NCBI RefSeq assembly: GCF_000019665.1
Contig: NC_010794.1
Location: forward strand, 1,426,001 to 1,490,000
Source: Methylacidiphilum infernorum V4
GTDB lineage: Bacteria; Verrucomicrobiota; Verrucomicrobiia; Methylacidiphilales; Methylacidiphilaceae
Reading direction: 5' to 3'
DNA: 64,000 nt
Shown here: in pieces, positions 1-64,000 of the stretch
How the letters are laid out: each line of letters begins with the position of its first letter
Position numbering within the stretch: the first letter of the stretch is position 1
Program-made: the position numbers and the translations under genes
Notes under the pieces: generated by a model
Databases searched by the model: none
Told to the model about the DNA's origin: nothing
Seen by the model: the letters and a program-made list of their open reading frames with translations, nothing else

Positions 1-1
1 C

Positions 2-505
2 AGAGCGGATTTCACCCACAAGCTCACGACCCGGCTCTGCCGTAAAAACCAAGCGGTGGTGATCGAGGATTTGCGCGTCAAAGGCATGTTGGCAAACGAC
101 CGACTGGCCCGTGCCATCAGCGACGTGGGCTTGGGGATGTTTCGCGCGCAGATCGAGTACAAGGCGAGGCGCTACGGCACGCGGCTCATCATCGCCGATC
201 GCTGGTATCCGAGCAGTCGCCTGTGTTCGGTTTGCGGGTGGAAGAACGAGGCGCTGACGCTCAAGGATCGGAGCTGGACGTGTCCCGAGTGCGGCGCGCA
301 CCACGACCGCGACTTCAACGCGGCGCTCAACCTCAAACGGCTGGCAACCGCAACTGCCCTACCCGTGGCGAGTCCGTCTGGTAACAGCGGCGTTGCGGCA
401 GAGATGGTCTCTGCCGTAGTCGGGAAAGTTACGCCTGTCAGAGACGATTCCGTTGAGGAATCGGGGCAGGAAGAGAACAGTGCGCACCTTTGCGCACGTT
501 TTTGA
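2..505 (+). CDS. tnpB: TnpB-like RNA-guided nuclease, C-terminal part
   Basis: The reading frame is open from the window edge, so the N-terminus lies outside. Visible parts are a RuvC-II type segment (VVIEDLRVKGML), a zinc ribbon with two CxxC pairs (CSVCGW and CPECG) and the final RuvC motif [12 protein letters not shown] with its aspartate. TnpB proteins of IS605/IS607 elements are compact RNA-guided endonucleases that help retain the transposon; their guide RNA comes from the 3' end of the element. The last 50 or so residues after the RuvC motif are low in recognisable structure and overlap the hairpin at 480-497, as expected if this DNA also encodes the guide RNA scaffold. Completeness and activity cannot be judged from this window. 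Confidence 0.85.
   Translation, partial: RADFTHKLTTRLCRKNQAVVIEDLRVKGMLANDRLARAISDVGLGMFRAQIEYKARRYGTRLIIADRWYPSSRLCSVCGWKNEALTLKDRSWTCPECGAHHDRDFNAALNLKRLATATALPVASPSGNSGVAAEMVSAVVGKVTPVRDDSVEESGQEENSAHLCARF
480..497 (+). other. Hairpin near IS right end, possible guide-RNA (omega RNA) stem
   Basis: A perfect inverted repeat, GTGCGCA and TGCGCAC around a CCTT loop, followed by a short T run. It lies within the last codons of tnpB, about 15 bases from the IS end, and is conserved in the second copy (6693-6710). IS605/IS607 right ends are known to encode the TnpB guide-RNA scaffold; assigning this stem to it is inference. Confidence 0.45.
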
Positions 506-713
506 TAGCAGAATTTAAAAATACTCTCTTATTCGATCGGTAATCTTAAAAGAAAAAAATTAAAGGAAAAACAAACGTCCTTGGTTTTATAAACGATTTT
601 CCATTCCCTTGTAAAGGCTTAAAGAAGTATTTTCAAAATCCCAAGTTCAATCTTTAGAAGAATCTTTTGCGGCAATGCTTAAGGCTTGATTAGGTTCTTT
701 TTTAAAACTATAC

Positions 714-1487
714 TTGCAAATTAAACAGCAAAAAAGCTTTGGAGTTGTGATTTATTTTCTCTATCTGGTTGTTTTCTTTTTTCTTTTTCCTTCTTCCTTT
801 GTTTTGGCCATTGACCACTTTTCTCAAGTTTTGATCGATCCCGGACATGGGGGGATAGATACGGGAGGAACAAGCGGGAAAAGAACAAGCTATTACCTGG
901 TAGAAAAAGAATTGACCCTCGATGTTGCCCGTAGGCTTGCCCATGAACTACGAAAATCAGGGCTAAAAGTGATATTAACAAGAACAGGGGATCGATTCGT
1001 TGACCTGGATGAGAGGGTTAATCTCGCTAACCGCTTAGGCAAAGGAACAATCCTTGTAAGCATCCATTTCGATGCCCTTTCTAATCGCCATGCAAGGGGA
1101 ATTAAAACCTATTTCTGGCATGCCAATAGTTTTGGATTGGCCACAAGAATACAAAGAAGCCTTGTTAAAATCACGGGAGAAAAAGATCTCGGTGTCATCC
1201 GTCGCCGGTTACGTCTCACACGTAATCCCACCATACCGGCCGTTTTGTGTGAATGCGGGTTCATGACCAACCCCTACGAAAATAAACTGTTGGCTTCCGC
1301 TTCGTATAGGAACACTTTAGCCGTTGCCATTGGTCGAGGAATACTTGAAGAAAAACGTCTCGGAGATTTTGGGATCACTCCCGTGGCCGAAATTTGGGCT
1401 CCCCTTTCCAAGGCTTCCGATTCACCCCGACATGCCCATCATAAAAAAACAAAAAGGAAAAAGCCCGTCAAAAAACTCGAGGCTTGA
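714..1487 (+). CDS. N-acetylmuramoyl-L-alanine amidase (Amidase_3, AmiC-like)
   Basis: A secreted zinc amidase that cleaves the bond between N-acetylmuramic acid and L-alanine in peptidoglycan, for cell separation or wall turnover. A hydrophobic signal segment covers residues 9-32. The Amidase_3 zinc and catalytic residues are visible: H45 in DPGHGG, E64 in the VEKELTLD segment, H117 in SIHFDA and E179 in LCECGFMTN. The C-terminus is a lysine/histidine-rich tail (about residues 240-257) that could hold the enzyme to the acidic cell wall. No in-frame ATG precedes the signal segment, so a TTG at 714 is the best start; a GTG slightly downstream is possible. It is transcribed alone, followed by a serine hydrolase on the same strand. 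Confidence 0.85.
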   Translation: MQIKQQKSFGVVIYFLYLVVFFFLFPSSFVLAIDHFSQVLIDPGHGGIDTGGTSGKRTSYYLVEKELTLDVARRLAHELRKSGLKVILTRTGDRFVDLDERVNLANRLGKGTILVSIHFDALSNRHARGIKTYFWHANSFGLATRIQRSLVKITGEKDLGVIRRRLRLTRNPTIPAVLCECGFMTNPYENKLLASASYRNTLAVAIGRGILEEKRLGDFGITPVAEIWAPLSKASDSPRHAHHKKTKRKKPVKKLEA

Positions 1488-1574
1488 CCAAAAAAAAAAC
1501 GAGATTGCCTGGAGCCAAAAAAGGGATTTTTTAAACAAAGCTCTGCAAATAAAACAAAAAAATGACAATTTTGT

Positions 1575-2639
1575 ATGAAAGTTTGCCCAAGGGTTTTTTG
1601 GTTTCTTTTTTTGATCTTGTTATTCTTTTCTATAAGCCCTTCAGTTTTTCCCCGATCCCCCTCCTTTTTCCCGGCTCTACAAATCCAGAAAGCCGCCGCT
1701 TATTCCAGGGTCCACAACCACCTGTCCCTCCTTATTATCAAGGATGGACAGGTTCTTCATGAAGAATATTCAGCCGGCAATGGCCCCCTTCTCCGCCACC
1801 GGATATTCAGCGGCACAAAAGGTTTTTGGGGAGTAATCGCCATGAAGGCTCAAGAAGAAAAGATCCTTTCCCTGCATGAACCCGTATGTTTAACAATCCA
1901 AGAATGGAAAGAAGCAGCCGACTTCAGGAAAAAAATTACCGTTTATGATCTTCTTCATTTTACAGATGGGATAGAACCCGCCTTTTACTTGCATAATGAT
2001 GGTTTCTTGGATAGGAATTTCCATGCCCTTTTGCTAAAACCTGTCAGGGCCCCTGGTTCCATTTTCACTTATGGCCCCAGCCATTTACAGATATTTTGCG
2101 AACTTCTGAATCGAAAGCTAAGCCAAAGGGGGATGACCGCTTGTGAATACATGGAGAAAAACCTCCTGGAACCGTTGGAAATCCACAACGTGGAATTTAA
2201 AAGAGACGGTCATGGCAATCCTCTCCTTGCCGCTGGATTTCGGCTAACCGCTAGAGAATGGGCCAGATTAGGAGAACTGATCCTCAATAAAGGTTGGTTT
2301 AAAGGAAAAAAAATCATTTCTTGGGAATACTTAAGAGAATGTTTTCAAGGTAGCCCTATCAATCCTCTTTATGGCATAGGATTCTGGGTTAATTCCCTTG
2401 CTCCCTACGGCAGAGAAATCGATGTTGAAACGGAACTCAGCAAACCCTGGGAAAAAGCGAACTGGAAAAACGGCTCTCTATGTAATGATGCTCCTTCCGA
2501 TCTTGTGGAATCCATCGGTTCGGCCAACCAAAGGATGTTTGTCATTCCTTCAATGCATTTAATTATTGTTAGGCAATCTCACGGCGGGGGTTTTTCGGAT
2601 AGAACTTTCCTCAAGCTCCTTTTGGGGGCAAATGGGTAA
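1575..2639 (+). CDS. Secreted serine hydrolase, class C beta-lactamase/PBP4-like
   Basis: A 354-residue protein of the beta-lactamase-related serine hydrolase family (Pfam Beta-lactamase, PF00144 type). A strongly hydrophobic N-terminus (residues 8-25) acts as export signal. The catalytic SxxK motif is S79-G-T-K82, and a YGPS segment near residue 174 occupies the place of the YxN motif. Family members include esterases, D-aminopeptidases and peptidoglycan hydrolases, so the substrate cannot be named; the neighbouring amidase suggests a cell-wall role, by inference. The gene begins 88 bases after the amidase, probably in the same transcript. Confidence 0.75.
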   Translation: MKVCPRVFWFLFLILLFFSISPSVFPRSPSFFPALQIQKAAAYSRVHNHLSLLIIKDGQVLHEEYSAGNGPLLRHRIFSGTKGFWGVIAMKAQEEKILSLHEPVCLTIQEWKEAADFRKKITVYDLLHFTDGIEPAFYLHNDGFLDRNFHALLLKPVRAPGSIFTYGPSHLQIFCELLNRKLSQRGMTACEYMEKNLLEPLEIHNVEFKRDGHGNPLLAAGFRLTAREWARLGELILNKGWFKGKKIISWEYLRECFQGSPINPLYGIGFWVNSLAPYGREIDVETELSKPWEKANWKNGSLCNDAPSDLVESIGSANQRMFVIPSMHLIIVRQSHGGGFSDRTFLKLLLGANG

Positions 2640-2702
2640 CATCTCGAGAACATTAAATGCCGCCGATTTCTTCCTTTTTAGCTTTCTTGAATTACCATAA
2701 CT

Positions 2703-3794
2703 TTAGCCTTCAGGCTTGAAAGCAACGATCAGTCCTGCCTCTTTTGGATTCCACTTGTACCCAAAGCCAAAGGGTAGAGGCTCATGGTCTTGACTTGCAA
2801 AAGCTTCTTCCAAGTCCTTCTGGTAAAACTCCCTGAAAATGTTTAAAGGGGGGGTATAAACTCCAAATAGGAAAACTTTTCTACCTGCACCAACAAGATA
2901 GCGGTAAGGAACACCGCTGTCATCCTGCACGATTGCTTGGCTGTGGGAAAGCAGAAATCCCCTTAAAGAAGAAAAACCCTCCCCGTGAAGAAGATAGGAA
3001 GCCGATTTAATAACGGTATTGAAAGATCCAAGAGAAGAAAGAAAACGCATCAGGCTATCTTCGATTCCTCCATTGGAGAGATCGGACTGAAAGTAATATA
3101 AAGTTTTAAGTTCACCATGGCTGTAAAACCGAATGATGGTTGTTGAAGCCGTAGTTCTGCAATCCACAATTTTAGCCCCCGAACGAACGATCATGATAAG
3201 AAAAAGAGGAACGTTTCCACCAAGCAGGGAAAGATCCTGGCGCAATTCCTTGGTCACAAAATAACCCGCTTTGAAATAACTGTGCAAGGAAGATAAAATA
3301 AGAGGGAAAGTTTTTTCAAAAGTTTTCACCGATTCCAGGCTCGGGCATCTGCCGGGCATTTCTCGGCTCGCCAAAACATAGACTGTTGCTAGGGGAAAGA
3401 GACTCAGGGGAAACATTAAATCAGGCCCACTAAAAGGGTAAAAAACCGGCAAAGCCGGATCAATCAATCGACTTAGTTTTTCTTTAGAGAAATCCCGAAT
3501 GGGTTTCCACGACCACAAGTCCCGCTTTTGCCATTGCTTTTCCAAGGAAGCTGCATACAGCTGCCATGACTGGGTCTTTTCGTAATCAAAAAGAAGCTCG
3601 GATTGTTTTTTCTCCACCGGCAGCCCTCCTAAAAATAAGCTGATCGTATCTATGCTTATTTTATTTGAAGGGCCGGAGGGGAGTACTTCTTCTTGCTCGT
3701 TCTGACCAAAAAGGCTCCATAGCGGGATACAACCCAAAAGGAACAACAAAAGGCCGGACTTTACCAAAAAACTTTTATTTCTTAGACTCATCAT
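2703..3794 (-). CDS. Unknown secreted protein, possible lipoprotein
   Basis: I do not recognise a family. From the ATG at 3794 the protein has about 363 residues, starting with a basic stretch and a hydrophobic segment ending in LLGC, which looks like a lipobox. The rest is a soluble alpha/beta-type sequence without obvious repeats or catalytic motifs. An upstream in-frame ATG at 3884 would put about 30 residues before the signal segment and has no visible ribosome-binding site, so the internal start is preferred. It lies downstream of the APC permease on the same strand, possibly co-transcribed. Confidence 0.55.
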   Translation of the reverse strand: MMSLRNKSFLVKSGLLLFLLGCIPLWSLFGQNEQEEVLPSGPSNKISIDTISLFLGGLPVEKKQSELLFDYEKTQSWQLYAASLEKQWQKRDLWSWKPIRDFSKEKLSRLIDPALPVFYPFSGPDLMFPLSLFPLATVYVLASREMPGRCPSLESVKTFEKTFPLILSSLHSYFKAGYFVTKELRQDLSLLGGNVPLFLIMIVRSGAKIVDCRTTASTTIIRFYSHGELKTLYYFQSDLSNGGIEDSLMRFLSSLGSFNTVIKSASYLLHGEGFSSLRGFLLSHSQAIVQDDSGVPYRYLVGAGRKVFLFGVYTPPLNIFREFYQKDLEEAFASQDHEPLPFGFGYKWNPKEAGLIVAFKPEG

Positions 3795-3893
3795 CTTCTC
3801 GAATAAAGAATGGCAGCTCAGTGTAAGCTGGAACTCGGTGATAATACTTATCTCCTTGCTATTCAAGACAAAAAAAGGCATCAAGAAGCAAGA

Positions 3894-5207
3894 TTATCTT
3901 TTATCGTTGAAAGAACCGACCCCTCTTTTGGAGAAAAAATACACAACCACACCTACCCCAAAAGTCGACAACCCGAGAAGCGACTCGATAGGTCGTTGTC
4001 GAAAAACCTGCAGGAGTACTATGGATTCAACAATGACATAGAGTAGGGGAGTAAAAGGATAACCCCAAGTAGAGTAAAACCCTTTGGCTAGCGGTTCCTT
4101 GACTCGCAAGACGATAACGCCTAGAACCGTGAGAACCGTGGAAAGTCCCAAGGAAAATTCCACATAGGTAATGATTCGTGCAAAAGAGGAGCTCAAGAGC
4201 AAACAAAACATAATTAAGCCTTGGAGCATCAAGCCCACATAGGGAACGCCATCACTCGAACGTTTACTCAAGATCCTAAAAACAGGATAGTCTTCACCGA
4301 TAGCTGCAGCCACCCTTGGACCTATCCATGCCATGGCACTCAGGGAGGAAAGAAGGCATATGCCGATCAAAAAACCTGCAAAACGGCTACCCCAATCACC
4401 GAAAATTTGTTTGGCCACGATAGCTCCAACTTCGATTTGACCTGAAATTTGTTCCCTGGGAACAGAAAAAACAAATATTCCGTTCAGTAAAGTGTAGATA
4501 ATCATCACTACCGTTGTCCCTAAAATAAGGGACAGGGGGATATTTTTTTTAGGATTCTCGATCTCTCCCGCAATATAGGCCGCGGCATTCCAGCCCGAAT
4601 ACGAATACATGGTATAGATAAAACATAAGGCGAAAGGGGGACTAAAAAAAACCGACAACTCCGCCGGTTTAGGTAAAAGATCGGCCGCTCGAAGATCCAT
4701 ATGCCCAATACCATTGAAAATAAAAAAAAAGATTAATCCAATCTCGATGACGATGAAGATATTTTGGAAAATCGATTCCCAGCTCACGCTACGAAGATGA
4801 AAAACATAGACAAAAGCGGATAAAAAAAGGGATATCCATAAGGGAGGAATGGTGGGGAAAACATAACTAAAATACTTGCCAAGAGCCATTGCGGTTGCTG
4901 CCGAAGGAGCAGCAAAACCTATCGTCACAGAAAGCCACCCCGCTAGGAAACCGAGCAGGGGATGATAAATTTTACTCAAAAAAATATATTCTCCTCCCGA
5001 TCTTTTAAAACGCGCCCCCAATTCGGCATAACAAAGAGCGCCACTCAAGGCAATGATACCGCCCATGATCCATATACAGAGGATCACAAAAGCTGAAGAG
5101 ATCTCTTTTATTTGAAACCCCACCGTCGTAAAGACACCGGTGCCGATCATGTTGGCAACAACAATTGAGAAGGCCGTAAGAGGAGATATCTTCTTAAATC
5201 CGATCAT
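3894..5207 (-). CDS. APC-family amino acid permease
   Basis: A 437-residue integral membrane protein with about twelve hydrophobic segments. The N-terminus, with SIVVANMIGTGVF after a short cytoplasmic lead, is the conserved first helix of amino acid-polyamine-organocation (APC) transporters; the GGEYIFL segment and SGWNAAAYIAGEIENPKKNIP are also family hallmarks. Members import amino acids by proton symport or exchange; the substrate cannot be told from sequence. The gene is divergent from a class III aminotransferase at 5312, with a 104-base spacer that could hold both promoters, so uptake and transamination of the same amino compound is a reasonable guess. Confidence 0.85.
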   Translation of the reverse strand: MIGFKKISPLTAFSIVVANMIGTGVFTTVGFQIKEISSAFVILCIWIMGGIIALSGALCYAELGARFKRSGGEYIFLSKIYHPLLGFLAGWLSVTIGFAAPSAATAMALGKYFSYVFPTIPPLWISLFLSAFVYVFHLRSVSWESIFQNIFIVIEIGLIFFFIFNGIGHMDLRAADLLPKPAELSVFFSPPFALCFIYTMYSYSGWNAAAYIAGEIENPKKNIPLSLILGTTVVMIIYTLLNGIFVFSVPREQISGQIEVGAIVAKQIFGDWGSRFAGFLIGICLLSSLSAMAWIGPRVAAAIGEDYPVFRILSKRSSDGVPYVGLMLQGLIMFCLLLSSSFARIITYVEFSLGLSTVLTVLGVIVLRVKEPLAKGFYSTWGYPFTPLLYVIVESIVLLQVFRQRPIESLLGLSTFGVGVVVYFFSKRGVGSFNDKR

Positions 5208-5311
5208 GGTGCTAAAAATTTTCCCTATTTTTAAATCAAAATACCAATCTATTCTTCTTTCCTTTTGGTTTACCCTTGCCCTAAACTTGTTGTATTACAA
5301 ATAAAACTGAT

Positions 5312-6646
5312 ATGGATGGTTCCTCTTGTCATTTCTTTCATCCTCCTGCGGACTTTCCCTCTTTGTACATAAGCAGAGCCCAGGGCATATACCTTTACAC
5401 AAAAGAGGGAAAAAAGATCCTCGATGCGGCTTCGGGAGCGGTGGTGGTCAATGTCGGTCAAGGCAGGGAAGAAATTGCAAAAATAGCGCTAGATCAGCTC
5501 AGAACCCTTAATTATATCGTTCCCTTGTGGACGTCAAAACCTTTAGAAGACCTGGTCAAGAAATTAGCCGAGTGGGTTCCATCCAAAGCATATAGGTTTT
5601 ATTTTACAACGGGGGGAGCGGAAGCGGTAGAGGCTGCCTTTCGATTTGCCTTTTTATATCAGGCAATGGAAAATAAACCCTGGAAAAAAAATATTCTTTC
5701 CCGATTTACTTCTTATCATGGAATAACCCTTGGAGCGTTATCCGCCAGCGGCAATAGAATAAGAAGGAAAAACCTAGAGCATTGCCTCGTGGATTGGCCT
5801 AAAATTCCCCCTCCTTACTGTTATCGCTGCCCATGGTCCAAGTCCTATCCTTCTTGTGGTATTGCTTGTGCCCAGGCTCTAGAAGATCTACTTAAAACGA
5901 AAGCCGGAGAAAGTATAGCCGGCTTTATTGCAGAGCCCATTATAGGAGCTAGTGGAGGAGCTATTGTCCCCGTCGATGAATATTGGCCTAAAATCGCCGA
6001 AATTTGCAAAAAACATGAGATTTTATTGATCATGGATGAAGTCATGACAGGTTTTGGAAGAACGGGAAAACGCTTTGCCTTTGAACATTGGGATATAGAA
6101 CCCGACATCATTGTCAGTGCTAAGGGCCTTTCCGGTGGATACAGCCCCATGGGGATGATCGCCGTCAAAGAAGAACTCGTCCGGAATTGCGAAAAAAAGG
6201 CAAAAAATTTCATGTTTTATACCTATACATCCCATCCCTTGGGCTGTGCTATCGCCACAAAAATTCTTGAACTTATCGATGAAGAAAAACTCGTGGAACG
6301 TTCAAGCCGCATAGGTGCTTTTTTAGGAGACTCTTTAAAAAAGACACTGCTGAATCATCCTTTAGTCGGAGACATCAGGGGCAAAGGACTTTTCTGGGGA
6401 GTGGAAATCGTTCGAAACAAAGAAACAAAAGAACCTTTTGATCCAACGGAAGGCTCTCTTAGCAAGGTTATAAAAACCGCCCTCGACCTCGGGGTATTTT
6501 TCTATCCTTGCCAAGGAATGGCGGATGGTTTCTCAGGAGAAGCCCTGCTCATCTCTCCTCCTTTAACCGTGAATGAAGTGCAGATCGCAACCATTGTCAG
6601 CGTACTAAAAGAAAGCCTCGATCTTCTCCAGCAGTCCTTGAGATAG
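5312..6646 (+). CDS. Class III PLP-dependent aminotransferase
   Basis: A 444-residue cytoplasmic aminotransferase of the ornithine/GABA/beta-alanine group. The PLP phosphate site includes TTGGAEAVEAA (near 99-109), the ring-pairing aspartate is D242 in LIMDEVMTGFGR and the Schiff-base lysine is K271 in SAKGLSGGY. A cluster of cysteines (C170, C173, C182, C186) occurs in many members of this subfamily and may bind metal. The amino donor cannot be fixed from the sequence. The gene is divergent from an APC amino acid permease and ends 32 bases before the IS607 remnant, whose insertion left it intact. Confidence 0.85.
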   Translation: MDGSSCHFFHPPADFPSLYISRAQGIYLYTKEGKKILDAASGAVVVNVGQGREEIAKIALDQLRTLNYIVPLWTSKPLEDLVKKLAEWVPSKAYRFYFTTGGAEAVEAAFRFAFLYQAMENKPWKKNILSRFTSYHGITLGALSASGNRIRRKNLEHCLVDWPKIPPPYCYRCPWSKSYPSCGIACAQALEDLLKTKAGESIAGFIAEPIIGASGGAIVPVDEYWPKIAEICKKHEILLIMDEVMTGFGRTGKRFAFEHWDIEPDIIVSAKGLSGGYSPMGMIAVKEELVRNCEKKAKNFMFYTYTSHPLGCAIATKILELIDEEKLVERSSRIGAFLGDSLKKTLLNHPLVGDIRGKGLFWGVEIVRNKETKEPFDPTEGSLSKVIKTALDLGVFFYPCQGMADGFSGEALLISPPLTVNEVQIATIVSVLKESLDLLQQSLR

Positions 6647-6677
6647 GCCTAATGAAGATCGGCATAGCAGGACTCAG

Positions 6678-7225
6678 TCTGCTATCAAAAACGTGCGCAA
6701 AGGTGCGCACTGTTCTCTTCCTGCCCCGATTCCTCAACGGAATCGTCTCTGACAGGCGTAACTTTCCCGACTACGGCAGAGACCATCTCTGCCGCAGTGC
6801 CGCTGTTACCAGACGGACTCGCCACGGGTAGGGCAGTTGCGGTTGCCAGCCGTTTGAGGTTGAGCGCCGCGTTGAAGTCGCGGTCGTGGTGCGTGCCGCA
6901 CTCGGGACACGTCCAGCTCCGATCCTTGAGCGTCAGCGCCTCGTTCTTCCACCCGCAAACCGAACACAGGCGACTGCTCGGATACCAGCGATCGGCGATG
7001 ATGAGCCGCGCCGGCTCGGACACCGCATGGCGCAGGCCGAGAAAATCACGAAGCTGTGATTCGGTGTAAAGCCTTCGGTTGCTGTCGGTCCGCGCCGCAG
7101 GAATTAGTCGGCCTTCACGCTCCCATCGCTGCATGGTCTTGACCGAGACCCCCAGCAGCTTGGCCGCCCGGCCCGTGCTCATAGTGCTTTCCATGCCCTA
7201 CATAATACACCATTACGCACTATTT
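6678..7225 (-). mobile_element. IS607-family internal-deletion derivative
   Basis: A short IS copy whose right end (6678) matches the end of the element at 1-512 in inverted orientation. It keeps the start of the recombinase gene and the end of tnpB but nothing between, so it cannot move by itself; a MITE-like passenger state is likely. The left boundary is uncertain, somewhere between the start codon at 7194 and about 7230, where the sequence becomes A+T-rich like the chromosome. It lies between the aminotransferase and an alpha/beta hydrolase and disrupts neither. Confidence 0.8.
6685..7194 (-). pseudogene. Chimeric IS607 ORF: TnpA helix-turn-helix fused to TnpB tail
   Basis: A 169-codon frame in two unrelated parts. 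Residues 1-62 are a MerR-like DNA-binding domain ([20 protein letters not shown] with a DSNRRLY wing), as found at the N-terminus of IS607 serine recombinases. Residues 63-169 are the TnpB C-terminus with zinc ribbon (CSVCGW, CPECG) and final RuvC motif, nearly identical to the copy at 2-505 (C-G-T-H-H for C-G-A-H-H, and one V to T change). The recombinase catalytic domain and the first two RuvC motifs are missing. The join is at RLIIADR, which resembles the usual recombinase sequence RLI.YCRVS, so deletion between short repeats is likely. The frame is open, so a small protein with DNA-binding and zinc-ribbon parts could still be made. Confidence 0.8.
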
Positions 7226-7265
7226 GCAATACTAGAGTTTAGCTCCAAACCGTTTTTTAAATCTT

Positions 7266-7931
7266 TTAGAGGGATTTGGGCCAATGCCTGGAAAACCAAT
7301 CAGCGGCAACGTTGGCTACCTGATCTAAAGTTCCAGGTTCTTCAAAAAGATGTGAAGCACCAGAAATAACCACCAGTTCTTTTTCGCACCGAAGCAAGTC
7401 AAGGGCTTGTTCATTAAGTCTCAAAACAAATTCATCTAGGCCGCCCACAATAAACAAGGTAGGAGCCTTCACTTTTGCGAGGGATTCTCCCGCCAAATCA
7501 GGCCTTCCTCCACGGGAAACCACGGCTTTTACCTTTTCCCCTAGCTCGGCGGCTGCGACTAAAGCAGCCCCTCCTCCGGTGCTTGAACCAAAAAATCCTA
7601 TTGAAAAGCTCCTTGTCAGTCTTTGTGTTTTAAGCCAATGTGCTGCTCCTACAAGCCTTTGGGCAAGCAGCCCTATGTCAAACCGGTAGATCCCGCTAAA
7701 TTCGTCTTCAGCTTCTTCATCAGAAGTAAGAAGATCAAAAAGAAGGGTAGCCGACCCTTTTTCCCTCAACTTCCTGGCTACAAACTGGTTCCTAGGACTA
7801 AAACGACTGCTTCCGCTCCCATGAGCAAAAAGGACTATTCCCCTAGCCCCTGGAGGAATTTCCAATGTTCCGGGAAGGGCAAGATCACCGATAATTACAT
7901 TGACTTCCTCTTTCAAGGCTTCGTTAGTCAC
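7266..7931 (-). CDS. Alpha/beta hydrolase, dienelactone hydrolase-like
   Basis: A 221-residue cytoplasmic alpha/beta hydrolase. The oxyanion region is VLFAHGSGSSRFSPRN, the nucleophile is S117 in GSSTGG, the acid is in VGGLDEFV and the histidine in GASHLFEE. The family includes dienelactone hydrolases and other small esterases; the substrate is unknown. A GTG at 7931 is used as start because no ATG precedes the first strand; an AGGAG lies almost on top of it, so a nearby start is possible. No partner gene is close. Confidence 0.75.
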   Translation of the reverse strand: MTNEALKEEVNVIIGDLALPGTLEIPPGARGIVLFAHGSGSSRFSPRNQFVARKLREKGSATLLFDLLTSDEEAEDEFSGIYRFDIGLLAQRLVGAAHWLKTQRLTRSFSIGFFGSSTGGGAALVAAAELGEKVKAVVSRGGRPDLAGESLAKVKAPTLFIVGGLDEFVLRLNEQALDLLRCEKELVVISGASHLFEEPGTLDQVANVAADWFSRHWPKSL

Positions 7932-8311
7932 TCCTCACATTATGGCCCCGAATTAAGGCAAAATCAAGGAACGGTTAGGCCGTTTTATGCGGTCTATTCC
8001 TCATCAGAACATATCCTGATCTTCAATAACTGCCCGAGCATGTTCTTTAGCTTTCTTGACAGGGGGGGCAACTGCCTGCTATTACCCAAATAGCCCTGCT
8101 CGAGTCACCACCTTTGCAAATATATCCTATCTTCTGCAATTAAAATATCAGAGTTTTTTAAGACTAACCCCTTGTATATCCAAAATCCAAACGCACAAAA
8201 GGATCTTCTCTGCGACGATTGGCATAGGAGAATCCGCGGAGCAATAAAAGAATAGAGGGCTATTTAGCTTGAATTGATCTTCCCTTGGAGATCATCCTTT
8301 TTGGCTATACC
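7932..8311. other. Gene-poor stretch upstream of the hydrolase
   Basis: About 380 bases without a convincing gene. On the minus strand, at about 8005-8070, a short frame of some 24 codons ending in KEHARAVIEDQDMF looks protein-like but has no start codon; it may be the tail of a decayed gene. The hydrolase promoter should also lie here. No tRNA or known riboswitch was recognised. Confidence 0.4.
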
Positions 8312-8335
8312 AAAAAAACCACCCCCTTGAGTGGT
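8312..8335 (-). terminator. Rho-independent terminator of argG
   Basis: Read on the minus strand, a seven-pair stem (ACCACTC with GGGTGGT, one G-T pair, AAGG loop) is followed directly by seven T residues. It lies about 40 bases after the argG stop codon and should end the dxs-argG transcript. Confidence 0.75.
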
Positions 8336-8375
8336 CATGGATCAAATAGGCATAATATCGACCAGGGATATGTAA

Positions 8376-9575
8376 TTACATATTTTCTTTCTGAGAAGAG
8401 GCTATCGTTCTTAGCCGCAAGGATTGGAGACGAATAAAACCGGTAGCATCCTTGGGGTCGTAGGCTCCTTGATCGGATTCCATCGTCGCCAGTTTAGGGT
8501 TATAAAGGGAATAAGGACTTTTCCTTCCCAAAGTCGTAAGATGCCCCTTATAAAGCTTGAGACGGACAACCCCCGTCACAAACCGTTGGCTCTGGTCAAA
8601 TGCCGATTGAAGAAAATATCTCTCCGGTGAAAACCAAAACCCATTATAGATCAGCTCCGAATATTTGGGAATTAAGCTATCCCGCAGGTGCATAACCTCC
8701 CTATCCAGGGTGAGAGTTTCGATCTGCCTGTGTGCAAAATGGAGAATCGTTCCTCCAGGGCACTCATAGACCCCCCTGGATTTGATGCCTACAAAGCGAT
8801 TTTCTACTATATCAATCCTCCCAATCCCATTCCTGGACCCCAATGCGTTTAGAGATCGTAGTATTTCTACGGGCTCTATTATCTTCCCATTGATTCCAAC
8901 ACAGTTGCCCCTTTCAAATTCCAAGTCGACTACCTCCGGGCGGTCTGGGGCTTCTTCAGGATTTCTCGTTAACCGGAACAGATCACGGGGAGGCTCTTGC
9001 CATGGATCTTCAAGCACCCCGCTTTCATAGCTGATATGGAGTATATTCCTATCCATAGAATAAGGTCTTTCAGGACTGACCGGTATTTCTATACCTTGCT
9101 TGTGGGCGTAGGCGATAAGGTCTTCCCTTCCTTTGAAATTCCACTCTCTCCACGGCGAGATGACTTTTAAGTCCGGCGCCAAAGCAGCATAGGTCAATTC
9201 AAATCGGATCTGATCATTTCCTTTTCCTGTTGCCCCATGAGCTAAATAATCCGCTCCCTCTCTCTTGGCTATTTCCACTTGTCTTTTAGCTATAAGAGGA
9301 CGCGCTATGCTTGTTCCCAAAAGATACTGGTTTTCATAGATGGCTCCAGCTCTAATCATCGGATAAACATAATCACTCACAAACTCCCTGGTCAGATCTT
9401 CAATGATACACTTTGAAGCACCGAGTTTTTTTGCCCTTTCTTCTAGACCTTCAAGTTCCTCCTGCTGCCCCAAATCGGCACAAAAAGCAATAACTTCAGC
9501 CTCGTAAGATTCTTTGAGCCACCGTAAAATAACAGAAGTATCCAATCCCCCCGAATAGGCCAAAACAATTTTCAT
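8376..9575 (-). CDS. argG: Argininosuccinate synthase
   Basis: A 399-residue enzyme joining citrulline and aspartate with ATP to argininosuccinate, the next-to-last step of arginine synthesis. The N-terminal PP-loop ([13 protein letters not shown], residues 4-16) binds ATP; the segments [14 protein letters not shown] and [12 protein letters not shown] are typical of the family, and the length matches. The start codon follows dxs by 18 bases, so it is probably the last gene of an operon ending at the terminator at 8312-8335. Confidence 0.95.
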
Positions 9576-9593
9576 ATCGTTTAGTTCGTGTCC

Positions 9594-11486
9594 TCAAGCA
9601 ATTTCAAGATTAGTGTCGGACTTAGGATGCTTTAAAATCTTTAGAGATTGCTCCAAGGCGTTCTCCACGGTAATCCCGTATTTCTTCCTTAGAATGTCCA
9701 CTTTGCCATGTTCTATAAATTTATCCGGCCAGCCTATTCTCACTACGGGTATTCTTAGTCCTAGGGCTTGAAGCTCCTCAAGAATAAGAGAACCAAATCC
9801 CCCTGCAAGAACATGGTCCTCAATAGAAACAATAAGATCAACACTCCTTGCAAAAAACTCCAGCGTTCCTCGATCAAAAGGCTTAACCGTCCTTGGGTTG
9901 ATTAAGGCCGCGGAATAACCACATTCTTCTAGCTTTTGTGCGAGTTCCTTCCCCATTTCCACCATGATCCCCAAGCTGAATATCGCAACATCTCTTCCAT
10001 GCTTAATCACCTCCGCTCTCCCTATGGGAATCAGTTCAGGACGTTCTTTTACGGCGACTCCACTGCCGCTACCCCTAGGATACCGAATGGCTACAGGTCC
10101 CGGATGATGCATGGCCGTAAAAAGCATGTCTGCCAATTCATCTTCATCTTTGGGATGCATGATCGTAATATTGGGAACCGTTCTTAAATAGGCTACATCA
10201 AAAAGCCCGTGGTGGGTCGGCCCATCATCCCCGGACAGCCCGCCTCGATCCAAGCAGAAAACAACGGGTAGCTTCTGCAAGCAGACATCATGGATTATGG
10301 GATCATAGGCTCTTTGAAGAAAAGTGGAATAAATTGCACAATAAGGCTTGAATCCCTTGGTCGCCATTCCCGCCGCAAATATGACCGCATGTTCTTCGGC
10401 TATACCCACATCAAAGTACCTGTCAGGAAACTTGGGTTGAAACTTGTCCAAAGCTGTTCCATTAGGCATGGCAGCGGTTATGGCAACGACATTCCTGTTC
10501 ATATCCGCAAGCTTAATCATTGTCTCAGCAAACACCTCTGAAAAAGTCTTTCTTGGACTCGAAGGGGTTTCTCCAGTAATCGGGTTATAAGGCCCAAGCC
10601 CGTGGAATTTCTTCTGCTTTTCCAATGCAGGAGGGAAACCTCTTCCTTTTTGGGTAATAACATGGAGTAAAACCGGATACTCCTGGTTTTTTAGAAATTC
10701 AAAGGTGGATATCAACCGAGCAATATCATGCCCATCTATGGGACCATGATAGGTTAACCCCAGCTCTTCAAAAATCACGCTAGGCCAAAGGAGGCTTTTA
10801 AAGGCTTCTTCAGCTTTCCTAGCCACCTTGAGAACATTTTTCCCAGGCCATTTTTCCAAAACCTTCTCAACCCTATCGCGCAGGTAAGAGTAAGCCGGGT
10901 TGGTAACGATCTTGTTGAAATAACTGGCTATGGCTCCTACATTCTTGTCAATTGACCACTCATTATCGTTAAGAATGACAATAAGCCTTTGAGTTGTGGA
11001 AGCGACGTTATTCAATGCTTCGAAAGTAATTCCACAGGTAAAAGCGGCATCTCCACAAAGGGCTATGACGTGTTCTTTTCCCCCTCTCCTATCCCGGGCT
11101 ACCGCCATCCCCAGGGCAGCGGATAGGGCGGTTCCGGCATGGCCGGCGCCATAACAGTCATACTCACTTTCTTCCCGAGACATGAACCCTGAAATTCCTC
11201 CATGTTGCCTAATCGTGTGGAACCTATTCTTCCTTCCCGTAATCAGCTTATGGACATAGGCTTGATGACTCACGTCAAAAACAAAATGATCCCTTGGAAC
11301 GTCAAAGACATAATGGAGTGCAAGGGTTAGTTCCACAACGCCGAGGTTTGGACCTAGATGACCTCCACATTTTGAAAGTACCGTGATCATCTCCTGACGG
11401 ATCTCTTCGGCCAGTTTCGTCAATTCCGAAACCTGAAGTTTTTTAAGATCCGCCGGACTATCTATTCTATCGAGCAACTTCTCCAT
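9594..11486 (-). CDS. dxs: 1-deoxy-D-xylulose-5-phosphate synthase
   Basis: A thiamine-diphosphate enzyme that condenses pyruvate and glyceraldehyde 3-phosphate, the first step of the non-mevalonate isoprenoid pathway. At 630 residues the length is normal. The ThDP/Mg site is GDAAFTCGITFEALNN (near 146), the central transketolase domain has YSTFLQRAYDPIIHDVCLQ and DRGGLSGDDGPTHHG, and the C-terminal transketolase domain has ADMLFTAMHHPGPVAIRYPRG. Many bacteria also have xseB beside dxs, as here (42-base spacer). Confidence 0.95.
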   Translation of the reverse strand: MEKLLDRIDSPADLKKLQVSELTKLAEEIRQEMITVLSKCGGHLGPNLGVVELTLALHYVFDVPRDHFVFDVSHQAYVHKLITGRKNRFHTIRQHGGISGFMSREESEYDCYGAGHAGTALSAALGMAVARDRRGGKEHVIALCGDAAFTCGITFEALNNVASTTQRLIVILNDNEWSIDKNVGAIASYFNKIVTNPAYSYLRDRVEKVLEKWPGKNVLKVARKAEEAFKSLLWPSVIFEELGLTYHGPIDGHDIARLISTFEFLKNQEYPVLLHVITQKGRGFPPALEKQKKFHGLGPYNPITGETPSSPRKTFSEVFAETMIKLADMNRNVVAITAAMPNGTALDKFQPKFPDRYFDVGIAEEHAVIFAAGMATKGFKPYCAIYSTFLQRAYDPIIHDVCLQKLPVVFCLDRGGLSGDDGPTHHGLFDVAYLRTVPNITIMHPKDEDELADMLFTAMHHPGPVAIRYPRGSGSGVAVKERPELIPIGRAEVIKHGRDVAIFSLGIMVEMGKELAQKLEECGYSAALINPRTVKPFDRGTLEFFARSVDLIVSIEDHVLAGGFGSLILEELQALGLRIPVVRIGWPDKFIEHGKVDILRKKYGITVENALEQSLKILKHPKSDTNLEIA

Positions 11487-11528
11487 AATCTTCCCTCCAC
11501 GATTAAAAAAAACTTAAGAATCCTCATT

Positions 11529-11759
11529 TTAAATACTGTTATTCTCTCGACGAGAGAGATGGATTATTCTTTGTTCAGCTTGATTCAGTTTATCATCGCA
11601 GATTTTCAACAGTCTCCTTCCTTCTTCATATTTCTGGAGAAGATCTTCTAGGGGCAATTGACCTGACTCCAAGCTGTGAACAATCTCTTGAAGCTTTTTA
11701 AAAGCTTCTTCAAAACGCATTTCTTTTTCTTCTGGGGCATTCGCTTCGCAAAGACTCAT
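11529..11759 (-). CDS. xseB: Exodeoxyribonuclease VII small subunit
   Basis: A 76-residue helical protein with the XseB pattern FEEAFKKLQEIVHSLESGQLPLEDLLQKYEEG. XseB partners XseA in exonuclease VII, which degrades single-stranded DNA into oligonucleotides in repair. It lies three bases after the upstream unknown gene and just before dxs, a common arrangement. xseA is not in this window. Confidence 0.9.
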   Translation of the reverse strand: MSLCEANAPEEKEMRFEEAFKKLQEIVHSLESGQLPLEDLLQKYEEGRRLLKICDDKLNQAEQRIIHLSRRENNSI

Positions 11760-11762
11760 GAT

Positions 11763-12296
11763 TCACAAAGCCAGGGGTTGATATTTTCCTATCTTGAACC
11801 GGGGATCGGAGGATATTAAGTTTCCAAGAGATTTCCATCTTACCCCCTCCATTTCATAAAACCCTTGAAGGTATATAGAGACATATTCGTTGGGAAACTC
11901 TTCAAAAAGCCTATCGACAGCCTTCCGTAAAGTCTCTAAATCGGGCTCGTCAGGGACATCTTCCACAACCCCTTTTTCATCATGAACTATCCCTAAAATG
12001 TCCAACCAGCGACACAACATCGGACTCTGAGTTTCTATAAGCCAATGAGAGAGAAGATAAAAACTCATGGTTTCACTCCGAGGATGGGAAAGCAGTTTTT
12101 TACATAGCGAGTGTCTTTGGGTTTTAGGCATTTCTAATAACTTGCTTTGTCTCATCCCTATTCCCTTGGAAACCATGTCAAGCAAAAGTCGATAGAGCTT
12201 TTTATCTGACTTTTGTGCACATAAAAGTATTTGATGGGCTAAATCATCGCTGATCGAATCCCAAATCAGGTAAGTAGGCATAAAGCAAAAACACAT
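11763..12296 (-). CDS. Unknown protein upstream of xseB
   Basis: I do not recognise a family. About 172-177 residues, mainly helical and acidic, without signal peptide or membrane segment. A start at the second methionine (MPTYLIWDSISD, 12281) is as plausible as the one at 12296. The three-base gap to xseB indicates co-transcription with xseB-dxs-argG, and it is the first gene of that run. Confidence 0.6.
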   Translation of the reverse strand: MCFCFMPTYLIWDSISDDLAHQILLCAQKSDKKLYRLLLDMVSKGIGMRQSKLLEMPKTQRHSLCKKLLSHPRSETMSFYLLSHWLIETQSPMLCRWLDILGIVHDEKGVVEDVPDEPDLETLRKAVDRLFEEFPNEYVSIYLQGFYEMEGVRWKSLGNLISSDPRFKIGKYQPLAL

Positions 12297-12643
12297 AATA
12301 GAAGAAAATTTTAAAAAAACAATCTCATTCTCTTTCTTCTGTTATTTTTCATTCTTTAGCCATCCTCATCGCTAAACGGCCTATCCCTAACAGGATCAAC
12401 AGTTGCACCTTTTCTCCCAATAGTCTATAATCAGCTCAACCGGTCACTGGGCAAACGCCGTTTCCAAGCCAACGAAAAGGGGTTTGGGATGCAATCGTAA
12501 ATGAGAACATAGTTTGCCTGAATTTGGACGTGCCTTGTGCTCTGCAAAAAAATGAGAAAATCTGGTAAAAGGGATAAAGGATAATCCCAAGCTTGTTTTT
12601 AGAAAACATTCCCTTTTGTTTTATCAATGATAAATTAGAGCTG
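12297..12643. other. Intergenic region between divergent xseB operon and valS
   Basis: About 350 bases without a convincing gene. It must contain the divergent promoters. Some short inverted segments (for example around 12450-12490) were seen, but none with a stem and T run or a known riboswitch or T-box pattern. Confidence 0.4.
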
Positions 12644-15295
12644 ATGCATACCGAAAATTTTTTCCCTAAGGCTTACGAACCGCTCACCGTACAAGACCGG
12701 CTTTATAAACAGTGGTTGGAACAAAAAATATTTCATGCCAACGCCCATTCATCCAAGCCTTCTTTTTCTATCGTTATGCCTCCTCCCAATATCACAGGCG
12801 TACTTACTTTAGGTCATGTACTCAACAATACCATTCAGGATATTTTGTCTCGAAAAGCACGCATGGAAGGCAAAGAAGTCCTTTGGCTGCCCGGACTTGA
12901 TCATGCCGGCCTTGCCACTCAAGTCGCCGTACAAAAATACCTGCTTAAAACTAAAAAAATCGATCCCCAAACATTATCAAAAGAAGAATTTCTGAAAATC
13001 GTGTGGGAATGGAAAGAGAACCATTCTCAGAAAATATTGGAACAGCTCCAAAAATTGGGATGTTCGGCAGATTGGCAGAGAACAAGGTTTACCCTGGATG
13101 CTGCCTATAGCCAAGCCGTTGCAAACGCATTCATAAGGCTTTATCAAAAAGGATTGATCTACAGGGGAAAGCGGATGATCAACTGGTGCCCTGCCTCACA
13201 AACGGCTCTTTCGGATGAAGAAGTGATTCCTAAAAAAATCGATGGTGTCCTTTTTTTTGTTCGATACCGGCTCTTCGACGATCCCTCTGTTTCACTAACC
13301 GTAGCCACCACAAGACCCGAGACCATCCCCGCTGATTCCGCTTTAGCCGTTCACCCTGACGACAGCCGTTACAAGCAGTTTATAGGAAAGTTCTGTTTAA
13401 GACCCTTCCCCAAAGAACCGATACCGATTATCGCCGATCGGAGGGTCGATCCTCAATTTGGAACGGGTGTGCTCAAGATCACCCCGGCCCACGACAAGCT
13501 CGATTTTGAGATTGGAACTGAACACAACCTTCCCATTCGAGACATTCTCACAGCAGAGGCTAAACTTAATTGTCCTGAAGTAGTTGAACTTCACGGATTG
13601 GATCGGTTTGAAGCCCGGAAAAAAGCCGCAGAGCTGCTCTCTTCGCTAGGACTTTTAGAATCCGAACAACCCTACTCTCATGTCGTAGGGTTCAGCGAAC
13701 GTGCCGATGTGGCTATTGAACCGAGAATCAGTGAACAGTGGTTTTTAAGGTACCCCAAAACAACAGAAGCCTTGGAGGTGGTCAAACAGAAAATCATTTC
13801 TTTCTTTCCTTCCTATTGGGAAAAAGTTTACGAACACTGGATAAAAAACATTCAAGACTGGTGTATTTCCCGCCAGGTATGGTGGGGACATCCCATTCCC
13901 GTATGGTGGAAAAACGGCTCCTTTGTTTGCCAGTTGGAATCTCCAGGTGAAGGTTGGAAGCCCGATCCGGATACACTCGACACCTGGTTTTCTTCGTGGC
14001 TTTGGGCGTATGAGACCATGGATGTTGAGACAAGAAAAAAATTTTATCCTACTGACGTCCTGGTTACAGGCCCAGATATTATCTTTTTGTGGGTTGCCCG
14101 AATGGTCATTGCAGGATTAGAATTTAAGCCTAGCCAGACCGAAGACCTTCAACAGAACATCCCCTTCCGTAAAGTCTACTTTACGGGTCTTATTCGTGAT
14201 AAACAGGGAAGAAAAATGTCTAAATCCCTGGGAAATTCCCCTGACCCAATCGAGCTTATCAACAAGTATGGGGCTGATGGCTTGAGATTTGGTCTTTTGC
14301 GTATCGCCCCTCAAGGACAAGACATCCGTTTTGATGAATCTCAAATTGAAGAAGGAAGAAATTTCTGCAACAAGCTCTGGAATGCCTGCCGATTTAGAAA
14401 TCGCCTTGGGCAAACCAATCCCCATCCCAACCCCTGGATACATCCCAAATCTTCTTTTTCTCATGAAATCTTGAAAAAAGTCGGCCAAACTTCCTCTCTT
14501 TTAAATGAAGCTTTTGATTGTTTTGAATTTAACCAGGCCGCCATTACTCTTTATGAATTTGTCTGGAACGAATTTTGCTCAAAATTTATTGAAGCCATGA
14601 AGTGGGAGCTTGCTTTCGATTGTAAAGAAACCCATTTAGGAGCCTATGAAACATTCGACTACACGATGTCAATCATTCTCCGGTGGCTTCATCCTTTCGT
14701 CCCCTTCGTAACCGAAGAACTATGGCAGAAAATGGGTTTTGGACGATCCTCCATTCAATTCGAAAAGTGGCCGGGAGAAGAACTCCAAGATATTTTAAGA
14801 AAGCCTCTGTATGATCCTGTTGCTTCCTCGATGGCCAGCGCTATTTATGAAGCGGCTGCTGCCGTTCGTACTCTCCGGTCTCTTTATTGTCCTAACCTCA
14901 ATCAAAAAGTTAAGTTCTTTATAAAGAAAGAAAAAGAATTAACCGACCTTGAAAAAGCTGTATTCAGTGGCCTTATTGGGGCATCCTCGGTTCTCTCCAT
15001 CGATGTTCGTCCTCTCGTTAAAACTCCAGCCGTGTTAACTCCTCTAGGAGAAATATTTTTGCCTTTAGAAGGCCTCATTAATTTTGAATTGGAAAAACAA
15101 CGGATCGACAAAGAACTGACACGATTAAAAAAAGATCTTTTGCTCTTAGAAAAAAGACTGTCTGATGAACAGACTCTTTCTAAAGCCCCCAAAGAAAAAA
15201 TTGAAGATTGGAAAGAAGAAAAAAACAGCCTTGCCCTGAAAATCAAAAAACTTGAAGAACAGCGGGATTTTCTTAACGATAGGACAAACAGATAA
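12644..15295 (+). CDS. valS: Valyl-tRNA synthetase
   Basis: Charges tRNA-Val. The class I signature motifs are PNITGVLTLGHVL (HIGH-type) near residue 45 and GRKMSKSLGN. A large editing domain contains the TTRPETIPADSALAV segment, and the last 65 or so residues form the ValS-specific C-terminal coiled coil (LEKQRIDKELTRLKKD...). The ATG at 12644 gives the typical start with FFPKAYEPLTVQDRLY and has an AGAG upstream; a TTG-type or ATG start at 12593 would add 17 residues. About 883 residues, normal for ValS. Single gene, convergent with recA. Confidence 0.95.
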   Translation: MHTENFFPKAYEPLTVQDRLYKQWLEQKIFHANAHSSKPSFSIVMPPPNITGVLTLGHVLNNTIQDILSRKARMEGKEVLWLPGLDHAGLATQVAVQKYLLKTKKIDPQTLSKEEFLKIVWEWKENHSQKILEQLQKLGCSADWQRTRFTLDAAYSQAVANAFIRLYQKGLIYRGKRMINWCPASQTALSDEEVIPKKIDGVLFFVRYRLFDDPSVSLTVATTRPETIPADSALAVHPDDSRYKQFIGKFCLRPFPKEPIPIIADRRVDPQFGTGVLKITPAHDKLDFEIGTEHNLPIRDILTAEAKLNCPEVVELHGLDRFEARKKAAELLSSLGLLESEQPYSHVVGFSERADVAIEPRISEQWFLRYPKTTEALEVVKQKIISFFPSYWEKVYEHWIKNIQDWCISRQVWWGHPIPVWWKNGSFVCQLESPGEGWKPDPDTLDTWFSSWLWAYETMDVETRKKFYPTDVLVTGPDIIFLWVARMVIAGLEFKPSQTEDLQQNIPFRKVYFTGLIRDKQGRKMSKSLGNSPDPIELINKYGADGLRFGLLRIAPQGQDIRFDESQIEEGRNFCNKLWNACRFRNRLGQTNPHPNPWIHPKSSFSHEILKKVGQTSSLLNEAFDCFEFNQAAITLYEFVWNEFCSKFIEAMKWELAFDCKETHLGAYETFDYTMSIILRWLHPFVPFVTEELWQKMGFGRSSIQFEKWPGEELQDILRKPLYDPVASSMASAIYEAAAAVRTLRSLYCPNLNQKVKFFIKKEKELTDLEKAVFSGLIGASSVLSIDVRPLVKTPAVLTPLGEIFLPLEGLINFELEKQRIDKELTRLKKDLLLLEKRLSDEQTLSKAPKEKIEDWKEEKNSLALKIKKLEEQRDFLNDRTNR

Positions 15296-15323
15296 TCTTA
15301 AAAAAAACTTCCTTTGTCATTCC

Positions 15324-16364
15324 TTAACTGCCCGATACCGGAGCAGAATTTTTCCCATAAATCTTTTCCTTGGCTGCAGCTTCAAGTTTAGCACAAAGAT
15401 TGACATCCGTTTTCAAAAGGCTGACTACAGCTTCTCTACCCTGCCCTAGTTGTGTCCCTTCAAAATAAATCCATGAACCTCTCTTTTCGACTATCTGTTC
15501 TTCAATAGCCAAATCGATCAGAGAACCTTCCCTGGATATCCCTTCGTTGTAAAGAATATCGAATTCACATTCGGTAAAAGGAGGAGCCACCTTGTTTTTT
15601 ACGACTTTCAGCTTTGTTCTGTTTCCATAAACGGTTCCATCCGTCCCCTTCAATTGGGCTAGCTTCCTGATGTCTATCCTGACAGAAGCATAAAACTTCA
15701 AAGCTTTCCCTCCCGGCGTCGTCTCGGGATTACCAAACATGACTCCAATCTTATCCCTAAGTTGGTTAGTAAAAATACAAACGGTTTTAGCCTTGCTTAT
15801 TTGTGCCGTCAATTTCCTTAAGGCGCTGCTCATAAGCCTAGCTTGAGCGCCAACAACCGCATCTCCCATTTGTCCTTCTATTTCGGCCCTAGGAGTCAAC
15901 GCGGCAACAGAATCAATGACAATGACATCAACCGCATTAGAGCGAATAAGAGTTTCGGCAATCGTCAAAGCCTCTTCACCTGAGTCAGGCTGGGAAATAA
16001 GCAGTTCATTCATGTTTACCCCTAATTTTCTGCAGTATTGTGGATCTAGGGCATGTTCAACATCAATGATTACGCCTACCCCTCCCATTTTTTGAGCCTG
16101 GGCGATAACCGTTAGAGCCAAGGTCGTTTTACCCGAGGACTCAGGACCATAAATTTCGACTATCCTCCCCCTGGGGAAGCCTCCCACCCCCAAGGCCTTG
16201 TCAATGACTAGGCAACCCGTTGGGATGGTTTCAATTTGAAGCCTGGATCGATCATCTCCCAACCGCAAAATGGACCCTTCACCGAATTCTTTGGCGATTG
16301 CTTGAATAGCAAGCTCTAGACTTTTATCCTTAAGAGGAGCTCTATCCTCGATTTTTGTTCCCAT
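15324..16364 (-). CDS. recA: Recombinase RecA
   Basis: A 346-residue ATPase for homologous recombination and SOS induction. The Walker A motif is GPESSGKTT, with [12 protein letters not shown] (MAW) and [22 protein letters not shown] (Walker B and loop L1) following; the DNA-binding L2 loop includes [20 protein letters not shown]. The ATG at 16364 is preceded by AGGAG, so the longer upstream frame to 16499 is not used. It lies downstream of rpoD with a gap of about 180 bases that may carry its own promoter. Confidence 0.97.
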
Positions 16365-16545
16365 AAGTACCGTTCTCCTGTATAGCTTAATTGTAGCAGA
16401 GTTGCTTCCGCAATCGAGCATGTTTTTTGATATATTCGTTGGGTTTTTTCCAGCCGCCAGCCCTCCTTGTCGATCCTCGAAATAGGCGAATGGACACAAA
16501 ATCCCGGCCCTTTAAACAAAGAATATAAAAGGTTAAAGAAAAAGC

Positions 16546-18417
16546 TTAAAAAAGCTGGTCTACCTCGAGGAAACCTTTCAAATGACGCAGTCTTGTAGGA
16601 TGACGCATTTTCCTTAGGGCTTTGGCTTCGATCTGTCGGATTCTTTCACGAGTTACCCGAAACTGTTTGCCTACCTCCTCCAGGGTTCGAGGATAACCGT
16701 CAAGCAATCCAAAACGTTGCTCAATAACGGTTCTCTCTCGTTCGGTCAGCGTTCCCAGTACATCTTTAATTTTCTCCCTCAACAAAGAATAACCGGTCAT
16801 CTCGGAAGGATTTTCAGCGGCTTTGTCTTCAATGAAATCTCCAAAGGTCGTATCCTCGCTTTCCCCAACCTGGGCTTGAAGAGAGATAGGATGTTGGGCC
16901 ATCTTAATGATCGTCCGTATTCTATCCACGCTCATCTGGGTTTCATCCGCTATCTCTTCAGGAGTAGGCTCCCTGCCTAGTTCCTGGATTAATTGTTTTT
17001 GCACACGCATAAGTTTATTGATCGTTTCAATCATGTGCACAGGAATCCGAATAGTGCGGGCTTGATCGGCAATACTCCGGGTTATAGCTTGCCTAATCCA
17101 CCAGGTCGCATAAGTTGAAAATTTGTACCCTCTCCTGTACTCAAACTTTTCAACCGCTTTCATCAACCCCATGTTTCCCTCTTGAATCAGGTCCAAGAAG
17201 GAAAGCCCTCGGTTGCTGTATTTCTTTGCAATAGATATAACAAGCCTCAGGTTAGCTTCCACCATTTCACTTTTAGCCTTAATCGCCTCATTCAGCCATT
17301 GTTTTAACTCCTGATGCTTTTCTTTAAAAACAGGCAGGGGAAGTTGGATCTGCTTTTCCAGTTCCCGTAGTTTTGAGTGAACGGCCTTGAGATTTTTTTC
17401 CCTTTCTTGGGGATCTGCCTCTTCTTTTTCGAAGTTCTCCAAATTTTGTTCTAGGCTTATTATTTCACGATAATAACTTTCACTGGTTTGAACGAAATCC
17501 TCGATAACCTTCTGTTTAAAATAAAATTTTTCATATATTTTTTCTAGGCATCCTTTTTGCCTTTGGAGCTCTTTTTCCAAGCTTTTCCTCTCTTTAGATT
17601 TTTCCGGACAGTCGAGGAGTTGGGAATAAAGAGAATCCACTTTTTCTATCAACAGCTCTAATCTCTCTATGAGCTCGGGTAGTTTCGCCAGATATTCCTC
17701 GCGACATTCCACCTGCTTATCCTGGATTACACGGTCAAACCTTTCTTTACCCTGTCTTAATTTTTTAGCCAGATTTAAATACTCCTTGGCAATAAAATGA
17801 AAGCTATGCAAGCAGCTCTTGACCATAGCTTCAGATTGTTCAATTCTTTTAGAAATTTCCACCTCCTGTTCCCTCGTTAATAAGGGAACTTGCCCCATCT
17901 GCTTCAAGTACATCCGTACAGGATCATCAACGATGTCCAGTTTTGATTCCTTGCCTTCGATCTCCTCTGCATCTAGAGCTGTAACCGCCTTAGCATTGTC
18001 AACATCCGAGCTATCGATAATGTCTATCTCTAGGGTTCTTAGAAAATCATAAACCGCCTCAATTTCTTCCGAATTATTTACACTTTCTGGAAGGGCTTCA
18101 TTGATATCGTCATAAGTTAGATATCCTTGCTCCTTAGCCAATTTAATCAAGGTCCGCAGCTTCTCCTGCTTATCCGGGCACTCATCCCAAATTTTTGCCA
18201 GCCTGGAAGCGATCTGTCGATCTTCCAAGACAAGTAAATTAGAGGAACAATTCTTATCAGAGAACAAACTCCCTGCGGATCCATCTAAAGCTTTTTCACT
18301 CCGCTGCTCATTTCCATATTTAGCATCAGTTTCAGGGGGGGAATCGCTCGGGTTAGAAGATGAAGGGCTTAAAGATAGAGAGACAATATCACCGGGTTTT
18401 TTGCTTTTCTTTTTCAT
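16546..18417 (-). CDS. rpoD: Primary RNA polymerase sigma factor RpoD
   Basis: A 623-residue sigma-70. Region 1.1 is recognisable near residues 75-150, region 1.2 is [29 protein letters not shown] in two overlapping parts, and a long helical non-conserved region follows. Region 2 has the promoter-melting segment [21 protein letters not shown] and the -10 recognition helix with [18 protein letters not shown]. Region 4 ends in the helix-turn-helix [19 protein letters not shown]. Region 2.4 and 4.2 are canonical, so consensus promoters should be used. The gene follows dnaG by 54 bases, the classic dnaG-rpoD pairing. Confidence 0.97.
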
Positions 18418-18471
18418 AGAGAAGAGCTTTTGAAATCAGTCTTTGAGCATTTTTGACAATGAGTAGTAAAA

Positions 18472-20259
18472 TTATAGAAGCTTTCTTGCTAAGTCAACAA
18501 TCTCCTTTAATTTTGCTGAAATTTCTTGCCCCGAAAGTATCCCCGATTGGCTTTGAAGCTTTATTCTTTCAAGGCATTTTTGCCTCCACAAAAGGAACAA
18601 ACCTTCTTGAAGGATCCTACAGTGCTCTTCTGGAGTATAACCTTCAGGTTTTTCTTGAAGAGGATGAAACATAAAAGAAACGACGATCCCTTTTTGTTCT
18701 TGAGAAAGAGTTTCAAGAAAAGAACTAATCGATACCGTCTTTTGCGCCTCCTCAAAGTCATAAAGTCTTATCAATAATTCTGCTGCCGGCATAGCGGATA
18801 AAACTCCAGCAGGGAATGTTTCTTTGAAATGAGCGATAAACTGGGGATACTCCATTAAAAACCAAAGGCTTTCTAGTATTACCGGGGGAATCTTTTCTCC
18901 CCAAGACTGTTTTTCTTGATCTTCTTTGCGGTTCAGCTCTTCAGGTCTTTTGTTGGCCGTGTCGAGTTGAGCCATTTTTTGCTCGAAAATTTCCAAGCTG
19001 ATCCCGAGCCGGGCAGCTACCTCTAAACTAGCCGTATGACGGCGGACAGGATCACTTATTTTGATAAGAAGTCCCGCCATCTTCTCGGCAATTTTGCTTT
19101 TGCCAAAAGCTTGTTGGGGAGAATATTCCAGGCAAGCTTTGTTTAAAACGAACGAAGGATAAGGAAGGGCTTCTTCAAGGACTTTTTCAAACGCCTCTCT
19201 TCCCTTTTTAGAAATCAGGCTATCGGGATCCTCTCCAGGAGGAAGCTGCGCTATTTTGATTTCAAGCCCCTCGGCAAGGAGTATCTCCGACGCCCTCAAT
19301 GCTGCCTCTTCACCAGCCCTATCTCCATCATAAGCTACGAAGACCTCGGAACAAAATCTTTTCAATAATCCTGCTTGATGTTCGGTTAGTGCAGTACCCT
19401 GGGTAGCCACGGCGGTAGAAAATCCGGCGGCATGGAGTCGTATGAGATCGATATGACCTTCACACAAAATCGCTTTGCCTGTTTCTGCAATAGCTCTCTT
19501 TGCCTTATGGAAGCCATAAAGAATTTTTCCTTTTGTAAAAATGGGACTTTCGGGAGAATTAAGATATTTAGGTCCCTGTTCTCCTTCAATAAGCCTACCG
19601 CTAAAACCAACGACTTTCCCCGCTTCATCGGTGATCCTGAACATGAGCCTGCCTCGAAATCTATCGTATATTTTTGAATGCTCTGTTCGAATAACCAGTC
19701 CCGCCGGCTCAAGCATTTCGAGGAGCCCCTTTTTAGTCGATGCCCACCTAAGCAATCCATCCCAGCTGTTTAGGGCATAGCCGAGGCCAAATTCTTTTGC
19801 TATACATAAATCTATATTCCTTTCTTTGAGATAGGCCCGGGCAGGCTCCCCGGAAGGCTCGTCAACCAGGATCTTCGTCCAGTATTCCGCAACAGCCTCA
19901 TGGAGTTCCCACAATTTTTGCTTTTGCCTCAAGGATTCATTTTGTTCTTCGTAGCGAAAGGACGAGGGAAAGCTCAATCCCGCTCTTCGGGCAAGATGTT
20001 TTAATGCACCTATAAAATCCAATTTTTCATAATACATGATAAAATCGAACACCGTCCCTCCATAACCGCTGCTAAAGCACTTAAAGAGTTGTTTTTGGGG
20101 ATCTACAAAAAAAGAGGGTGTTTTTTCTTTCTTAAAGGGGCTAAGCGACTTAAACTTAGAACCGGCTCTTTTTAGCACCACGTATTCACTCACCACTTCA
20201 ACGATGTCGTTGGCTTGACGCACTTTTTCGATGAATTCTTTAAAGTCTACTTTGTCCAT
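18472..20259 (-). CDS. dnaG: DNA primase DnaG with eroded zinc finger
   Basis: Makes RNA primers for replication. 595 residues: an N-terminal CHC2-type domain (about 33-90), the catalytic domain with GFSGRLI, and the TOPRIM segment with EGHIDLIRLHAAG and VFVAYDGDRAGEEAALRA, then a C-terminal helicase-binding region. The family zinc ligands C40, H43, C61 and C64 appear here as S40, K43, C61 and S64, in LSPFKKEKTPSF and KCFSSGYGG, so zinc binding is probably lost while the fold sequence remains. Start codon at 20259 gives the usual short lead. It heads the dnaG-rpoD unit. Confidence 0.95.
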   Translation of the reverse strand: MDKVDFKEFIEKVRQANDIVEVVSEYVVLKRAGSKFKSLSPFKKEKTPSFFVDPQKQLFKCFSSGYGGTVFDFIMYYEKLDFIGALKHLARRAGLSFPSSFRYEEQNESLRQKQKLWELHEAVAEYWTKILVDEPSGEPARAYLKERNIDLCIAKEFGLGYALNSWDGLLRWASTKKGLLEMLEPAGLVIRTEHSKIYDRFRGRLMFRITDEAGKVVGFSGRLIEGEQGPKYLNSPESPIFTKGKILYGFHKAKRAIAETGKAILCEGHIDLIRLHAAGFSTAVATQGTALTEHQAGLLKRFCSEVFVAYDGDRAGEEAALRASEILLAEGLEIKIAQLPPGEDPDSLISKKGREAFEKVLEEALPYPSFVLNKACLEYSPQQAFGKSKIAEKMAGLLIKISDPVRRHTASLEVAARLGISLEIFEQKMAQLDTANKRPEELNRKEDQEKQSWGEKIPPVILESLWFLMEYPQFIAHFKETFPAGVLSAMPAAELLIRLYDFEEAQKTVSISSFLETLSQEQKGIVVSFMFHPLQEKPEGYTPEEHCRILQEGLFLLWRQKCLERIKLQSQSGILSGQEISAKLKEIVDLARKLL

Positions 20260-20356
20260 GTAAAAAGAAGAATTAACCGGCTATTGTTCTTGTCATTTTT
20301 TTAATTTATCATTATGAATAAAACCGAATAAATTTATATCATTATAACCGCTTATA

Positions 20357-21475
20357 GTGATTATTGTTTATCTCTTATTTGTTGAACTTTTAGTTTGTCC
20401 CTTCTCTTCAATCTGGGCTACTGAGAAACACCGAGTTATCGTTGTAGAGAATTCGGCTTCCATTACGGGTTACGAAGCCAACGGCCCTGTAGTCAAGGCC
20501 ATGTTTCAAGCCGCACTCAAGAGCTATACCCTAAAATCTACAGAAAAAGAAGCTTGGACGGCCTTTTTCCACATTAGTCCCAAAGAAGATGTGATCGGGA
20601 TAAAGATAAACTCGAGTGGGGGAAAGGTGATGTCCACAAGAAAGGCGCTGGTGAACGCCATTGCAGAAAGTCTCATGGAAGCGGGTGTGCCTTCCCAGCA
20701 CATCATTGTTTGGGATAAATATGAAGATGACCTTTACAATGCAAGTTATCTTCCTTTAGCTGAAAATAGCCGGTATTTTGTCAAATCGGTCATTCCTCAA
20801 ACGGGTTTTGACCCGAAGGTTTTTTATGTCAATGAAATTTTAGGAAAGCTCATATGGGGAGATATGCTCTTTCAGGGACTCAGACCCACTCCCCTACAAG
20901 CAAGACAACCTTCAGATTCTGAGGAAAATGTTGCCCGATTGTACGAAAAAGGAGTTCCTGTAAGCAGCCTAGAAAGGCGGGTAAGCAATAAATCCTTTTA
21001 TGCAAGGCTTGTCACCCAGATTTGCTCTAAAATTATCAATGTTCCCGTTCTTTCCGATAACCCCAACATTGGACTGAACGGCTGTTTGGCTTCCCTTGCC
21101 CTAGGCATGGTCGATAACACCAGAAGGTTTCAAGGCGAAGGGGTTTGGGGAGATCCTGCCATAGCTGAAATACTTGACCAACCCCTGGTTAGGAAAAAAA
21201 TCATTCTTCATGTCATGGACGCTCTCATTGCCGGATTTGCCGGAGGACCTCAATTTAGCCCTGAATACTCGGTAGTTTCCGGAAGTATCTACTTGAGTAC
21301 CGATCCTGTCGCTATCGATTCTTTCGTTCTCCCGTTGGTTGATTCCTGGAGGTTAACTGCAAAAATACCGCCCCTCAGTCCTTGCTCCCATTACATCCAA
21401 ACGGCCGAAGAATATGGATTGGGTATAGCCAATCGCAAAAATATCGAAGTTGTAAAAATTTCCCTTTCACCCTAA
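20357..21475 (+). CDS. Secreted DUF362-like protein
   Basis: A 372-residue protein with an N-terminal hydrophobic signal (about residues 2-20). The body matches my recollection of the DUF362 family: KEDVIGIKINSSGG, LIEAG-like segment AESLMEAGVPSQHIIVWDK, INVPVLSDNPNIGLNGCLASLALGM and STDPVAIDS. The family has no firm biochemical role. It has no ferredoxin-type cysteine cluster. A GTG at 20357 is the likely start as no ATG precedes the signal segment. Divergent from dnaG, with mazG following about 75 bases on. Confidence 0.65.
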   Translation: MIIVYLLFVELLVCPFSSIWATEKHRVIVVENSASITGYEANGPVVKAMFQAALKSYTLKSTEKEAWTAFFHISPKEDVIGIKINSSGGKVMSTRKALVNAIAESLMEAGVPSQHIIVWDKYEDDLYNASYLPLAENSRYFVKSVIPQTGFDPKVFYVNEILGKLIWGDMLFQGLRPTPLQARQPSDSEENVARLYEKGVPVSSLERRVSNKSFYARLVTQICSKIINVPVLSDNPNIGLNGCLASLALGMVDNTRRFQGEGVWGDPAIAEILDQPLVRKKIILHVMDALIAGFAGGPQFSPEYSVVSGSIYLSTDPVAIDSFVLPLVDSWRLTAKIPPLSPCSHYIQTAEEYGLGIANRKNIEVVKISLSP

Positions 21476-21548
21476 TCGCAAAAAAGGGGATAATTGTTTA
21501 ACAGAGCGTTAATCCTTATAATAATTGAATCTCTTTATTGAGCTGACT

Positions 21549-22334
21549 ATGAATCCCCCAGAATGGCTCCTTTTTGATCCTCTTCTCAGGGTACTAACGA
21601 TAATGACCATACTCAGGTCTCCCCAGGGTTGTCCCTGGGATAGGGAACAGACGCATAAAAGTTTAAAATCCCAATTGATAGAAGAATGTTATGAACTTCT
21701 CGAAGCGATAGACCAAGAAGATCCATCCTCGATAAAAGAAGAACTGGGAGATATCCTTCTTCATGTTCTCTTTCATGCTCAAATAGCCCAGGAAGCAGGA
21801 AAATTTTCTTTTTGGGATATACTGGATAATCTCTCTGCCAAGCTCATCCGCCGTCATCCCCATGTTTTTGGAACCCAAACAGCTTCTACTACCGATGAAG
21901 TTTACCAAAATTGGGAGAAGATTAAGAAAAAGGAAAAACCCCATAGAGAAAGTCTTTTTGACGGAATTCCCCTTTATCTGCCTGCATTAATAAAAGCCAT
22001 GAAACTCCAATCCAAGGCTTCAAAATTAAACTTAGACTGGAAGGATCCTCAAGGTCCTCTTTCAAAAATGCAGGAGGAACTCGATGAAATAAAAGAAGCT
22101 TACGGAGAAAAAAATAGAGAAAAGATAAAAAAAGAAATAGGCGATCTTATATTTTCTGCCGTGAATTTTTCAAGGATGCTTGGAATCGATCCTGAAGAGG
22201 CGATCAAAGAATCCTCTGTTGTTTTTGAAAAACGATGCCGGTTTATTGAAAAAGAATTAAAAGCCAGCACCCTTCCAGAAAACCCCGAAGATCTCGATAA
22301 ACTCTGGGAAAAAGCCAAGGAGATCTACCCTTAA
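21549..22334 (+). CDS. mazG: Nucleoside triphosphate pyrophosphohydrolase MazG
   Basis: Hydrolyses NTPs and dNTPs to monophosphates and pyrophosphate, cleaning the nucleotide pool. Two MazG repeats are seen: the first with CPWDREQTHKSLKSQLIEE and the metal-binding ELGDILLH, the second with the EELDEIKEA and EIGDLIFSAVNFSR segments. About 261 residues from the ATG at 21549 (a TTG at 21525 is the alternative). It is the last core gene before the plasmid-derived island. Confidence 0.9.
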   Translation: MNPPEWLLFDPLLRVLTIMTILRSPQGCPWDREQTHKSLKSQLIEECYELLEAIDQEDPSSIKEELGDILLHVLFHAQIAQEAGKFSFWDILDNLSAKLIRRHPHVFGTQTASTTDEVYQNWEKIKKKEKPHRESLFDGIPLYLPALIKAMKLQSKASKLNLDWKDPQGPLSKMQEELDEIKEAYGEKNREKIKKEIGDLIFSAVNFSRMLGIDPEEAIKESSVVFEKRCRFIEKELKASTLPENPEDLDKLWEKAKEIYP

Positions 22335-22347
22335 AAATATTTTGGCA

Positions 22348-22524
22348 TTACCAAGGCCTCTGCATAGCTGGGTTGTAGCGAGGAGGGCTTTTCCTAAGCA
22401 ATAGCTGCATATGCTGGGTATAATAAGCGACTTTCTTGAGCTGTCTAGCATTCCGCGCGACGGCTACTTCTCTAAAGTCCGTCCCAATGATTACGTATTT
22501 GATCTTGATCTTATTGCGTGCCAT
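22348..22524 (-). CDS. Small unknown protein B1 of duplicated unit
   Basis: A 58-residue frame whose ATG (22524) overlaps the end of the upstream DUF6166-like gene, suggesting translational coupling. The sequence KIKIKYVIIGTDFREVAVAR resembles the B2 protein (22878-23012) of the second unit in pattern (KI..I.V...G....AV.R.A). The two small frames are therefore probably real and homologous. Function unknown. Confidence 0.5.
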   Translation of the reverse strand: MARNKIKIKYVIIGTDFREVAVARNARQLKKVAYYTQHMQLLLRKSPPRYNPAMQRPW

Positions 22525-22802
22525 ATTTGCACCAACTCCTTGATTTGCTGTTCCGTAAGCTCCCACCCAAATCCGCTCTGAAGCCTCGAGACAATGTCCA
22601 GCACTGCATCGAATTCTTCATCTTTAAGGCCAATATCAATGACCAAGTCCCTCGCAAGCTGCTGCGGCCCGGGGCCTCGAAAGCCCCACTCGTGCACGGG
22701 CCATCCCTTATCTAGGGGGATCCACCGCCCGTTTTCCTCCACGATATAGACGCGCGGCCAATGGTCACCTTCATATACACCGACGTATTTCTTCACTCCC
22801 AT
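22491..22802 (-). CDS. DUF6166-like protein, copy A1
   Basis: A 103-residue protein with the segment WGFRGPGPQQLARDLVID, which resembles the DUF6166 family (pattern WGYGGSGPAxLALxIL), a group common on phages and plasmids and without known function. The first 15 residues (MGVKKYVGVYEGDHW) are almost identical to the second copy at 22979-23311, and the DNA duplication continues upstream. Its ribosome-binding site is in the conserved GGGAG/ATG context at 22803-22812. It overlaps the small B1 frame. Confidence 0.6.
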   Translation of the reverse strand: MGVKKYVGVYEGDHWPRVYIVEENGRWIPLDKGWPVHEWGFRGPGPQQLARDLVIDIGLKDEEFDAVLDIVSRLQSGFGWELTEQQIKELVQIWHAIRSRSNT

Positions 22803-22857
22803 CTCCCGTTAATTTGCGGACTGGATTGCGACTAGCTGGCTGCTCGAACCGACAACG
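22746..22857. repeat. Tandem duplication block, copy 1
   Basis: About 112 bases nearly identical to 23255-23365, with a few substitutions and one single-base indel; the last 46 bases (22812-22857) are identical to 23320-23365. It covers the start of the A1 gene and its upstream leader. The period is about 508 bases, equal to one A-B gene unit, so the arrangement is a tandem duplication followed by divergence. Confidence 0.85.
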
Positions 22858-22877
22858 TCAAGCTCCACCCAGCACGC

Positions 22878-23012
22878 TCAACATGCTTTCGCGAAAGAAC
22901 GCACGACTCTCTCCACGTCTCCAGCATCGCGTATCACGGCAAGACTGATATAGTCTTTTTTGCCGAAAGTGCGAACAGCTATAGTTGTGATTTTTGTTTC
23001 GCTGCATGCCAT
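22878..23012 (-). CDS. Small unknown protein B2 of duplicated unit
   Basis: A 44-residue frame starting at an ATG inside the end of the A2 gene and ending with the codons for KAC before a TGA. Its core (KITTIAVRTFGKKDYISLAV) has the same pattern as the B1 protein, and it keeps the same overlap with its upstream DUF6166-like gene. Conservation of this layout in both units is the reason for calling it. Function unknown. Confidence 0.45.
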   Translation of the reverse strand: MACSETKITTIAVRTFGKKDYISLAVIRDAGDVERVVRSFAKAC

Positions 23013-23311
23013 TGCTTCACCCTTTCCCTTATTTCTTGTTCCGTCAGTTCCCAGTTGGATCCGCGCCTAAGATTAAGAACGATATCAAGCACAGCATCGA
23101 AATCTATGTCTTCAAGACCAGCGTCAATGATTAAGTCCCAAGCGAGTTGCTTAGGCATGGAGCCAATGTATCCCCACGCGTGGGCGGACGAACCCCCGTC
23201 AAGGGGGTTCCGGATGTTAACCTTGAGGCTTCTCTTATTGCCGTGTTCTAAAACATAGACGCGCGGCCAACGGTCACCTTCATATACACCGACATATTTC
23301 TTCACTCCCAC
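22979..23311 (-). CDS. DUF6166-like protein, copy A2
   Basis: A 110-residue paralogue of A1, with HAWGYIGSMPKQLAWDLIID in place of the A1 core and the same start (MGVKKYVGVYEGD). The middle region differs: A2 has an insertion with NIRNPLDGGSS. Differences are spread over the protein, so the duplication is not recent except near the start, where the DNA is almost unchanged; this may mean conversion between copies. Function unknown. Confidence 0.6.
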   Translation of the reverse strand: MGVKKYVGVYEGDRWPRVYVLEHGNKRSLKVNIRNPLDGGSSAHAWGYIGSMPKQLAWDLIIDAGLEDIDFDAVLDIVLNLRRGSNWELTEQEIRERVKQWHAAKQKSQL

Positions 23312-23365
23312 CTCCCATTATTTGCGGACTGGATTGCGACTAGCTGGCTGCTCGAACCGACAACG
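23255..23365. repeat. Tandem duplication block, copy 2
   Basis: The partner of 22746-22857. Its last bases also form the final codons (SLSVRAAS) and stop of the small unknown gene at 23340-23570, which shows that the duplicated unit began within or next to that gene. Confidence 0.85.
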
Positions 23366-23570
23366 AACTTTCCGGTCCAACATTGACTATTGTTCCCTCG
23401 GTCAGCGGAGGATCAACGACAACAGTTACCTCATCGCGTCTTTCTTCCACTTGTGTAATTTTAGTTTGCGGAAGCTCTTCAATCCGTAGCCATTTTTGAG
23501 TTTGCGGGTCAAAGACCCTGGTAAACACGATGCCGAAACGTGGATGATCAATAACAAAGTCCAACTTCAT
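23340..23570 (-). CDS. Small unknown protein
   Basis: A 76-residue frame with no family I recognise. It begins MKLDFVIDHPRFGIVFTR and has a hydrophilic, strand-rich look. Its last eight residues come from the repeat shared with 22812-22857, so the original C-terminus may have been altered by the duplication. It heads the minus-strand set B1-A1-B2-A2 and is divergent from the small gene at 23642. Confidence 0.45.
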   Translation of the reverse strand: MKLDFVIDHPRFGIVFTRVFDPQTQKWLRIEELPQTKITQVEERRDEVTVVVDPPLTEGTIVNVGPESSLSVRAAS

Positions 23571-23641
23571 GTCTGTCTCTTTGAATTTATATTATTTTTA
23601 CATTATTTTTATTTTATTTCAATAAAAATTCTGTAAACCTT

Positions 23642-23881
23642 TTGAAAAATATGAAAAATCTGACTATTAAAAGAAAGTATAAGCCTCTGAGAATACCTCT
23701 TTGCACAAGAATAGCTCCGGCCGCGCGCCTGCGTCTGCAACAGCTCCGTGCGAGGTACAACCTGCCCGTCGGGGAGGTGATCGAGCTGCTTTTATTGTTA
23801 CACGACAAAAAAATAAACAAAAACGATCTGGAAAAGATCGAGAAGGGGGAGAAAAAGTTCAGCGCCTACCACCAGGAATGA
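23642..23881 (+). CDS. Small basic protein, possible ribbon-helix-helix regulator
   Basis: A 79-residue protein, very basic at the start, with a central segment (RIPLCTRIAPAARLRLQQLR, then YNLPVGEVIELLLLLH) that fits a strand followed by two helices as in ribbon-helix-helix repressors. It lies just upstream of the repA-like gene on the same strand, where plasmids often have a copy-number regulator such as CopG. The start may be the second methionine (MKNLTIKRKY). The fold and role are inference. Confidence 0.45.
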   Translation: MKNMKNLTIKRKYKPLRIPLCTRIAPAARLRLQQLRARYNLPVGEVIELLLLLHDKKINKNDLEKIEKGEKKFSAYHQE

Positions 23882-23945
23882 ATAAAAAATGCCGGACGCT
23901 TGTTAGGAGAGAGGAGACAGGCGAGCGTCCGGTGGAACAGCTACT

Positions 23946-24809
23946 ATGAAAAAAATAACTGAATGCAACAATGTAAGCAAGCAGATTAAGAATTTTGTCG
24001 CAGCCGCCGACGAGATTCATTCTGGTCCCCCAACACCGACGGACGTCGGCTTCTATCACAGAATTGTTTGCCAGGTAAGCTTGCCACGCAGTCAAGTAGA
24101 TGGGGCATTTTTCGCGCGCAAGATCGGACGCGCATCCATAATTATACAACCAGGCACGCTAGTCATTGACGGCAATCCCACGCAACAGATAATTCCCTAC
24201 AGCGTGTTCCCGAGGCTCGTTTTTGCGCGCATGATGACATATACGATCAAAACGCGATCGTGCGAAATTTCTTTAGCCCGCAACCCGGCGGACCTTCTCC
24301 GCTCCCTCGAGCTGTCAGCAGAGGTGCGTCGGTATAGAACATTATACAAGCAAACGGCAACGCTCGCCGCATGCTCAATACGCCTCGGCTGGGGACACAC
24401 GACTATCACTCCCAGCATATTTGAAGAATTTATGATATGACATCAGGACGCGAGGAAAGAGGCGGCGATAGTTCTCTCATCGCGATTCTACGCGTCATTG
24501 ATCGATCACGCCGTTTCGTTTGACATGCGCGCAATCTACGCTGTGAGAGGAACAGCTCTCGGTTTTGACATATATACAATGCTGGCATACCGGCTATGCA
24601 GGCTCACGGAAATGATCGTTGTGTCCTGGGCAGCATTGAAGGAACAATTCGGGCAAGAACACGCCAATCCTCGAGACTTCCGACGCGAGTTCATCCGTCT
24701 GTTGCGACGCGTCCTAGCGGCATACCCAAAAGCCCGCGTTTGCCCGGTTGCTGGAGGCCTCGAGCTCCGACCATCTTCACCACCAATTCCAATGCTGCTT
24801 TTGAAGTGA
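23946..24809 (+). pseudogene. Plasmid replication initiator RepA-like gene with one in-frame stop
   Basis: One reading frame of 288 codons interrupted once by TGA at 24438-24440. The part before has IPYSVFPRLVFARMMTYTIKTRSCEISLARN, in two overlapping stretches, which matches the RepA pattern 'iPyG..aRLLl.wl.TeAvrtks..i.lg'. The part after has TALGFDIYTMLAYRL, SWAALKEQFGQEHANPRDFR and GGLELRPSSPPIPM, typical of the plasmid RepA C-terminal family (Pfam RepA_C). The frame remains open directly after the stop (24441 onward), with residues that continue the family alignment. Joined, the protein has about 287 residues, a normal size for this group. Either a nonsense mutation has inactivated the gene or two fragments are made. 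The replication origin was not identified. Confidence 0.7.
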
Positions 24810-24919
24810 ATAACCCTGTAAAATAAGAGTGGTCTTTTGAAAGATGATTGCCCCCTTTATGGCAGAGCAACCTTTTCTTTTAAATTGGACACTATATTTT
24901 AAAAAAGAATATTGCAGCT

Positions 24920-25741
24920 ATGACAGTTCCTTTTCACGATCCAGAATGGGTTCACAAAAAAATGATCCAGATTAGCAAGGAGCTAGGATGGAAGAGAAAA
25001 CTCCTGTGCACTGTTGCCAAAAAGTTCCCCGTAGAAGCTTTTTATTCTCATCCCGGCCGCAATCCTCCATCTACTCCGCACATTTACTTGTCTGCAGGCA
25101 TACACGGAGATGAACCGGCGGGAGTCCTGGCCCTTATTTATTGGTTAGAAAATTTCCGCTCTTTTTTTTATCCTTACCGTTTCTCCCTTATTCCCGTGAT
25201 CAACCCTTGGGGATTGAAACAAAACAGTCGACTCAACGAACAGGGCATCGATCTGAATAGAGCATTCCAAAATACGAATCTTTCTCCTATTAAAGAAATC
25301 CGGTCCTTTCTCGAAACTCAAGGACCTTTTGATCTCTCCTTGCTCCTTCACGAAGACTATGACGCCCATGGAGTTTATCTTTACGAAACCCCGGCCAACC
25401 TCAAGCTGGGTAAAAAAATCTTGGATGAAGTTTCAAAAATTTGCCTCATAGAGAATCGCCCCAAGATAGAGGGGAGAAAACATAACGGCGGAGTGCTCTC
25501 TCGACCCTTAAGGAAAAACCGCTTTGAAAAAATGGGATATCCTGAAGCCGTTTATCTTTATTTTCAGCTCCAATGCAAGAAAATTTATACGATTGAAACT
25601 CCCTCAGAATGGGACATTGAGAAAAGAATACAAGCTCATTTTACAGCCATTAATACCGCTCTTTCCTTGCTTTCAAGGGAAAAACAGTTATTTTTGGAGA
25701 ACGCTTCTACGGATTCTCCAAAGAATACCATTCAAGATTAA
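24920..25741 (+). CDS. M14-family zinc metallopeptidase (succinylglutamate desuccinylase/aspartoacylase-like)
   Basis: A 273-residue protein with the M14 zinc ligands: H and E in AGIHGDEPAG and a histidine in LLLHEDYDAHG. The arginine segment NEQGIDLNRAFQN binds the substrate carboxylate in this family. No signal peptide, so it acts in the cytoplasm. Relatives cleave murein peptides, acyl-amino acids or deacylate; the substrate here is unknown. It stands alone after the plasmid island; convergent with plsC across a gap of about 180 bases. Confidence 0.7.
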   Translation: MTVPFHDPEWVHKKMIQISKELGWKRKLLCTVAKKFPVEAFYSHPGRNPPSTPHIYLSAGIHGDEPAGVLALIYWLENFRSFFYPYRFSLIPVINPWGLKQNSRLNEQGIDLNRAFQNTNLSPIKEIRSFLETQGPFDLSLLLHEDYDAHGVYLYETPANLKLGKKILDEVSKICLIENRPKIEGRKHNGGVLSRPLRKNRFEKMGYPEAVYLYFQLQCKKIYTIETPSEWDIEKRIQAHFTAINTALSLLSREKQLFLENASTDSPKNTIQD

Positions 25742-25919
25742 GACGTTGAAAGTCTCTCTCATTTTAGCCCGATTGTCGTCCAATCAATTTTTAAGGATTT
25801 TGGATAGAAAAGTGTCGAAAGAACGATTGCAAGAAACCGTTACCTGAATAGTCCTCGATCCTTTCCCAACCGTCATCCCATAAAACCACCTGGTTGAAAG
25901 TCCCCTGCCCTTTGAAGAC

Positions 25920-26621
25920 CTACCTGGGGCGGGGAATTTTTTCTTTCCATCTCTGCTGGGCTGAACAAGGCCATTCAAAAGGCTCAATGTTGTGCTGTTT
26001 AACAAGCTGCCAAAAGAGCATAAGGAGGCTATCATGGATTTTTTGCGTCAACTCGGCCCTTTTTTCCCCTTTTTCGGGGAAAATCAATTCTCCAAATTTT
26101 ACAAATATTCTCGGTCTATAAAACCAAGTTTTAGGTTGATACAAAAGGTCGGAACCTATGATGACCACCGGCAGGATTGGGCATTGAGAAAGTTGAGATA
26201 AAGTAGCCGGACTAAAAGACAATTTTGCCCCAAGCAAAATAGAATTCTTTCCATGTCTAATCCCTCGTTCCGGGAACAGTCCCACAAGCCTTCCCGCTTT
26301 GAGCCTACTGACGATGGCCTTCGCAGCCTTAGGGTCCATCCGCTCCCTATCCACCGGAATGACATTAAGATTGGTTAAAATCTGGGAAAGAACAAGATCG
26401 TTAAAAAGCTTACCATCAGCCACGTAATCAATGGGGCGGGGAGCATGCATCCCCAAAATAATAGGATCAAAATGGCTAATGTGATTGGAAACCAGTAGAC
26501 AGCCCCCGCTCGAAGGTATCCTTTCTAAACCATAAATATGTATTTTAGAGGAAATGTTAAGAATCCTCTTGCAAATGATTCCAGAAAAGAAAAAAAAACC
26601 GTCTCGCGCTTCTTGATTCAT
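25920..26621 (-). CDS. 1-acyl-sn-glycerol-3-phosphate acyltransferase (PlsC family)
   Basis: A 233-residue membrane-associated acyltransferase of phospholipid synthesis. The catalytic NHxxxxD motif is SNHISHFDPIILG, the glycerophosphate-binding motif is LFPERGIRHG, and PILPVVIIGSD is the fourth conserved block. Proteins of this size transfer an acyl group to lysophosphatidic acid. It ends the long minus-strand run that begins with pyrB. Confidence 0.85.
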   Translation of the reverse strand: MNQEARDGFFFFSGIICKRILNISSKIHIYGLERIPSSGGCLLVSNHISHFDPIILGMHAPRPIDYVADGKLFNDLVLSQILTNLNVIPVDRERMDPKAAKAIVSRLKAGRLVGLFPERGIRHGKNSILLGAKLSFSPATLSQLSQCPILPVVIIGSDLLYQPKTWFYRPRIFVKFGELIFPEKGEKRAELTQKIHDSLLMLFWQLVKQHNIEPFEWPCSAQQRWKEKIPRPR

Positions 26622-26705
26622 CGCAACTATAGCGAATCAGAACATCCGACTTTTGCTTTTTTTTAAGACTATGACAAGAAAAAGTTTCAGACAAGAAAAA
26701 GGCAT

Positions 26706-27368
26706 TCAAACAAAACGCACCGAAAGCGTCAAGGCTAGGGCTAATCTCCGGAGATATTCGCTGCGCGGTATATCCACGGCTCCCATTAAGCGCGTAACGG
26801 GTGTGGCGACCTGGGTGTCAAAAAGGACAAAACCCCTTTCCTTCAAATGAGCAACGGTAAAAGCCAAAGCCGCCTTCGAAGCATCGGTTATCCGATGAAA
26901 CATCGATTCACCGGCAAAAAAACCGCCGATAGCAACTCCATATAATCCGCCAACCAACATCCCCTTGGCCCATACTTCCACGCTGTGGGCATAACCGTAA
27001 CGATGAAGCTCGGTATAGGCTTTTATAAACCTGGGGCTGATCCAGGTGTGTTCTCTGCCAGGTGCCGGTTTAGCACAATTTTTGATTACTTCACTAAAAC
27101 ACTGGTTAATTGTAAACTGGAACTTCCCCTGCCTAATTTTTTGAGCAAGCCGCCTGGGAGGCTTAAAAGTCTCTATTTCGAAAATCGCCCTGGGGTCCGG
27201 TGACCACCACGTCAACGGTCGATCCGTCCAAGGAAATATTCCGGATCGATAACCTGCAAGAAGCCTGGAAATAGACAAATCCCCACCGACAGCAACCAAG
27301 CCGTCAGGATCGGCCTTTGTCACATCGGGAAACTGTATCCGAAATAAATTAAGAATCACGGCAGCCAC
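26706..27368 (-). CDS. aat: Leucyl/phenylalanyl-tRNA-protein transferase
   Basis: Adds Leu or Phe from charged tRNA to proteins with N-terminal Arg or Lys, marking them for ClpAP degradation. The 220-residue sequence has the typical blocks FPDVTKADPDGLVAVGGDLS, YRSGIFPW, WWSPDPRAI and AVGGLYGV-type GGLYGVAIGGFFAGESMF, and FDTQ near the end. Length and motifs match the family well. Confidence 0.93.
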   Translation of the reverse strand: MAAVILNLFRIQFPDVTKADPDGLVAVGGDLSISRLLAGYRSGIFPWTDRPLTWWSPDPRAIFEIETFKPPRRLAQKIRQGKFQFTINQCFSEVIKNCAKPAPGREHTWISPRFIKAYTELHRYGYAHSVEVWAKGMLVGGLYGVAIGGFFAGESMFHRITDASKAALAFTVAHLKERGFVLFDTQVATPVTRLMGAVDIPRSEYLRRLALALTLSVRFV

Positions 27369-27414
27369 GTTTATAAAATCAACAAAAAATAATTTAATGC
27401 AACTTTTAAATTAC

Positions 27415-28653
27415 TTAACATTTAGGCAAATCTTTGTCGAGTATTATCCTCCTTAATAGGTCTATACCGAATTGAGAAACCAATCGTTTAAAGGTAATTC
27501 TATCGGAAGGGAAAAACCGTTTATAAGCCACGGGGACCATTCCCTTCCTACTTATGGCTATCCATACCAGCCCTACGGGTTTTTCGGGGCTTCCCCCTTG
27601 GGGACCGGCAATACCCGTCACGGCAAGAGCAATATCCGCTCCACTTGTTTCCAAGGCTCCCTGGGCCATGGCTTCAGCAACCTCCTTACTCACGGCTCCA
27701 ACAGAATCAAGCAAAGATTTATTCACTTTCAATTGGCTTACTTTTGCCTCGTTGGAATACGTAACCCATCCATAAGTAAAAGCGGCTGAACTGCCGGGAA
27801 CATTGGTAAGCCTGTTGCTTATCAAGCCTCCAGTGCAAGATTCAGCCGTAGCTATCTTTAATTTTTTTGCCACGGCATTTTCTATGACCACTTCTTCTAG
27901 CTCTTTATCTTCCAAGGCATATAAATCGCTACCGAATGTTTCGGTCAAAAGTTGCATGATTTTTGTCGCCTTCTCTTGCTCCTGGAACGACAAACGAATC
28001 GAGACTTCTCCCGGACTCTCACAATAGCCTATCTCATCAACACCTATTTTTTTGAGTTTTTCTTCTACTTTTTCCTGGATCAAGGATTCGGCTATCCCGA
28101 CGACCTTACCGATAAGCCGGTAAGCCTTTTTAAGGTCAAAACGGGAACGCCACCAAGGAACAACATGCTTTTTCCACATCGGTTCCAGCTCATGGGGAGG
28201 GCCAGGAAGCATGATGAGGAAACGGCCTCCCTTTTCAATTATTGACCCACAGGCGCTACCATACTCATTATCCAAGAGAAGTGCATTTTCAAGGCAAAGA
28301 GACTGTTTCTGGATGGCCCAGTCCGGGACGGTTATTCCCGCCGCATCGTAAAAAGACTTGATCTTTCTTGATAGCTCTTGATTACCTATTAATGGAATGC
28401 CTAGAGCTTCGGATACCGCCTCTTTGGTAACATCGTCAGAAGTAGGACCCAATCCTCCCGTAACGATGGTGAGAGCTGAACGATAAAAGGACCGCCTTAT
28501 GATTTCCACCAGGTCTTTGCTGTCCGCAGCGGCAATTTGTAAAGTAAACTTTTCACCGAGAAAAAACAGTTCATGGGCCAAAAACGGCAAATGGGTATTG
28601 CTCCTATCACCCCGGATGATTTCCGTACCCGTATTAATCAATTCCACTCTCAT
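27415..28653 (-). CDS. cinA: CinA-like protein (nicotinamide mononucleotide deamidase / ADP-ribose pyrophosphatase)
   Basis: A two-domain protein of about 412 residues. The N-terminal MoaB/MogA-like domain has NTGTEIIRGDRSNTH and TGGLGPTSDDVTKEAV. The C-terminal CinA domain has ATAESCTGGLISNRLT and AVTGIAGPQGG. Known members hydrolyse ADP-ribose and deamidate NMN in pyridine nucleotide recycling; the link with competence is historical. Start chosen at the ATG at 28653, as the upstream seven codons are not conserved. It follows secA by about 30 bases. Confidence 0.9.
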   Translation of the reverse strand: MRVELINTGTEIIRGDRSNTHLPFLAHELFFLGEKFTLQIAAADSKDLVEIIRRSFYRSALTIVTGGLGPTSDDVTKEAVSEALGIPLIGNQELSRKIKSFYDAAGITVPDWAIQKQSLCLENALLLDNEYGSACGSIIEKGGRFLIMLPGPPHELEPMWKKHVVPWWRSRFDLKKAYRLIGKVVGIAESLIQEKVEEKLKKIGVDEIGYCESPGEVSIRLSFQEQEKATKIMQLLTETFGSDLYALEDKELEEVVIENAVAKKLKIATAESCTGGLISNRLTNVPGSSAAFTYGWVTYSNEAKVSQLKVNKSLLDSVGAVSKEVAEAMAQGALETSGADIALAVTGIAGPQGGSPEKPVGLVWIAISRKGMVPVAYKRFFPSDRITFKRLVSQFGIDLLRRIILDKDLPKC

Positions 28654-28682
28654 GAACGACCCTATCCAGGACAATAAAATGG

Positions 28683-31600
28683 CTACTTTTTAGCCCCTTT
28701 GTGCCCCTCTTCAGGATAAGGAAAATCCATGGCTATCTTTAAACAACATTTAGCTCCCTGCGCTCCACAACAGTTCTTGAATTTTTTCCTTGGATCCAAG
28801 GGGCAAGGATCATTTCTTCCCATCTTTGGTCCCGATCTTCTAACAGGAAGACTCACTTTTGTTGATTTTTTTTCATGATCTTCTTTGCCGTCTTCCTCAG
28901 GGACTTGAGATTGAACGGCAGGCAACTGCTGGGCCAACTGCTCGTTGCGGTTTAAAGAAGAGAGAAACTGTTCAAAAGCCATGACACTGGATGCAGACCG
29001 GAAAACATTATGGGCTATCTCTTTTTTGATGCGATCCATGAGATCTTCAAAAAGAGAATAGGCTTCCTGCTTGTATTCGATCAAGGGATCTTTTTGTCCA
29101 TAAGCTCTTAAGCCGATGCTTGCCCGGAGACCATCCATCGAATAAAGATGCTCTTGCCAGAGCTTATCAATAGCGGATAGAACGATGTATCTTTCCAAGG
29201 AAACCAGTTCTTCAGGATTTTCAAATTTAATCTTCAATTCATAGGCGTTCTTTACCTTTTGCAAAATGAAGCGGGCGATCCCCTCTATAGAACCATTCTT
29301 TTCTAATTCTTCCTGTTTCAAAGCTACCGGGAAAAGTTGGTTGACCCAATGGACAAGCCCTGGGTAGTCCGGGTTTTCTCCCAGAGAAAGCCTATTCTTT
29401 ACCTCCTTTTCTATAACTTCCTGTACAGCAGCAAAAATTTCCTCCCTTGGATTATCCGTCTCCAAAACCTCGTTGCGGTATCCGTAAACGACCTCCCTCT
29501 GCAAGTTCAAAACATCATCATACTGCAGGGTATGCTTGCGAATCATGTAGTTTCTCTGCTCTACCCGCTTTTGTGCCGTCGCTACGGCTTTGGTCAACCA
29601 CGGGTGTTCTAATTCCTCATCCTCTTTCATGCCCATTTTCGTTAAGAGAGAGGCGATTTTGCGGGAATCCCCAAAATTGCGCATTAAATCGTCTTCAAGA
29701 GATATATAAAATTTAGAAACCCCTGGATCTCCTTGCCTGGCGCATCTGCCCCTGAGTTGGAGATCAATCCTTCGGGCCTCATGCCTTTCTGTTCCGAGTA
29801 CAAACAATCCCCCCAAGTCCGCAACGCCTTCACCCAGTTTTATGTCCGTTCCTCTTCCCGCCATGTTGGTGGCTATAGTCACAGCACCCCGCAATCCCGC
29901 ACGGGCTATGATTTCAGCTTCTTGCTGGTGATGCTTGGCATTCAGCACATTGTGAGGAATATTTTCCCTTTTTAACATTCGGCTGAGCAGTTCAGAAGCT
30001 TCGACCGAAATCGTTCCTACCAATACGGGTTGACCCTTGGCATGGAGCTCCTTGATTTTTTGGACAATATTCTGATATTTTGCACGCCTTGTTTTGAAGA
30101 TCGTATCTTCATAGTCTATTCTTCTACAAGGTTTGTTTGTGGGGATGACAACCACGTCTAGCTTGTATATATCATGAAATTCGTTGGCTTCTGTCTCTGC
30201 CGTGCCTGTCATTCCTGCCAGCTTCTCATAAAGTCTAAAGTAATTCTGAATGGTTATCGTGGCTAAGGTCTGGGTCTCTCTATCAATATGAACCCCTTCT
30301 TTGGATTCGATCGCCTGGTGCAAACCTTCACTCCATCTTCTCCCCGGCATCAACCTCCCTGTAAATTCGTCAACAATGACTACCTTGTTATCCTGGACGA
30401 CATAATGAACATCTTTTTCATAAAGGCAATAAGCCCGGAGTAACTGAGAAACACAATGAATTCTTTCCGTGGCTTCTTCGTATTTTTGTTGGGCTTCAAG
30501 CCTGATTTTTTCTTTTTCATGAATTCCCAATTCCGGATTTCTCTCCAGCTCATCAAAAAGGGCGACTAGATCAGGAGGAGCAAAGTAATCCGGGTCTGTT
30601 GGATTAAGGAATTTCCTTCCCCTCTCGCTGATGTCCACCTCGTTATTCTTTTCATCTATGGAAAAAAGCAGTTCCTCTTTGAGAGCATAAAGCTCAGTTC
30701 TGCGAGAATCCTGGTAAAGCGAAAGTTCGGCATCGTCCATGAACCTTCTTATCTCAGGATCTTCAAGCAATTTCATCAGTTGCTTGTTCCTCGGCATACC
30801 CAGCTTTATTTTGAAAAGAAGCCTGCCGATTTTGTCTTTGTTGGAGGTTTTATCCTTGAGTAATCCTTGGATTTCTTCAGCCATTCGGGCACACTCGATC
30901 ACTTGTTGTTGAACAAGGCGATTAACCAGGGGTTTATAACGTTCGTATTGTTGATTTGTAGCTACGGTAGCCGGACCCGATATAATTAAAGGAGTGCGCG
31001 CCTCATCGATCAAAATACTATCCACTTCGTCAATAATCGCATAGAAATGGCCTCTTTGGACTTTTTCTTCCTTCTGAGTAACTATGCTGTTATCCCGGAG
31101 ATAATCGAATCCAAATTCACTGTTTGTCCCATAAGTGACATCACAAGCGTATTGAGCCCTACGTTCTTCATAGGATTGACCTTGCTGTAGGCAGCCAACA
31201 CTGAGATTCAAAAACCTGTAGATTTCCCCCATCCACTCGCTGTCTCTAGCCGCCAAATAATCGTTGACCGTTACAACATGAACCCCTTTGCCCAGTAGTG
31301 CATTGAGATATACAGGAAGGGTGGCAACCAATGTCTTCCCCTCGCCCGTGGCCATTTCAGCGATTTTCCCCATGTGAAGAACAATGCCTCCAAGGAGTTG
31401 AACATCAAAAGGGACCATATCCCAGACAACAGGATGACCGCGAACAATGACTACCTTGGCTCGCTGCTTAAACCTGCGGCAAACATGCTTAACAACGGCA
31501 AAAGCTTCTGGCAAAAGAGAGTCTAAGCTTTCACCGTCTGCTATCCGTTTTTTAAATTCAAAAGTCTTTTGAGCAAGATCGTCGTCGGAAAGGCTAAAAA

Positions 31601-31703
31601 GTTCTTTTTCTAACTCGTTTATTTTTTGAACGATGGGCCAAAGCCGGCTTAACTCTCTTTCGTTTTTCGAACCAAATACCTTCTGAAGCAACTGCTTGAT
31701 CAT
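28683..31703 (-). CDS. secA: Preprotein translocase ATPase SecA
   Basis: The motor that drives preproteins through SecYEG. About 1006 residues from the ATG at 31703 (an upstream start at 31733 is less likely). Walker A is ATGEGKT, DEVDSILIDEARTPLIISG is the DEAD-like motif, and TNMAGRGTDIKLG lies in the second ATPase domain. The total is longer than the E. coli protein, with an inserted helical segment in the first ATPase domain. The C-terminal zinc motif is atypical: NDPCPLDPRKKFKNCCG has Leu where the second Cys of CxC should be. An extra CC pair lies a few residues later. Confidence 0.96.
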   Translation of the reverse strand: MIKQLLQKVFGSKNERELSRLWPIVQKINELEKELFSLSDDDLAQKTFEFKKRIADGESLDSLLPEAFAVVKHVCRRFKQRAKVVIVRGHPVVWDMVPFDVQLLGGIVLHMGKIAEMATGEGKTLVATLPVYLNALLGKGVHVVTVNDYLAARDSEWMGEIYRFLNLSVGCLQQGQSYEERRAQYACDVTYGTNSEFGFDYLRDNSIVTQKEEKVQRGHFYAIIDEVDSILIDEARTPLIISGPATVATNQQYERYKPLVNRLVQQQVIECARMAEEIQGLLKDKTSNKDKIGRLLFKIKLGMPRNKQLMKLLEDPEIRRFMDDAELSLYQDSRRTELYALKEELLFSIDEKNNEVDISERGRKFLNPTDPDYFAPPDLVALFDELERNPELGIHEKEKIRLEAQQKYEEATERIHCVSQLLRAYCLYEKDVHYVVQDNKVVIVDEFTGRLMPGRRWSEGLHQAIESKEGVHIDRETQTLATITIQNYFRLYEKLAGMTGTAETEANEFHDIYKLDVVVIPTNKPCRRIDYEDTIFKTRRAKYQNIVQKIKELHAKGQPVLVGTISVEASELLSRMLKRENIPHNVLNAKHHQQEAEIIARAGLRGAVTIATNMAGRGTDIKLGEGVADLGGLFVLGTERHEARRIDLQLRGRCARQGDPGVSKFYISLEDDLMRNFGDSRKIASLLTKMGMKEDEELEHPWLTKAVATAQKRVEQRNYMIRKHTLQYDDVLNLQREVVYGYRNEVLETDNPREEIFAAVQEVIEKEVKNRLSLGENPDYPGLVHWVNQLFPVALKQEELEKNGSIEGIARFILQKVKNAYELKIKFENPEELVSLERYIVLSAIDKLWQEHLYSMDGLRASIGLRAYGQKDPLIEYKQEAYSLFEDLMDRIKKEIAHNVFRSASSVMAFEQFLSSLNRNEQLAQQLPAVQSQVPEEDGKEDHEKKSTKVSLPVRRSGPKMGRNDPCPLDPRKKFKNCCGAQGAKCCLKIAMDFPYPEEGHKGAKK

Positions 31704-31818
31704 ACACTTTTCCCTTCCCTTCCATATTCTCAAAAATAAAACAGAGCCACTATTTTTTCTTTAAGACATATCAGGGAAAAAATACACTGTTTTCTCTTCC
31801 ATTTCGAATGGCAAAAAT

Positions 31819-33033
31819 CTATCTCGCAAACACCTCCACCGTAGCCGTCTGGCTGAGAAAAAAACCTTGGCTTTCTTTAACCATCATCACCGTCATCAAA
31901 ACCGCCTCTCCACTTTTTATGCCTTTAAGGAGCTCTGGATATAATTCTAATTCATCAATTTTCCTATTTCCTATGCCAAGGATGATCATTCCAGACTTTA
32001 TTCCTGCCTTGGCCGCCGGTCCATACGGATCCACATCTGATACCAGAAGCCCCATTCCTTCCTGTACATGGAATGCCTCGGCTAAATCCCGGTTTATTTC
32101 TTGGACGTGCAACCCAAACCTTTTGGCCAATACCTGCTCGATATTCAATTCTTTTCGGCTTGCAGGACCCTTTTTCAGTTGAGCTAACGTCTCCCGATAA
32201 AAAATATTCACCCTTCGGGCAGGAATAGCAAATCCTATCCCTTCGATAGCTTCTCCGGCGAATTTTGCCGAACTTATGCCTACAAATTTTCCGGAGATGT
32301 CAACTATCGGCCCACCGCTATTCCCTGGATTGATAGCGGCATCCGTTTGGAGTAATCCTTCTATTTTCCCTCCCTCCGTTTCGATTGTCCTATCTACAGC
32401 ACTCAATATCCCCTTAGAAACGCTATTTTGATAGCCTACAGGGTTACCCAGGACAATGACGGTCTGCCCAAGCAAGGTCGGAGAGACACTTTGAATATCC
32501 AAGAAGGGGAGAGCTGTTTTAGAATCGACTTTTAAAAGAGCAAGATCCGTGGAGGGATCAACAGCAAGTATTTTGGCTTCAGTCTCTATTTTTTTTTCAT
32601 TGAGTGTTACCTGGACCTTCCGATCTATCGACCGTTCAACGACATGGGCACAGGTAATAATGTATCCTTCCGCACTGACAAGAACACCGGAACCCAGGCT
32701 TTTGACCCTTTCCTTATAGCTGTAATACCTTCCAAAAAAAAGATCGAAAGGATCTTGCACCCTTTTTTGCACTATCCTTTCTGAACTGATATTGACGACA
32801 GAAGGCATGACCTTTTTAACCACTAAGACGGCGGGTTCATCTTCGGCTTGGTAAAGAGGGCTATCTTGGGATAAGGCGGGAAGTAGAAAAAACGAAAAGA
32901 AAAGAACAAAGCTGATCCCTGTTTTCAGAAGGGACTGAAAAAAAAATAGTCTAAATGAAGGAAAAAAACAATGAAGGGGGGATGCTGATAAACAAGGCAA
33001 AGGCAACACATCGGCGCTATTCCTTTTTGTCAT
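31819..33033 (-). CDS. HtrA/DegP-like periplasmic serine protease
   Basis: A 404-residue S1C protease for periplasmic protein quality control. The N-terminal hydrophobic stretch (about 28-52) is the export signal. The catalytic triad is visible as H in ITCAHVVERS, D in DPSTDLALLKV and S in NPGNSGGPIVD. One PDZ domain follows, with LLVSDVDPYGPAAKAGIKSG. With one PDZ domain it is closer to DegS or HhoB than to DegP. The start is uncertain because the first 25 residues are unusual before the signal. Confidence 0.88.
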   Translation of the reverse strand: MTKRNSADVLPLPCLSASPLHCFFPSFRLFFFQSLLKTGISFVLFFSFFLLPALSQDSPLYQAEDEPAVLVVKKVMPSVVNISSERIVQKRVQDPFDLFFGRYYSYKERVKSLGSGVLVSAEGYIITCAHVVERSIDRKVQVTLNEKKIETEAKILAVDPSTDLALLKVDSKTALPFLDIQSVSPTLLGQTVIVLGNPVGYQNSVSKGILSAVDRTIETEGGKIEGLLQTDAAINPGNSGGPIVDISGKFVGISSAKFAGEAIEGIGFAIPARRVNIFYRETLAQLKKGPASRKELNIEQVLAKRFGLHVQEINRDLAEAFHVQEGMGLLVSDVDPYGPAAKAGIKSGMIILGIGNRKIDELELYPELLKGIKSGEAVLMTVMMVKESQGFFLSQTATVEVFAR

Positions 33034-33103
33034 TGAGGGATTTCTCTAAAAGTTAAAAAAGATTTTTATTCTTTATAAACCTTTTTAGACTACTTTACGC
33101 GTT

Positions 33104-34192
33104 TTAAAGCCTCCTGTAAGGGTATTCTTTTCCCCACTCGAATGCAAAAACTCGGGCTTGATGCAACTTTTTGTAAACCATTCCCGAATCTATCGCTTCT
33201 TCTATAGATTGTAGGGCCTCTTCGAGTTCTCCCTTCCAACCCCAACTTAATAAGCCCAGAAAAGAGTTGGCCACAACCAGGCCTCGAGCATATCCCTTTA
33301 TTTCTCCCTTGAAAATAGCCTCGATTATTCGAGCACTTTCCAAGGAAGAATCGACAACCGCTTCATTCACCGATCCAAGGGTATAGCCTCTTTGGCGCGC
33401 ATTTTCGGTTAGAATGGGTCCTATAATTTCAAGAGAAAGACCGGAGGCTTTACCTCTTCCCTCTATCCCAATCTCCCCCATGGGATTGCATTCTTCATCA
33501 ACGCCCCAGATGACAACCGGCTTTTGAACACCTAGACGGCCCAACGCCGCGGCAAAAAGATCAATATGCTCTTCTCTAAAAACACCGGTCAACTGGGTCC
33601 TCGGTCTTGCCGGATTAAGTAACGGTCCAAGAAAATGAAACACCGTCTGAATCTTTCTTTTAGCTAACTTTTGCCTTATAGGGGCAAGCCGAGCATAACC
33701 AGGATGGTAATCCGGAGCAAAAATAAAAGCAAAGCCCAGTTCCTCTAGCGACCTATAGACCCCTTCCGGAGGAAGCCTGTAGGCTATTCCTAACTTTTCA
33801 AGGACATCGGCGCTTCCCGAAATTTTCGTTATGCCCCTGTTGCCATGTTTAACAACGGGAACTCCCAGGGAAGCAAGGACAAATATCATGGCCGTCGAAA
33901 CATTAAAAAGGTTGCGTCCCCCTCCTCCTGAACCACAACAATCAAAAAGGGGTTGATTTTCCCATTCTTCTTGAAAAGAAAGTTTGACGCATTTTTGTAA
34001 AAAAATCTTTGCAAAATAAACCAATTCATCCGCATGAAGTCCACGAGAGGAAAGTAAAACCAAGAAATTTTCTTTTTCCCAATCGGCCAAAGAGGGATCC
34101 AAGAGATATTCCACGACTTGGGAAGCTTGTTCTTCATCCAAAACCTTTCCCAATGAGACAAGCTCACAAATAGTTCGCCATTTCGGAATCAT
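33104..34192 (-). CDS. trpD: Anthranilate phosphoribosyltransferase-like
   Basis: Transfers phosphoribose from PRPP to anthranilate in tryptophan synthesis, the second step. About 362 residues. The PRPP site KHGNRGITKISGSADVLEKLG is clear, but the first motif is CGSGGGGRNLFNVST (residues 86-100) in place of the usual GTGGD. The family call is firm (glycosyltransferase family 3) but the exact substrate is less certain because of this change and because no other trp gene is near. The ATG at 34192 starts just after the carA stop, so translation is coupled; a GTG at 34204 would overlap carA. Confidence 0.8.
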   Translation of the reverse strand: MIPKWRTICELVSLGKVLDEEQASQVVEYLLDPSLADWEKENFLVLLSSRGLHADELVYFAKIFLQKCVKLSFQEEWENQPLFDCCGSGGGGRNLFNVSTAMIFVLASLGVPVVKHGNRGITKISGSADVLEKLGIAYRLPPEGVYRSLEELGFAFIFAPDYHPGYARLAPIRQKLAKRKIQTVFHFLGPLLNPARPRTQLTGVFREEHIDLFAAALGRLGVQKPVVIWGVDEECNPMGEIGIEGRGKASGLSLEIIGPILTENARQRGYTLGSVNEAVVDSSLESARIIEAIFKGEIKGYARGLVVANSFLGLLSWGWKGELEEALQSIEEAIDSGMVYKKLHQARVFAFEWGKEYPYRRL

Positions 34193-34193
34193 C

Positions 34194-35411
34194 TTACCAC
34201 TCACTGCTTTTCTTACTTTTATCGTTCTGAACCTTGTTAAAAAAAAGTTTAAAATAATCTAACGCATCGTGAGGACCCGGTGCAGCTTCAGGATGATACT
34301 GGACGGAAAAAAGAGGGAGTGATTCATGAATGAATCCTTCAATGGTTCCATCATTAAGATTGATTTCGCTGATTTTAAGTCCCTCCGGAAGAGAATCTGC
34401 GCAAACCGCATAGCCATGATTCTGAGAAGTAATTTTGATCGTCGAATCAAAAAGATTTTTTACAGGGTGGTTGGCTCCCCGATGTCCGAACCGAAGTTTA
34501 AAAGTTTTTGCTCCAAGGGCAATAGCCAGCAACTGATGACCCAGGCATATCCCAAATAAAGGTTTTTTCCCTAAGAGAGATTTTATTTTGGAATGCAATT
34601 TTTCAAATAGAGCGGGGTCCCCTGGACCATTGGATAAAAAAATACCATCGGGATCGGAGTCCAAAACAGCTTTTGAAGAGGTGTACGCTGGAAAAACGTA
34701 TAAATCAAATCCCTGGCGACGCAAGTACCTCAATGTAGAAAACTTGACCCCAAAATCTAAAACCGCCAACCGATACAAAGGAGGATCTAAACGGCGTAGG
34801 TTGCTTTTCCACTTTTCTATTAAACATTTCTTCTCTTCGGTTAACGGATTTTCAACTCCCATCCGTTCAATGATCGGATCCAAGAGCTCTTCTTCATTCC
34901 ATTTATAAAAAGCAGGAGTGGTCACCTGGGCTATAAAATCAATCTTCGAGTAATCCCACCGATGAGCCAACCCCATAGCGTCCATCCTCTCCATATCTTC
35001 AGTTGTCAATACTCCCCTAAGAACTCCCGCTTCCCTTATATGCAGGGTGAGTTGGCGAGTATCCACTTTTTTTATACCCACGACCCCTTCCTTTTTTAAA
35101 AAATCGGAAAGATTACAGAACGATCTCCAGTTGCTGGCTATGGGCGAAAGGGACCGAATAACAAGACCTGCAACCTGGACGGCTTTCGATTGATGATCGA
35201 AGGGATTGATGCCGTAATTGCCGATCTCAGGATAGGTTAAACAAACGATTTGTCCCTTGTAAGACGGATCGGTAAGAATCTCTTGATAGCCGGTCATCGA
35301 GGTATTAAAACAGATTTCTCCTACCACCGTTCCTTCCGCTCCAAAGGACTCACCCCTAAAAACGGTTCCATCTTCAAGAATTAAAAAAGCTTTTCTCCGG
35401 TGATTTTTCAT
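34194..35411 (-). CDS. carA: Carbamoyl phosphate synthase small subunit
   Basis: Glutaminase subunit feeding ammonia to CarB for carbamoyl phosphate, used by pyrimidine and arginine synthesis. The N-terminal domain has EICFNTSMTGYQEILTDPSY; the class I amidotransferase triad is Cys in FGICLGHQLLA and His/Glu in YHPEAAPGPHD. About 405 residues from the ATG at 35411. It lies after pyrC and before trpD. The large subunit carB is not in the window. Confidence 0.95.
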   Translation of the reverse strand: MKNHRRKAFLILEDGTVFRGESFGAEGTVVGEICFNTSMTGYQEILTDPSYKGQIVCLTYPEIGNYGINPFDHQSKAVQVAGLVIRSLSPIASNWRSFCNLSDFLKKEGVVGIKKVDTRQLTLHIREAGVLRGVLTTEDMERMDAMGLAHRWDYSKIDFIAQVTTPAFYKWNEEELLDPIIERMGVENPLTEEKKCLIEKWKSNLRRLDPPLYRLAVLDFGVKFSTLRYLRRQGFDLYVFPAYTSSKAVLDSDPDGIFLSNGPGDPALFEKLHSKIKSLLGKKPLFGICLGHQLLAIALGAKTFKLRFGHRGANHPVKNLFDSTIKITSQNHGYAVCADSLPEGLKISEINLNDGTIEGFIHESLPLFSVQYHPEAAPGPHDALDYFKLFFNKVQNDKSKKSSEW

Positions 35412-35610
35412 TGACTGAAACAAGAAGCCGATTTTTTATTCAAGTGCAGATTACATCCTTTAGGAAATTTTTAAACAACAGAATAGGAATCAACATTCAT
35501 TCTTTTACGGTTCAATGGAGGTAGCCTCCCCCTCCTCGATAAAATATGGATCGAGGGCAAATTAAAGCCTGGAGAATAAGGAAAAGAAATAAAAAGAGCA
35601 TTAAAAAAAT

Positions 35611-36924
35611 CTATTTCACCACCAAATTTCTTTCCTCCCTTTGCCAGGCGATTTGTCCATCAACCATAGTCAACACGACTTTTCCTTTGAAAGTCAAACC
35701 TTCAAAAGGAGTATTTTTTCCCTTGGATAAAAACTGGTTTGAATCCACCTTCCACTCTTCCTCCAGATCCAACAGAATGAGATCGGCTACAGATCCATAA
35801 CTTAACGAGGGTTGAGGAAGACCAAGAACCCGGCTAGGTCCCAAGGTCAATCGGCTAAATAGATCAAGAAGATCCATCTTTTTGGAAAAATAAAGTTCTT
35901 GGAGGCAGACCGACAACAGGGTCTCAAGCCCAACGACTCCAAAAGGAGCCTTGTCAAACTCCACTTCCTTTTCAAATTGGGTATGGGGAGCATGATCAGA
36001 AGCTATGACTTCGATCGTTCCATCGACAACGGCCTCTATCAAGGCTTCCCTATCTTTTTGTCCTCTTAATGGTGGATTCATCTTAAAACGGGTATCGTAA
36101 TTCCTGAGCGAAGAGTCTGTCAAAGCCAGGTGATGGGGACAAACTTCAGCACTGACAGGTAATCCCCTTTTTTTAGCTTCACGGAGTAATCTTACAGATC
36201 CCTCGGTAGTGAGGTGCTGCAAGTGGATTCGAGCTTGTGTCTTCTCACAAAGAAGAATATCGCGGCTCACCATTAGCTCTTCTGCGATACTTGGCCAGCC
36301 GGGCAATCCCAGAAGAGTACTCCAATATCCTTCGTTCATTACCCCTCCATCGGATAGGGTCGTATCTTCACAGTGATCCAGGATGGGAACGTCGAGGACC
36401 GAAGCATACTCCATTGCTAAATACATAATACGGGAATTCTGAACGCAGTTTCCGTCATCAGATAGGGCAATGGCTCCAGCCTGGACGAGCGATTGAAAAG
36501 GAGAGAGTTTTTCACCTCTTCGCCCTTCGGTAATACAACCCGTAGGATAGACCCTTACCAGCGCCTCCTTTTCAGCTTTCTTTCCAATCCATGTTATCGT
36601 ATCCGGGTTATCGGCCGGAGGAAGGGTATTGGGCATGGCTACAACGGTCGTTATTCCTCCGGCTGCTGCAGCCATAGTGCCGGTTCTAATAGTCTCTTTT
36701 CTTGTTTCTCCCGGTTCTCGTAAGTGCACATGCATGTCTATCAAGCCTGGGGCAACCACAAGTCCCCGAGCTTCAATCCTGGTCCATCGAACATCCGGCT
36801 GGAGCTCAGCGGGATTAACTACCCGTCCATCGAAAACATAGATGTCTGCAATTTCATCTCTACGGGACAAAGGATCAATAATTCTGCCCGAGGTGATGTG
36901 AAAACCGGTCTTTCGGTCGTCCAT
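35611..36924 (-). CDS. pyrC: Dihydroorotase
   Basis: Cyclises carbamoyl aspartate to dihydroorotate, the third step of pyrimidine synthesis. A 437-residue class I type (near 430 residues, like Bacillus and Thermus enzymes). Metal ligands are in DMHVHLREPGETRKETI, DHCEDTTLSDGG (histidine), and IASDHAPHT (catalytic aspartate). The carbamylated-lysine position of some enzymes is not clear here. It follows pyrB by 33 bases. Confidence 0.93.
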   Translation of the reverse strand: MDDRKTGFHITSGRIIDPLSRRDEIADIYVFDGRVVNPAELQPDVRWTRIEARGLVVAPGLIDMHVHLREPGETRKETIRTGTMAAAAGGITTVVAMPNTLPPADNPDTITWIGKKAEKEALVRVYPTGCITEGRRGEKLSPFQSLVQAGAIALSDDGNCVQNSRIMYLAMEYASVLDVPILDHCEDTTLSDGGVMNEGYWSTLLGLPGWPSIAEELMVSRDILLCEKTQARIHLQHLTTEGSVRLLREAKKRGLPVSAEVCPHHLALTDSSLRNYDTRFKMNPPLRGQKDREALIEAVVDGTIEVIASDHAPHTQFEKEVEFDKAPFGVVGLETLLSVCLQELYFSKKMDLLDLFSRLTLGPSRVLGLPQPSLSYGSVADLILLDLEEEWKVDSNQFLSKGKNTPFEGLTFKGKVVLTMVDGQIAWQREERNLVVK

Positions 36925-36957
36925 TTTCGGTTTTTAGTTATATGAAATGGTTTATCT

Positions 36958-37911
36958 CTACCTTACACAAGATCTACTGAGAAGATAATAAACGGCCATC
37001 CTCACCGCTAATCCATTTTCGACTTGCTTCAAAATAGCCGATTTGCTGGAATCGGCAAGCTCGCTTTCAATCTCTACCCCTCTTTCTACCGGTCCAGGAT
37101 GCAGGATAAGAACATGCTGTTTACACCTACCCATTCTTTCCTTGGTTAATCCATAGGAAGCAATATATTCGTTTAAGGAAGGAAAAAGATCTTTTTTCTG
37201 CCTTTCATGCTGGATACGCAGCAAAACAATACAGTCAGCAAATGGCAGTGATCGATCCAGATCATAACTTATTTCAGCTCCAAAATCTCTAAAATAGCTG
37301 GGAAGCATAGTTTTCGGGCCCACAAATTTTACTTTTGCCCCACATTTTGAAAAAGCCCAAAACGTAGAACGAGCGACCCGGCTATGGAGAATGTCTCCAA
37401 CAATTAAGACATGCAGACCGCTGACCGTGCCAAAATGTTCCTCAACAGTCATCAAGTCCAGAAGCCCTTGAGTCGGATGTTCATGAGCCCCATCTCCACC
37501 GTTGATAACAGAAATCTTAAGAAGATTGGCAAGAAAAAAGGGAGAACCTGCGGTGGGATGGCGAAGAATAAGAAAATCGATTCCAAGGGCTTCGAGATTT
37601 TTAGCCGTGTCTTTTAAAGATTCTCCTTTTTGTATGGAACTTGATTTATAGTCGATCGACAAAAAGGAGATACCCAGTTTTTTTGCCGCTATTTCAAAAG
37701 ATACCCTTGTGCGGGTGCTGGGTTCAACCATTAAGGCGACCGCGGTATGCCCCTTTAAAGAAGGAAGGGGATCATCTTGTTGCAGTTTTTTCTTAAACTC
37801 CTTGGCTAAGAACAAGATAGATTCTATATCCAAACGATCCAGTTGTTCCAGAGAAATTAAATCTTTTCTTTTCCACTTTCTTTTTATTTCATCAAGTTCT
37901 AACTTTTGCAT
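36958..37911 (-). CDS. pyrB: Aspartate carbamoyltransferase catalytic subunit
   Basis: Joins carbamoyl phosphate to aspartate, the committed step of pyrimidine synthesis. A 317-residue protein with the carbamoyl phosphate motif STRTRVSFE (near 62), HPTQGLLDL and HPGPVERGVEI. No pyrI regulatory subunit is next to it; pyrC follows. The 37-base gap to the divergent leuD leaves room for only closely packed promoters. Confidence 0.95.
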   Translation of the reverse strand: MQKLELDEIKRKWKRKDLISLEQLDRLDIESILFLAKEFKKKLQQDDPLPSLKGHTAVALMVEPSTRTRVSFEIAAKKLGISFLSIDYKSSSIQKGESLKDTAKNLEALGIDFLILRHPTAGSPFFLANLLKISVINGGDGAHEHPTQGLLDLMTVEEHFGTVSGLHVLIVGDILHSRVARSTFWAFSKCGAKVKFVGPKTMLPSYFRDFGAEISYDLDRSLPFADCIVLLRIQHERQKKDLFPSLNEYIASYGLTKERMGRCKQHVLILHPGPVERGVEIESELADSSKSAILKQVENGLAVRMAVYYLLSRSCVR

Positions 37912-37948
37912 TAACTATTGAAAATATAAAAAGAAACCCAACGAGAAA

Positions 37949-38497
37949 ATGGCAAATAGAATTTTTGGCAAGGTTTTTGTAGTAAAAGACAATATTGATA
38001 CCGATCAAATTATCCCGGCACAATATCTCATGTACTTGCCGACGGTACCCGAGGAACTTGAAAAACTGGGTAGCTTTGCCCTCTCCGGGTTACCTGAATC
38101 CTCCTATCCCCATCGTTATGTAGAAGCCGGAAAGACCAAAACCATCTACCCCATCATAATCGCGGGCAAAAACTTCGGTTGCGGTTCATCTCGAGAACAT
38201 GCTCCCATAGCTTTGGCCGCTGCGGGATGCAAAGTGATTATCGCTCGAAGTTATGCCCGAATCTTTTTCCGTAATTGTATCGCAACAGGAGCGGTTTTCC
38301 CCTATGAAATTCAAGACGAATTTCCTCAAGAAATCCCTACAGGAAAAGAGGTGATTGTTGATCTTGACGAGGAGAAAGTCATCATCGACAATCACTTTTT
38401 TGCCCTGAAATCTCTCGGCGATGCCAAGGCGGTTATCGAAGCCGGGGGAATATTTAATTATGCAAAAAAGTCTGGAATGATTCCCCTCAAGTCTTAG
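37949..38497 (+). CDS. leuD: 3-isopropylmalate dehydratase small subunit
   Basis: With LeuC it isomerises 2- to 3-isopropylmalate in leucine synthesis. At 182 residues it is of the shorter, archaeal/thermophile-like type. Characteristic segments: DNIDTDQIIPAQYL and NFGCGSSREHAPIAL. The gene begins a plus-strand run leuD-leuB; leuC was not found in the window. Confidence 0.93.
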   Translation: MANRIFGKVFVVKDNIDTDQIIPAQYLMYLPTVPEELEKLGSFALSGLPESSYPHRYVEAGKTKTIYPIIIAGKNFGCGSSREHAPIALAAAGCKVIIARSYARIFFRNCIATGAVFPYEIQDEFPQEIPTGKEVIVDLDEEKVIIDNHFFALKSLGDAKAVIEAGGIFNYAKKSGMIPLKS

Positions 38498-38527
38498 AGT
38501 GAATGACTTCTTTGATTTTTCATCCTT

Positions 38528-39628
38528 ATGAAAACCTATCGTGTGGCTGTATTGGCGGGAGATGGTATAGGGCCAGAGCTTGTTAGAGCCACCATTCCTA
38601 TCCTCAGGTTGGCTTCCCATTTATACGGTTTTGAATTAATTTTCGAAGAAGCCTTAGTGGGAGGTACGGCCATCGAAGCGACAGGCAAGGCTCTTCCCCC
38701 TGAAACCCTGGAAATTTGTAAAAGGTCTCAGGCTATCTTTTTCGGAGCAGTCGGTGGCAAACAATGGGAAAACCTCCCTCCTGAAAAACAACCTGAACGA
38801 GCAGCTCTACTTCCTTTACGGAAAACTTTTTCCCTTTTCGCCAACATCAGGCCGGTATACTGTTATCCCGAATTGCTGGATGCCTCTCCTCTGAAACCCG
38901 AAATCGCCTCAGGTGTGGACTTGATTATTGTCAGGGAACTGACCGGAGGGCTATATTTCGGTCAACCCAAGGGGAAAATCTATACCGAACAAGGAGAAAG
39001 AGCGATAGATACTCTTGTTTACGAAACCTCGGAGATAGAGCGAATAAGCATCATCGCTTTTGAAATCGCCCTGCGCCGAAAAAAAATTCTTACCCTTGTC
39101 GATAAAGCCAACGTCTTAGAATCGAGTGTGCTTTGGCGGAAAACAGTTAAAGAAATTTCGAAAAACTACCCTGACGTTCAACTGAACTTCCTGTACGTTG
39201 ACAATGCCGCGATGCAAATGGTATTGAGACCTTCACAATTTGACGTCCTTCTTTGTGAAAACCTTTTTGGTGACATCCTCAGCGACGAAGCGGCAGGCAT
39301 TGCAGGTAGCCTTGGACTCCTTGCGAGTGCTTCTATTGGTTCTACAAAATTTGGACTGTATGAACCTGCAGGGGGATCAGCCCCAGACATTGCTGGGAAA
39401 AACATAGCCAACCCCATAGCTCAAATACTATCCGGTGCATTGATGTTTGAATACAGTTTTCATGAAGAAGCAGCGGCTCAAGCCATCAAAACAGCCGTAG
39501 GCGATGTTTTAAAAGAAGGCTACAGAACTCTTGATATTGCTAAAGGTTCCTCCCGGTATTGTTCTACCGAAGAGTTTGCTGATAAAGTGGCACAAAAACT
39601 TGAAGAAAATTTCAAAAACAAAAAATAA
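38528..39628 (+). CDS. leuB: 3-isopropylmalate dehydrogenase
   Basis: NAD-dependent oxidative decarboxylation of 3-isopropylmalate to 2-oxoisocaproate. 366 residues. AGDGIGPELV opens the fold; RELTGGLYFG, VDKANVLESS and the Mg-binding LFGDILSDEAAGIAGSLGLL are family hallmarks, and EPAGGSAPDIAGK is the NAD site. It follows leuD by 30 bases. Confidence 0.95.
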   Translation: MKTYRVAVLAGDGIGPELVRATIPILRLASHLYGFELIFEEALVGGTAIEATGKALPPETLEICKRSQAIFFGAVGGKQWENLPPEKQPERAALLPLRKTFSLFANIRPVYCYPELLDASPLKPEIASGVDLIIVRELTGGLYFGQPKGKIYTEQGERAIDTLVYETSEIERISIIAFEIALRRKKILTLVDKANVLESSVLWRKTVKEISKNYPDVQLNFLYVDNAAMQMVLRPSQFDVLLCENLFGDILSDEAAGIAGSLGLLASASIGSTKFGLYEPAGGSAPDIAGKNIANPIAQILSGALMFEYSFHEEAAAQAIKTAVGDVLKEGYRTLDIAKGSSRYCSTEEFADKVAQKLEENFKNKK

Positions 39629-39707
39629 CCCTCTTTTCCGGTAAAAAAACCTTAAAAATGGGGCTTTTTGGAGTATATTTTTTTTAATAATTATTCGGGA
39701 AGTACTT

Positions 39708-40838
39708 ATGCCTTACGCAGCCTTTGATTCTACTGCCAGTGTCGAAGATGAAATAAATGAAAAAATTCTTTCTATTTCTGAAGATAGGCTACAAGGATTT
39801 ATTGCCGATCCTTTTAAAGAAATAGCTCTTCTTACAGGTCTTCCTTTATCCCTTGTTATAGAAAGAATCCGGGCGATGTTCTCCGCCGGAACCATCCGTC
39901 GCATTCGATTGACCCTCTTGGCGAACGACCTGGCTCCCGGGGCATTGGTCGCCTGGAAAGTTCCAGAGAATATTCTCCACGAAGCCTTTGATTTCTTGTT
40001 CCAAAAAGATCCTTTTAGCGGTCACGTAGTCATTCGCTCTACCGACCCCGGCGCGGCCGGAGCGCGCTACCGTCTATGGAGTACGCTCAAAGTTCCCCAA
40101 GGTTTTTCTTTAGAAACTCACTGTAAAATTTTGAAAAGTTTTATCGGTGCTGAAGGCTACAAGATCATGCCCGCCAAAGGAATTTTCACCCTTGGAGTGG
40201 GGCATATCCGCAGGAAAACAATCCTTCCCGGAACAAAATCGGATACGGTGGCCACCATGCACCCCATATCCTTAAAAAAATTAAACGACAAGCAGTGGAA
40301 AGTTCTTGGCGCCCTTAAAAAAGAACTGACCATTGATGAGATAGACGAAGGGTTATGGGATAAAAGAGCCCGGGCGATAGGCATGGAGAGTAAAGAGTTT
40401 TTTTCTGTTGCCAAGGAGCTTGAAAAATTGGGGGTTCTAGGACGTTTTTCAACATTTTTAGAACATGTCAAGCCTCTTTATGACGGCAAAAAGGTAACCA
40501 AGTTTAACGCTCTTTTTCATTGGGCGGTCCCTAAAGGGATGGAAATAGCAGCGGGAAGTCAAATTGGAAGATTTGAAATCCTCACCCATTGCTACTGGAG
40601 AGAGGCAGGAAGCGAATTTAAAGATGTCAATATTATGGCTGTAGCCCATGGAAAGGATAAAGATCTGCTGGAATCCCACAAAAAGGCTATTGATCACCAC
40701 TTGGAATTGACGGGAATCCCCATCTCTTATACCAATATATTTTGGGGAGGAAGGAGTGAAATTAAACCTTCTGAAATTTTCCCTGAGGCATATAAAGAAT
40801 GGCTCCAAAAGATGGGATTAGATTTAAACACAATCTAA
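39708..40838 (+). CDS. Two-domain Lrp/AsnC-like protein, fused AhbA/AhbB-type siroheme decarboxylase
   Basis: A 376-residue protein of two similar halves. The first (about 15-190) has a helix-turn-helix-like segment (PFKEIALLTGLPLSLVIERI, then GTIRRIRL). The second (about 195-376) has a matching one (LEKLGVLGRFSTFLEHV) and a ligand-type domain with EILTHCYWREAG and NIMAVAHGKDKDLLESH, which follows the AhbB/NirDLGH pattern 'HCY.R......N...MvHg'. AhbA/AhbB decarboxylate siroheme to didecarboxysiroheme in the alternative heme route and heme d1 synthesis, usually as two subunits. A pure regulator is the alternative. The next gene, a SulP transporter, starts inside its end (40-base overlap). Confidence 0.5.
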   Translation: MPYAAFDSTASVEDEINEKILSISEDRLQGFIADPFKEIALLTGLPLSLVIERIRAMFSAGTIRRIRLTLLANDLAPGALVAWKVPENILHEAFDFLFQKDPFSGHVVIRSTDPGAAGARYRLWSTLKVPQGFSLETHCKILKSFIGAEGYKIMPAKGIFTLGVGHIRRKTILPGTKSDTVATMHPISLKKLNDKQWKVLGALKKELTIDEIDEGLWDKRARAIGMESKEFFSVAKELEKLGVLGRFSTFLEHVKPLYDGKKVTKFNALFHWAVPKGMEIAAGSQIGRFEILTHCYWREAGSEFKDVNIMAVAHGKDKDLLESHKKAIDHHLELTGIPISYTNIFWGGRSEIKPSEIFPEAYKEWLQKMGLDLNTI

Positions 40839-42646
40839 AATTTTTGAAAAGAAGGTTCAAACCCTCTTTTCATAGATGGAAGGAACAGCTTAAAGACCAA
40901 TTTCTTGAATTACATCTTGATCTTGGTCCATTCCGGAACATTTTAAAAAACTATTCGAAAGAAAAGTTTCAGACCGATTTCAAAGCCGGGATCAATGTCG
41001 CTTTGCTTTCCATTCCTCAAGGAATGGCTTATGCTCTTATTGCCGGACTTCCCGTTCAATATGGCCTATATGCCTGCGCCATTTCATCATTACTCGGGCC
41101 CTTCTTTCAAAGTTCCCGCTACGTGGTTCTGGGACCCACCAATGCCACTTCGGTCCTTCTTTTTAGTACCTATTTAAATATCCAAAAACAGGTAGATAAA
41201 TTATCCACTCTGCCTTTTGTTCTTCTTTTTGTAGGCCTTATCTTGATCCTGGTCAGCCTCTTCCGGATGGCGGGTTTAACCCAGTATGTATCAAGAACGG
41301 TTATCGTAGGCTACATTACGGGAGCTTCCTTCCTGATTATTGCCGGACAACTCCATCGGGTATTAGGTTTTGATCTCCAGGAAGCTTATACTTTTTTTGA
41401 CATCGTCGCCCAAACCTTCAGTCGGCTTCAATTCACCCAATGGCCTTCCGTAGCCATGGGAATATGTTCCCTTGGCTGTTGGTGGTGGCTTAAAAAGCGA
41501 TTCCCCAAAATTCCTGCCATCGCCATCAGTCTCTTATTGATGAGCTTTGTTGGCTATTTTTCCCAGTTCTTCCATCTGCACATCGAGTTTTTAAAACCCA
41601 TTCCCATAGCTTCCTGGCCTATAACCTTGCCTACGGTGAACTTCCATTGGTTTTCAACTTTGGCAAGCATGTCTTTTGCCTTGGCTTTTTTTGCAGCGGT
41701 AGAAGGAACGGGAATTGCCAGGTCTCTATCTAATAGAACGGGTGAACCTCTTGAATTGAACCGAGATCTTTTCGCCCAAGGGATCGCCAACATTGGCTGT
41801 AGTTTTTTCAGCGGCATGCCCGTGTCCGGGTCCTTGACGAGATCAGCCTTGAATTGGGCAAGCAAGCCCGCCACCCAACTGGCCAATCTTTGGAGCGGCA
41901 TTATCATGTCTATAGCCCTGCTGGTGGGTGGTCCTCTCCTCGGATACATTCCTATTCCTGCCCTTTCCGCCCTGGTCATCAGTGCGGGCTTATCCCTGAT
42001 CAACCCCAAGGAAATAAAAATAGCTCTTACGGCCACTCGATTCGACTTAGCCGTTTTTGTAGTTACCTTTATCGGGGCTCTTCTTACCCCTCTTGATTTT
42101 GCCATAGGTCTCGGGATTGGGGCTTCTATTCTTTTTTTCCTTAAACAAGCCGGAGAACCCTTTTTTGTTGAATATACCTTTGATACGGAACAGGGAGATC
42201 TCAGGGAAAAAATCAAGGGTGAAACCACCGTCCATCCCGATATTTCCATTATACATATCGAGGGAGAACTTTTTTTTGGCGTTTCCGAACTCTTTAGGAG
42301 CCAAATTAACAAGATACTTTCTTTAAACCCAAAAATACGGGTGGTTATCTTGAGAATGCGTAATGCCCATCACCTGGATGCTACCAATGCCATGGCTATA
42401 GAAGAACTGCACCATTGGCTCACCGAACAGGGGAAATTTCTTCTTATTAGCGGGGTCATCCGTCCCGTTTTCCGCGTCCTGAGAAACTCGGGAGTTTTGG
42501 ATAGAATAGGGAGAAAAAATGTTTTCCCTCTTATCCCCCTTCAACCCAATCTTTCAACACGTCAAGCCCTCATCAGGGCCCAGGAACTTTTAGGGAAAAA
42601 AGAAAGCGAAGTCAAAATTTTCTTTGAAAGCCTCCCCAAAAAGTAA
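40799..42646 (+). CDS. SulP-family anion transporter with STAS domain
   Basis: A 615-residue protein with about ten to twelve membrane segments followed by a cytoplasmic STAS domain. The SulP signature region is AGINVALLSIPQGMAYALIAGLP in two overlapping halves near residues 63-85; FFSGMPVSGSLTRSALN is the second conserved block. The STAS domain (about 470-590) includes RMRNAHHLDATNAMAIEELH, in which an aspartate occupies the usual loop. Members carry sulfate, bicarbonate or other anions; substrate unknown, though sulfate is the usual guess. Its start overlaps the previous gene, indicating coupling. Confidence 0.88.
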   Translation: MAPKDGIRFKHNLKFLKRRFKPSFHRWKEQLKDQFLELHLDLGPFRNILKNYSKEKFQTDFKAGINVALLSIPQGMAYALIAGLPVQYGLYACAISSLLGPFFQSSRYVVLGPTNATSVLLFSTYLNIQKQVDKLSTLPFVLLFVGLILILVSLFRMAGLTQYVSRTVIVGYITGASFLIIAGQLHRVLGFDLQEAYTFFDIVAQTFSRLQFTQWPSVAMGICSLGCWWWLKKRFPKIPAIAISLLLMSFVGYFSQFFHLHIEFLKPIPIASWPITLPTVNFHWFSTLASMSFALAFFAAVEGTGIARSLSNRTGEPLELNRDLFAQGIANIGCSFFSGMPVSGSLTRSALNWASKPATQLANLWSGIIMSIALLVGGPLLGYIPIPALSALVISAGLSLINPKEIKIALTATRFDLAVFVVTFIGALLTPLDFAIGLGIGASILFFLKQAGEPFFVEYTFDTEQGDLREKIKGETTVHPDISIIHIEGELFFGVSELFRSQINKILSLNPKIRVVILRMRNAHHLDATNAMAIEELHHWLTEQGKFLLISGVIRPVFRVLRNSGVLDRIGRKNVFPLIPLQPNLSTRQALIRAQELLGKKESEVKIFFESLPKK

Positions 42647-42693
42647 GCTTATATTATCTGTTTTTAATACCGCATATAATAAGCAGAAAAACT

Positions 42694-43854
42694 TCAATCC
42701 TCTTCGGAGTTGACTTGGGCAAAAAACCTTTTTCCACACTTCAGTATCGATCCTTTTTTGAGCTCTATAACTTTATGGACGTCAGTCACTCTTTCACCTT
42801 GGAAATCTACTCCACCCTGGCTAATCAACCTCCTTGCTTCGGATTTACTTTTTACCGCACCCACCGCAACAAGCAGCTCTACGATAGGCATCGTTTTTTG
42901 AGGAAAGCTAAACTTCGGCATTTCCTCGGGAATCTCTCTTCTAGAGAAGATCCGTTCAAATTCGTTCCTCGCCTTTAATGCTTCTTCTTTGCTATAAAAG
43001 AGGCTAACTATTTTTTCGGCCAACCTTTTCTTTTCTTCCATAGGGTTGCATAGAGGATCGAGCTGTTCTCCAAAAAGGACTAAAAACCATCTTTTCATCA
43101 AGGCATCGGAAATACTCATGGTTTTGCCGAACATTTCTTTAGGAGAATCTGTCAGACCAATGTCATTTCCCAGGGATTTGCTCATTTTTTTAGTTCCATC
43201 AAGACCCTCAAGGATAGGTAAAGTCATAACAACTTGAGGAGTCATGCCTTCGTCTTTTTGAAAATCCCTTCCCAAAAGCATGTTAAATATCTGGTCTTTT
43301 CCTCCGATTTCCACATCGGCACAAATCTTCACCGAATCCCATGCTTGCAATAGGGGATAAAAAAACTCGTGAAGAAAAATCGACTGATCCTTTGAAATAC
43401 GGTCATGGAAATCTTGCCTGTGCAGGAGATGGTTCACCGTAACCCTGCGTGCCAAAAAGAGGAGTCTTTCTGCCGACATTTCGTTGAACCACTCCCCATT
43501 AAAAAAGATTTCCGTTCTTTCCCTGTCGAGTATCTTGAATGCTTGATCGGTATAGGTTTTAGCATTATTCAAAATCTGTTCCCTCGAAATAACAGGTCTT
43601 GTCGAATTTCTTCCACTTGGATCTCCAATAGAAGCGGTAAAATCCCCTATAACCAGAAGAACTTGATGCCCAAAATCTTGAAATTGTCTGAGTTTCAGTA
43701 AAGAAACAGCATGGCCCAGGTGAAGATTAGGGGATGTGGGATCAACCCCGAATTTTATGCGCAGCCTCCGATCAAGGCTAAGGAGTTTTTCTAGTTCTTC
43801 CGTCGTAACAACCTGTTCGGTCCCTCTTATTAATATACCCAACTGAGGATGCAT
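42694..43854 (-). CDS. tyrS: Tyrosyl-tRNA synthetase
   Basis: Charges tRNA-Tyr. A 386-residue class I enzyme with NLHLGHAVSLLKL (HIGH type) and KKMSKSLGND (KMSKS). A C-terminal S4 RNA-binding domain covers about residues 330-386, with AVKSKSEARRLISQGGVDFQ. The shorter TyrZ-type architecture fits. It follows the RRM gene at a gap of about 40 bases on the same strand. Confidence 0.94.
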   Translation of the reverse strand: MHPQLGILIRGTEQVVTTEELEKLLSLDRRLRIKFGVDPTSPNLHLGHAVSLLKLRQFQDFGHQVLLVIGDFTASIGDPSGRNSTRPVISREQILNNAKTYTDQAFKILDRERTEIFFNGEWFNEMSAERLLFLARRVTVNHLLHRQDFHDRISKDQSIFLHEFFYPLLQAWDSVKICADVEIGGKDQIFNMLLGRDFQKDEGMTPQVVMTLPILEGLDGTKKMSKSLGNDIGLTDSPKEMFGKTMSISDALMKRWFLVLFGEQLDPLCNPMEEKKRLAEKIVSLFYSKEEALKARNEFERIFSRREIPEEMPKFSFPQKTMPIVELLVAVGAVKSKSEARRLISQGGVDFQGERVTDVHKVIELKKGSILKCGKRFFAQVNSEED

Positions 43855-43893
43855 AACCGCTTGCTTTCAGTTGCAAAAATCAGCCTGTAGTTC

Positions 43894-44655
43894 TTAGAAT
43901 TGGCTTGAATCTTTTCTATCGGATTTTGCTCCGGTAACGATAATGCGCCTACCCATGATTTCTATTCCATTGAGAACGGTTGCAGCTTTTCGAGCAGAAT
44001 CAAGATCGGCCATTTCAACGAAACCAAAGCCTTTTGTCCGATTCGATTTCCTATCTCTCACAATTTCAACATTCTTGATCGGACCAATCTTGGCAAAGAT
44101 CTCAAACAAGTCGCTGTCGGTCAAATTATAAGGAAGATTCCCCACGTAAAGCTTGTTTGATGTTACGGCTTGTTCGATAGACAGGGAAGAGGGTTGAGAT
44201 TGAAGCTCTTTGTGCTCGGTCGGCTCTTTTTGTTCGCCGGCTTTCAACTGTTCTTCTTGAGCTTCGGATGGGACTCCTAATGAAGGAGATGGTTCAGCAA
44301 TCAGACTATTTCCCTTGGGTGACCACTCCTGGTAGGTATTATTTTGTTCTTTAGGCTTAGTCGTATAAACCCTATCCGCTGGTCTTTGTTGGTCTAAATC
44401 ATGTTTTACAGGGCTTTTCTTTTCTTCTCCTTTGGATTCCGCTTTTTTGTCAACTCTTTTGGTAAAAGAGAGATCTTTTGCGGCTCTGGCACCGAAAAGA
44501 TTTCCAAAATAAGCCAAGACCTTGTCTTTTAAGCTCTTCCAAAAAGAAGTTTTCTCTTTTTTCGATCCTTCTATCCGCAAAACATGCTGATTTTTCCTTG
44601 TATATTTCCGCGGAGAAATCTTCCTGCGAGTGGTTTTTGATTGACGATCTTTCAT
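43894..44655 (-). CDS. RRM-type RNA-binding protein with long disordered N-terminus
   Basis: A 253-residue protein. The C-terminal 85 residues are one RNA recognition motif, with RNP2 as KLYVGNL and RNP1 as KGFGFVEM. The first 165 residues are lysine-rich then polar and low in complexity, unlike the short bacterial RRM proteins (about 90-120 residues) of cyanobacteria and others. An RNA chaperone or cold-response role is possible by family analogy. Confidence 0.8.
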   Translation of the reverse strand: MKDRQSKTTRRKISPRKYTRKNQHVLRIEGSKKEKTSFWKSLKDKVLAYFGNLFGARAAKDLSFTKRVDKKAESKGEEKKSPVKHDLDQQRPADRVYTTKPKEQNNTYQEWSPKGNSLIAEPSPSLGVPSEAQEEQLKAGEQKEPTEHKELQSQPSSLSIEQAVTSNKLYVGNLPYNLTDSDLFEIFAKIGPIKNVEIVRDRKSNRTKGFGFVEMADLDSARKAATVLNGIEIMGRRIIVTGAKSDRKDSSQF

Positions 44656-45187
44656 TGATGTATCCTTTCTTCACGAATCCAGAGTTGAATTGTTCATTCA
44701 ATACGGCTGCAGGGAATTCCCTTAGTCTAAAGAGAGCAAACACAACTAGCTGCTTGATGAACAAGGCCATTTCGAAAGCCAAAAAAAAGAATATTCTTAA
44801 GCAAACAAAGCGATTGAGAATAAATGCCTTCGCCGCCCCCTCCTCTTCTAAAATAAGAACAGGGGGAAAAAAGGCGTTAATGAAAAGATATTCCAGTGGC
44901 TCTCCTTTAACTTTCAGCTTAGCTACCCTGGATTCAAAATTCATGAATTCTACGTTATCTTCTCCTACAGCCATCTACTTCTTGTAAGCCACTAATTGGC
45001 TATTCCTTTACTATCTCTATAAGCGGGTTCTATGCCCACTATTTTAAAATAAATTAAAAAAGAAATTGTTCAAAATTTTTTCATCTTCAACCCGCTCCTC
45101 TCCCCTATGAAGCTAGGCAAACCCAAAAAAAAGGCTTTGAGTTATAAAGGGATGAAAATGTTGTTTTTTAAAAACTTTACAATGCAT
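44656..45187. other. Long intergenic region without a convincing gene
   Basis: About 530 bases between the RRM gene and apaG. A minus-strand frame starts at 44974 (MAVGEDNVEFMNFESRV) and continues into the RRM gene in another frame; its first 60 residues look protein-like, but the ribosome-binding site is weak and the overlap of about 200 bases argues against it. The part nearest the RRM gene may be its leader RNA. The rest is A+T-rich. Confidence 0.35.
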
Positions 45188-45568
45188 TTAAGGTGGAATT
45201 AAAAGAGAAAACTTGGGTATTGGAACGACTATGGGCATGTTTTCCGAATTGATTCCAAAATAAGCTCCCTCGGCCACACTGGGTCTAGAAAAAAAATGGT
45301 GGCTGGAATACCGGAATTTTTCCCCCAGCCGCAACTTTGGATAACTGCCTACAATACCCATTCCCTCGATGACGACCTTTTCTCCTAGATCATTGGTCAC
45401 TATCCACTTTCTTCCCTTAAGGATAATGGTTTGAGGGCTTAAATTAATAATAGAAATATAATAAAAACAGACGTAAAGATAATAAGAAGAAAGACTCTTC
45501 GAGCGCTCGAATTCCAAGTGTTCAATAATGACTTTGACGTCATCCACCTTTTTTAGAGATTGACCCAT
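45188..45568 (-). CDS. apaG: ApaG-domain protein
   Basis: A 126-residue ApaG protein (fibronectin III-like fold), with the pattern YYISIINLSPQTIILKGRKW, then VIEGMGIVGSYPKLRLGEKF. ApaG is linked to cobalt/magnesium tolerance and to Ap4A metabolism in some species; its activity is not established. The 5' end is divergent from thiD. Confidence 0.8.
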   Translation of the reverse strand: MGQSLKKVDDVKVIIEHLEFERSKSLSSYYLYVCFYYISIINLSPQTIILKGRKWIVTNDLGEKVVIEGMGIVGSYPKLRLGEKFRYSSHHFFSRPSVAEGAYFGINSENMPIVVPIPKFSLLIPP

Positions 45569-45628
45569 CTGAAACTTTATTTGTTTTTTCCTCTACCTCA
45601 TTTTATCTTTTTAGAAGATCATCACAAG

Positions 45629-46402
45629 ATGAATGGTATACTTATCATTGGAGGATCTGATTGTAGTTGTGGAGCAGGAATCCAGGGAGACTTAAAAATT
45701 ATAACTTGCCTTGGAGCCTATGCAACCACCGTTATCACCTGTGTCGTGGCCGAGCATCCCGGTCGAGTTGAATCCCTCTATCATCTCCCCTCATCCATCA
45801 TCGAATCTCAATTTCATTCCATTCTCGATTTTTTCCCCATAGACGCCATCAAAATCGGCATGCTCTACAAAAAAGAACTTCCACAGAAGATAGTCGAATT
45901 GATCCGGAAATTTAAAATCAATGCCCCCATCGTCGTGGATCCTGTTCTTGCTGCAGGAAATGGCGACTCTCTTGCTGAACCCGGAATGGAAGAAGAACTG
46001 GCCAGGAATCTCTTTCCCCTAGCGACCGTTGTTACGCCAAACATTGAAGAGGCTGAACTATTGAGCGGGTTAAGAATTGAGAGCCCTGAAGACATGCTTC
46101 GGGTGGCACAAGATCTTTCAGAACAATATTCCACTTCGTTTCTAATAAAAGGTGGCCACCTCCAGGATAAAACCACTATCGATGTTCTTTACCATAAGGG
46201 GATAGCCCATAAGTTCGAACTGCCAAGGATTCTCCATGCTAATCCTCATGGGACAGGTTGTTCCTTAGCCTCTGCAACCGCCGTTTTTTTAGCTCAGGGT
46301 CTAGACCTTCCCAAGGCCGTAGAAAAAGCCAAAGCAAAACTTTATGAAAAGATAAAAAGTCAACTCCAAATCGGTCCCTTTTATTTCCTTCCCCCGACTT
46401 AA
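45629..46402 (+). CDS. thiD: Hydroxymethylpyrimidine (phosphate) kinase
   Basis: Phosphorylates HMP and HMP-P for thiamine synthesis. About 257 residues from the ATG at 45629; the open frame from 45560 is longer, but the start MNGILIIGGSDCSCGAG matches the family. Ribokinase-like PfkB-type motif: HANPHGTGCSLASATAVFL near the C-terminus. The substrate loop is GGSDCSCGAGIQGDLK, with cysteines where many ThiD proteins have SSG. TPP riboswitch was not seen; the gene overlaps the apaG promoter region. Confidence 0.88.
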   Translation: MNGILIIGGSDCSCGAGIQGDLKIITCLGAYATTVITCVVAEHPGRVESLYHLPSSIIESQFHSILDFFPIDAIKIGMLYKKELPQKIVELIRKFKINAPIVVDPVLAAGNGDSLAEPGMEEELARNLFPLATVVTPNIEEAELLSGLRIESPEDMLRVAQDLSEQYSTSFLIKGGHLQDKTTIDVLYHKGIAHKFELPRILHANPHGTGCSLASATAVFLAQGLDLPKAVEKAKAKLYEKIKSQLQIGPFYFLPPT

Positions 46403-46469
46403 CATTACCGCTTCACTGGAGCCGACTTCATACAAAGCCAGGTGCAGCTTTGAGGAAAACAAGGTAGAA

Positions 46470-47483
46470 TCAATCAACGATTTTGATGACAATTTTCCCA
46501 AAATGCTCCCCGCTTTCCAATAAAGAAAAAGCTTCCTTGTAAGCATGGAAGGGAAATACCTCATGGAGGAGCGGTTTTATTCTTAATTTTTCAATAGCCC
46601 TATTCATCCCGATAAACAGGGATCGATTACCCACATAAATTCCATGAATTTTTACCTGTCTCATAAGAATTGAAACAACATCCACCTCGGTTTTAAAGCC
46701 ACCCAAAATACCTATGGCACAGATCATGCCTCCAAATTTTAGCGATTGGATACTTTCATCTAAATCCACTCCAAGAACATTGACCAGGACATCAGCTCCT
46801 CTAGCCCCCGTAAGTTCTCTTATCTTTTGGCTCCAATGTCTATTTTGAGCGATATTAATCCCTTCCCTAGCTCCCATCTTTTTTGCCTTTTCTATTTTTT
46901 CATCCTTTCTTGAAAGAAAAATGACCTCCGCTCCACAAGCCCGGGCAAACTGTAAAGCAAAAAGACTTACCCCTCCACTGCCTTGGACAACGACCGTTTG
47001 CCCAGGTTGCAGTTGAGCCTGTTCAAACAGTCCATTCCAGGCCGTCAGAGCTGCACAAGGTAGGGTTGAAGCTTCTTCAAAACTCAAATGACTAGGAATC
47101 AGAAGAGCTCCTTGTTCTTTCAAATAGATGTATTCAGCCAATGTTCCATCGAGTGGACCACCCAAAACAGATTTCCCATATTCCTTTTGGTAAGGACCGG
47201 CTACCCAGTTTTGAAAAAAACAGCCCACTACCCTATCACCTACCTTGAACGATTCTACATCTTCGCCCACGGCTATGACTTCTCCCGCCCCATCTGAACA
47301 AGGAATAAGAGGTAAAGGCTGGGCAGGATTATATAACCCTTTGATCATTAAAAGATCACGAAAGTTCAAAGAAACCGCTTTAAGTTTTACCAATAGTTCT
47401 CCCTTCTTAGGAGGTAAGGGATCAGGCCGGTCTACCAACGCCAATCCATCGAGTCCAAATTTTTCAATGCATACAGCTTTCAT
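46470..47483 (-). CDS. Quinone oxidoreductase-like medium-chain dehydrogenase
   Basis: A 337-residue medium-chain oxidoreductase. GroES-like N-domain with LKAVSLNFRDLLMIKGLYN and PCSDGAGEVIAVGEDVESFKVGDRV. The NAD(P)-binding fold has VVQGSGGVSLFALQFARA. The catalytic zinc ligand pattern of alcohol dehydrogenases (GHE) is absent, so it is a zinc-independent type. The role is unknown; broad reductases for enones and quinones are typical. Confidence 0.8.
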   Translation of the reverse strand: MKAVCIEKFGLDGLALVDRPDPLPPKKGELLVKLKAVSLNFRDLLMIKGLYNPAQPLPLIPCSDGAGEVIAVGEDVESFKVGDRVVGCFFQNWVAGPYQKEYGKSVLGGPLDGTLAEYIYLKEQGALLIPSHLSFEEASTLPCAALTAWNGLFEQAQLQPGQTVVVQGSGGVSLFALQFARACGAEVIFLSRKDEKIEKAKKMGAREGINIAQNRHWSQKIRELTGARGADVLVNVLGVDLDESIQSLKFGGMICAIGILGGFKTEVDVVSILMRQVKIHGIYVGNRSLFIGMNRAIEKLRIKPLLHEVFPFHAYKEAFSLLESGEHFGKIVIKIVD

Positions 47484-47521
47484 CGATTTAAAAAAGTGAA
47501 TATATCAAAAACTTCGGCAAA

Positions 47522-48052
47522 TTACCAACCCTCGGTCAATAAATTGACGATGCGGTTTGCAAGATCCTCAGCAACCAAGGGAAGATCTTGTCTCTGGGCT
47601 TCCGGCATGTTCGTTTGTGTAAAGTAATAGGAGGAACCGCTGACGTGAGCTCCATTAATCGTCGCTTTACCCAACTTTCTATTAATCAGCGTAACCGATG
47701 CGGTCAGTACGAGCCTATATTCAGCGGTAGTAAAAGGATCCAGTATTTCTGGCCTTAGAATGATCCTGTTGAATTCGGTAATCGTCACGTCAAGCTCGGC
47801 ATCCGCATCTACATTCCGGCTGGTTTGTAAAGTCCCATCATTATCAATGGCACGAATGATTTCATTGGTGACCATGGATTGAAGACCGGGAATAACCGTC
47901 TTATTCTTTACCGTAGGAACATAAATCGTCTTAACACCTTGAATCGATGGTCCACCAATACTTCCAAGCCGATAGCTCCCGGAACATCCTTCCATCCAAA
48001 GGGCAAAGTAAAGGAAAAACAATAAGAGAACAATACGGTATCTATCACTCAT
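47522..48052 (-). CDS. LptE-like LPS-assembly lipoprotein
   Basis: A 176-residue protein with a signal segment and lipobox (LWMEGC). Its sequence has the LptE/RlpB pattern TIYVPTVKNKTVIPGLQSMVTNEIIRAI and repeated beta strands. LptE sits in the outer membrane with LptD and guides LPS insertion. The start overlaps the end of the BamD-like gene by one base, indicating coupling. Confidence 0.75.
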   Translation of the reverse strand: MSDRYRIVLLLFFLYFALWMEGCSGSYRLGSIGGPSIQGVKTIYVPTVKNKTVIPGLQSMVTNEIIRAIDNDGTLQTSRNVDADAELDVTITEFNRIILRPEILDPFTTAEYRLVLTASVTLINRKLGKATINGAHVSGSSYYFTQTNMPEAQRQDLPLVAEDLANRIVNLLTEGW

Positions 48053-49104
48053 TAAGGAGATCCTTTTGCTTGGGGAGAAGGAGTCGAAGGAGGAGAGGTA
48101 TTAGATGTGGAGGTAATGGAAGGCAGCCCCAAGTCTTTTGCTACCAGGGGATGCAGTTGAACAATTTTTTGCTGAGCGATCTTGGCTTGATCAGAGGTAG
48201 GATTTTGTTTAATGACATCACTATAATATATATAGGCAGCTTTAAAATTCTTCGCCCGTTCATAGAACTGGGCGATATGAAAACTCCCTAGAGTCGATTT
48301 ACTCTTCAGTTCAGCTATGTGAGCTTTGGCTGCTTCGACCTTGTCTCCTGAAGGATATCTTACGATATAGTCCTCAAAACCTTCTATGGCTTTTTCAGTT
48401 GAACTCTGGTCGTATTCCGAAGCCTGAGAGGCTTGATACCACGTATAACCAATTTCATATTGAGCATCATCGGCCAGCGAATGATTGGGATATTTATCAA
48501 TCAACCGATTAAAGGTTGCAATCGCATCGGTGTATTTTTTTTCCTTTATGTAAGTTAAGCCAAGCTGAAACTCCGCAAGAGGGGCAAACCGACCGTAAGG
48601 GGCAGCTCGAATGATGCTTTCAAAAATCTGGGCGGCGATGTCAAGACCAGACCCCATGGGAATATTGAACAGCCGTTTGGGCTCTCCGGCAAGGTAAAGA
48701 TTACCGATGGCTAATTTTCTCTCCAAAGCTTGTTCGAAAAAACTCGAAGAAGGATATTTCTGAATCATCCGATCGTAAGCTTTATTGGCCCCAAGGAAAT
48801 CCCCTTTCTTTTCGAGGCATTGCCCAATACGGAATTGGGCTTCGGGAGCGAAAACGGCATAAGGCCATTTCCTAATGAGAATGCGGTAGGCTTTCAAAGC
48901 ATTTTCATAATCTTTTGCCTCTTCGAATTTTTTTGCCAAGTTCAGTTGATCTCTAGAGCTGGAAGCCGAAAGCCCGGTTCCGGTGCTTTCATCGACCCAT
49001 CCTTCCCCAGGTCTCCAAACCAAGGGAGCGAAGAGCTCAGCCTTCAAGACAAAAAAGGATAAGATAAAGAGAACGATTCCTTTTCGGCTACGAAAGATGT
49101 CCAT
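48052..49104 (-). CDS. BamD-like tetratricopeptide protein
   Basis: A 350-residue protein with a signal segment and a chain of TPR motifs, such as FEEAKDYENALKAYRILI and FNRLIDKYPNHSLADDAQYEIGYT. This layout is that of BamD/YfiO, the outer-membrane protein assembly scaffold, although it is longer (TPRs extended). No lipobox cysteine follows the signal, unlike the E. coli protein. A periplasmic TPR protein of another pathway is the alternative. Confidence 0.7.
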   Translation of the reverse strand: MDIFRSRKGIVLFILSFFVLKAELFAPLVWRPGEGWVDESTGTGLSASSSRDQLNLAKKFEEAKDYENALKAYRILIRKWPYAVFAPEAQFRIGQCLEKKGDFLGANKAYDRMIQKYPSSSFFEQALERKLAIGNLYLAGEPKRLFNIPMGSGLDIAAQIFESIIRAAPYGRFAPLAEFQLGLTYIKEKKYTDAIATFNRLIDKYPNHSLADDAQYEIGYTWYQASQASEYDQSSTEKAIEGFEDYIVRYPSGDKVEAAKAHIAELKSKSTLGSFHIAQFYERAKNFKAAYIYYSDVIKQNPTSDQAKIAQQKIVQLHPLVAKDLGLPSITSTSNTSPPSTPSPQAKGSP

Positions 49105-49283
49105 ACCATTAATTTTGTTTTTTCTTCGCTTCGGCTTTGTTGTTTAATGGGCCTGAACTTTTTTAAGGAAAAAAAGGTTCAAAAATTTTTTTTATTTAAG
49201 TAATTTTGTCTTCCATGAGTGATAGGCGAACATATACAAACATAAGTCTTATCTCTTTAGTTTAGACGGCTCAAATCAATAAA

Positions 49284-50483
49284 ATGTCGAAAAAATCAGA
49301 AAAAAAATCGAGTGGTTTTCATCAAAAAATTAAGGCCTATTTTCCCCTGCAAGTTAAAAGGGCAAAGGCAAAAAAAGCGAGAAATATTTCGCCCAGTCAA
49401 GAAAAAACTTCAAAGGCAATGGCCGGCTCCCCTTCGAAGGAAACCCTCCGCCCTTCCTTTTCCCATGATGCTGATCCTTTATTTCCAGGGTTACTTTCCT
49501 TAAGGAGAAAAAAGCCTTTTGTCTATCTTTTCGCCATCGATCCCTACTCTTTATACGCTTACTGGATCATTGATCAAAAAGAACTAAGAGGGGCTTGGAA
49601 AAATCAGTGGGTTCTGCGCTTGGTGAAAAATGACTCCATAGTTGAATCGGAAAGTCCCCTGGAATTGAAAACGCAAAAAAAATACTATTTCCAGGCAAAA
49701 CCGAATACTTCCTATCATGCTGAAATCGGATTTTATAGCCTTCCTCGTAAAAACTTTTGCCTGGTTGCGCGTTCTGCCGACGCCATCACCCCCCCAGATA
49801 CCTTTTCGGAAAAAAAAGAGATAAAATTAGCCCACCTTCCCCTGGAACTCTCTTTCAAGGAACTCCTTCCTTCGGCGCAAGCCAAAGCGATCGCAAAGGA
49901 CGAACTTGCCGAAGCCTTTGTACTTTCCGAGCAGCAAGCACAAAATCTATACCCGGAAATGCCCCTGCCGGGACAAGACGGGCAAGAAGAGGAGGGTTTT
50001 TTTTATTCCTCAACGCTCATCGAAGATATTTTATGCATAGAAAATCAAAGCTTTGGCAGTGCCCACAATGTTGCTTTTTCTCCTCACCAGGCGAACCTAT
50101 TTCAACATAAAAATACCTCTTATTGGAAATCTTTAGCCAATGAAGTGGAAAAATATTCTGCCTTTGATCTCTCTTGGATCACTCCCTTGACTTCTGCTGT
50201 TTCTTCCTCAATGGGGATAGACAACACAAACCCCAATGATTTTCCTCTAGAAATAGAAGTTGAACTTATCCTTCGTGGAAAGACCTTGCCCAAGGCCGTA
50301 ATAAATATTGACGGCAAAGAAATAAAATTAAACGAGGATGGAGCATTTGCCCTTTGTATCCGTTTACCGGAAGGGATCCATGAAATCCCCATAGAAGCGA
50401 TGAGCAGGGAAATAAAGCGCTCTAAAAAGGTTGTTTTATTTTATTCCCATTTCAGCCATTTGATTTCTCAGCCGATCGAGTAA
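49284..50483 (+). CDS. DUF4912-domain protein
   Basis: A 399-residue protein, lysine-rich at the start. A region near residues 65-170 has the DUF4912 pattern FVYLFAIDPYSLYAYWIIDQ and NTSYHAEIGFYS. A beta-rich domain at the C-terminus (about 310-399) may be a carbohydrate-type fold. Members often sit beside GH57 genes as here (next gene 71 bases on), so a role in glycogen handling is likely; the activity is unknown. Confidence 0.65.
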   Translation: MSKKSEKKSSGFHQKIKAYFPLQVKRAKAKKARNISPSQEKTSKAMAGSPSKETLRPSFSHDADPLFPGLLSLRRKKPFVYLFAIDPYSLYAYWIIDQKELRGAWKNQWVLRLVKNDSIVESESPLELKTQKKYYFQAKPNTSYHAEIGFYSLPRKNFCLVARSADAITPPDTFSEKKEIKLAHLPLELSFKELLPSAQAKAIAKDELAEAFVLSEQQAQNLYPEMPLPGQDGQEEEGFFYSSTLIEDILCIENQSFGSAHNVAFSPHQANLFQHKNTSYWKSLANEVEKYSAFDLSWITPLTSAVSSSMGIDNTNPNDFPLEIEVELILRGKTLPKAVINIDGKEIKLNEDGAFALCIRLPEGIHEIPIEAMSREIKRSKKVVLFYSHFSHLISQPIE

Positions 50484-50553
50484 ATCTTTTCAGTTGCCTT
50501 CTATCTTCGGCTTGACTAGAGCAACTCCTTGGCATACAGAAAGCCAAGGCCGA

Positions 50554-52146
50554 TGCATGAAAACTCCCCTTGGATATCTTGCCTTGCTTCTTCATGCTCA
50601 TCTTCCCTTTGTTCGTCATCCTGAAAGCCAGGACTGCTTAGAAGAAGATTGGTTTTTTGAAGCCTTAACCGAAAGCTATATTCCTCTCCTTTGGGTTTTC
50701 GACGAGTTATCGCAATCGGCCGTTCCTTTCAAGATTACCCTTTCTTTGAGCCCGACACTCTGTACAATGTTAAAAGATCCTTTACTTCTCAGCCGTTATG
50801 AGCGCTACTTGCTAAAACGGCTTGAACTCTCCTCCCGGGAAATAGAGAGAAATATTGCCGACCCCGGTTGCTGTTCTCTTGCCCAATTTTATAAAGAAAG
50901 ATTTTATGCGGTCTGGATAGCTTTTACTCAAAACTATAAAAAAAATCTCCTTGAAGCCTTTAAAAAACATCAAAAACTAAACAACCTTGAGCTCATTACT
51001 TCTACAGCTACCCACGGCTATTTGCCTCTTCTCAGAAATCCAACACAAGCTGTAAAAGCCCAAATCTTTATTGCCCTTGATCATTTTATCGATTGCTTTC
51101 ATACTCCTCTCAAGGGGATATGGCTACCGGAATGTGGCTATTATCCCGGTATCGAAGTGCTTCTCCAAGAGGCTGAAATTAAATGGTTTGTTCTAGAAGC
51201 TCATGGTATTCTGCTTGCCAATCCTAGGCCCCGTTTTGGCTTACTGACCCCGATCTACACTCCTTCAGGTCCCGCAGCGTTTGGCCGGGACAGTCTTTCT
51301 AGCAAAGAAGTATGGAGTGCTCAAGAAGGGTATCCGGCTGATCCCTACTACCGTGAATTTTATAGGGATCTTGGATTCGATGCCGATCTCGATTATATCA
51401 AACCCTACGTCCTCCCTACGGGCCAGAGAAAATTTACAGGGATTAAATACTTCAGGGTTACGGGGAAGACGGATCGCAAAGAGCTTTATGAACCTCAAAG
51501 GGCCAAAGAAAGAACTAAAATCCATGCCGAAGATTTCATACAAAAAAGGGAAAAGCAGATTATAAAGGCTGCCCAAGTTTTACCCCAATCGATCAAACCC
51601 ATTTTAGTATGCCCCTTTGATTGTGAACTCTTCGGTCACTGGTGGTTCGAAGGACCCCTTTTTTTAAAAGAAGTGATCAAAAAAGCTCATCAAAGTAAAG
51701 TCCTGGCCCTGACTACTCCTTCTGAGTATCTCTCCCTTTTCCCAATTCAGCAGGTCTGCCGTCCTTCCTTTTCTTCTTGGGGATGGGGAGGACACTCAAA
51801 AATGTGGCTCAATGAAACCAACGATTTTATCTATCCTCCGTTACATGAGGCCGCTCATCTTTTAGTCGATCTTATTCAGCAGCATAGAGCGGCCGACAAA
51901 ATTATTCATCGATGCTTTAGGCAGGCGGCAAGAGAGCTTTTGTTGGCTCAAGCAAGCGATTGGCCTTTTTTAATCAGTCGCTCCACCGCCAAGGAATATG
52001 CGATATCGAGAATAACAACCCATCTCAACCGCTTTTTTGAACTTTCTTGGGGAATAAGGCACAAAAAGATAAACGTAAAACTGCTCGAATATTGTGAATG
52101 CACAGATAACATTTTCCCTAAGCTTAATCTTGATTATTTTAGTTGA
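50554..52146 (+). CDS. Glycoside hydrolase family 57, glucan branching enzyme type
   Basis: A GH57 protein of about 530 residues (DUF1957-containing 1,4-alpha-glucan branching enzymes). The opening GYLALLLHAHLPFVRHPE and the nucleophile glutamate in GIWLPECGYYPG are typical, as is the acid in CPFDCELFGHWWFEGP. Makes alpha-1,6 branches in glycogen. The ATG at 50554 fits the family start; a TTG at 50494 would add 20 residues. Glycogen storage is known for Methylacidiphilum. It is preceded by a DUF4912 gene and followed by DUF1460. Confidence 0.85.
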   Translation, partial: CMKTPLGYLALLLHAHLPFVRHPESQDCLEEDWFFEALTESYIPLLWVFDELSQSAVPFKITLSLSPTLCTMLKDPLLLSRYERYLLKRLELSSREIERNIADPGCCSLAQFYKERFYAVWIAFTQNYKKNLLEAFKKHQKLNNLELITSTATHGYLPLLRNPTQAVKAQIFIALDHFIDCFHTPLKGIWLPECGYYPGIEVLLQEAEIKWFVLEAHGILLANPRPRFGLLTPIYTPSGPAAFGRDSLSSKEVWSAQEGYPADPYYREFYRDLGFDADLDYIKPYVLPTGQRKFTGIKYFRVTGKTDRKELYEPQRAKERTKIHAEDFIQKREKQIIKAAQVLPQSIKPILVCPFDCELFGHWWFEGPLFLKEVIKKAHQSKVLALTTPSEYLSLFPIQQVCRPSFSSWGWGGHSKMWLNETNDFIYPPLHEAAHLLVDLIQQHRAADKIIHRCFRQAARELLLAQASDWPFLISRSTAKEYAISRITTHLNRFFELSWGIRHKKINVKLLEYCECTDNIFPKLNLDYFS

Positions 52147-52166
52147 TATCCCACGGGAGTGTTTTA

Positions 52167-53105
52167 ATGAAATGGATGGCGATCGAGAGGAAAATATTTT
52201 TTTTTCCTTTTCTTTTCTTTCTGTTCCTGCACCTTGGCGCAACCAACGGGGCTGTTTTCCTTCCCCTATCCCGTGTTTTTGTCGGGAAAGAAAAATTTGA
52301 AGAACTCATCGAGGTCGCCCAAAAAAAAGATTGGCCTTCTCTTCCCTTGGGTGAAAGAATCGTCCAGGTAGGTCTTTTTTTAGTCGGCACTCCTTATCGC
52401 CATTATACTTTGGAAATAGACGACCAGGTCGAATCCCCGTCTGTTAACTTCTATGCCATGGATTGTTGGACATTTTATGAAACCAGTTTGGCTTTTGCCC
52501 GAATGCTTCACTTCGACGCCAAGCTTTGGACTCCTCAAACCCTCCTCAGACTCATTGAAATCGAAAGATATAGAAACGGCGAGTGCACGGGAAGTTACCT
52601 ATCTCGAATCCACTTTTTAGAAGAACTTTTTGATGATAATCAGAAAAGGGGCCTTGTTGTTGACAAGACCAAGACTCTCCATGGCGTCCCCATTTATAGA
52701 GAGGTCAAAGAAATGACCGAGGGCTGGCGTCAATATCGATACCTGCGCCATAATCCTTCACTTCTTCCTGCCATGGCCCTTATAGAACAAAGGGTGTCTA
52801 GGCTGCCTGTTTATCACATACCCAAAAACCATATCCGTTCTATAGAATCGAAAATCTCAAACGGGGATATCATCGCCATTACCACCCTCGATCCCCATTC
52901 TTATACCTCTCATGTAGGTATTGCCTATAAAGACAGGGAGGGAATACTGCGGTTTCTTCATGCTTCTTCAACCCATCACCAGGTCTACATCGATAAGCGG
53001 CTATCCGACTATGTTTTGAGCATCCCTAATGATGCGGGCATTATCGTTGTAGAGCCCAAGGAGGTTCCTCTTGGTTTGCTTTACCCGAGTTCTTCCCGGA
53101 AATAA
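52167..53105 (+). CDS. DUF1460 secreted protein (amidase-like)
   Basis: About 312 residues with a signal peptide (ATG at 52167, GGGAG seven bases upstream). It has the DUF1460 pattern GERIVQVGLFLVGTPYRHYT and FYAMDCWTFYETSLAFARML, with the likely catalytic cysteine in MDCWTF, and a histidine in HVGIAYKDREG near the end. A DUF1460 enzyme of Bacteroides is a muramoyl-peptide amidase, so wall or peptide processing is possible. Its 3' end overlaps the following minus-strand gene by 65 bases. Confidence 0.7.
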   Translation: MKWMAIERKIFFFPFLFFLFLHLGATNGAVFLPLSRVFVGKEKFEELIEVAQKKDWPSLPLGERIVQVGLFLVGTPYRHYTLEIDDQVESPSVNFYAMDCWTFYETSLAFARMLHFDAKLWTPQTLLRLIEIERYRNGECTGSYLSRIHFLEELFDDNQKRGLVVDKTKTLHGVPIYREVKEMTEGWRQYRYLRHNPSLLPAMALIEQRVSRLPVYHIPKNHIRSIESKISNGDIIAITTLDPHSYTSHVGIAYKDREGILRFLHASSTHHQVYIDKRLSDYVLSIPNDAGIIVVEPKEVPLGLLYPSSSRK

Positions 53106-54246
53106 GCTCCAGCCGGCTGACCCAAAAAGTGGTTTTCCCCTCCGATTCGATAGGCTTTCCCCAAGGTTTAAGTTCAAGCCACTGGTCTCTTGAGGCTTCA
53201 TCGTAGTCGATTCTTTTGCCAAGAGTTAAGTCGTAGCGCTCGTAAAAAGGGCCCTGTGATGGTCCAATCGAAGAAAAGACCACCCCTTGACCTCCCTTTT
53301 CAAAATACCAGTTTTGGATTTGGGGATATTTACCGAATATTCTTAAAAAAATTCCCTCCCTGCCGTAAAACTCCAGGTAGGACCAACTCTTTTCTCCCCC
53401 TGGTTCCTTGACCCAACCGACATTTCCATTTCGAGCAATCTTGAAGTCTCTACATAAACCCAAGTTGTCCATTTCTATCCTTTTACCACTTCTCAAAACA
53501 AGAACAATACGGGTGGATTTTTTCGCCTGATCGAACAGGCCACTGGCCGCAACCGGGTAATCGCCATCCCTGCCGGAGTCAGCGGCATGATAAAAGATAT
53601 AGGGCAGGAAATCAACGTCTTCCCGCAGAAGCTGTTCCCATGGCTCTCTTCCAAAACTCGCTTCCAACTCGTTTTCGGCTTTAATTTTTTTTCCGTTTGT
53701 CAAATCGAAAACCTCAATGAGCATTTGACCGTTTAGTCTTCTTGAACGAAGGGCAACGGCCCTCCCCTTTATTCCCTCAACTTGACAGAAAAGCCAGCCA
53801 TCAATAAAAGGATTACTACTTCTAATCTCCAATGTTCGGGGACTGCCGGCTTTTTTTTCTACAAGCACCAGTTTATCGCACACATAGTCGATTCCCACTC
53901 CCACCCCTTCGTGCCTTCCTTCTACCCATCCATACCATTCCGGGCATTCAATAGGAATAACAGCGAGTCGACCTTCAGCACTCCCTTTTAAAGTCTCATG
54001 AGGCTTTTCACGGCTACAAACTTGCCCATGAACCCACCGTGCAGAACAGCTGGCATAATCACAGGGTAAAGGAACCAAGTAAAAAGATAAATCTTTCTTT
54101 CTTTTATTTTCTGCAAAGCTAGGGCTATGGAAGACCCAATAGCCAAGAGAAAAAAAAAGAAGTTTTATCACGGCCCCATAGGTTAAAAGCGGAGAAAAGG
54201 GAAAATGCTTTTCCCCAGGTATACCGTTCCATTTCAATGTCCACAC
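53041..54246 (-). CDS. Unknown secreted protein, possibly beta-propeller
   Basis: About 401 residues with no family I recognise. A hydrophobic stretch at about residues 28-42 is a probable signal, so the true start may lie later. The body has repeated strand-rich blocks with W and G residues (WYGWVEGRHEG, GNVGWVKEPGG) that hint at a beta-propeller. It is convergent with the DUF1460 gene and shares 65 bases with it. Confidence 0.45.
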   Translation of the reverse strand: MWTLKWNGIPGEKHFPFSPLLTYGAVIKLLFFSLGYWVFHSPSFAENKRKKDLSFYLVPLPCDYASCSARWVHGQVCSREKPHETLKGSAEGRLAVIPIECPEWYGWVEGRHEGVGVGIDYVCDKLVLVEKKAGSPRTLEIRSSNPFIDGWLFCQVEGIKGRAVALRSRRLNGQMLIEVFDLTNGKKIKAENELEASFGREPWEQLLREDVDFLPYIFYHAADSGRDGDYPVAASGLFDQAKKSTRIVLVLRSGKRIEMDNLGLCRDFKIARNGNVGWVKEPGGEKSWSYLEFYGREGIFLRIFGKYPQIQNWYFEKGGQGVVFSSIGPSQGPFYERYDLTLGKRIDYDEASRDQWLELKPWGKPIESEGKTTFWVSRLELISGKNSGKANQEEPPWALQR

Positions 54247-54330
54247 GCTAAGAGTTTATAAAGCTCTTTTTATTGTAAGCCACTCTTTTTCGCAGGGAGA
54301 AGATTAAAAAAAGAAAAGATTACAAAGAAA

Positions 54331-54765
54331 TTACCGATCCAAAAAAAAGCTCTGTATTTTTTTTTGCAGTTCATCAAAGGCGAGCTGAAAAGCTTGCTTG
54401 CGTAAACTCCATTCCCCTTCAACAGCTGCAGGATCGGCAATATTCCAGTGCACTACTGATGCTTCTTTTGGGTAAAGAGGACAGGCTTCTTTTGCTGCAT
54501 TGGAACAAACGGTAACAACGTAATCAAACGAAGGAGAGTTGTTTTGCAAAAACTCCCGTAGGGATTTGCTCCGCAGGTTTTCGCAAGATATGCCGTTATT
54601 TTTCAAAGTTTCCAAGGCAAGAGGATGAACCTCGCCCTTGGGGCTGCTTCCGGCACTGAAAGCAAGGTATTTACCTTTCCCATAATGACGTAAAATGGCC
54701 TCGGCCATGATCGACCTCGCCGAGTTAGCCGTACACAAGAAAAGCACTTTTATAGGATTATTCAT
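54331..54765 (-). CDS. arsC: Arsenate reductase, thioredoxin-coupled
   Basis: A 144-residue low-molecular-weight phosphatase-fold reductase converting arsenate to arsenite. The P-loop CTANSARS holds the nucleophile, and the other two redox cysteines are in TVCSNAAKEACP, as in S. aureus ArsC. The C-terminal catalytic Asp lies in NIADPAA. It overlaps the end of arsR by eight bases. Confidence 0.93.
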   Translation of the reverse strand: MNNPIKVLFLCTANSARSIMAEAILRHYGKGKYLAFSAGSSPKGEVHPLALETLKNNGISCENLRSKSLREFLQNNSPSFDYVVTVCSNAAKEACPLYPKEASVVHWNIADPAAVEGEWSLRKQAFQLAFDELQKKIQSFFLDR

Positions 54766-55117
54766 CGGTCTTTGTTTTTTGAAGTTCTTTTTCTTCTGAA
54801 CCCTTACAAAAAAAGGGGATCAGGGATTGAAGGTCTTTGCCACAACAATCCTCGAGTAAATAGCCGATGAGCTCGGCAATTTTTGCAAAATCGGCCCTAT
54901 AGAGGATTTGTCTCCCTTGTTGCGTTGCTTCTATAAGGGTTGAACTCTTCAGGTGGTGAAGGTGAAAAGAAAGGGTCGTTAGGGGAATTCCTAATTTTTC
55001 GGCGATCTCTCCGGGACAACACCCCGACGGGCCCTTTTTTATGAGAAGCTTAAAAATTTCGATTCGTGTCTTTTGGGCAAGAGCACTCAAAATCGACAAG
55101 GCGGTAGAAGTGTCCAT
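54758..55117 (-). CDS. arsR: ArsR-family arsenic repressor
   Basis: A 119-residue winged-helix repressor (SmtB/ArsR). The recognition helix region is GIPLTTLSFHLHHLKSS. Cysteine pairs in GCCPGEIA, EDCCGKD and a later FCKG are candidates for arsenite binding, in a pattern different from the ELCVCDL of E. coli ArsR. It heads arsRC and is divergent from arsB/ACR3. Confidence 0.9.
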   Translation of the reverse strand: MDTSTALSILSALAQKTRIEIFKLLIKKGPSGCCPGEIAEKLGIPLTTLSFHLHHLKSSTLIEATQQGRQILYRADFAKIAELIGYLLEDCCGKDLQSLIPFFCKGSEEKELQKTKTDE

Positions 55118-55131
55118 GGTTTGATTCTTTC

Positions 55132-55251
55132 ATTATATTAGAACTATTGGAATATACAACGAAATATTTTTCACAAAAGCAAACCATTCGACATTTTTAA
55201 AAAAATAAAAAATATATTCCATATTTTTAGTAATATAGTATAATATTGGAT
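55132..55251. promoter_or_regulatory. Divergent ars promoter region with ArsR operator candidates
   Basis: Two 8-base arms that are perfect inverse complements, GGAATATA (55149-55156) and TATATTCC (55213-55220), lie between arsR and the arsenite transporter. TATAAT -10 boxes are at 55137-55132 (minus, for arsRC) and 55239-55244 (plus), with poor -35 boxes. The plus-strand start point would be close to the ATG at 55252, so the transporter mRNA may be leaderless. ArsR binding here is inference. Confidence 0.55.
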
Positions 55252-56319
55252 ATGACTGCAAAACATCCAGCTAAGAAGGATATCGATCAGGAAAAGCCAA
55301 TGGGGTTTTTCGAAAAATACCTCACCCTATGGGTCGCTTTATGCATCGGGGTTGGAATTTTTATCGGAAAAATGTTCCCTGCGCTTTTTAAATTTCTAGG
55401 AAGCCTAGAACTTATGCACGTAAACCTGGTAGTTGGGATTTTTGTTTGGCTCATGATCATACCGATGCTGATGAAGATCGACTTTGGTGCCCTTCACCAG
55501 GTGACCAGGCACATAAAGGGGATGATGGTTACGCTTATCGTCAATTGGGCGATTAAACCCTTTTCAATGGCTTTTTTGGGATGGCTTTTTCTAAAAAAGA
55601 TTTTTTACTCTTACCTTCCGGCCGATCAAATCGACTCTTATATTGCCGGGCTCATTTTGCTTGCAGCAGCCCCCTGTACAGCCATGGTCTTTGTATGGAG
55701 CCATCTCTGTCTTGGAGATCCCTATTTTACACTCTGTCAAGTCGCCCTTAACGACACCATCATGATTTTTGCCTTTGCCCCTATTGTAGGAATTTTGCTC
55801 GGTATCTCCTCTCTTCATGTCCCTTGGGGCACTCTTCTCCTTTCTGTCGCTTTTTACATCGTTCTCCCCCTGCTGATAGGTCAAGGGTTGAGAACAAAAA
55901 TACTAAAAGAGGGGGGCAGTGAAAAACTTCATCAGGTATTGAACTTCCTTCATCTGCCTACACTTGTCGCTCTTCTGGCGACCCTCGTTTTGCTCTTTGG
56001 ATTTCAGGGAAAGATTATTGTCCAGAACCCTTTTGTAATTTTACTTATCGCCCTGCCCATCATCCTGCAGGTTTATTTTAATTCAGCTTTTGCCTATTTT
56101 TTGAATCGTATCTTTAAAGTTGAGCATTGTGCAGCAGGTCCTTCTGCCTTGATTGGAGCGAGCAACTTTTTTGAACTTGCCGTGGCCACCGCCATTAGTC
56201 TCTTTGGCCTGGAATCAGGAGCGGCACTGGCGACCGTCGTCGGCGTTTTGATTGAAGTCCCCGTGATGCTTTCGGTTGTGGAGATCGTTAAAAGGACAAA
56301 AAACTGGTATGAGCGATAG
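55252..56319 (+). CDS. acr3: Arsenite efflux transporter ACR3 family
   Basis: A membrane protein of about 355 residues with ten hydrophobic segments that pumps arsenite out. The ACR3 pattern AAAPCTAMVFVWSHLCLGDP holds the essential cysteine, and VALNDTIMIFAFAPIV and GPSALIGASNFFELAVA are also typical. A TTG lies two codons before the ATG at 55252. With arsC and arsR it completes a full arsenic resistance locus. Confidence 0.93.
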   Translation: MTAKHPAKKDIDQEKPMGFFEKYLTLWVALCIGVGIFIGKMFPALFKFLGSLELMHVNLVVGIFVWLMIIPMLMKIDFGALHQVTRHIKGMMVTLIVNWAIKPFSMAFLGWLFLKKIFYSYLPADQIDSYIAGLILLAAAPCTAMVFVWSHLCLGDPYFTLCQVALNDTIMIFAFAPIVGILLGISSLHVPWGTLLLSVAFYIVLPLLIGQGLRTKILKEGGSEKLHQVLNFLHLPTLVALLATLVLLFGFQGKIIVQNPFVILLIALPIILQVYFNSAFAYFLNRIFKVEHCAAGPSALIGASNFFELAVATAISLFGLESGAALATVVGVLIEVPVMLSVVEIVKRTKNWYER

Positions 56320-56517
56320 CTTTTTCTTTCAAAGAACGAATTGCTGATCTCCTCCTGCGGTCATCCCGATAGGATAAAAAGTTTTTGACTTTTCCGCACC
56401 ATAAATATATCTCTTTTAGCTTTGTTTCGAGCTGTTCCCTGGCAAAGGAAAGGCCAATCGTTAGGCAATAAGGCCCATTTATTTCTAAAATGAAAAAATA
56501 CAAATGATTACAATAAA

Positions 56518-56550
56518 ATTTGACTATGCATTATTAAATTATTTATTAAA
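56518..56550 (+). promoter_or_regulatory. Possible sigma-70 promoter of the AcoR-like gene
   Basis: TTGACT at 56520-56525, spaced by 18 bases from TATTAA at 56544-56549, about 20 bases before the ATG at 56569. The region is very A+T-rich, so a chance match is possible. No -24/-12 sigma-54 element (GG and GC ten bases apart) was recognised here. Confidence 0.35.
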
Positions 56551-56568
56551 AACATAAAAAGTTGTATT

Positions 56569-58548
56569 ATGACCGAAATTATTAAGGAATGGGAAAATTT
56601 TGCTCTTAAGAATAATTTTCAACCAAGGGTAAGAAACGAAATCCAGAAAAGTTGGGAAAGATGTAAACAAAAGGGGGTAGATATTTCCAACCATTCCCCT
56701 CTCCTTCCCGCTGGAGAAAAATATCCTTGTTTAGATTTAGACCCGTTTGCTTTCCTTAAACCTCTTTTTCCCTTGCTTCGCATGCAAGCCATCGATTTTG
56801 ACTGTTTAATAACCCTTGTTAATTCTGATGGGATAGTCACATTTGTAGACGGGCCCGAAAGATTATTAGAAAAAGCCAATTTATACAAGCTTGTCATAGG
56901 ATCTAACTGGAGTGAAAAATATTGTGGGTGTTCAGCCATAGGCATTGCTATAGAAGAAAAAAAACCGATCTCAGTGATTGGCCCCGAACATTACTGCGCT
57001 TCCCTTCATAACATATGGTGCACTTCCGCAGTTATCCACAAACCTGAATCTAATGAGTTATTCATGGCTCTGACCATGATCGGAGACATTGCCCAAAATC
57101 CGATTCCCATTAGCGTTGCCGTAACCAATACTACGCTGATTGAAACCAAATTGGCAAAAATCCTTTATACCGATAGGGTCCTTCTCTACAATAAATTTTT
57201 AGAAAAAAAAGGAATTTCTACCTCTCCCGCCTTTCTCCTCATCGATTCCTTAGGCACAATTTTGCATTGTCCAGAAGAAATTTTCGACGAATTTCAAATC
57301 ACACGATACGATCCGATACTGATTAAGAATAAACCAAAACCCCATTTTGCGCAGGGTCAGTTCTTCGAATCGGATGTTATTTTGGGAAAAATTGCCGTTC
57401 CAGCCGTGATCGAACCTGTTCAATACCAGAACAGGACAGTCGGATATATCATAGAACTTAAAAATATTTTTTCATCTGAAAATTATAAATCATCTCCCTC
57501 TTCCTCTCTCTCCCCTAAAACTTTAAGAGGTCAAACCAATACGCTAGCCCCCTATTCTTCAGATTCAATAGTTGGCAAGTCTCCTGCCTTTGTTGCGGCA
57601 ATTGAAGAAGCCAAAATAGCTGCTCAAAATGATCTTCCCGTCCTCCTTTTAGGAGAAACGGGAACGGGAAAAGAAGTATTTGCCAAATACATACACCTGA
57701 ACAGTAAAAGATCAAAAGAGACTTTTCTAGCTCTTAATTGTGCTGCCATACCCAAGGATCTTGTCGTCAGTGAGCTTTTCGGATTTGAAGGTGGGACCTT
57801 TACGGGATCCGCTAAAGAGGGAAAAAAAGGCAAATTTCTTCTTGCCCATAAAGGTACACTATTTTTAGATGAAATTGGTGAGCTCCCCTTTGATATTCAA
57901 GGATCTCTTCTTAGAGTCCTCGAGGAATTCGAAATTTTTCCTATTGGTGCTAAAAGTCCTGTTCCCGTTGACGTGCGAATTATTGCCGCAACCAACCAGG
58001 ATCTTAGTACATATTGTTCTAAGGGATTATTTAGAAAAGATCTTTTCTATCGTTTAAATATTTTTCCTATTCAACTCCCTCCATTAAGAGAAAGAGACAA
58101 TGATATAGAATTACTATTTGTTCACTTCGTAAACGAGATATCATCACAATTGAAATTTACTTATCCTATTCCCTTTAACGATGTTATACCGTTTTTATAT
58201 CAATATCATTGGCCTGGAAACGTTAGAAAATTAAGGAATGTTGCTTATAGATTTGTAGTGAAATTGTTGCATAAGAACAGTATTAAAACAAATAACTTAT
58301 CAGAATTAATAAAAAGCATAATAGATATCAATAAAGAATGTAAACAATCTAATAATAATATCATTATCGGAAACATTGAGAGTTTGAATACAAATAATAA
58401 TGATAATGAAATAGGATTAAATTACAAGATAGAAATTTTTAATAGAGCATTAGAAAAATCTAAAGGGAATATTAGTAAAGCAGCCAAACTTTTAGGAATA
58501 CATAGGACAACATTATATAGATACTTAAAGAAAAATTATAAGTATTAA
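56569..58548 (+). CDS. AcoR-like sigma-54-dependent transcriptional activator
   Basis: A 659-residue activator. An N-terminal sensor region (GAF type, about 70-180), where cysteines C119, C121, C143 and C151 occur; AcoR-type proteins usually have GTN in place of the CGC at 119-121. A second sensor segment lies at 215-300. The AAA+ domain has Walker A GETGTGKE (362-369), Walker B GTLFLDEIGE, and an L1 loop GTFTGS (409-414) in place of GAFTGA. The C-terminal Fis helix-turn-helix is KSKGNISKAAKLLGIHRTTLYRYL. Its last 300 bases are strikingly A+T-rich, unlike the front. It is convergent with the pmo operon, and is a candidate activator for it. Confidence 0.88.
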   Translation: MTEIIKEWENFALKNNFQPRVRNEIQKSWERCKQKGVDISNHSPLLPAGEKYPCLDLDPFAFLKPLFPLLRMQAIDFDCLITLVNSDGIVTFVDGPERLLEKANLYKLVIGSNWSEKYCGCSAIGIAIEEKKPISVIGPEHYCASLHNIWCTSAVIHKPESNELFMALTMIGDIAQNPIPISVAVTNTTLIETKLAKILYTDRVLLYNKFLEKKGISTSPAFLLIDSLGTILHCPEEIFDEFQITRYDPILIKNKPKPHFAQGQFFESDVILGKIAVPAVIEPVQYQNRTVGYIIELKNIFSSENYKSSPSSSLSPKTLRGQTNTLAPYSSDSIVGKSPAFVAAIEEAKIAAQNDLPVLLLGETGTGKEVFAKYIHLNSKRSKETFLALNCAAIPKDLVVSELFGFEGGTFTGSAKEGKKGKFLLAHKGTLFLDEIGELPFDIQGSLLRVLEEFEIFPIGAKSPVPVDVRIIAATNQDLSTYCSKGLFRKDLFYRLNIFPIQLPPLRERDNDIELLFVHFVNEISSQLKFTYPIPFNDVIPFLYQYHWPGNVRKLRNVAYRFVVKLLHKNSIKTNNLSELIKSIIDINKECKQSNNNIIIGNIESLNTNNNDNEIGLNYKIEIFNRALEKSKGNISKAAKLLGIHRTTLYRYLKKNYKY

Positions 58549-58572
58549 TTAAAATAACTTAGATCTAAAATT

Positions 58573-58606
58573 AGTTAGCTAGCTAATACATATTAGCTAG
58601 CTAACT
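58573..58606. terminator. Long perfect hairpin between AcoR-like gene and pmo operon
   Basis: Two 15-base arms, the first at 58573-58587 and its exact inverse complement at 58592-58606, around an ACAT loop, followed by TTTTT on the plus strand. It is 24 bases past the activator stop and 18 bases from the outer-membrane gene end, so it can end transcripts from both sides. Confidence 0.8.
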
Positions 58607-58623
58607 TTTTATATCTTATTGTA

Positions 58624-59391
58624 TTAAAACATGAATCCTAGGTTTGCCGTTAAGAGTGGCTCATATACTTGATTTAAATTAAATGACCTTATACCAGCTT
58701 GAGTATTATGATATCCATTCAGATTTTGATCGAATAGCCAGAATAACGAAGCTCCGGTAAACCAGTGTTTATCAATAAGATAATTAAATCCGACAACTGG
58801 AGAATACCAACTACCCCAGACACTACCTAAATTTATATTACTGCTTTCAAGACTTAAAAGAACTCCTCCACCGGCTACACCAACATAGGGAACAAATTTT
58901 CCTGTGACGTATCCAACAATAGCAGCAAGACCTAAAAATCCTCCAATAGCGGAATTATTATCCATTTTCTGTAAGCCTTGGACATAAGACAAGCTTTGAT
59001 TTCCGAGAAAAGCGCCTACAAAGGCAACTCCAAAAGTCAAATGTTTCCATCTATCAGGATCATACCATAAAATACCTACTTGTACAGCAGGTACATATGA
59101 ATAATTTTTAGCTACATCAGTTGTCATTCCATTTAAAGTAGAAGTTCCTGAATAAGGAAAGGCTGGACCAAATCCTCCTAATACAAATAGATGATAAGGT
59201 TTTGGTTTATTGATTTCATTATGTTCGATAAGCTTTTTTTTCTGTTCATCATAGGATTTTGAATAATCATCATCCTTATTAATAATAATATCGTTATCTG
59301 TATTTGCAAATAAGCTTATGCATGACGAAGTAATTAGCATTGCTATACTTATAGTGATTTTTTTAATATATTTATGATAGAACATTTTCAT
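58624..59391 (-). CDS. Outer-membrane beta-barrel-like protein
   Basis: A 255-residue protein with a signal segment (about 8-29), a polar spacer to residue 65, then alternating hydrophobic strands rich in Gly and Tyr/Trp, and a C-terminal phenylalanine as in barrel proteins (LTANLGFMF). No family was recognised. Its ATG overlaps the stop of the PEP synthase gene by one base (TAATG), so it is the last gene of the pmo operon. A porin-like channel for a substrate is a guess. Confidence 0.55.
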   Translation of the reverse strand: MKMFYHKYIKKITISIAMLITSSCISLFANTDNDIIINKDDDYSKSYDEQKKKLIEHNEINKPKPYHLFVLGGFGPAFPYSGTSTLNGMTTDVAKNYSYVPAVQVGILWYDPDRWKHLTFGVAFVGAFLGNQSLSYVQGLQKMDNNSAIGGFLGLAAIVGYVTGKFVPYVGVAGGGVLLSLESSNINLGSVWGSWYSPVVGFNYLIDKHWFTGASLFWLFDQNLNGYHNTQAGIRSFNLNQVYEPLLTANLGFMF

Positions 59392-61838
59392 TATACCTCC
59401 TCTTTTTCATATTTTATGTTTTTTTCTAACTCAGACACTTTGATTTTTATAGACTGAATAGAGCTTGGATTGACTGATATGCTATCTATTCCTTCAATAA
59501 TTAAAAATTTAAGAAATTCTTCATACAGACTAGGAGCCTCTCCACATATTCCTACTTTTTTATTTTTTTTCTTAGCTACATTAATAACATTGGATATAGA
59601 TTTTTTAACAGCATCATTTCTTTCATCATATATATAGGAGATAATTTCTGAATCTCTATCAACACCTAATATTAATTGTGTTAAATCATTAGTCCCGATA
59701 GAATAACCATCATATATATTTAAAAATTCTTCTGCTAATATAATATTGCTTGGTATTTCACACATCATGTAGATTTCTGTACCGTTTTTTCCTTGATTTA
59801 TTCCATTTTTATTTAATTCTTCAATAACGCATATACCCTCCATAATAGTTCTGACAAAAGGAACCATAATTTTTATATTTTTTAACCCTATTTCATCACG
59901 AGCTTTTTTTATTGCACAACACTCTAATTTAAATGCTTGATTATATCTGTTATTATAATATCGGGAAGCACCCCTAAAACCTATCATCGGATTCCTTTCT
60001 TGTGGTTCAAATTCAGCTCCTCCGATTAAATTAATATACTCATTACTCTTAAAGTCACTGAGTCTTAGTATAACATCTTTTGGATAGAATGCTGCAGCAA
60101 TTAAAGCAATACCTTCCGCTAGCTTATCTATATAATATTCTTCTTTATTAGTATAATTCTCAGTTATTTTATCTATGATATTTTTAGTATCATTTGAAGA
60201 TAATTTATTATAATGAATTAATGCTAAAGGGTGTATTTTAACATAGTTTGATAATATAAATTCTTGCCTAGCTAGACCTACTCCATCATTTGGTAATGAA
60301 GATAACTGAATTGCTTTTTGTGGATTACCAATATTCATCATGACGCGTGTTTGCGTTATTATTTTTTTATTTATTTTTATTATATCTTTTTTATAGTTAA
60401 TTATACCATCATAAACTTGTCCTTTTTCGCCTTCAATACATACAACGGTAACTTTTTGATCATCTTTTAATATTTTTGTAGCATTATATGTCCCTATAAC
60501 TGCTGGTATATCTAATTCCCTACAAATAATTGCTGCATGACATGTTTTTGCCCCTTTATCAGTAATAATAGCTGATGCTTTACTCATTATGGATTCCCAA
60601 TCAGGATCAGTATTTTCTGTAACAAGAATATCTCCTATATTAAATCGATGCGCTTCATTAATAGATTTTATATTTTTTATAGTTCCATTGATAATCTTTT
60701 CACCGATACGTGTACCTTCAATTATTACTTTCCCCTTCTCTTCAATTTTATATATTGTTATAATATTATTTTCGTTATTAATTTTTGTTGTAATAGGTCT
60801 TGCTTGTAAAACATAGATATTGTTATCATTACCGTCTTTTGCCCATTCAATATCCATCGGGGTATATTTTCCATATTTTTTACTATAATGTTTTTCTATT
60901 ATTATACCCCATTTTGATAATGTTATTACTTCTTCTTTACTAAGAACATATTTATTACGATCAATGATAGGAACATCTATATCTATTAGATTTATTTCAT
61001 TGTTATTTGTATTAGAGTATATTAGTTTTTTTTCTTTCCTACCCAAAACTTTTTTAATTACCGGATTATATCTGCTATGAATTAATTCTTTAAATATATA
61101 GTATTCATCTGGATTGACATTGCCACGTACAATATTTTCGCCAAGACCATATGAGGCATTAATGACAATAATATTTTTAAAACCAGATTCAGGTTCAATG
61201 GTAAACATTATTCCAGAATAAGCTAAATCTGATCTTACCATTTTTTGTATTCCAACTGACATTGATATTTTTAATGTATCATATCCCATTTCCTTTCTAT
61301 ATAGTAATACTCGATCAGAATATATCGAAGCATAACATAGTTTGATAGAATGGAGTAATCTTTCTTCACCTTTAATATTTAAAAATGTATCTTGTTGCCC
61401 AGCAAAACTTGCATTTGGTAGATCTTCAGCTGTAGCACTCGATCTAACAGCTACATCTACTTCATTAGTATTATATTCTTGCGATAGAATATGATAAGCT
61501 TCTATTATGCTACTTTTTATTTCTCTAGGGAATTTTCCATTTATGATACATTTTTTAATATTTTTACTTGCATTTTTTATATCATTTATGTTGTTATAAT
61601 CCAATTTATTTATATATTCATTTATTATACTTCTTAATCCATTATATTTTATGTATTGATCGTATGCCCATCCTATAATAGCAAAACCTTTTGGAACGAC
61701 TATTCCATTAAAGGATAGCTCTCTGGTCATTTCTCCTAATGAAGCATTTTTACCTCCCACATGACATATATCTTGTAATGATATATCATGATACCACCTA
61801 ATATAATTATTTATAGATATACTAGAAGTTAATTTCAT
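59391..61838 (-). CDS. ppsA: Phosphoenolpyruvate synthase
   Basis: An 815-residue PEP synthase, which turns pyruvate and ATP into PEP, AMP and phosphate, needed to make sugars from C3 compounds. The N-terminal ATP-grasp domain has GGKNASLGEM (28-37) and RSSATAEDLPNASFAGQQD, the phospho-histidine domain has DKGAKTCHAAI with H434, and the C-terminal PEP-binding barrel has GFRGASRYY and KVGICGEAPS. Length is close to the E. coli enzyme (792). Pyruvate phosphate dikinase is less likely as its extra central region is lacking. The codon use is extremely A+T-rich. It sits between a PmoD-like gene (24-base gap) and an outer-membrane gene (one-base overlap). Confidence 0.88.
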   Translation of the reverse strand: MKLTSSISINNYIRWYHDISLQDICHVGGKNASLGEMTRELSFNGIVVPKGFAIIGWAYDQYIKYNGLRSIINEYINKLDYNNINDIKNASKNIKKCIINGKFPREIKSSIIEAYHILSQEYNTNEVDVAVRSSATAEDLPNASFAGQQDTFLNIKGEERLLHSIKLCYASIYSDRVLLYRKEMGYDTLKISMSVGIQKMVRSDLAYSGIMFTIEPESGFKNIIVINASYGLGENIVRGNVNPDEYYIFKELIHSRYNPVIKKVLGRKEKKLIYSNTNNNEINLIDIDVPIIDRNKYVLSKEEVITLSKWGIIIEKHYSKKYGKYTPMDIEWAKDGNDNNIYVLQARPITTKINNENNIITIYKIEEKGKVIIEGTRIGEKIINGTIKNIKSINEAHRFNIGDILVTENTDPDWESIMSKASAIITDKGAKTCHAAIICRELDIPAVIGTYNATKILKDDQKVTVVCIEGEKGQVYDGIINYKKDIIKINKKIITQTRVMMNIGNPQKAIQLSSLPNDGVGLARQEFILSNYVKIHPLALIHYNKLSSNDTKNIIDKITENYTNKEEYYIDKLAEGIALIAAAFYPKDVILRLSDFKSNEYINLIGGAEFEPQERNPMIGFRGASRYYNNRYNQAFKLECCAIKKARDEIGLKNIKIMVPFVRTIMEGICVIEELNKNGINQGKNGTEIYMMCEIPSNIILAEEFLNIYDGYSIGTNDLTQLILGVDRDSEIISYIYDERNDAVKKSISNVINVAKKKNKKVGICGEAPSLYEEFLKFLIIEGIDSISVNPSSIQSIKIKVSELEKNIKYEKEEV

Positions 61839-61862
61839 GTTATTTATATTATGAGCATAGTT

Positions 61863-62489
61863 TTATCTATACATTTTAATAAAAAGATATCCTATAAATG
61901 AACATATAACTAATATTATAGATAATACCTCTAATATTCTATAACAGAGTTCTTCAATATTGTATCCATCTTTTATATTAAATAAGAATTTGAATTGAAT
62001 TATTCTACTATTTAAAAAAATACCATATTTGTTAAGTAATTTTTCTGTTTCATCATTTATCACAATCTCTACATTGGTAATATATTTTCCTTGATTTAAA
62101 TATAACTTTTTGCATATAACTCCATTTATAGGTTTATCACTAAATGTATATATATTTTGATATGGTCTATTTTTATAGGCTATGGATATATTTATTGTTT
62201 TATTTTCTAATATATTAGCTACTCCAATTATATCATACACTAATGTTTGCATCCCTACATTTGGGCTAATGTTACACATGTTTTTAATAAAACATATGCT
62301 ATTGCTTGATATTATGTTTGCGGGATATATTTCAAAATGTGCTGCAAAATATTCATTTGTGATAAATCTGCAATCATCATTTATATCTTTAGCATATAAT
62401 ATATTATAGCTATATATTATTGGTATAAATATGAATAATATATTAACATATGTTTTTTTTGCATATTGATATAACCTATCTATATACAT
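61863..62489 (-). CDS. PmoD-like membrane-anchored protein
   Basis: A 208-residue protein with an N-terminal signal segment (about 15-34), an extracytoplasmic domain and one C-terminal membrane helix (about 187-205). It follows pmoB with a one-base overlap, the place and layout of PmoD, a copper-site protein of methane monooxygenase operons. Cys and Met residues in ICFIKNMCNISPNVGM could bind copper. The identification rests mostly on position and topology, as the sequence is highly divergent and A+T-rich. Confidence 0.45.
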   Translation of the reverse strand: MYIDRLYQYAKKTYVNILFIFIPIIYSYNILYAKDINDDCRFITNEYFAAHFEIYPANIISSNSICFIKNMCNISPNVGMQTLVYDIIGVANILENKTINISIAYKNRPYQNIYTFSDKPINGVICKKLYLNQGKYITNVEIVINDETEKLLNKYGIFLNSRIIQFKFLFNIKDGYNIEELCYRILEVLSIILVICSFIGYLFIKMYR

Positions 62490-63736
62490 TACTCAAAAAC
62501 AGGTACTACGAATTGATCTGCTATCGCTATAATATTTCTTCTTCCTTCTGTATCACTAAAGAAGAGTAGTCCTCCAAATCGTGAAGCTGTTTCTTTGTAT
62601 ATGGTTGATAATCTTTCAACTTCCCACGCAGAACCTTGAGCTTTGACATGAAGTGTTTTTGTTTCACCAGCTAGAATAGGTTCAGACGGTGTAATTTGTA
62701 ATTCTCCTCCGTTTACTTCCGGAGAATCAGAAGCCCACTGGTTGTTAGGTGCACTTGGATTTAGAAAGGCAACATTAGCCGTTTGAAATCTTTTTAAATA
62801 GACTTTATCAGTACCTTTATTTGTAACTTGTAAATCAAAATCCAGGCTACGCTGTTGAACGTTATATGTTGCTTTGGTCACCTTAGCTTCTACAAAAGCA
62901 GGTTCAGGAGCCAAAGGATCTATTCTAACGAATGTTTTCTGCAAAGGAACAACAATCGGAAATTGTTTTGATGTAATAAATGCACCGCCAAAGACAAGAA
63001 TCACCACTATAGCAAGGAACAAAAGACCAAATTGTGTATCTTTTTTTGTAATAAGTTCCTCTTCTTTTTCTAAATATGCTAGGCCTAGTCTTGGGGCTGT
63101 AGGTTTAAGTATCAGCCAATAATATAACCATCCTATTCCTAAAAACACCCATAACATTGACCAACCAAACGCTCTACTCAAGCCATAATTTTCTAAGTTT
63201 ACCGTCTGTCCTGTCAATGTTTTGATTATATATGTAAAAGGTGAATTGGAAGGATCTATAGCAACCTTGATTGAAGGTCCTACAATTGGGCCTATATCCT
63301 TTATGTTCATGGTTACACCAACGGGCCAATTTCCTGGTTGCCTAGCTGTAAGAACTTCCTTAAATTCATAGTTATCTCCTAATTTTATAATCATACTTGA
63401 AAATAGGGGTTGGCCGTTTACCACTGTTTCTTTACGTACAAGTCTTGGGCCTGGCTCAAAAAAGTTAATGTATCCAATACCTGAAAATCCTAGTTCATGT
63501 GGCCAAATAGGTAGAATCATTACCTTTCCAGTAACGACCAAATCTTCCCCAACTTTTAAATGATTTGTAGAAAATCTTACATCATAGAATTGAGCTGTCC
63601 TCATCCTCAGAATAGCTTCTTGTGCTCTTTCACCAATTCCAGATGAATATACCGGTGGAGCATTGATCAGCATCAATACCCCATAAATAATACTGATAAA
63701 CGTTAAAAATAATCCTTTAATGTTGTTATTTTTCAT
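62489..63736 (-). CDS. pmoB: Particulate methane monooxygenase subunit B (copper-site-lacking type)
   Basis: A 415-residue PmoB with a signal segment, an N-terminal cupredoxin domain (about 34-170), two membrane helices (about 191-212 and 237-256) and a C-terminal cupredoxin domain. Conserved parts are LRMRTAQFYD, ARQPGNWPVGVTMN and TGQTVNLENYGLSRAFGW. The copper ligands H33, H137 and H139 of the Methylococcus protein are replaced (I34, P138 and G140 here), and Q49 stands for H48, as known for verrucomicrobial PmoB proteins. It follows pmoA by 39 bases. Confidence 0.93.
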   Translation of the reverse strand: MKNNNIKGLFLTFISIIYGVLMLINAPPVYSSGIGERAQEAILRMRTAQFYDVRFSTNHLKVGEDLVVTGKVMILPIWPHELGFSGIGYINFFEPGPRLVRKETVVNGQPLFSSMIIKLGDNYEFKEVLTARQPGNWPVGVTMNIKDIGPIVGPSIKVAIDPSNSPFTYIIKTLTGQTVNLENYGLSRAFGWSMLWVFLGIGWLYYWLILKPTAPRLGLAYLEKEEELITKKDTQFGLLFLAIVVILVFGGAFITSKQFPIVVPLQKTFVRIDPLAPEPAFVEAKVTKATYNVQQRSLDFDLQVTNKGTDKVYLKRFQTANVAFLNPSAPNNQWASDSPEVNGGELQITPSEPILAGETKTLHVKAQGSAWEVERLSTIYKETASRFGGLLFFSDTEGRRNIIAIADQFVVPVFE

Positions 63737-63775
63737 AATTTATCCCTCTTTTTATTTGTATACGTAGTTACAATA

Positions 63776-64000
63776 TTATATTTTCTTTACCCAACGATTT
63801 CTTGTAAATTGATCTCCTATCCACCAGAAAATTGCATATATGGCTATACCAACTACACCGCTAAAAAATATAGCCGGTCCTAAAGCTCCTCCTTCAAATG
63901 TACGTAATGTTCCGCTTTCTATCATTCTTAAATATTCTGGTATGGCAGACCGAACATAAGAAAATCCTATATAATCTGCTATACTCAAAGTTTGACCTAA
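63776..64000 (-). CDS. pmoA: Particulate methane monooxygenase subunit A, C-terminus
   Basis: The last 74 codons of PmoA, running off the window edge; the frame is open to 64000, so no start is annotated. The pattern SIADYIGFSYVRSAIPEY then IRM/RMIESGTLRTF matches PmoA, followed by a final membrane helix (FFSGVVGIAIYAIFWWIG) and KKI tail. It is an integral membrane subunit of the methane/ammonia monooxygenase family. The sequence after SGTLRTF (EGGALGPA) differs from the usual GKDV segment, which points to a divergent pmo copy. Confidence 0.88.
   Translation of the reverse strand, partial: LGQTLSIADYIGFSYVRSAIPEYLRMIESGTLRTFEGGALGPAIFFSGVVGIAIYAIFWWIGDQFTRNRWVKKI

Follow-up and report, generated by a model that had tools for sequence, protein, structure and literature searches.

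The chromosome of Methylacidiphilum infernorum V4 carries a strain-specific island of about 2.5 kb that, judged from its sequence, is best read as the relic of a plasmid, and that holds a tandem pair of DUF6166 genes, here called A1 and A2, with strongly diverged bodies beside almost identical 5′ ends. In the reading we favor, to which we assign a probability of roughly 70%, the island is what is left of a RepA-type plasmid, its DUF6166 cargo was duplicated in tandem, the 5′ ends of the two copies became alike by recent recombination or gene conversion, and the two small frames that overlap the ends of the DUF6166 genes (B1 and B2) are by-products. The pair would accordingly be ordinary mobile-element cargo in a degraded plasmid, and the case is a largely ordinary one; it records a small plasmid relic, absent from the sister genomes compared, in a reference methanotroph genome, and it provides a clear example of a homogenized 5′ end in diverged tandem copies. 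The window, that is, the whole stretch of 64,000 nucleotides analyzed, corresponds to C1:1426001-1490000 of the single-contig genome of 2,287,145 bases, which puts the island at 1.448 Mb. The features discussed below are listed in Table 1.

Table 1. Features of the island and its flanks, in window coordinates.
Feature	Coordinates	Strand	Description	Basis
Island	22336..24872	.	Strain-specific, ~2.5 kb, between mazG and the AstE/M14-like gene; right end between ~24810 and 24872	blastn against sister genomes
mazG	21525-22334	+	Left flank of the island
AstE/M14-like gene	24920-25741	+	Right flank of the island
B2	22348..22524	-	58-aa ATG frame sharing 34 bases with the A2 end; doubtful as a gene
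A2	22491..22802	-	DUF6166 gene, 103 aa	ORF list and Pfam match
Unit 2 homogenized stretch	22746..22857	-	Leader, including a duplicate of the last 26 bases of C, plus the initial A2 codons
B1	22878..23012	-	44-aa ATG frame sharing 34 bases with the A1 end; doubtful as a gene
A1	22979..23311	-	DUF6166 gene, 110 aa	ORF list and Pfam match
Unit 1 homogenized stretch	23255..23365	-	Leader and first A1 codons; first 26 bases are the last C codons
C	23340..23570	-	76-aa frame ahead of A1 that reaches no family cut-off; the duplication breakpoint lies in its 3′ end
D	23642..23881	+	79-aa frame upstream of repA, no family found
repA	23946..24809	+	Plasmid repA cut by an in-frame TGA at 24438-24440	Frame translation

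When positions 18000-28000 of the window were compared by blastn with stretches of four sister genomes, the flanks aligned and the sequence from 22336 to about 24872 did not. The island was absent from all four genomes (4/4), in which the corresponding site is occupied by spacers of 127, 354, 345, and 403 bases, as computed from the ends of the blastn matches. Within the genus, the island pieces 22330-22900 and 23300-24900 matched only their own genome, one of five. The G+C content amounts to 0.489 in the island and 0.432 in its flanks; as the whole-genome value given in PMC6688271 is 45.48%, composition alone says little, and an island so little off the genome average counts against the favored reading. 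The two halves of repA belong to one reading frame, with the N part at 23946-24437 and the C part at 24441-24806. Among 72,556 plasmid records, the N part found 583 matches at E ≤ 0.1, and in 444 of these the match spanned at least 80% of the query; the best among the matches listed, annotated as RepA, showed 37.3% identity over 98% (E 3e-27). The C part matched RepA_C (PF04796) at 34 bits, above the cut-off of 26, and belongs to that family. The island gene has this domain and the N-part similarity in common with the plasmid RepA family and differs from it in its in-frame TGA and its chromosomal site. Since the reading frame is interrupted and the intact open reading frame of a functional initiator is lacking, the gene was classed as a relic.

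The scan of the island frames revealed no integrase, and clear attachment repeats were likewise not recognized, which also speaks against the favored reading. The same lack of an integrase led us to drop the idea of an integron gene-cassette array, and an attC consensus, compared by eye, gave no match. PMC6688271 reports nine predicted genomic islands in V4, together with about 45 kb of plasmid-like DNA in the same chromosome. The island is likewise plasmid-like, but the larger segment is common to Kam1 and SolV according to that paper, whereas the present island was not found in the four sisters compared. An estimate from gene density (2473 CDS in 2.287 Mb) indicates that the 45 kb segment should lie near 1.07-1.11 Mb, away from the island.

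Inside the island, two direct repeats with units of about 508 bases run along the minus strand with a start-to-start spacing of 508/509 bases, and the gene order on that strand is C, A1, B1, A2, and B2. The scores against the DUF6166 model (PF19663) were 27.8 bits for A2 and 27.2 bits for A1, both above the cut-off of 27, and the two proteins are 59% identical. The spacing and the two Pfam matches bear out the tandem duplication of a DUF6166-like gene proposed in the first-pass annotation; the interval it had given, 22348-23570, does hold both units and also takes in gene C, which lies outside the repeat except for its last 26 bases. Because the 26-base tail of C is copied ahead of A2, one breakpoint of the duplication falls in the 3′ end of C; in unit 2, this copy stands behind the B1 frame with no C gene upstream. 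The spacer behind A1 was also considered as a remnant of gene C, and no significant similarity was found (799 of 2000 shuffles reached the score). As for the translation starts, the GTG at 23305 in A1, behind GGGAGG, and the GTG at 22796 in A2 appear likelier than the longer starts, since the purine-rich GGGAGG/GGGAG is too near the latter.

The two units are strikingly uneven in their similarity. Their 46-base leaders show zero differences and the next 69 bases are 93% identical, in agreement with the near-identity of leader and first codons reported earlier. In the comparison of leader plus A, the strongest change point was located at ungapped site 111 of 366 (maximum chi-square 41.4), with 96.4% identity up to this site and 64.3% beyond it, and none of 2000 permutations was as extreme. 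The Ka/Ks comparison between the copies, which had been suggested as a check, gave a single synonymous difference in 12.5 sites for codons 1-19 (dS 0.085), and a dS of 1.85, near saturation, with a dN of 0.37 for codons 20 onward; for codons 44-99, the dN was 0.28 and the dS 2.0, again near saturation. The last two values indicate that A diverged under purifying selection, and the figures as a whole imply that the A bodies diverged long ago and were maintained as proteins, whereas the likeness of the 5′ ends is young. Recent recombination or gene conversion is well supported as the source of this likeness on sequence grounds, and the gene conversion at the start that the first-pass annotation had put forward gains support, as conversion or recombination, from the contrast in dS, the permutations, and the identical leader with its 26 bases of C. 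On the other side, a conversion tract of about 110 bases is small.

The order of events in the island may have been as follows. A RepA-type plasmid would have integrated between mazG and the AstE/M14-like gene in the Methylacidiphilum infernorum lineage, and its cargo gene DUF6166 would have formed a tandem pair downstream of gene C, with the left breakpoint in the last C codons. A1 and A2 would stem either from an old duplication that diverged under purifying selection or from the joining of two already diverged alleles, and a recent recombination or gene-conversion event would then have made the leader and the first ~19 codons alike. No close relative that could order these events was found, which is a further point against the favored reading. 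The strongest competitor holds that the units came from different plasmids or alleles, were joined at the shared segment of C tail and A start, and were never a simple tandem duplication. We consider it a serious contender, although it is the less probable account: the synonymous near-saturation of the bodies beside an almost identical start speaks for it, and the same genome has two further DUF6166 places, neither of which is matched by the DNA of unit 2, so that more than one acquisition is likely. However, neither a donor plasmid nor a second allele was found, and allele joining is indistinguishable from conversion after an old duplication because the evidence comes from one genome.

Somewhat less probable, and in our view unlikely, is an account with no gene conversion at all, in which selection on a promoter, an operator, or an RNA element kept the leader and the first codons identical as the remainder diverged. 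The leader does lie where a promoter and a ribosome-binding site are expected, its entire 46-base core is free of differences, and a selected regulatory leader could produce part of the observed pattern. Nevertheless, the identity extends into codons 1-19, and unit 2 retains the 26-base piece that is coding in unit 1 only, which argues against selection as the sole cause. A sigma-70-type scan, whose matches were at chance level in any case, listed no site in the leader, and a hairpin in the leader DNA was rejected, as its fold was no better than that of shuffled sequences (z 0.44). The leader DNA pattern was not found in the viral_contigs collection. When the leader and first codons were compared with 60 related genomes, the only strong matches were the two window copies, and matches of 17-31 bases at E 0.015-0.099 occurred in 11 other related genomes.

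Turning to the small frames, both B1 and B2 open with ATG-GCA 34 bases ahead of the A end, which confirms that a small ATG frame begins inside the end of A in each unit; B2 is part of a longer listed open frame. The ATG arises from the A codons for W-H-A after a codon ending in A, so the position of the B start and the 34-base overlap are set by conserved A residues, and the first 11 B codons, which lie inside A, owe their likeness to A. The 3′ end of A most likely generates the B frames as by-products, and B is probably not a gene. The opposing view, for which we see little probability, is that A and B form a real module in which B is translated from within the A end by coupled translation, the two genes having been duplicated together and maintained by selection. 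The identical 34-base overlap and ATG in both units would suit such a module, as would purine-rich stretches (AAGGGAAAGGG and AAGGAG) ahead of both B starts and the similarity of B1 to B2, which only 2 of 2000 shuffles reached over the whole of B and 13 of 2000 beyond the overlap. Downstream of the A stop codon, the two units are only weakly alike in their DNA (160 of 2000 shuffles reach the local score), and there the B frame scores 30 (1 of 1000 shuffles), but the neighboring frame 0 does equally well with 35 (2 of 1000), with frame 1 at 29 (21 of 1000); if this DNA goes back to a single ancestor, likeness would be expected in other in-register frames too. In an ungapped block some 20 codons long, B scores 26 and the other two frames 30 and 26. 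The statement that a small protein pattern is kept in both units is thus not confirmed, and the suggestion of selection on the pair is not supported, as B is no better conserved than the frame next to it. For a toxin-antitoxin-like or coupled gene pair, similarity in the B frame itself is present but equaled by frame 0.

Several observations lean slightly toward coding. The indels between the units keep the B frame (difference 12), and over 18 codons of the ungapped block the third codon position is the least identical (0.50, compared with 0.56 at the first and 0.67 at the second). With the start codon given, a frame this long would stay open by chance with a probability of 0.23 for B1 and 0.07 for B2, which leans slightly toward B and is also counted against the module. 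The window has 51 ORFs of at least 150 aa; in two of them, an ATG frame of 44 aa or more begins within the final 60 bases, and the number rises to 11 when GTG and TTG are allowed. The searches for B covered plasmids, 29 genomes, and 54 loci. On plasmids, where the pair was to be sought, B matched none of the 72,556 records; it had no relative in the 29 other related genomes, and in the 54 fetched loci it matched its own island only, plus one match at E 0.28. Among 19 distant DUF6166 loci, 18 of them from viral contigs and one from a phage record, not one has an out-of-frame ATG frame of at least 25 codons at the 34-base offset. ATG frames starting inside the DUF6166 end at another offset and with another make-up were seen in L054 (44 bases, 52 aa) and L044 (29 bases, 116 aa), and several other loci of the 19 had an overlap of 1-17 bases with the next frame. 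Absence of the small frames from homologues, which the first-pass annotation had named as the finding that would count against its proposal, was observed for distant homologues only, the searched sets containing no close one.

Haloarchaeal plasmids provide the one recurring arrangement that resembles A-B. The gene after DUF6166 was a small DUF7389 (PF24115) gene in all three downstream genes scanned (L058:4286-4549, L059:4324-4605, and L063:12326-12604), and the gene downstream of a fourth haloarchaeal DUF6166 was 89% identical to that of L059. This recurring adjacency suggests a functional pair of two uncharacterized families. As in the A-B order, the small conserved gene directly follows DUF6166, which can be counted in favor of the A-B module; unlike A and B, however, the haloarchaeal genes do not overlap, and B was rejected as a DUF7389 relative since it has no similarity to that family. 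A broader and quite improbable proposal would be that DUF6166 works with a co-translated small partner across its 3′ end, that A-B and DUF6166-DUF7389 are unrelated solutions of one two-part plasmid accessory module, and that the DUF6166 N-terminus and leader constitute an exchangeable recombining segment.

Beyond the island, DUF6166 is part of the mobile genes carried by plasmids and phages, with a recurring small downstream neighbor in haloarchaea. With a phage DUF6166 member as the query, 109 plasmid records gave matches at E ≤ 1, and in 20 of these the match spanned at least 80% of the query; among the counts listed, haloarchaeal genera lead and Mycobacterium has 7, and the top row is Geoalkalibacter, in which the gene next to DUF6166 has no family. 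A three-row profile recovered 18 viral contigs with DUF6166 from 46 candidate stretches. The neighbor scan on these contigs took in 121 of 140 ORFs, the other 19 being the ten of L052, which nearly duplicates L049, and nine more. It identified ParB, HTH, RecT, ERF, SSB, RusA, integrase, and a recombination directionality factor at E ≤ 1e-4, with 1-4 frames per family, a neighborhood that we read as the early and recombination region of phages. A plasmid replication gene (trfA, orc1/cdc6, or Cdc6) was situated within about 10 kb of DUF6166 in three of six plasmid stretches; in the other three, viewed 4 kb on each side of DUF6166, no replication initiator was listed, and this loose link to replication also weighs against the favored reading. 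From the neighboring genes we infer, with low confidence, an accessory role for DUF6166 in the replication/recombination or regulatory region of mobile elements, and the protein would in that case serve the plasmid and not the host. DUF6166 was named in no paper of the literature searched. One viral-contig protein (L053:3920-4753) has two tandem DUF6166 domains and a weak C-terminal HTH_3, the latter below the family cut-off.

At the protein level, A1 and A2 both contain the core W-G-[YF]-x-G-[SP]-x-P-x-[QED]-x-A, a motif taken from our own alignment and not from a curated description. Residues W46, G47, G50, P53, and A57 are invariant in 18 sequences, namely A1, A2, and 16 of the 18 viral members, and each of the 17 sequences in alignment A7 (A1, A2, and 15 of the 18 viral members) matches DUF6166 at E ≤ 0.1. 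Alignments A6 and A7 were made without L050 and L056, and A7 also without L052. Both window proteins score above the family cut-off and retain W-G-x-x-G-x-x-P with Q-L-A, but they are weak members, scoring 27-28 bits where the viral member L042 scores 106.9, and the GSGP of most aligned members is GSMP in A1. A1 and a typical viral member gave similar structure models (pLDDT 86.8 and 84.9, respectively), with three strands, two helices, a strand, and a helix (beta-beta-beta-alpha-alpha-beta-alpha). Foldseek returned no match at E ≤ 0.001 for the A1 model among PDB and viral models, and a sequence search of solved structures gave chance-level matches only (best E 0.13 and 0.16). In the VIA comparison, the best matches were succinyl-CoA synthetase beta chains for both A1 (Z 3.7, rmsd 3.6, 83 residues) and the typical viral member (Z 3.6, rmsd 3.9, 91 residues); as Z values below 8 may reflect only a common arrangement, no function was drawn from them.

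The searches for close relatives of A covered several collections. With A1 as the query, the 67 pattern stretches from genome_contigs and the 11 stretches from viral_contigs included no relative, and neither A1 nor A2 matched the plasmids; the three-row profile found 2 relatives among 46 stretches of genome_contigs. For phages, where the A-B pair was also to be looked for, the search was made with A1 and yielded one weak match (32%, E 8e-4), a protein that finds only itself among phages. The A1 query matched one of 60 related genomes and the A profile one of 387 genomes in the phylum, in each case its own, and the DUF6166 Pfam model matched two of 30 related genomes, its own and one other. Within the V4 genome, a third DUF6166 place is located at 821085-821372, with one TAA inside the match and 29.3 bits for its first 92 codons alone, and a broken DUF6166 gene with two TAG codons, 40% identical to A1 residues 3-61, is situated at 829957-829781.
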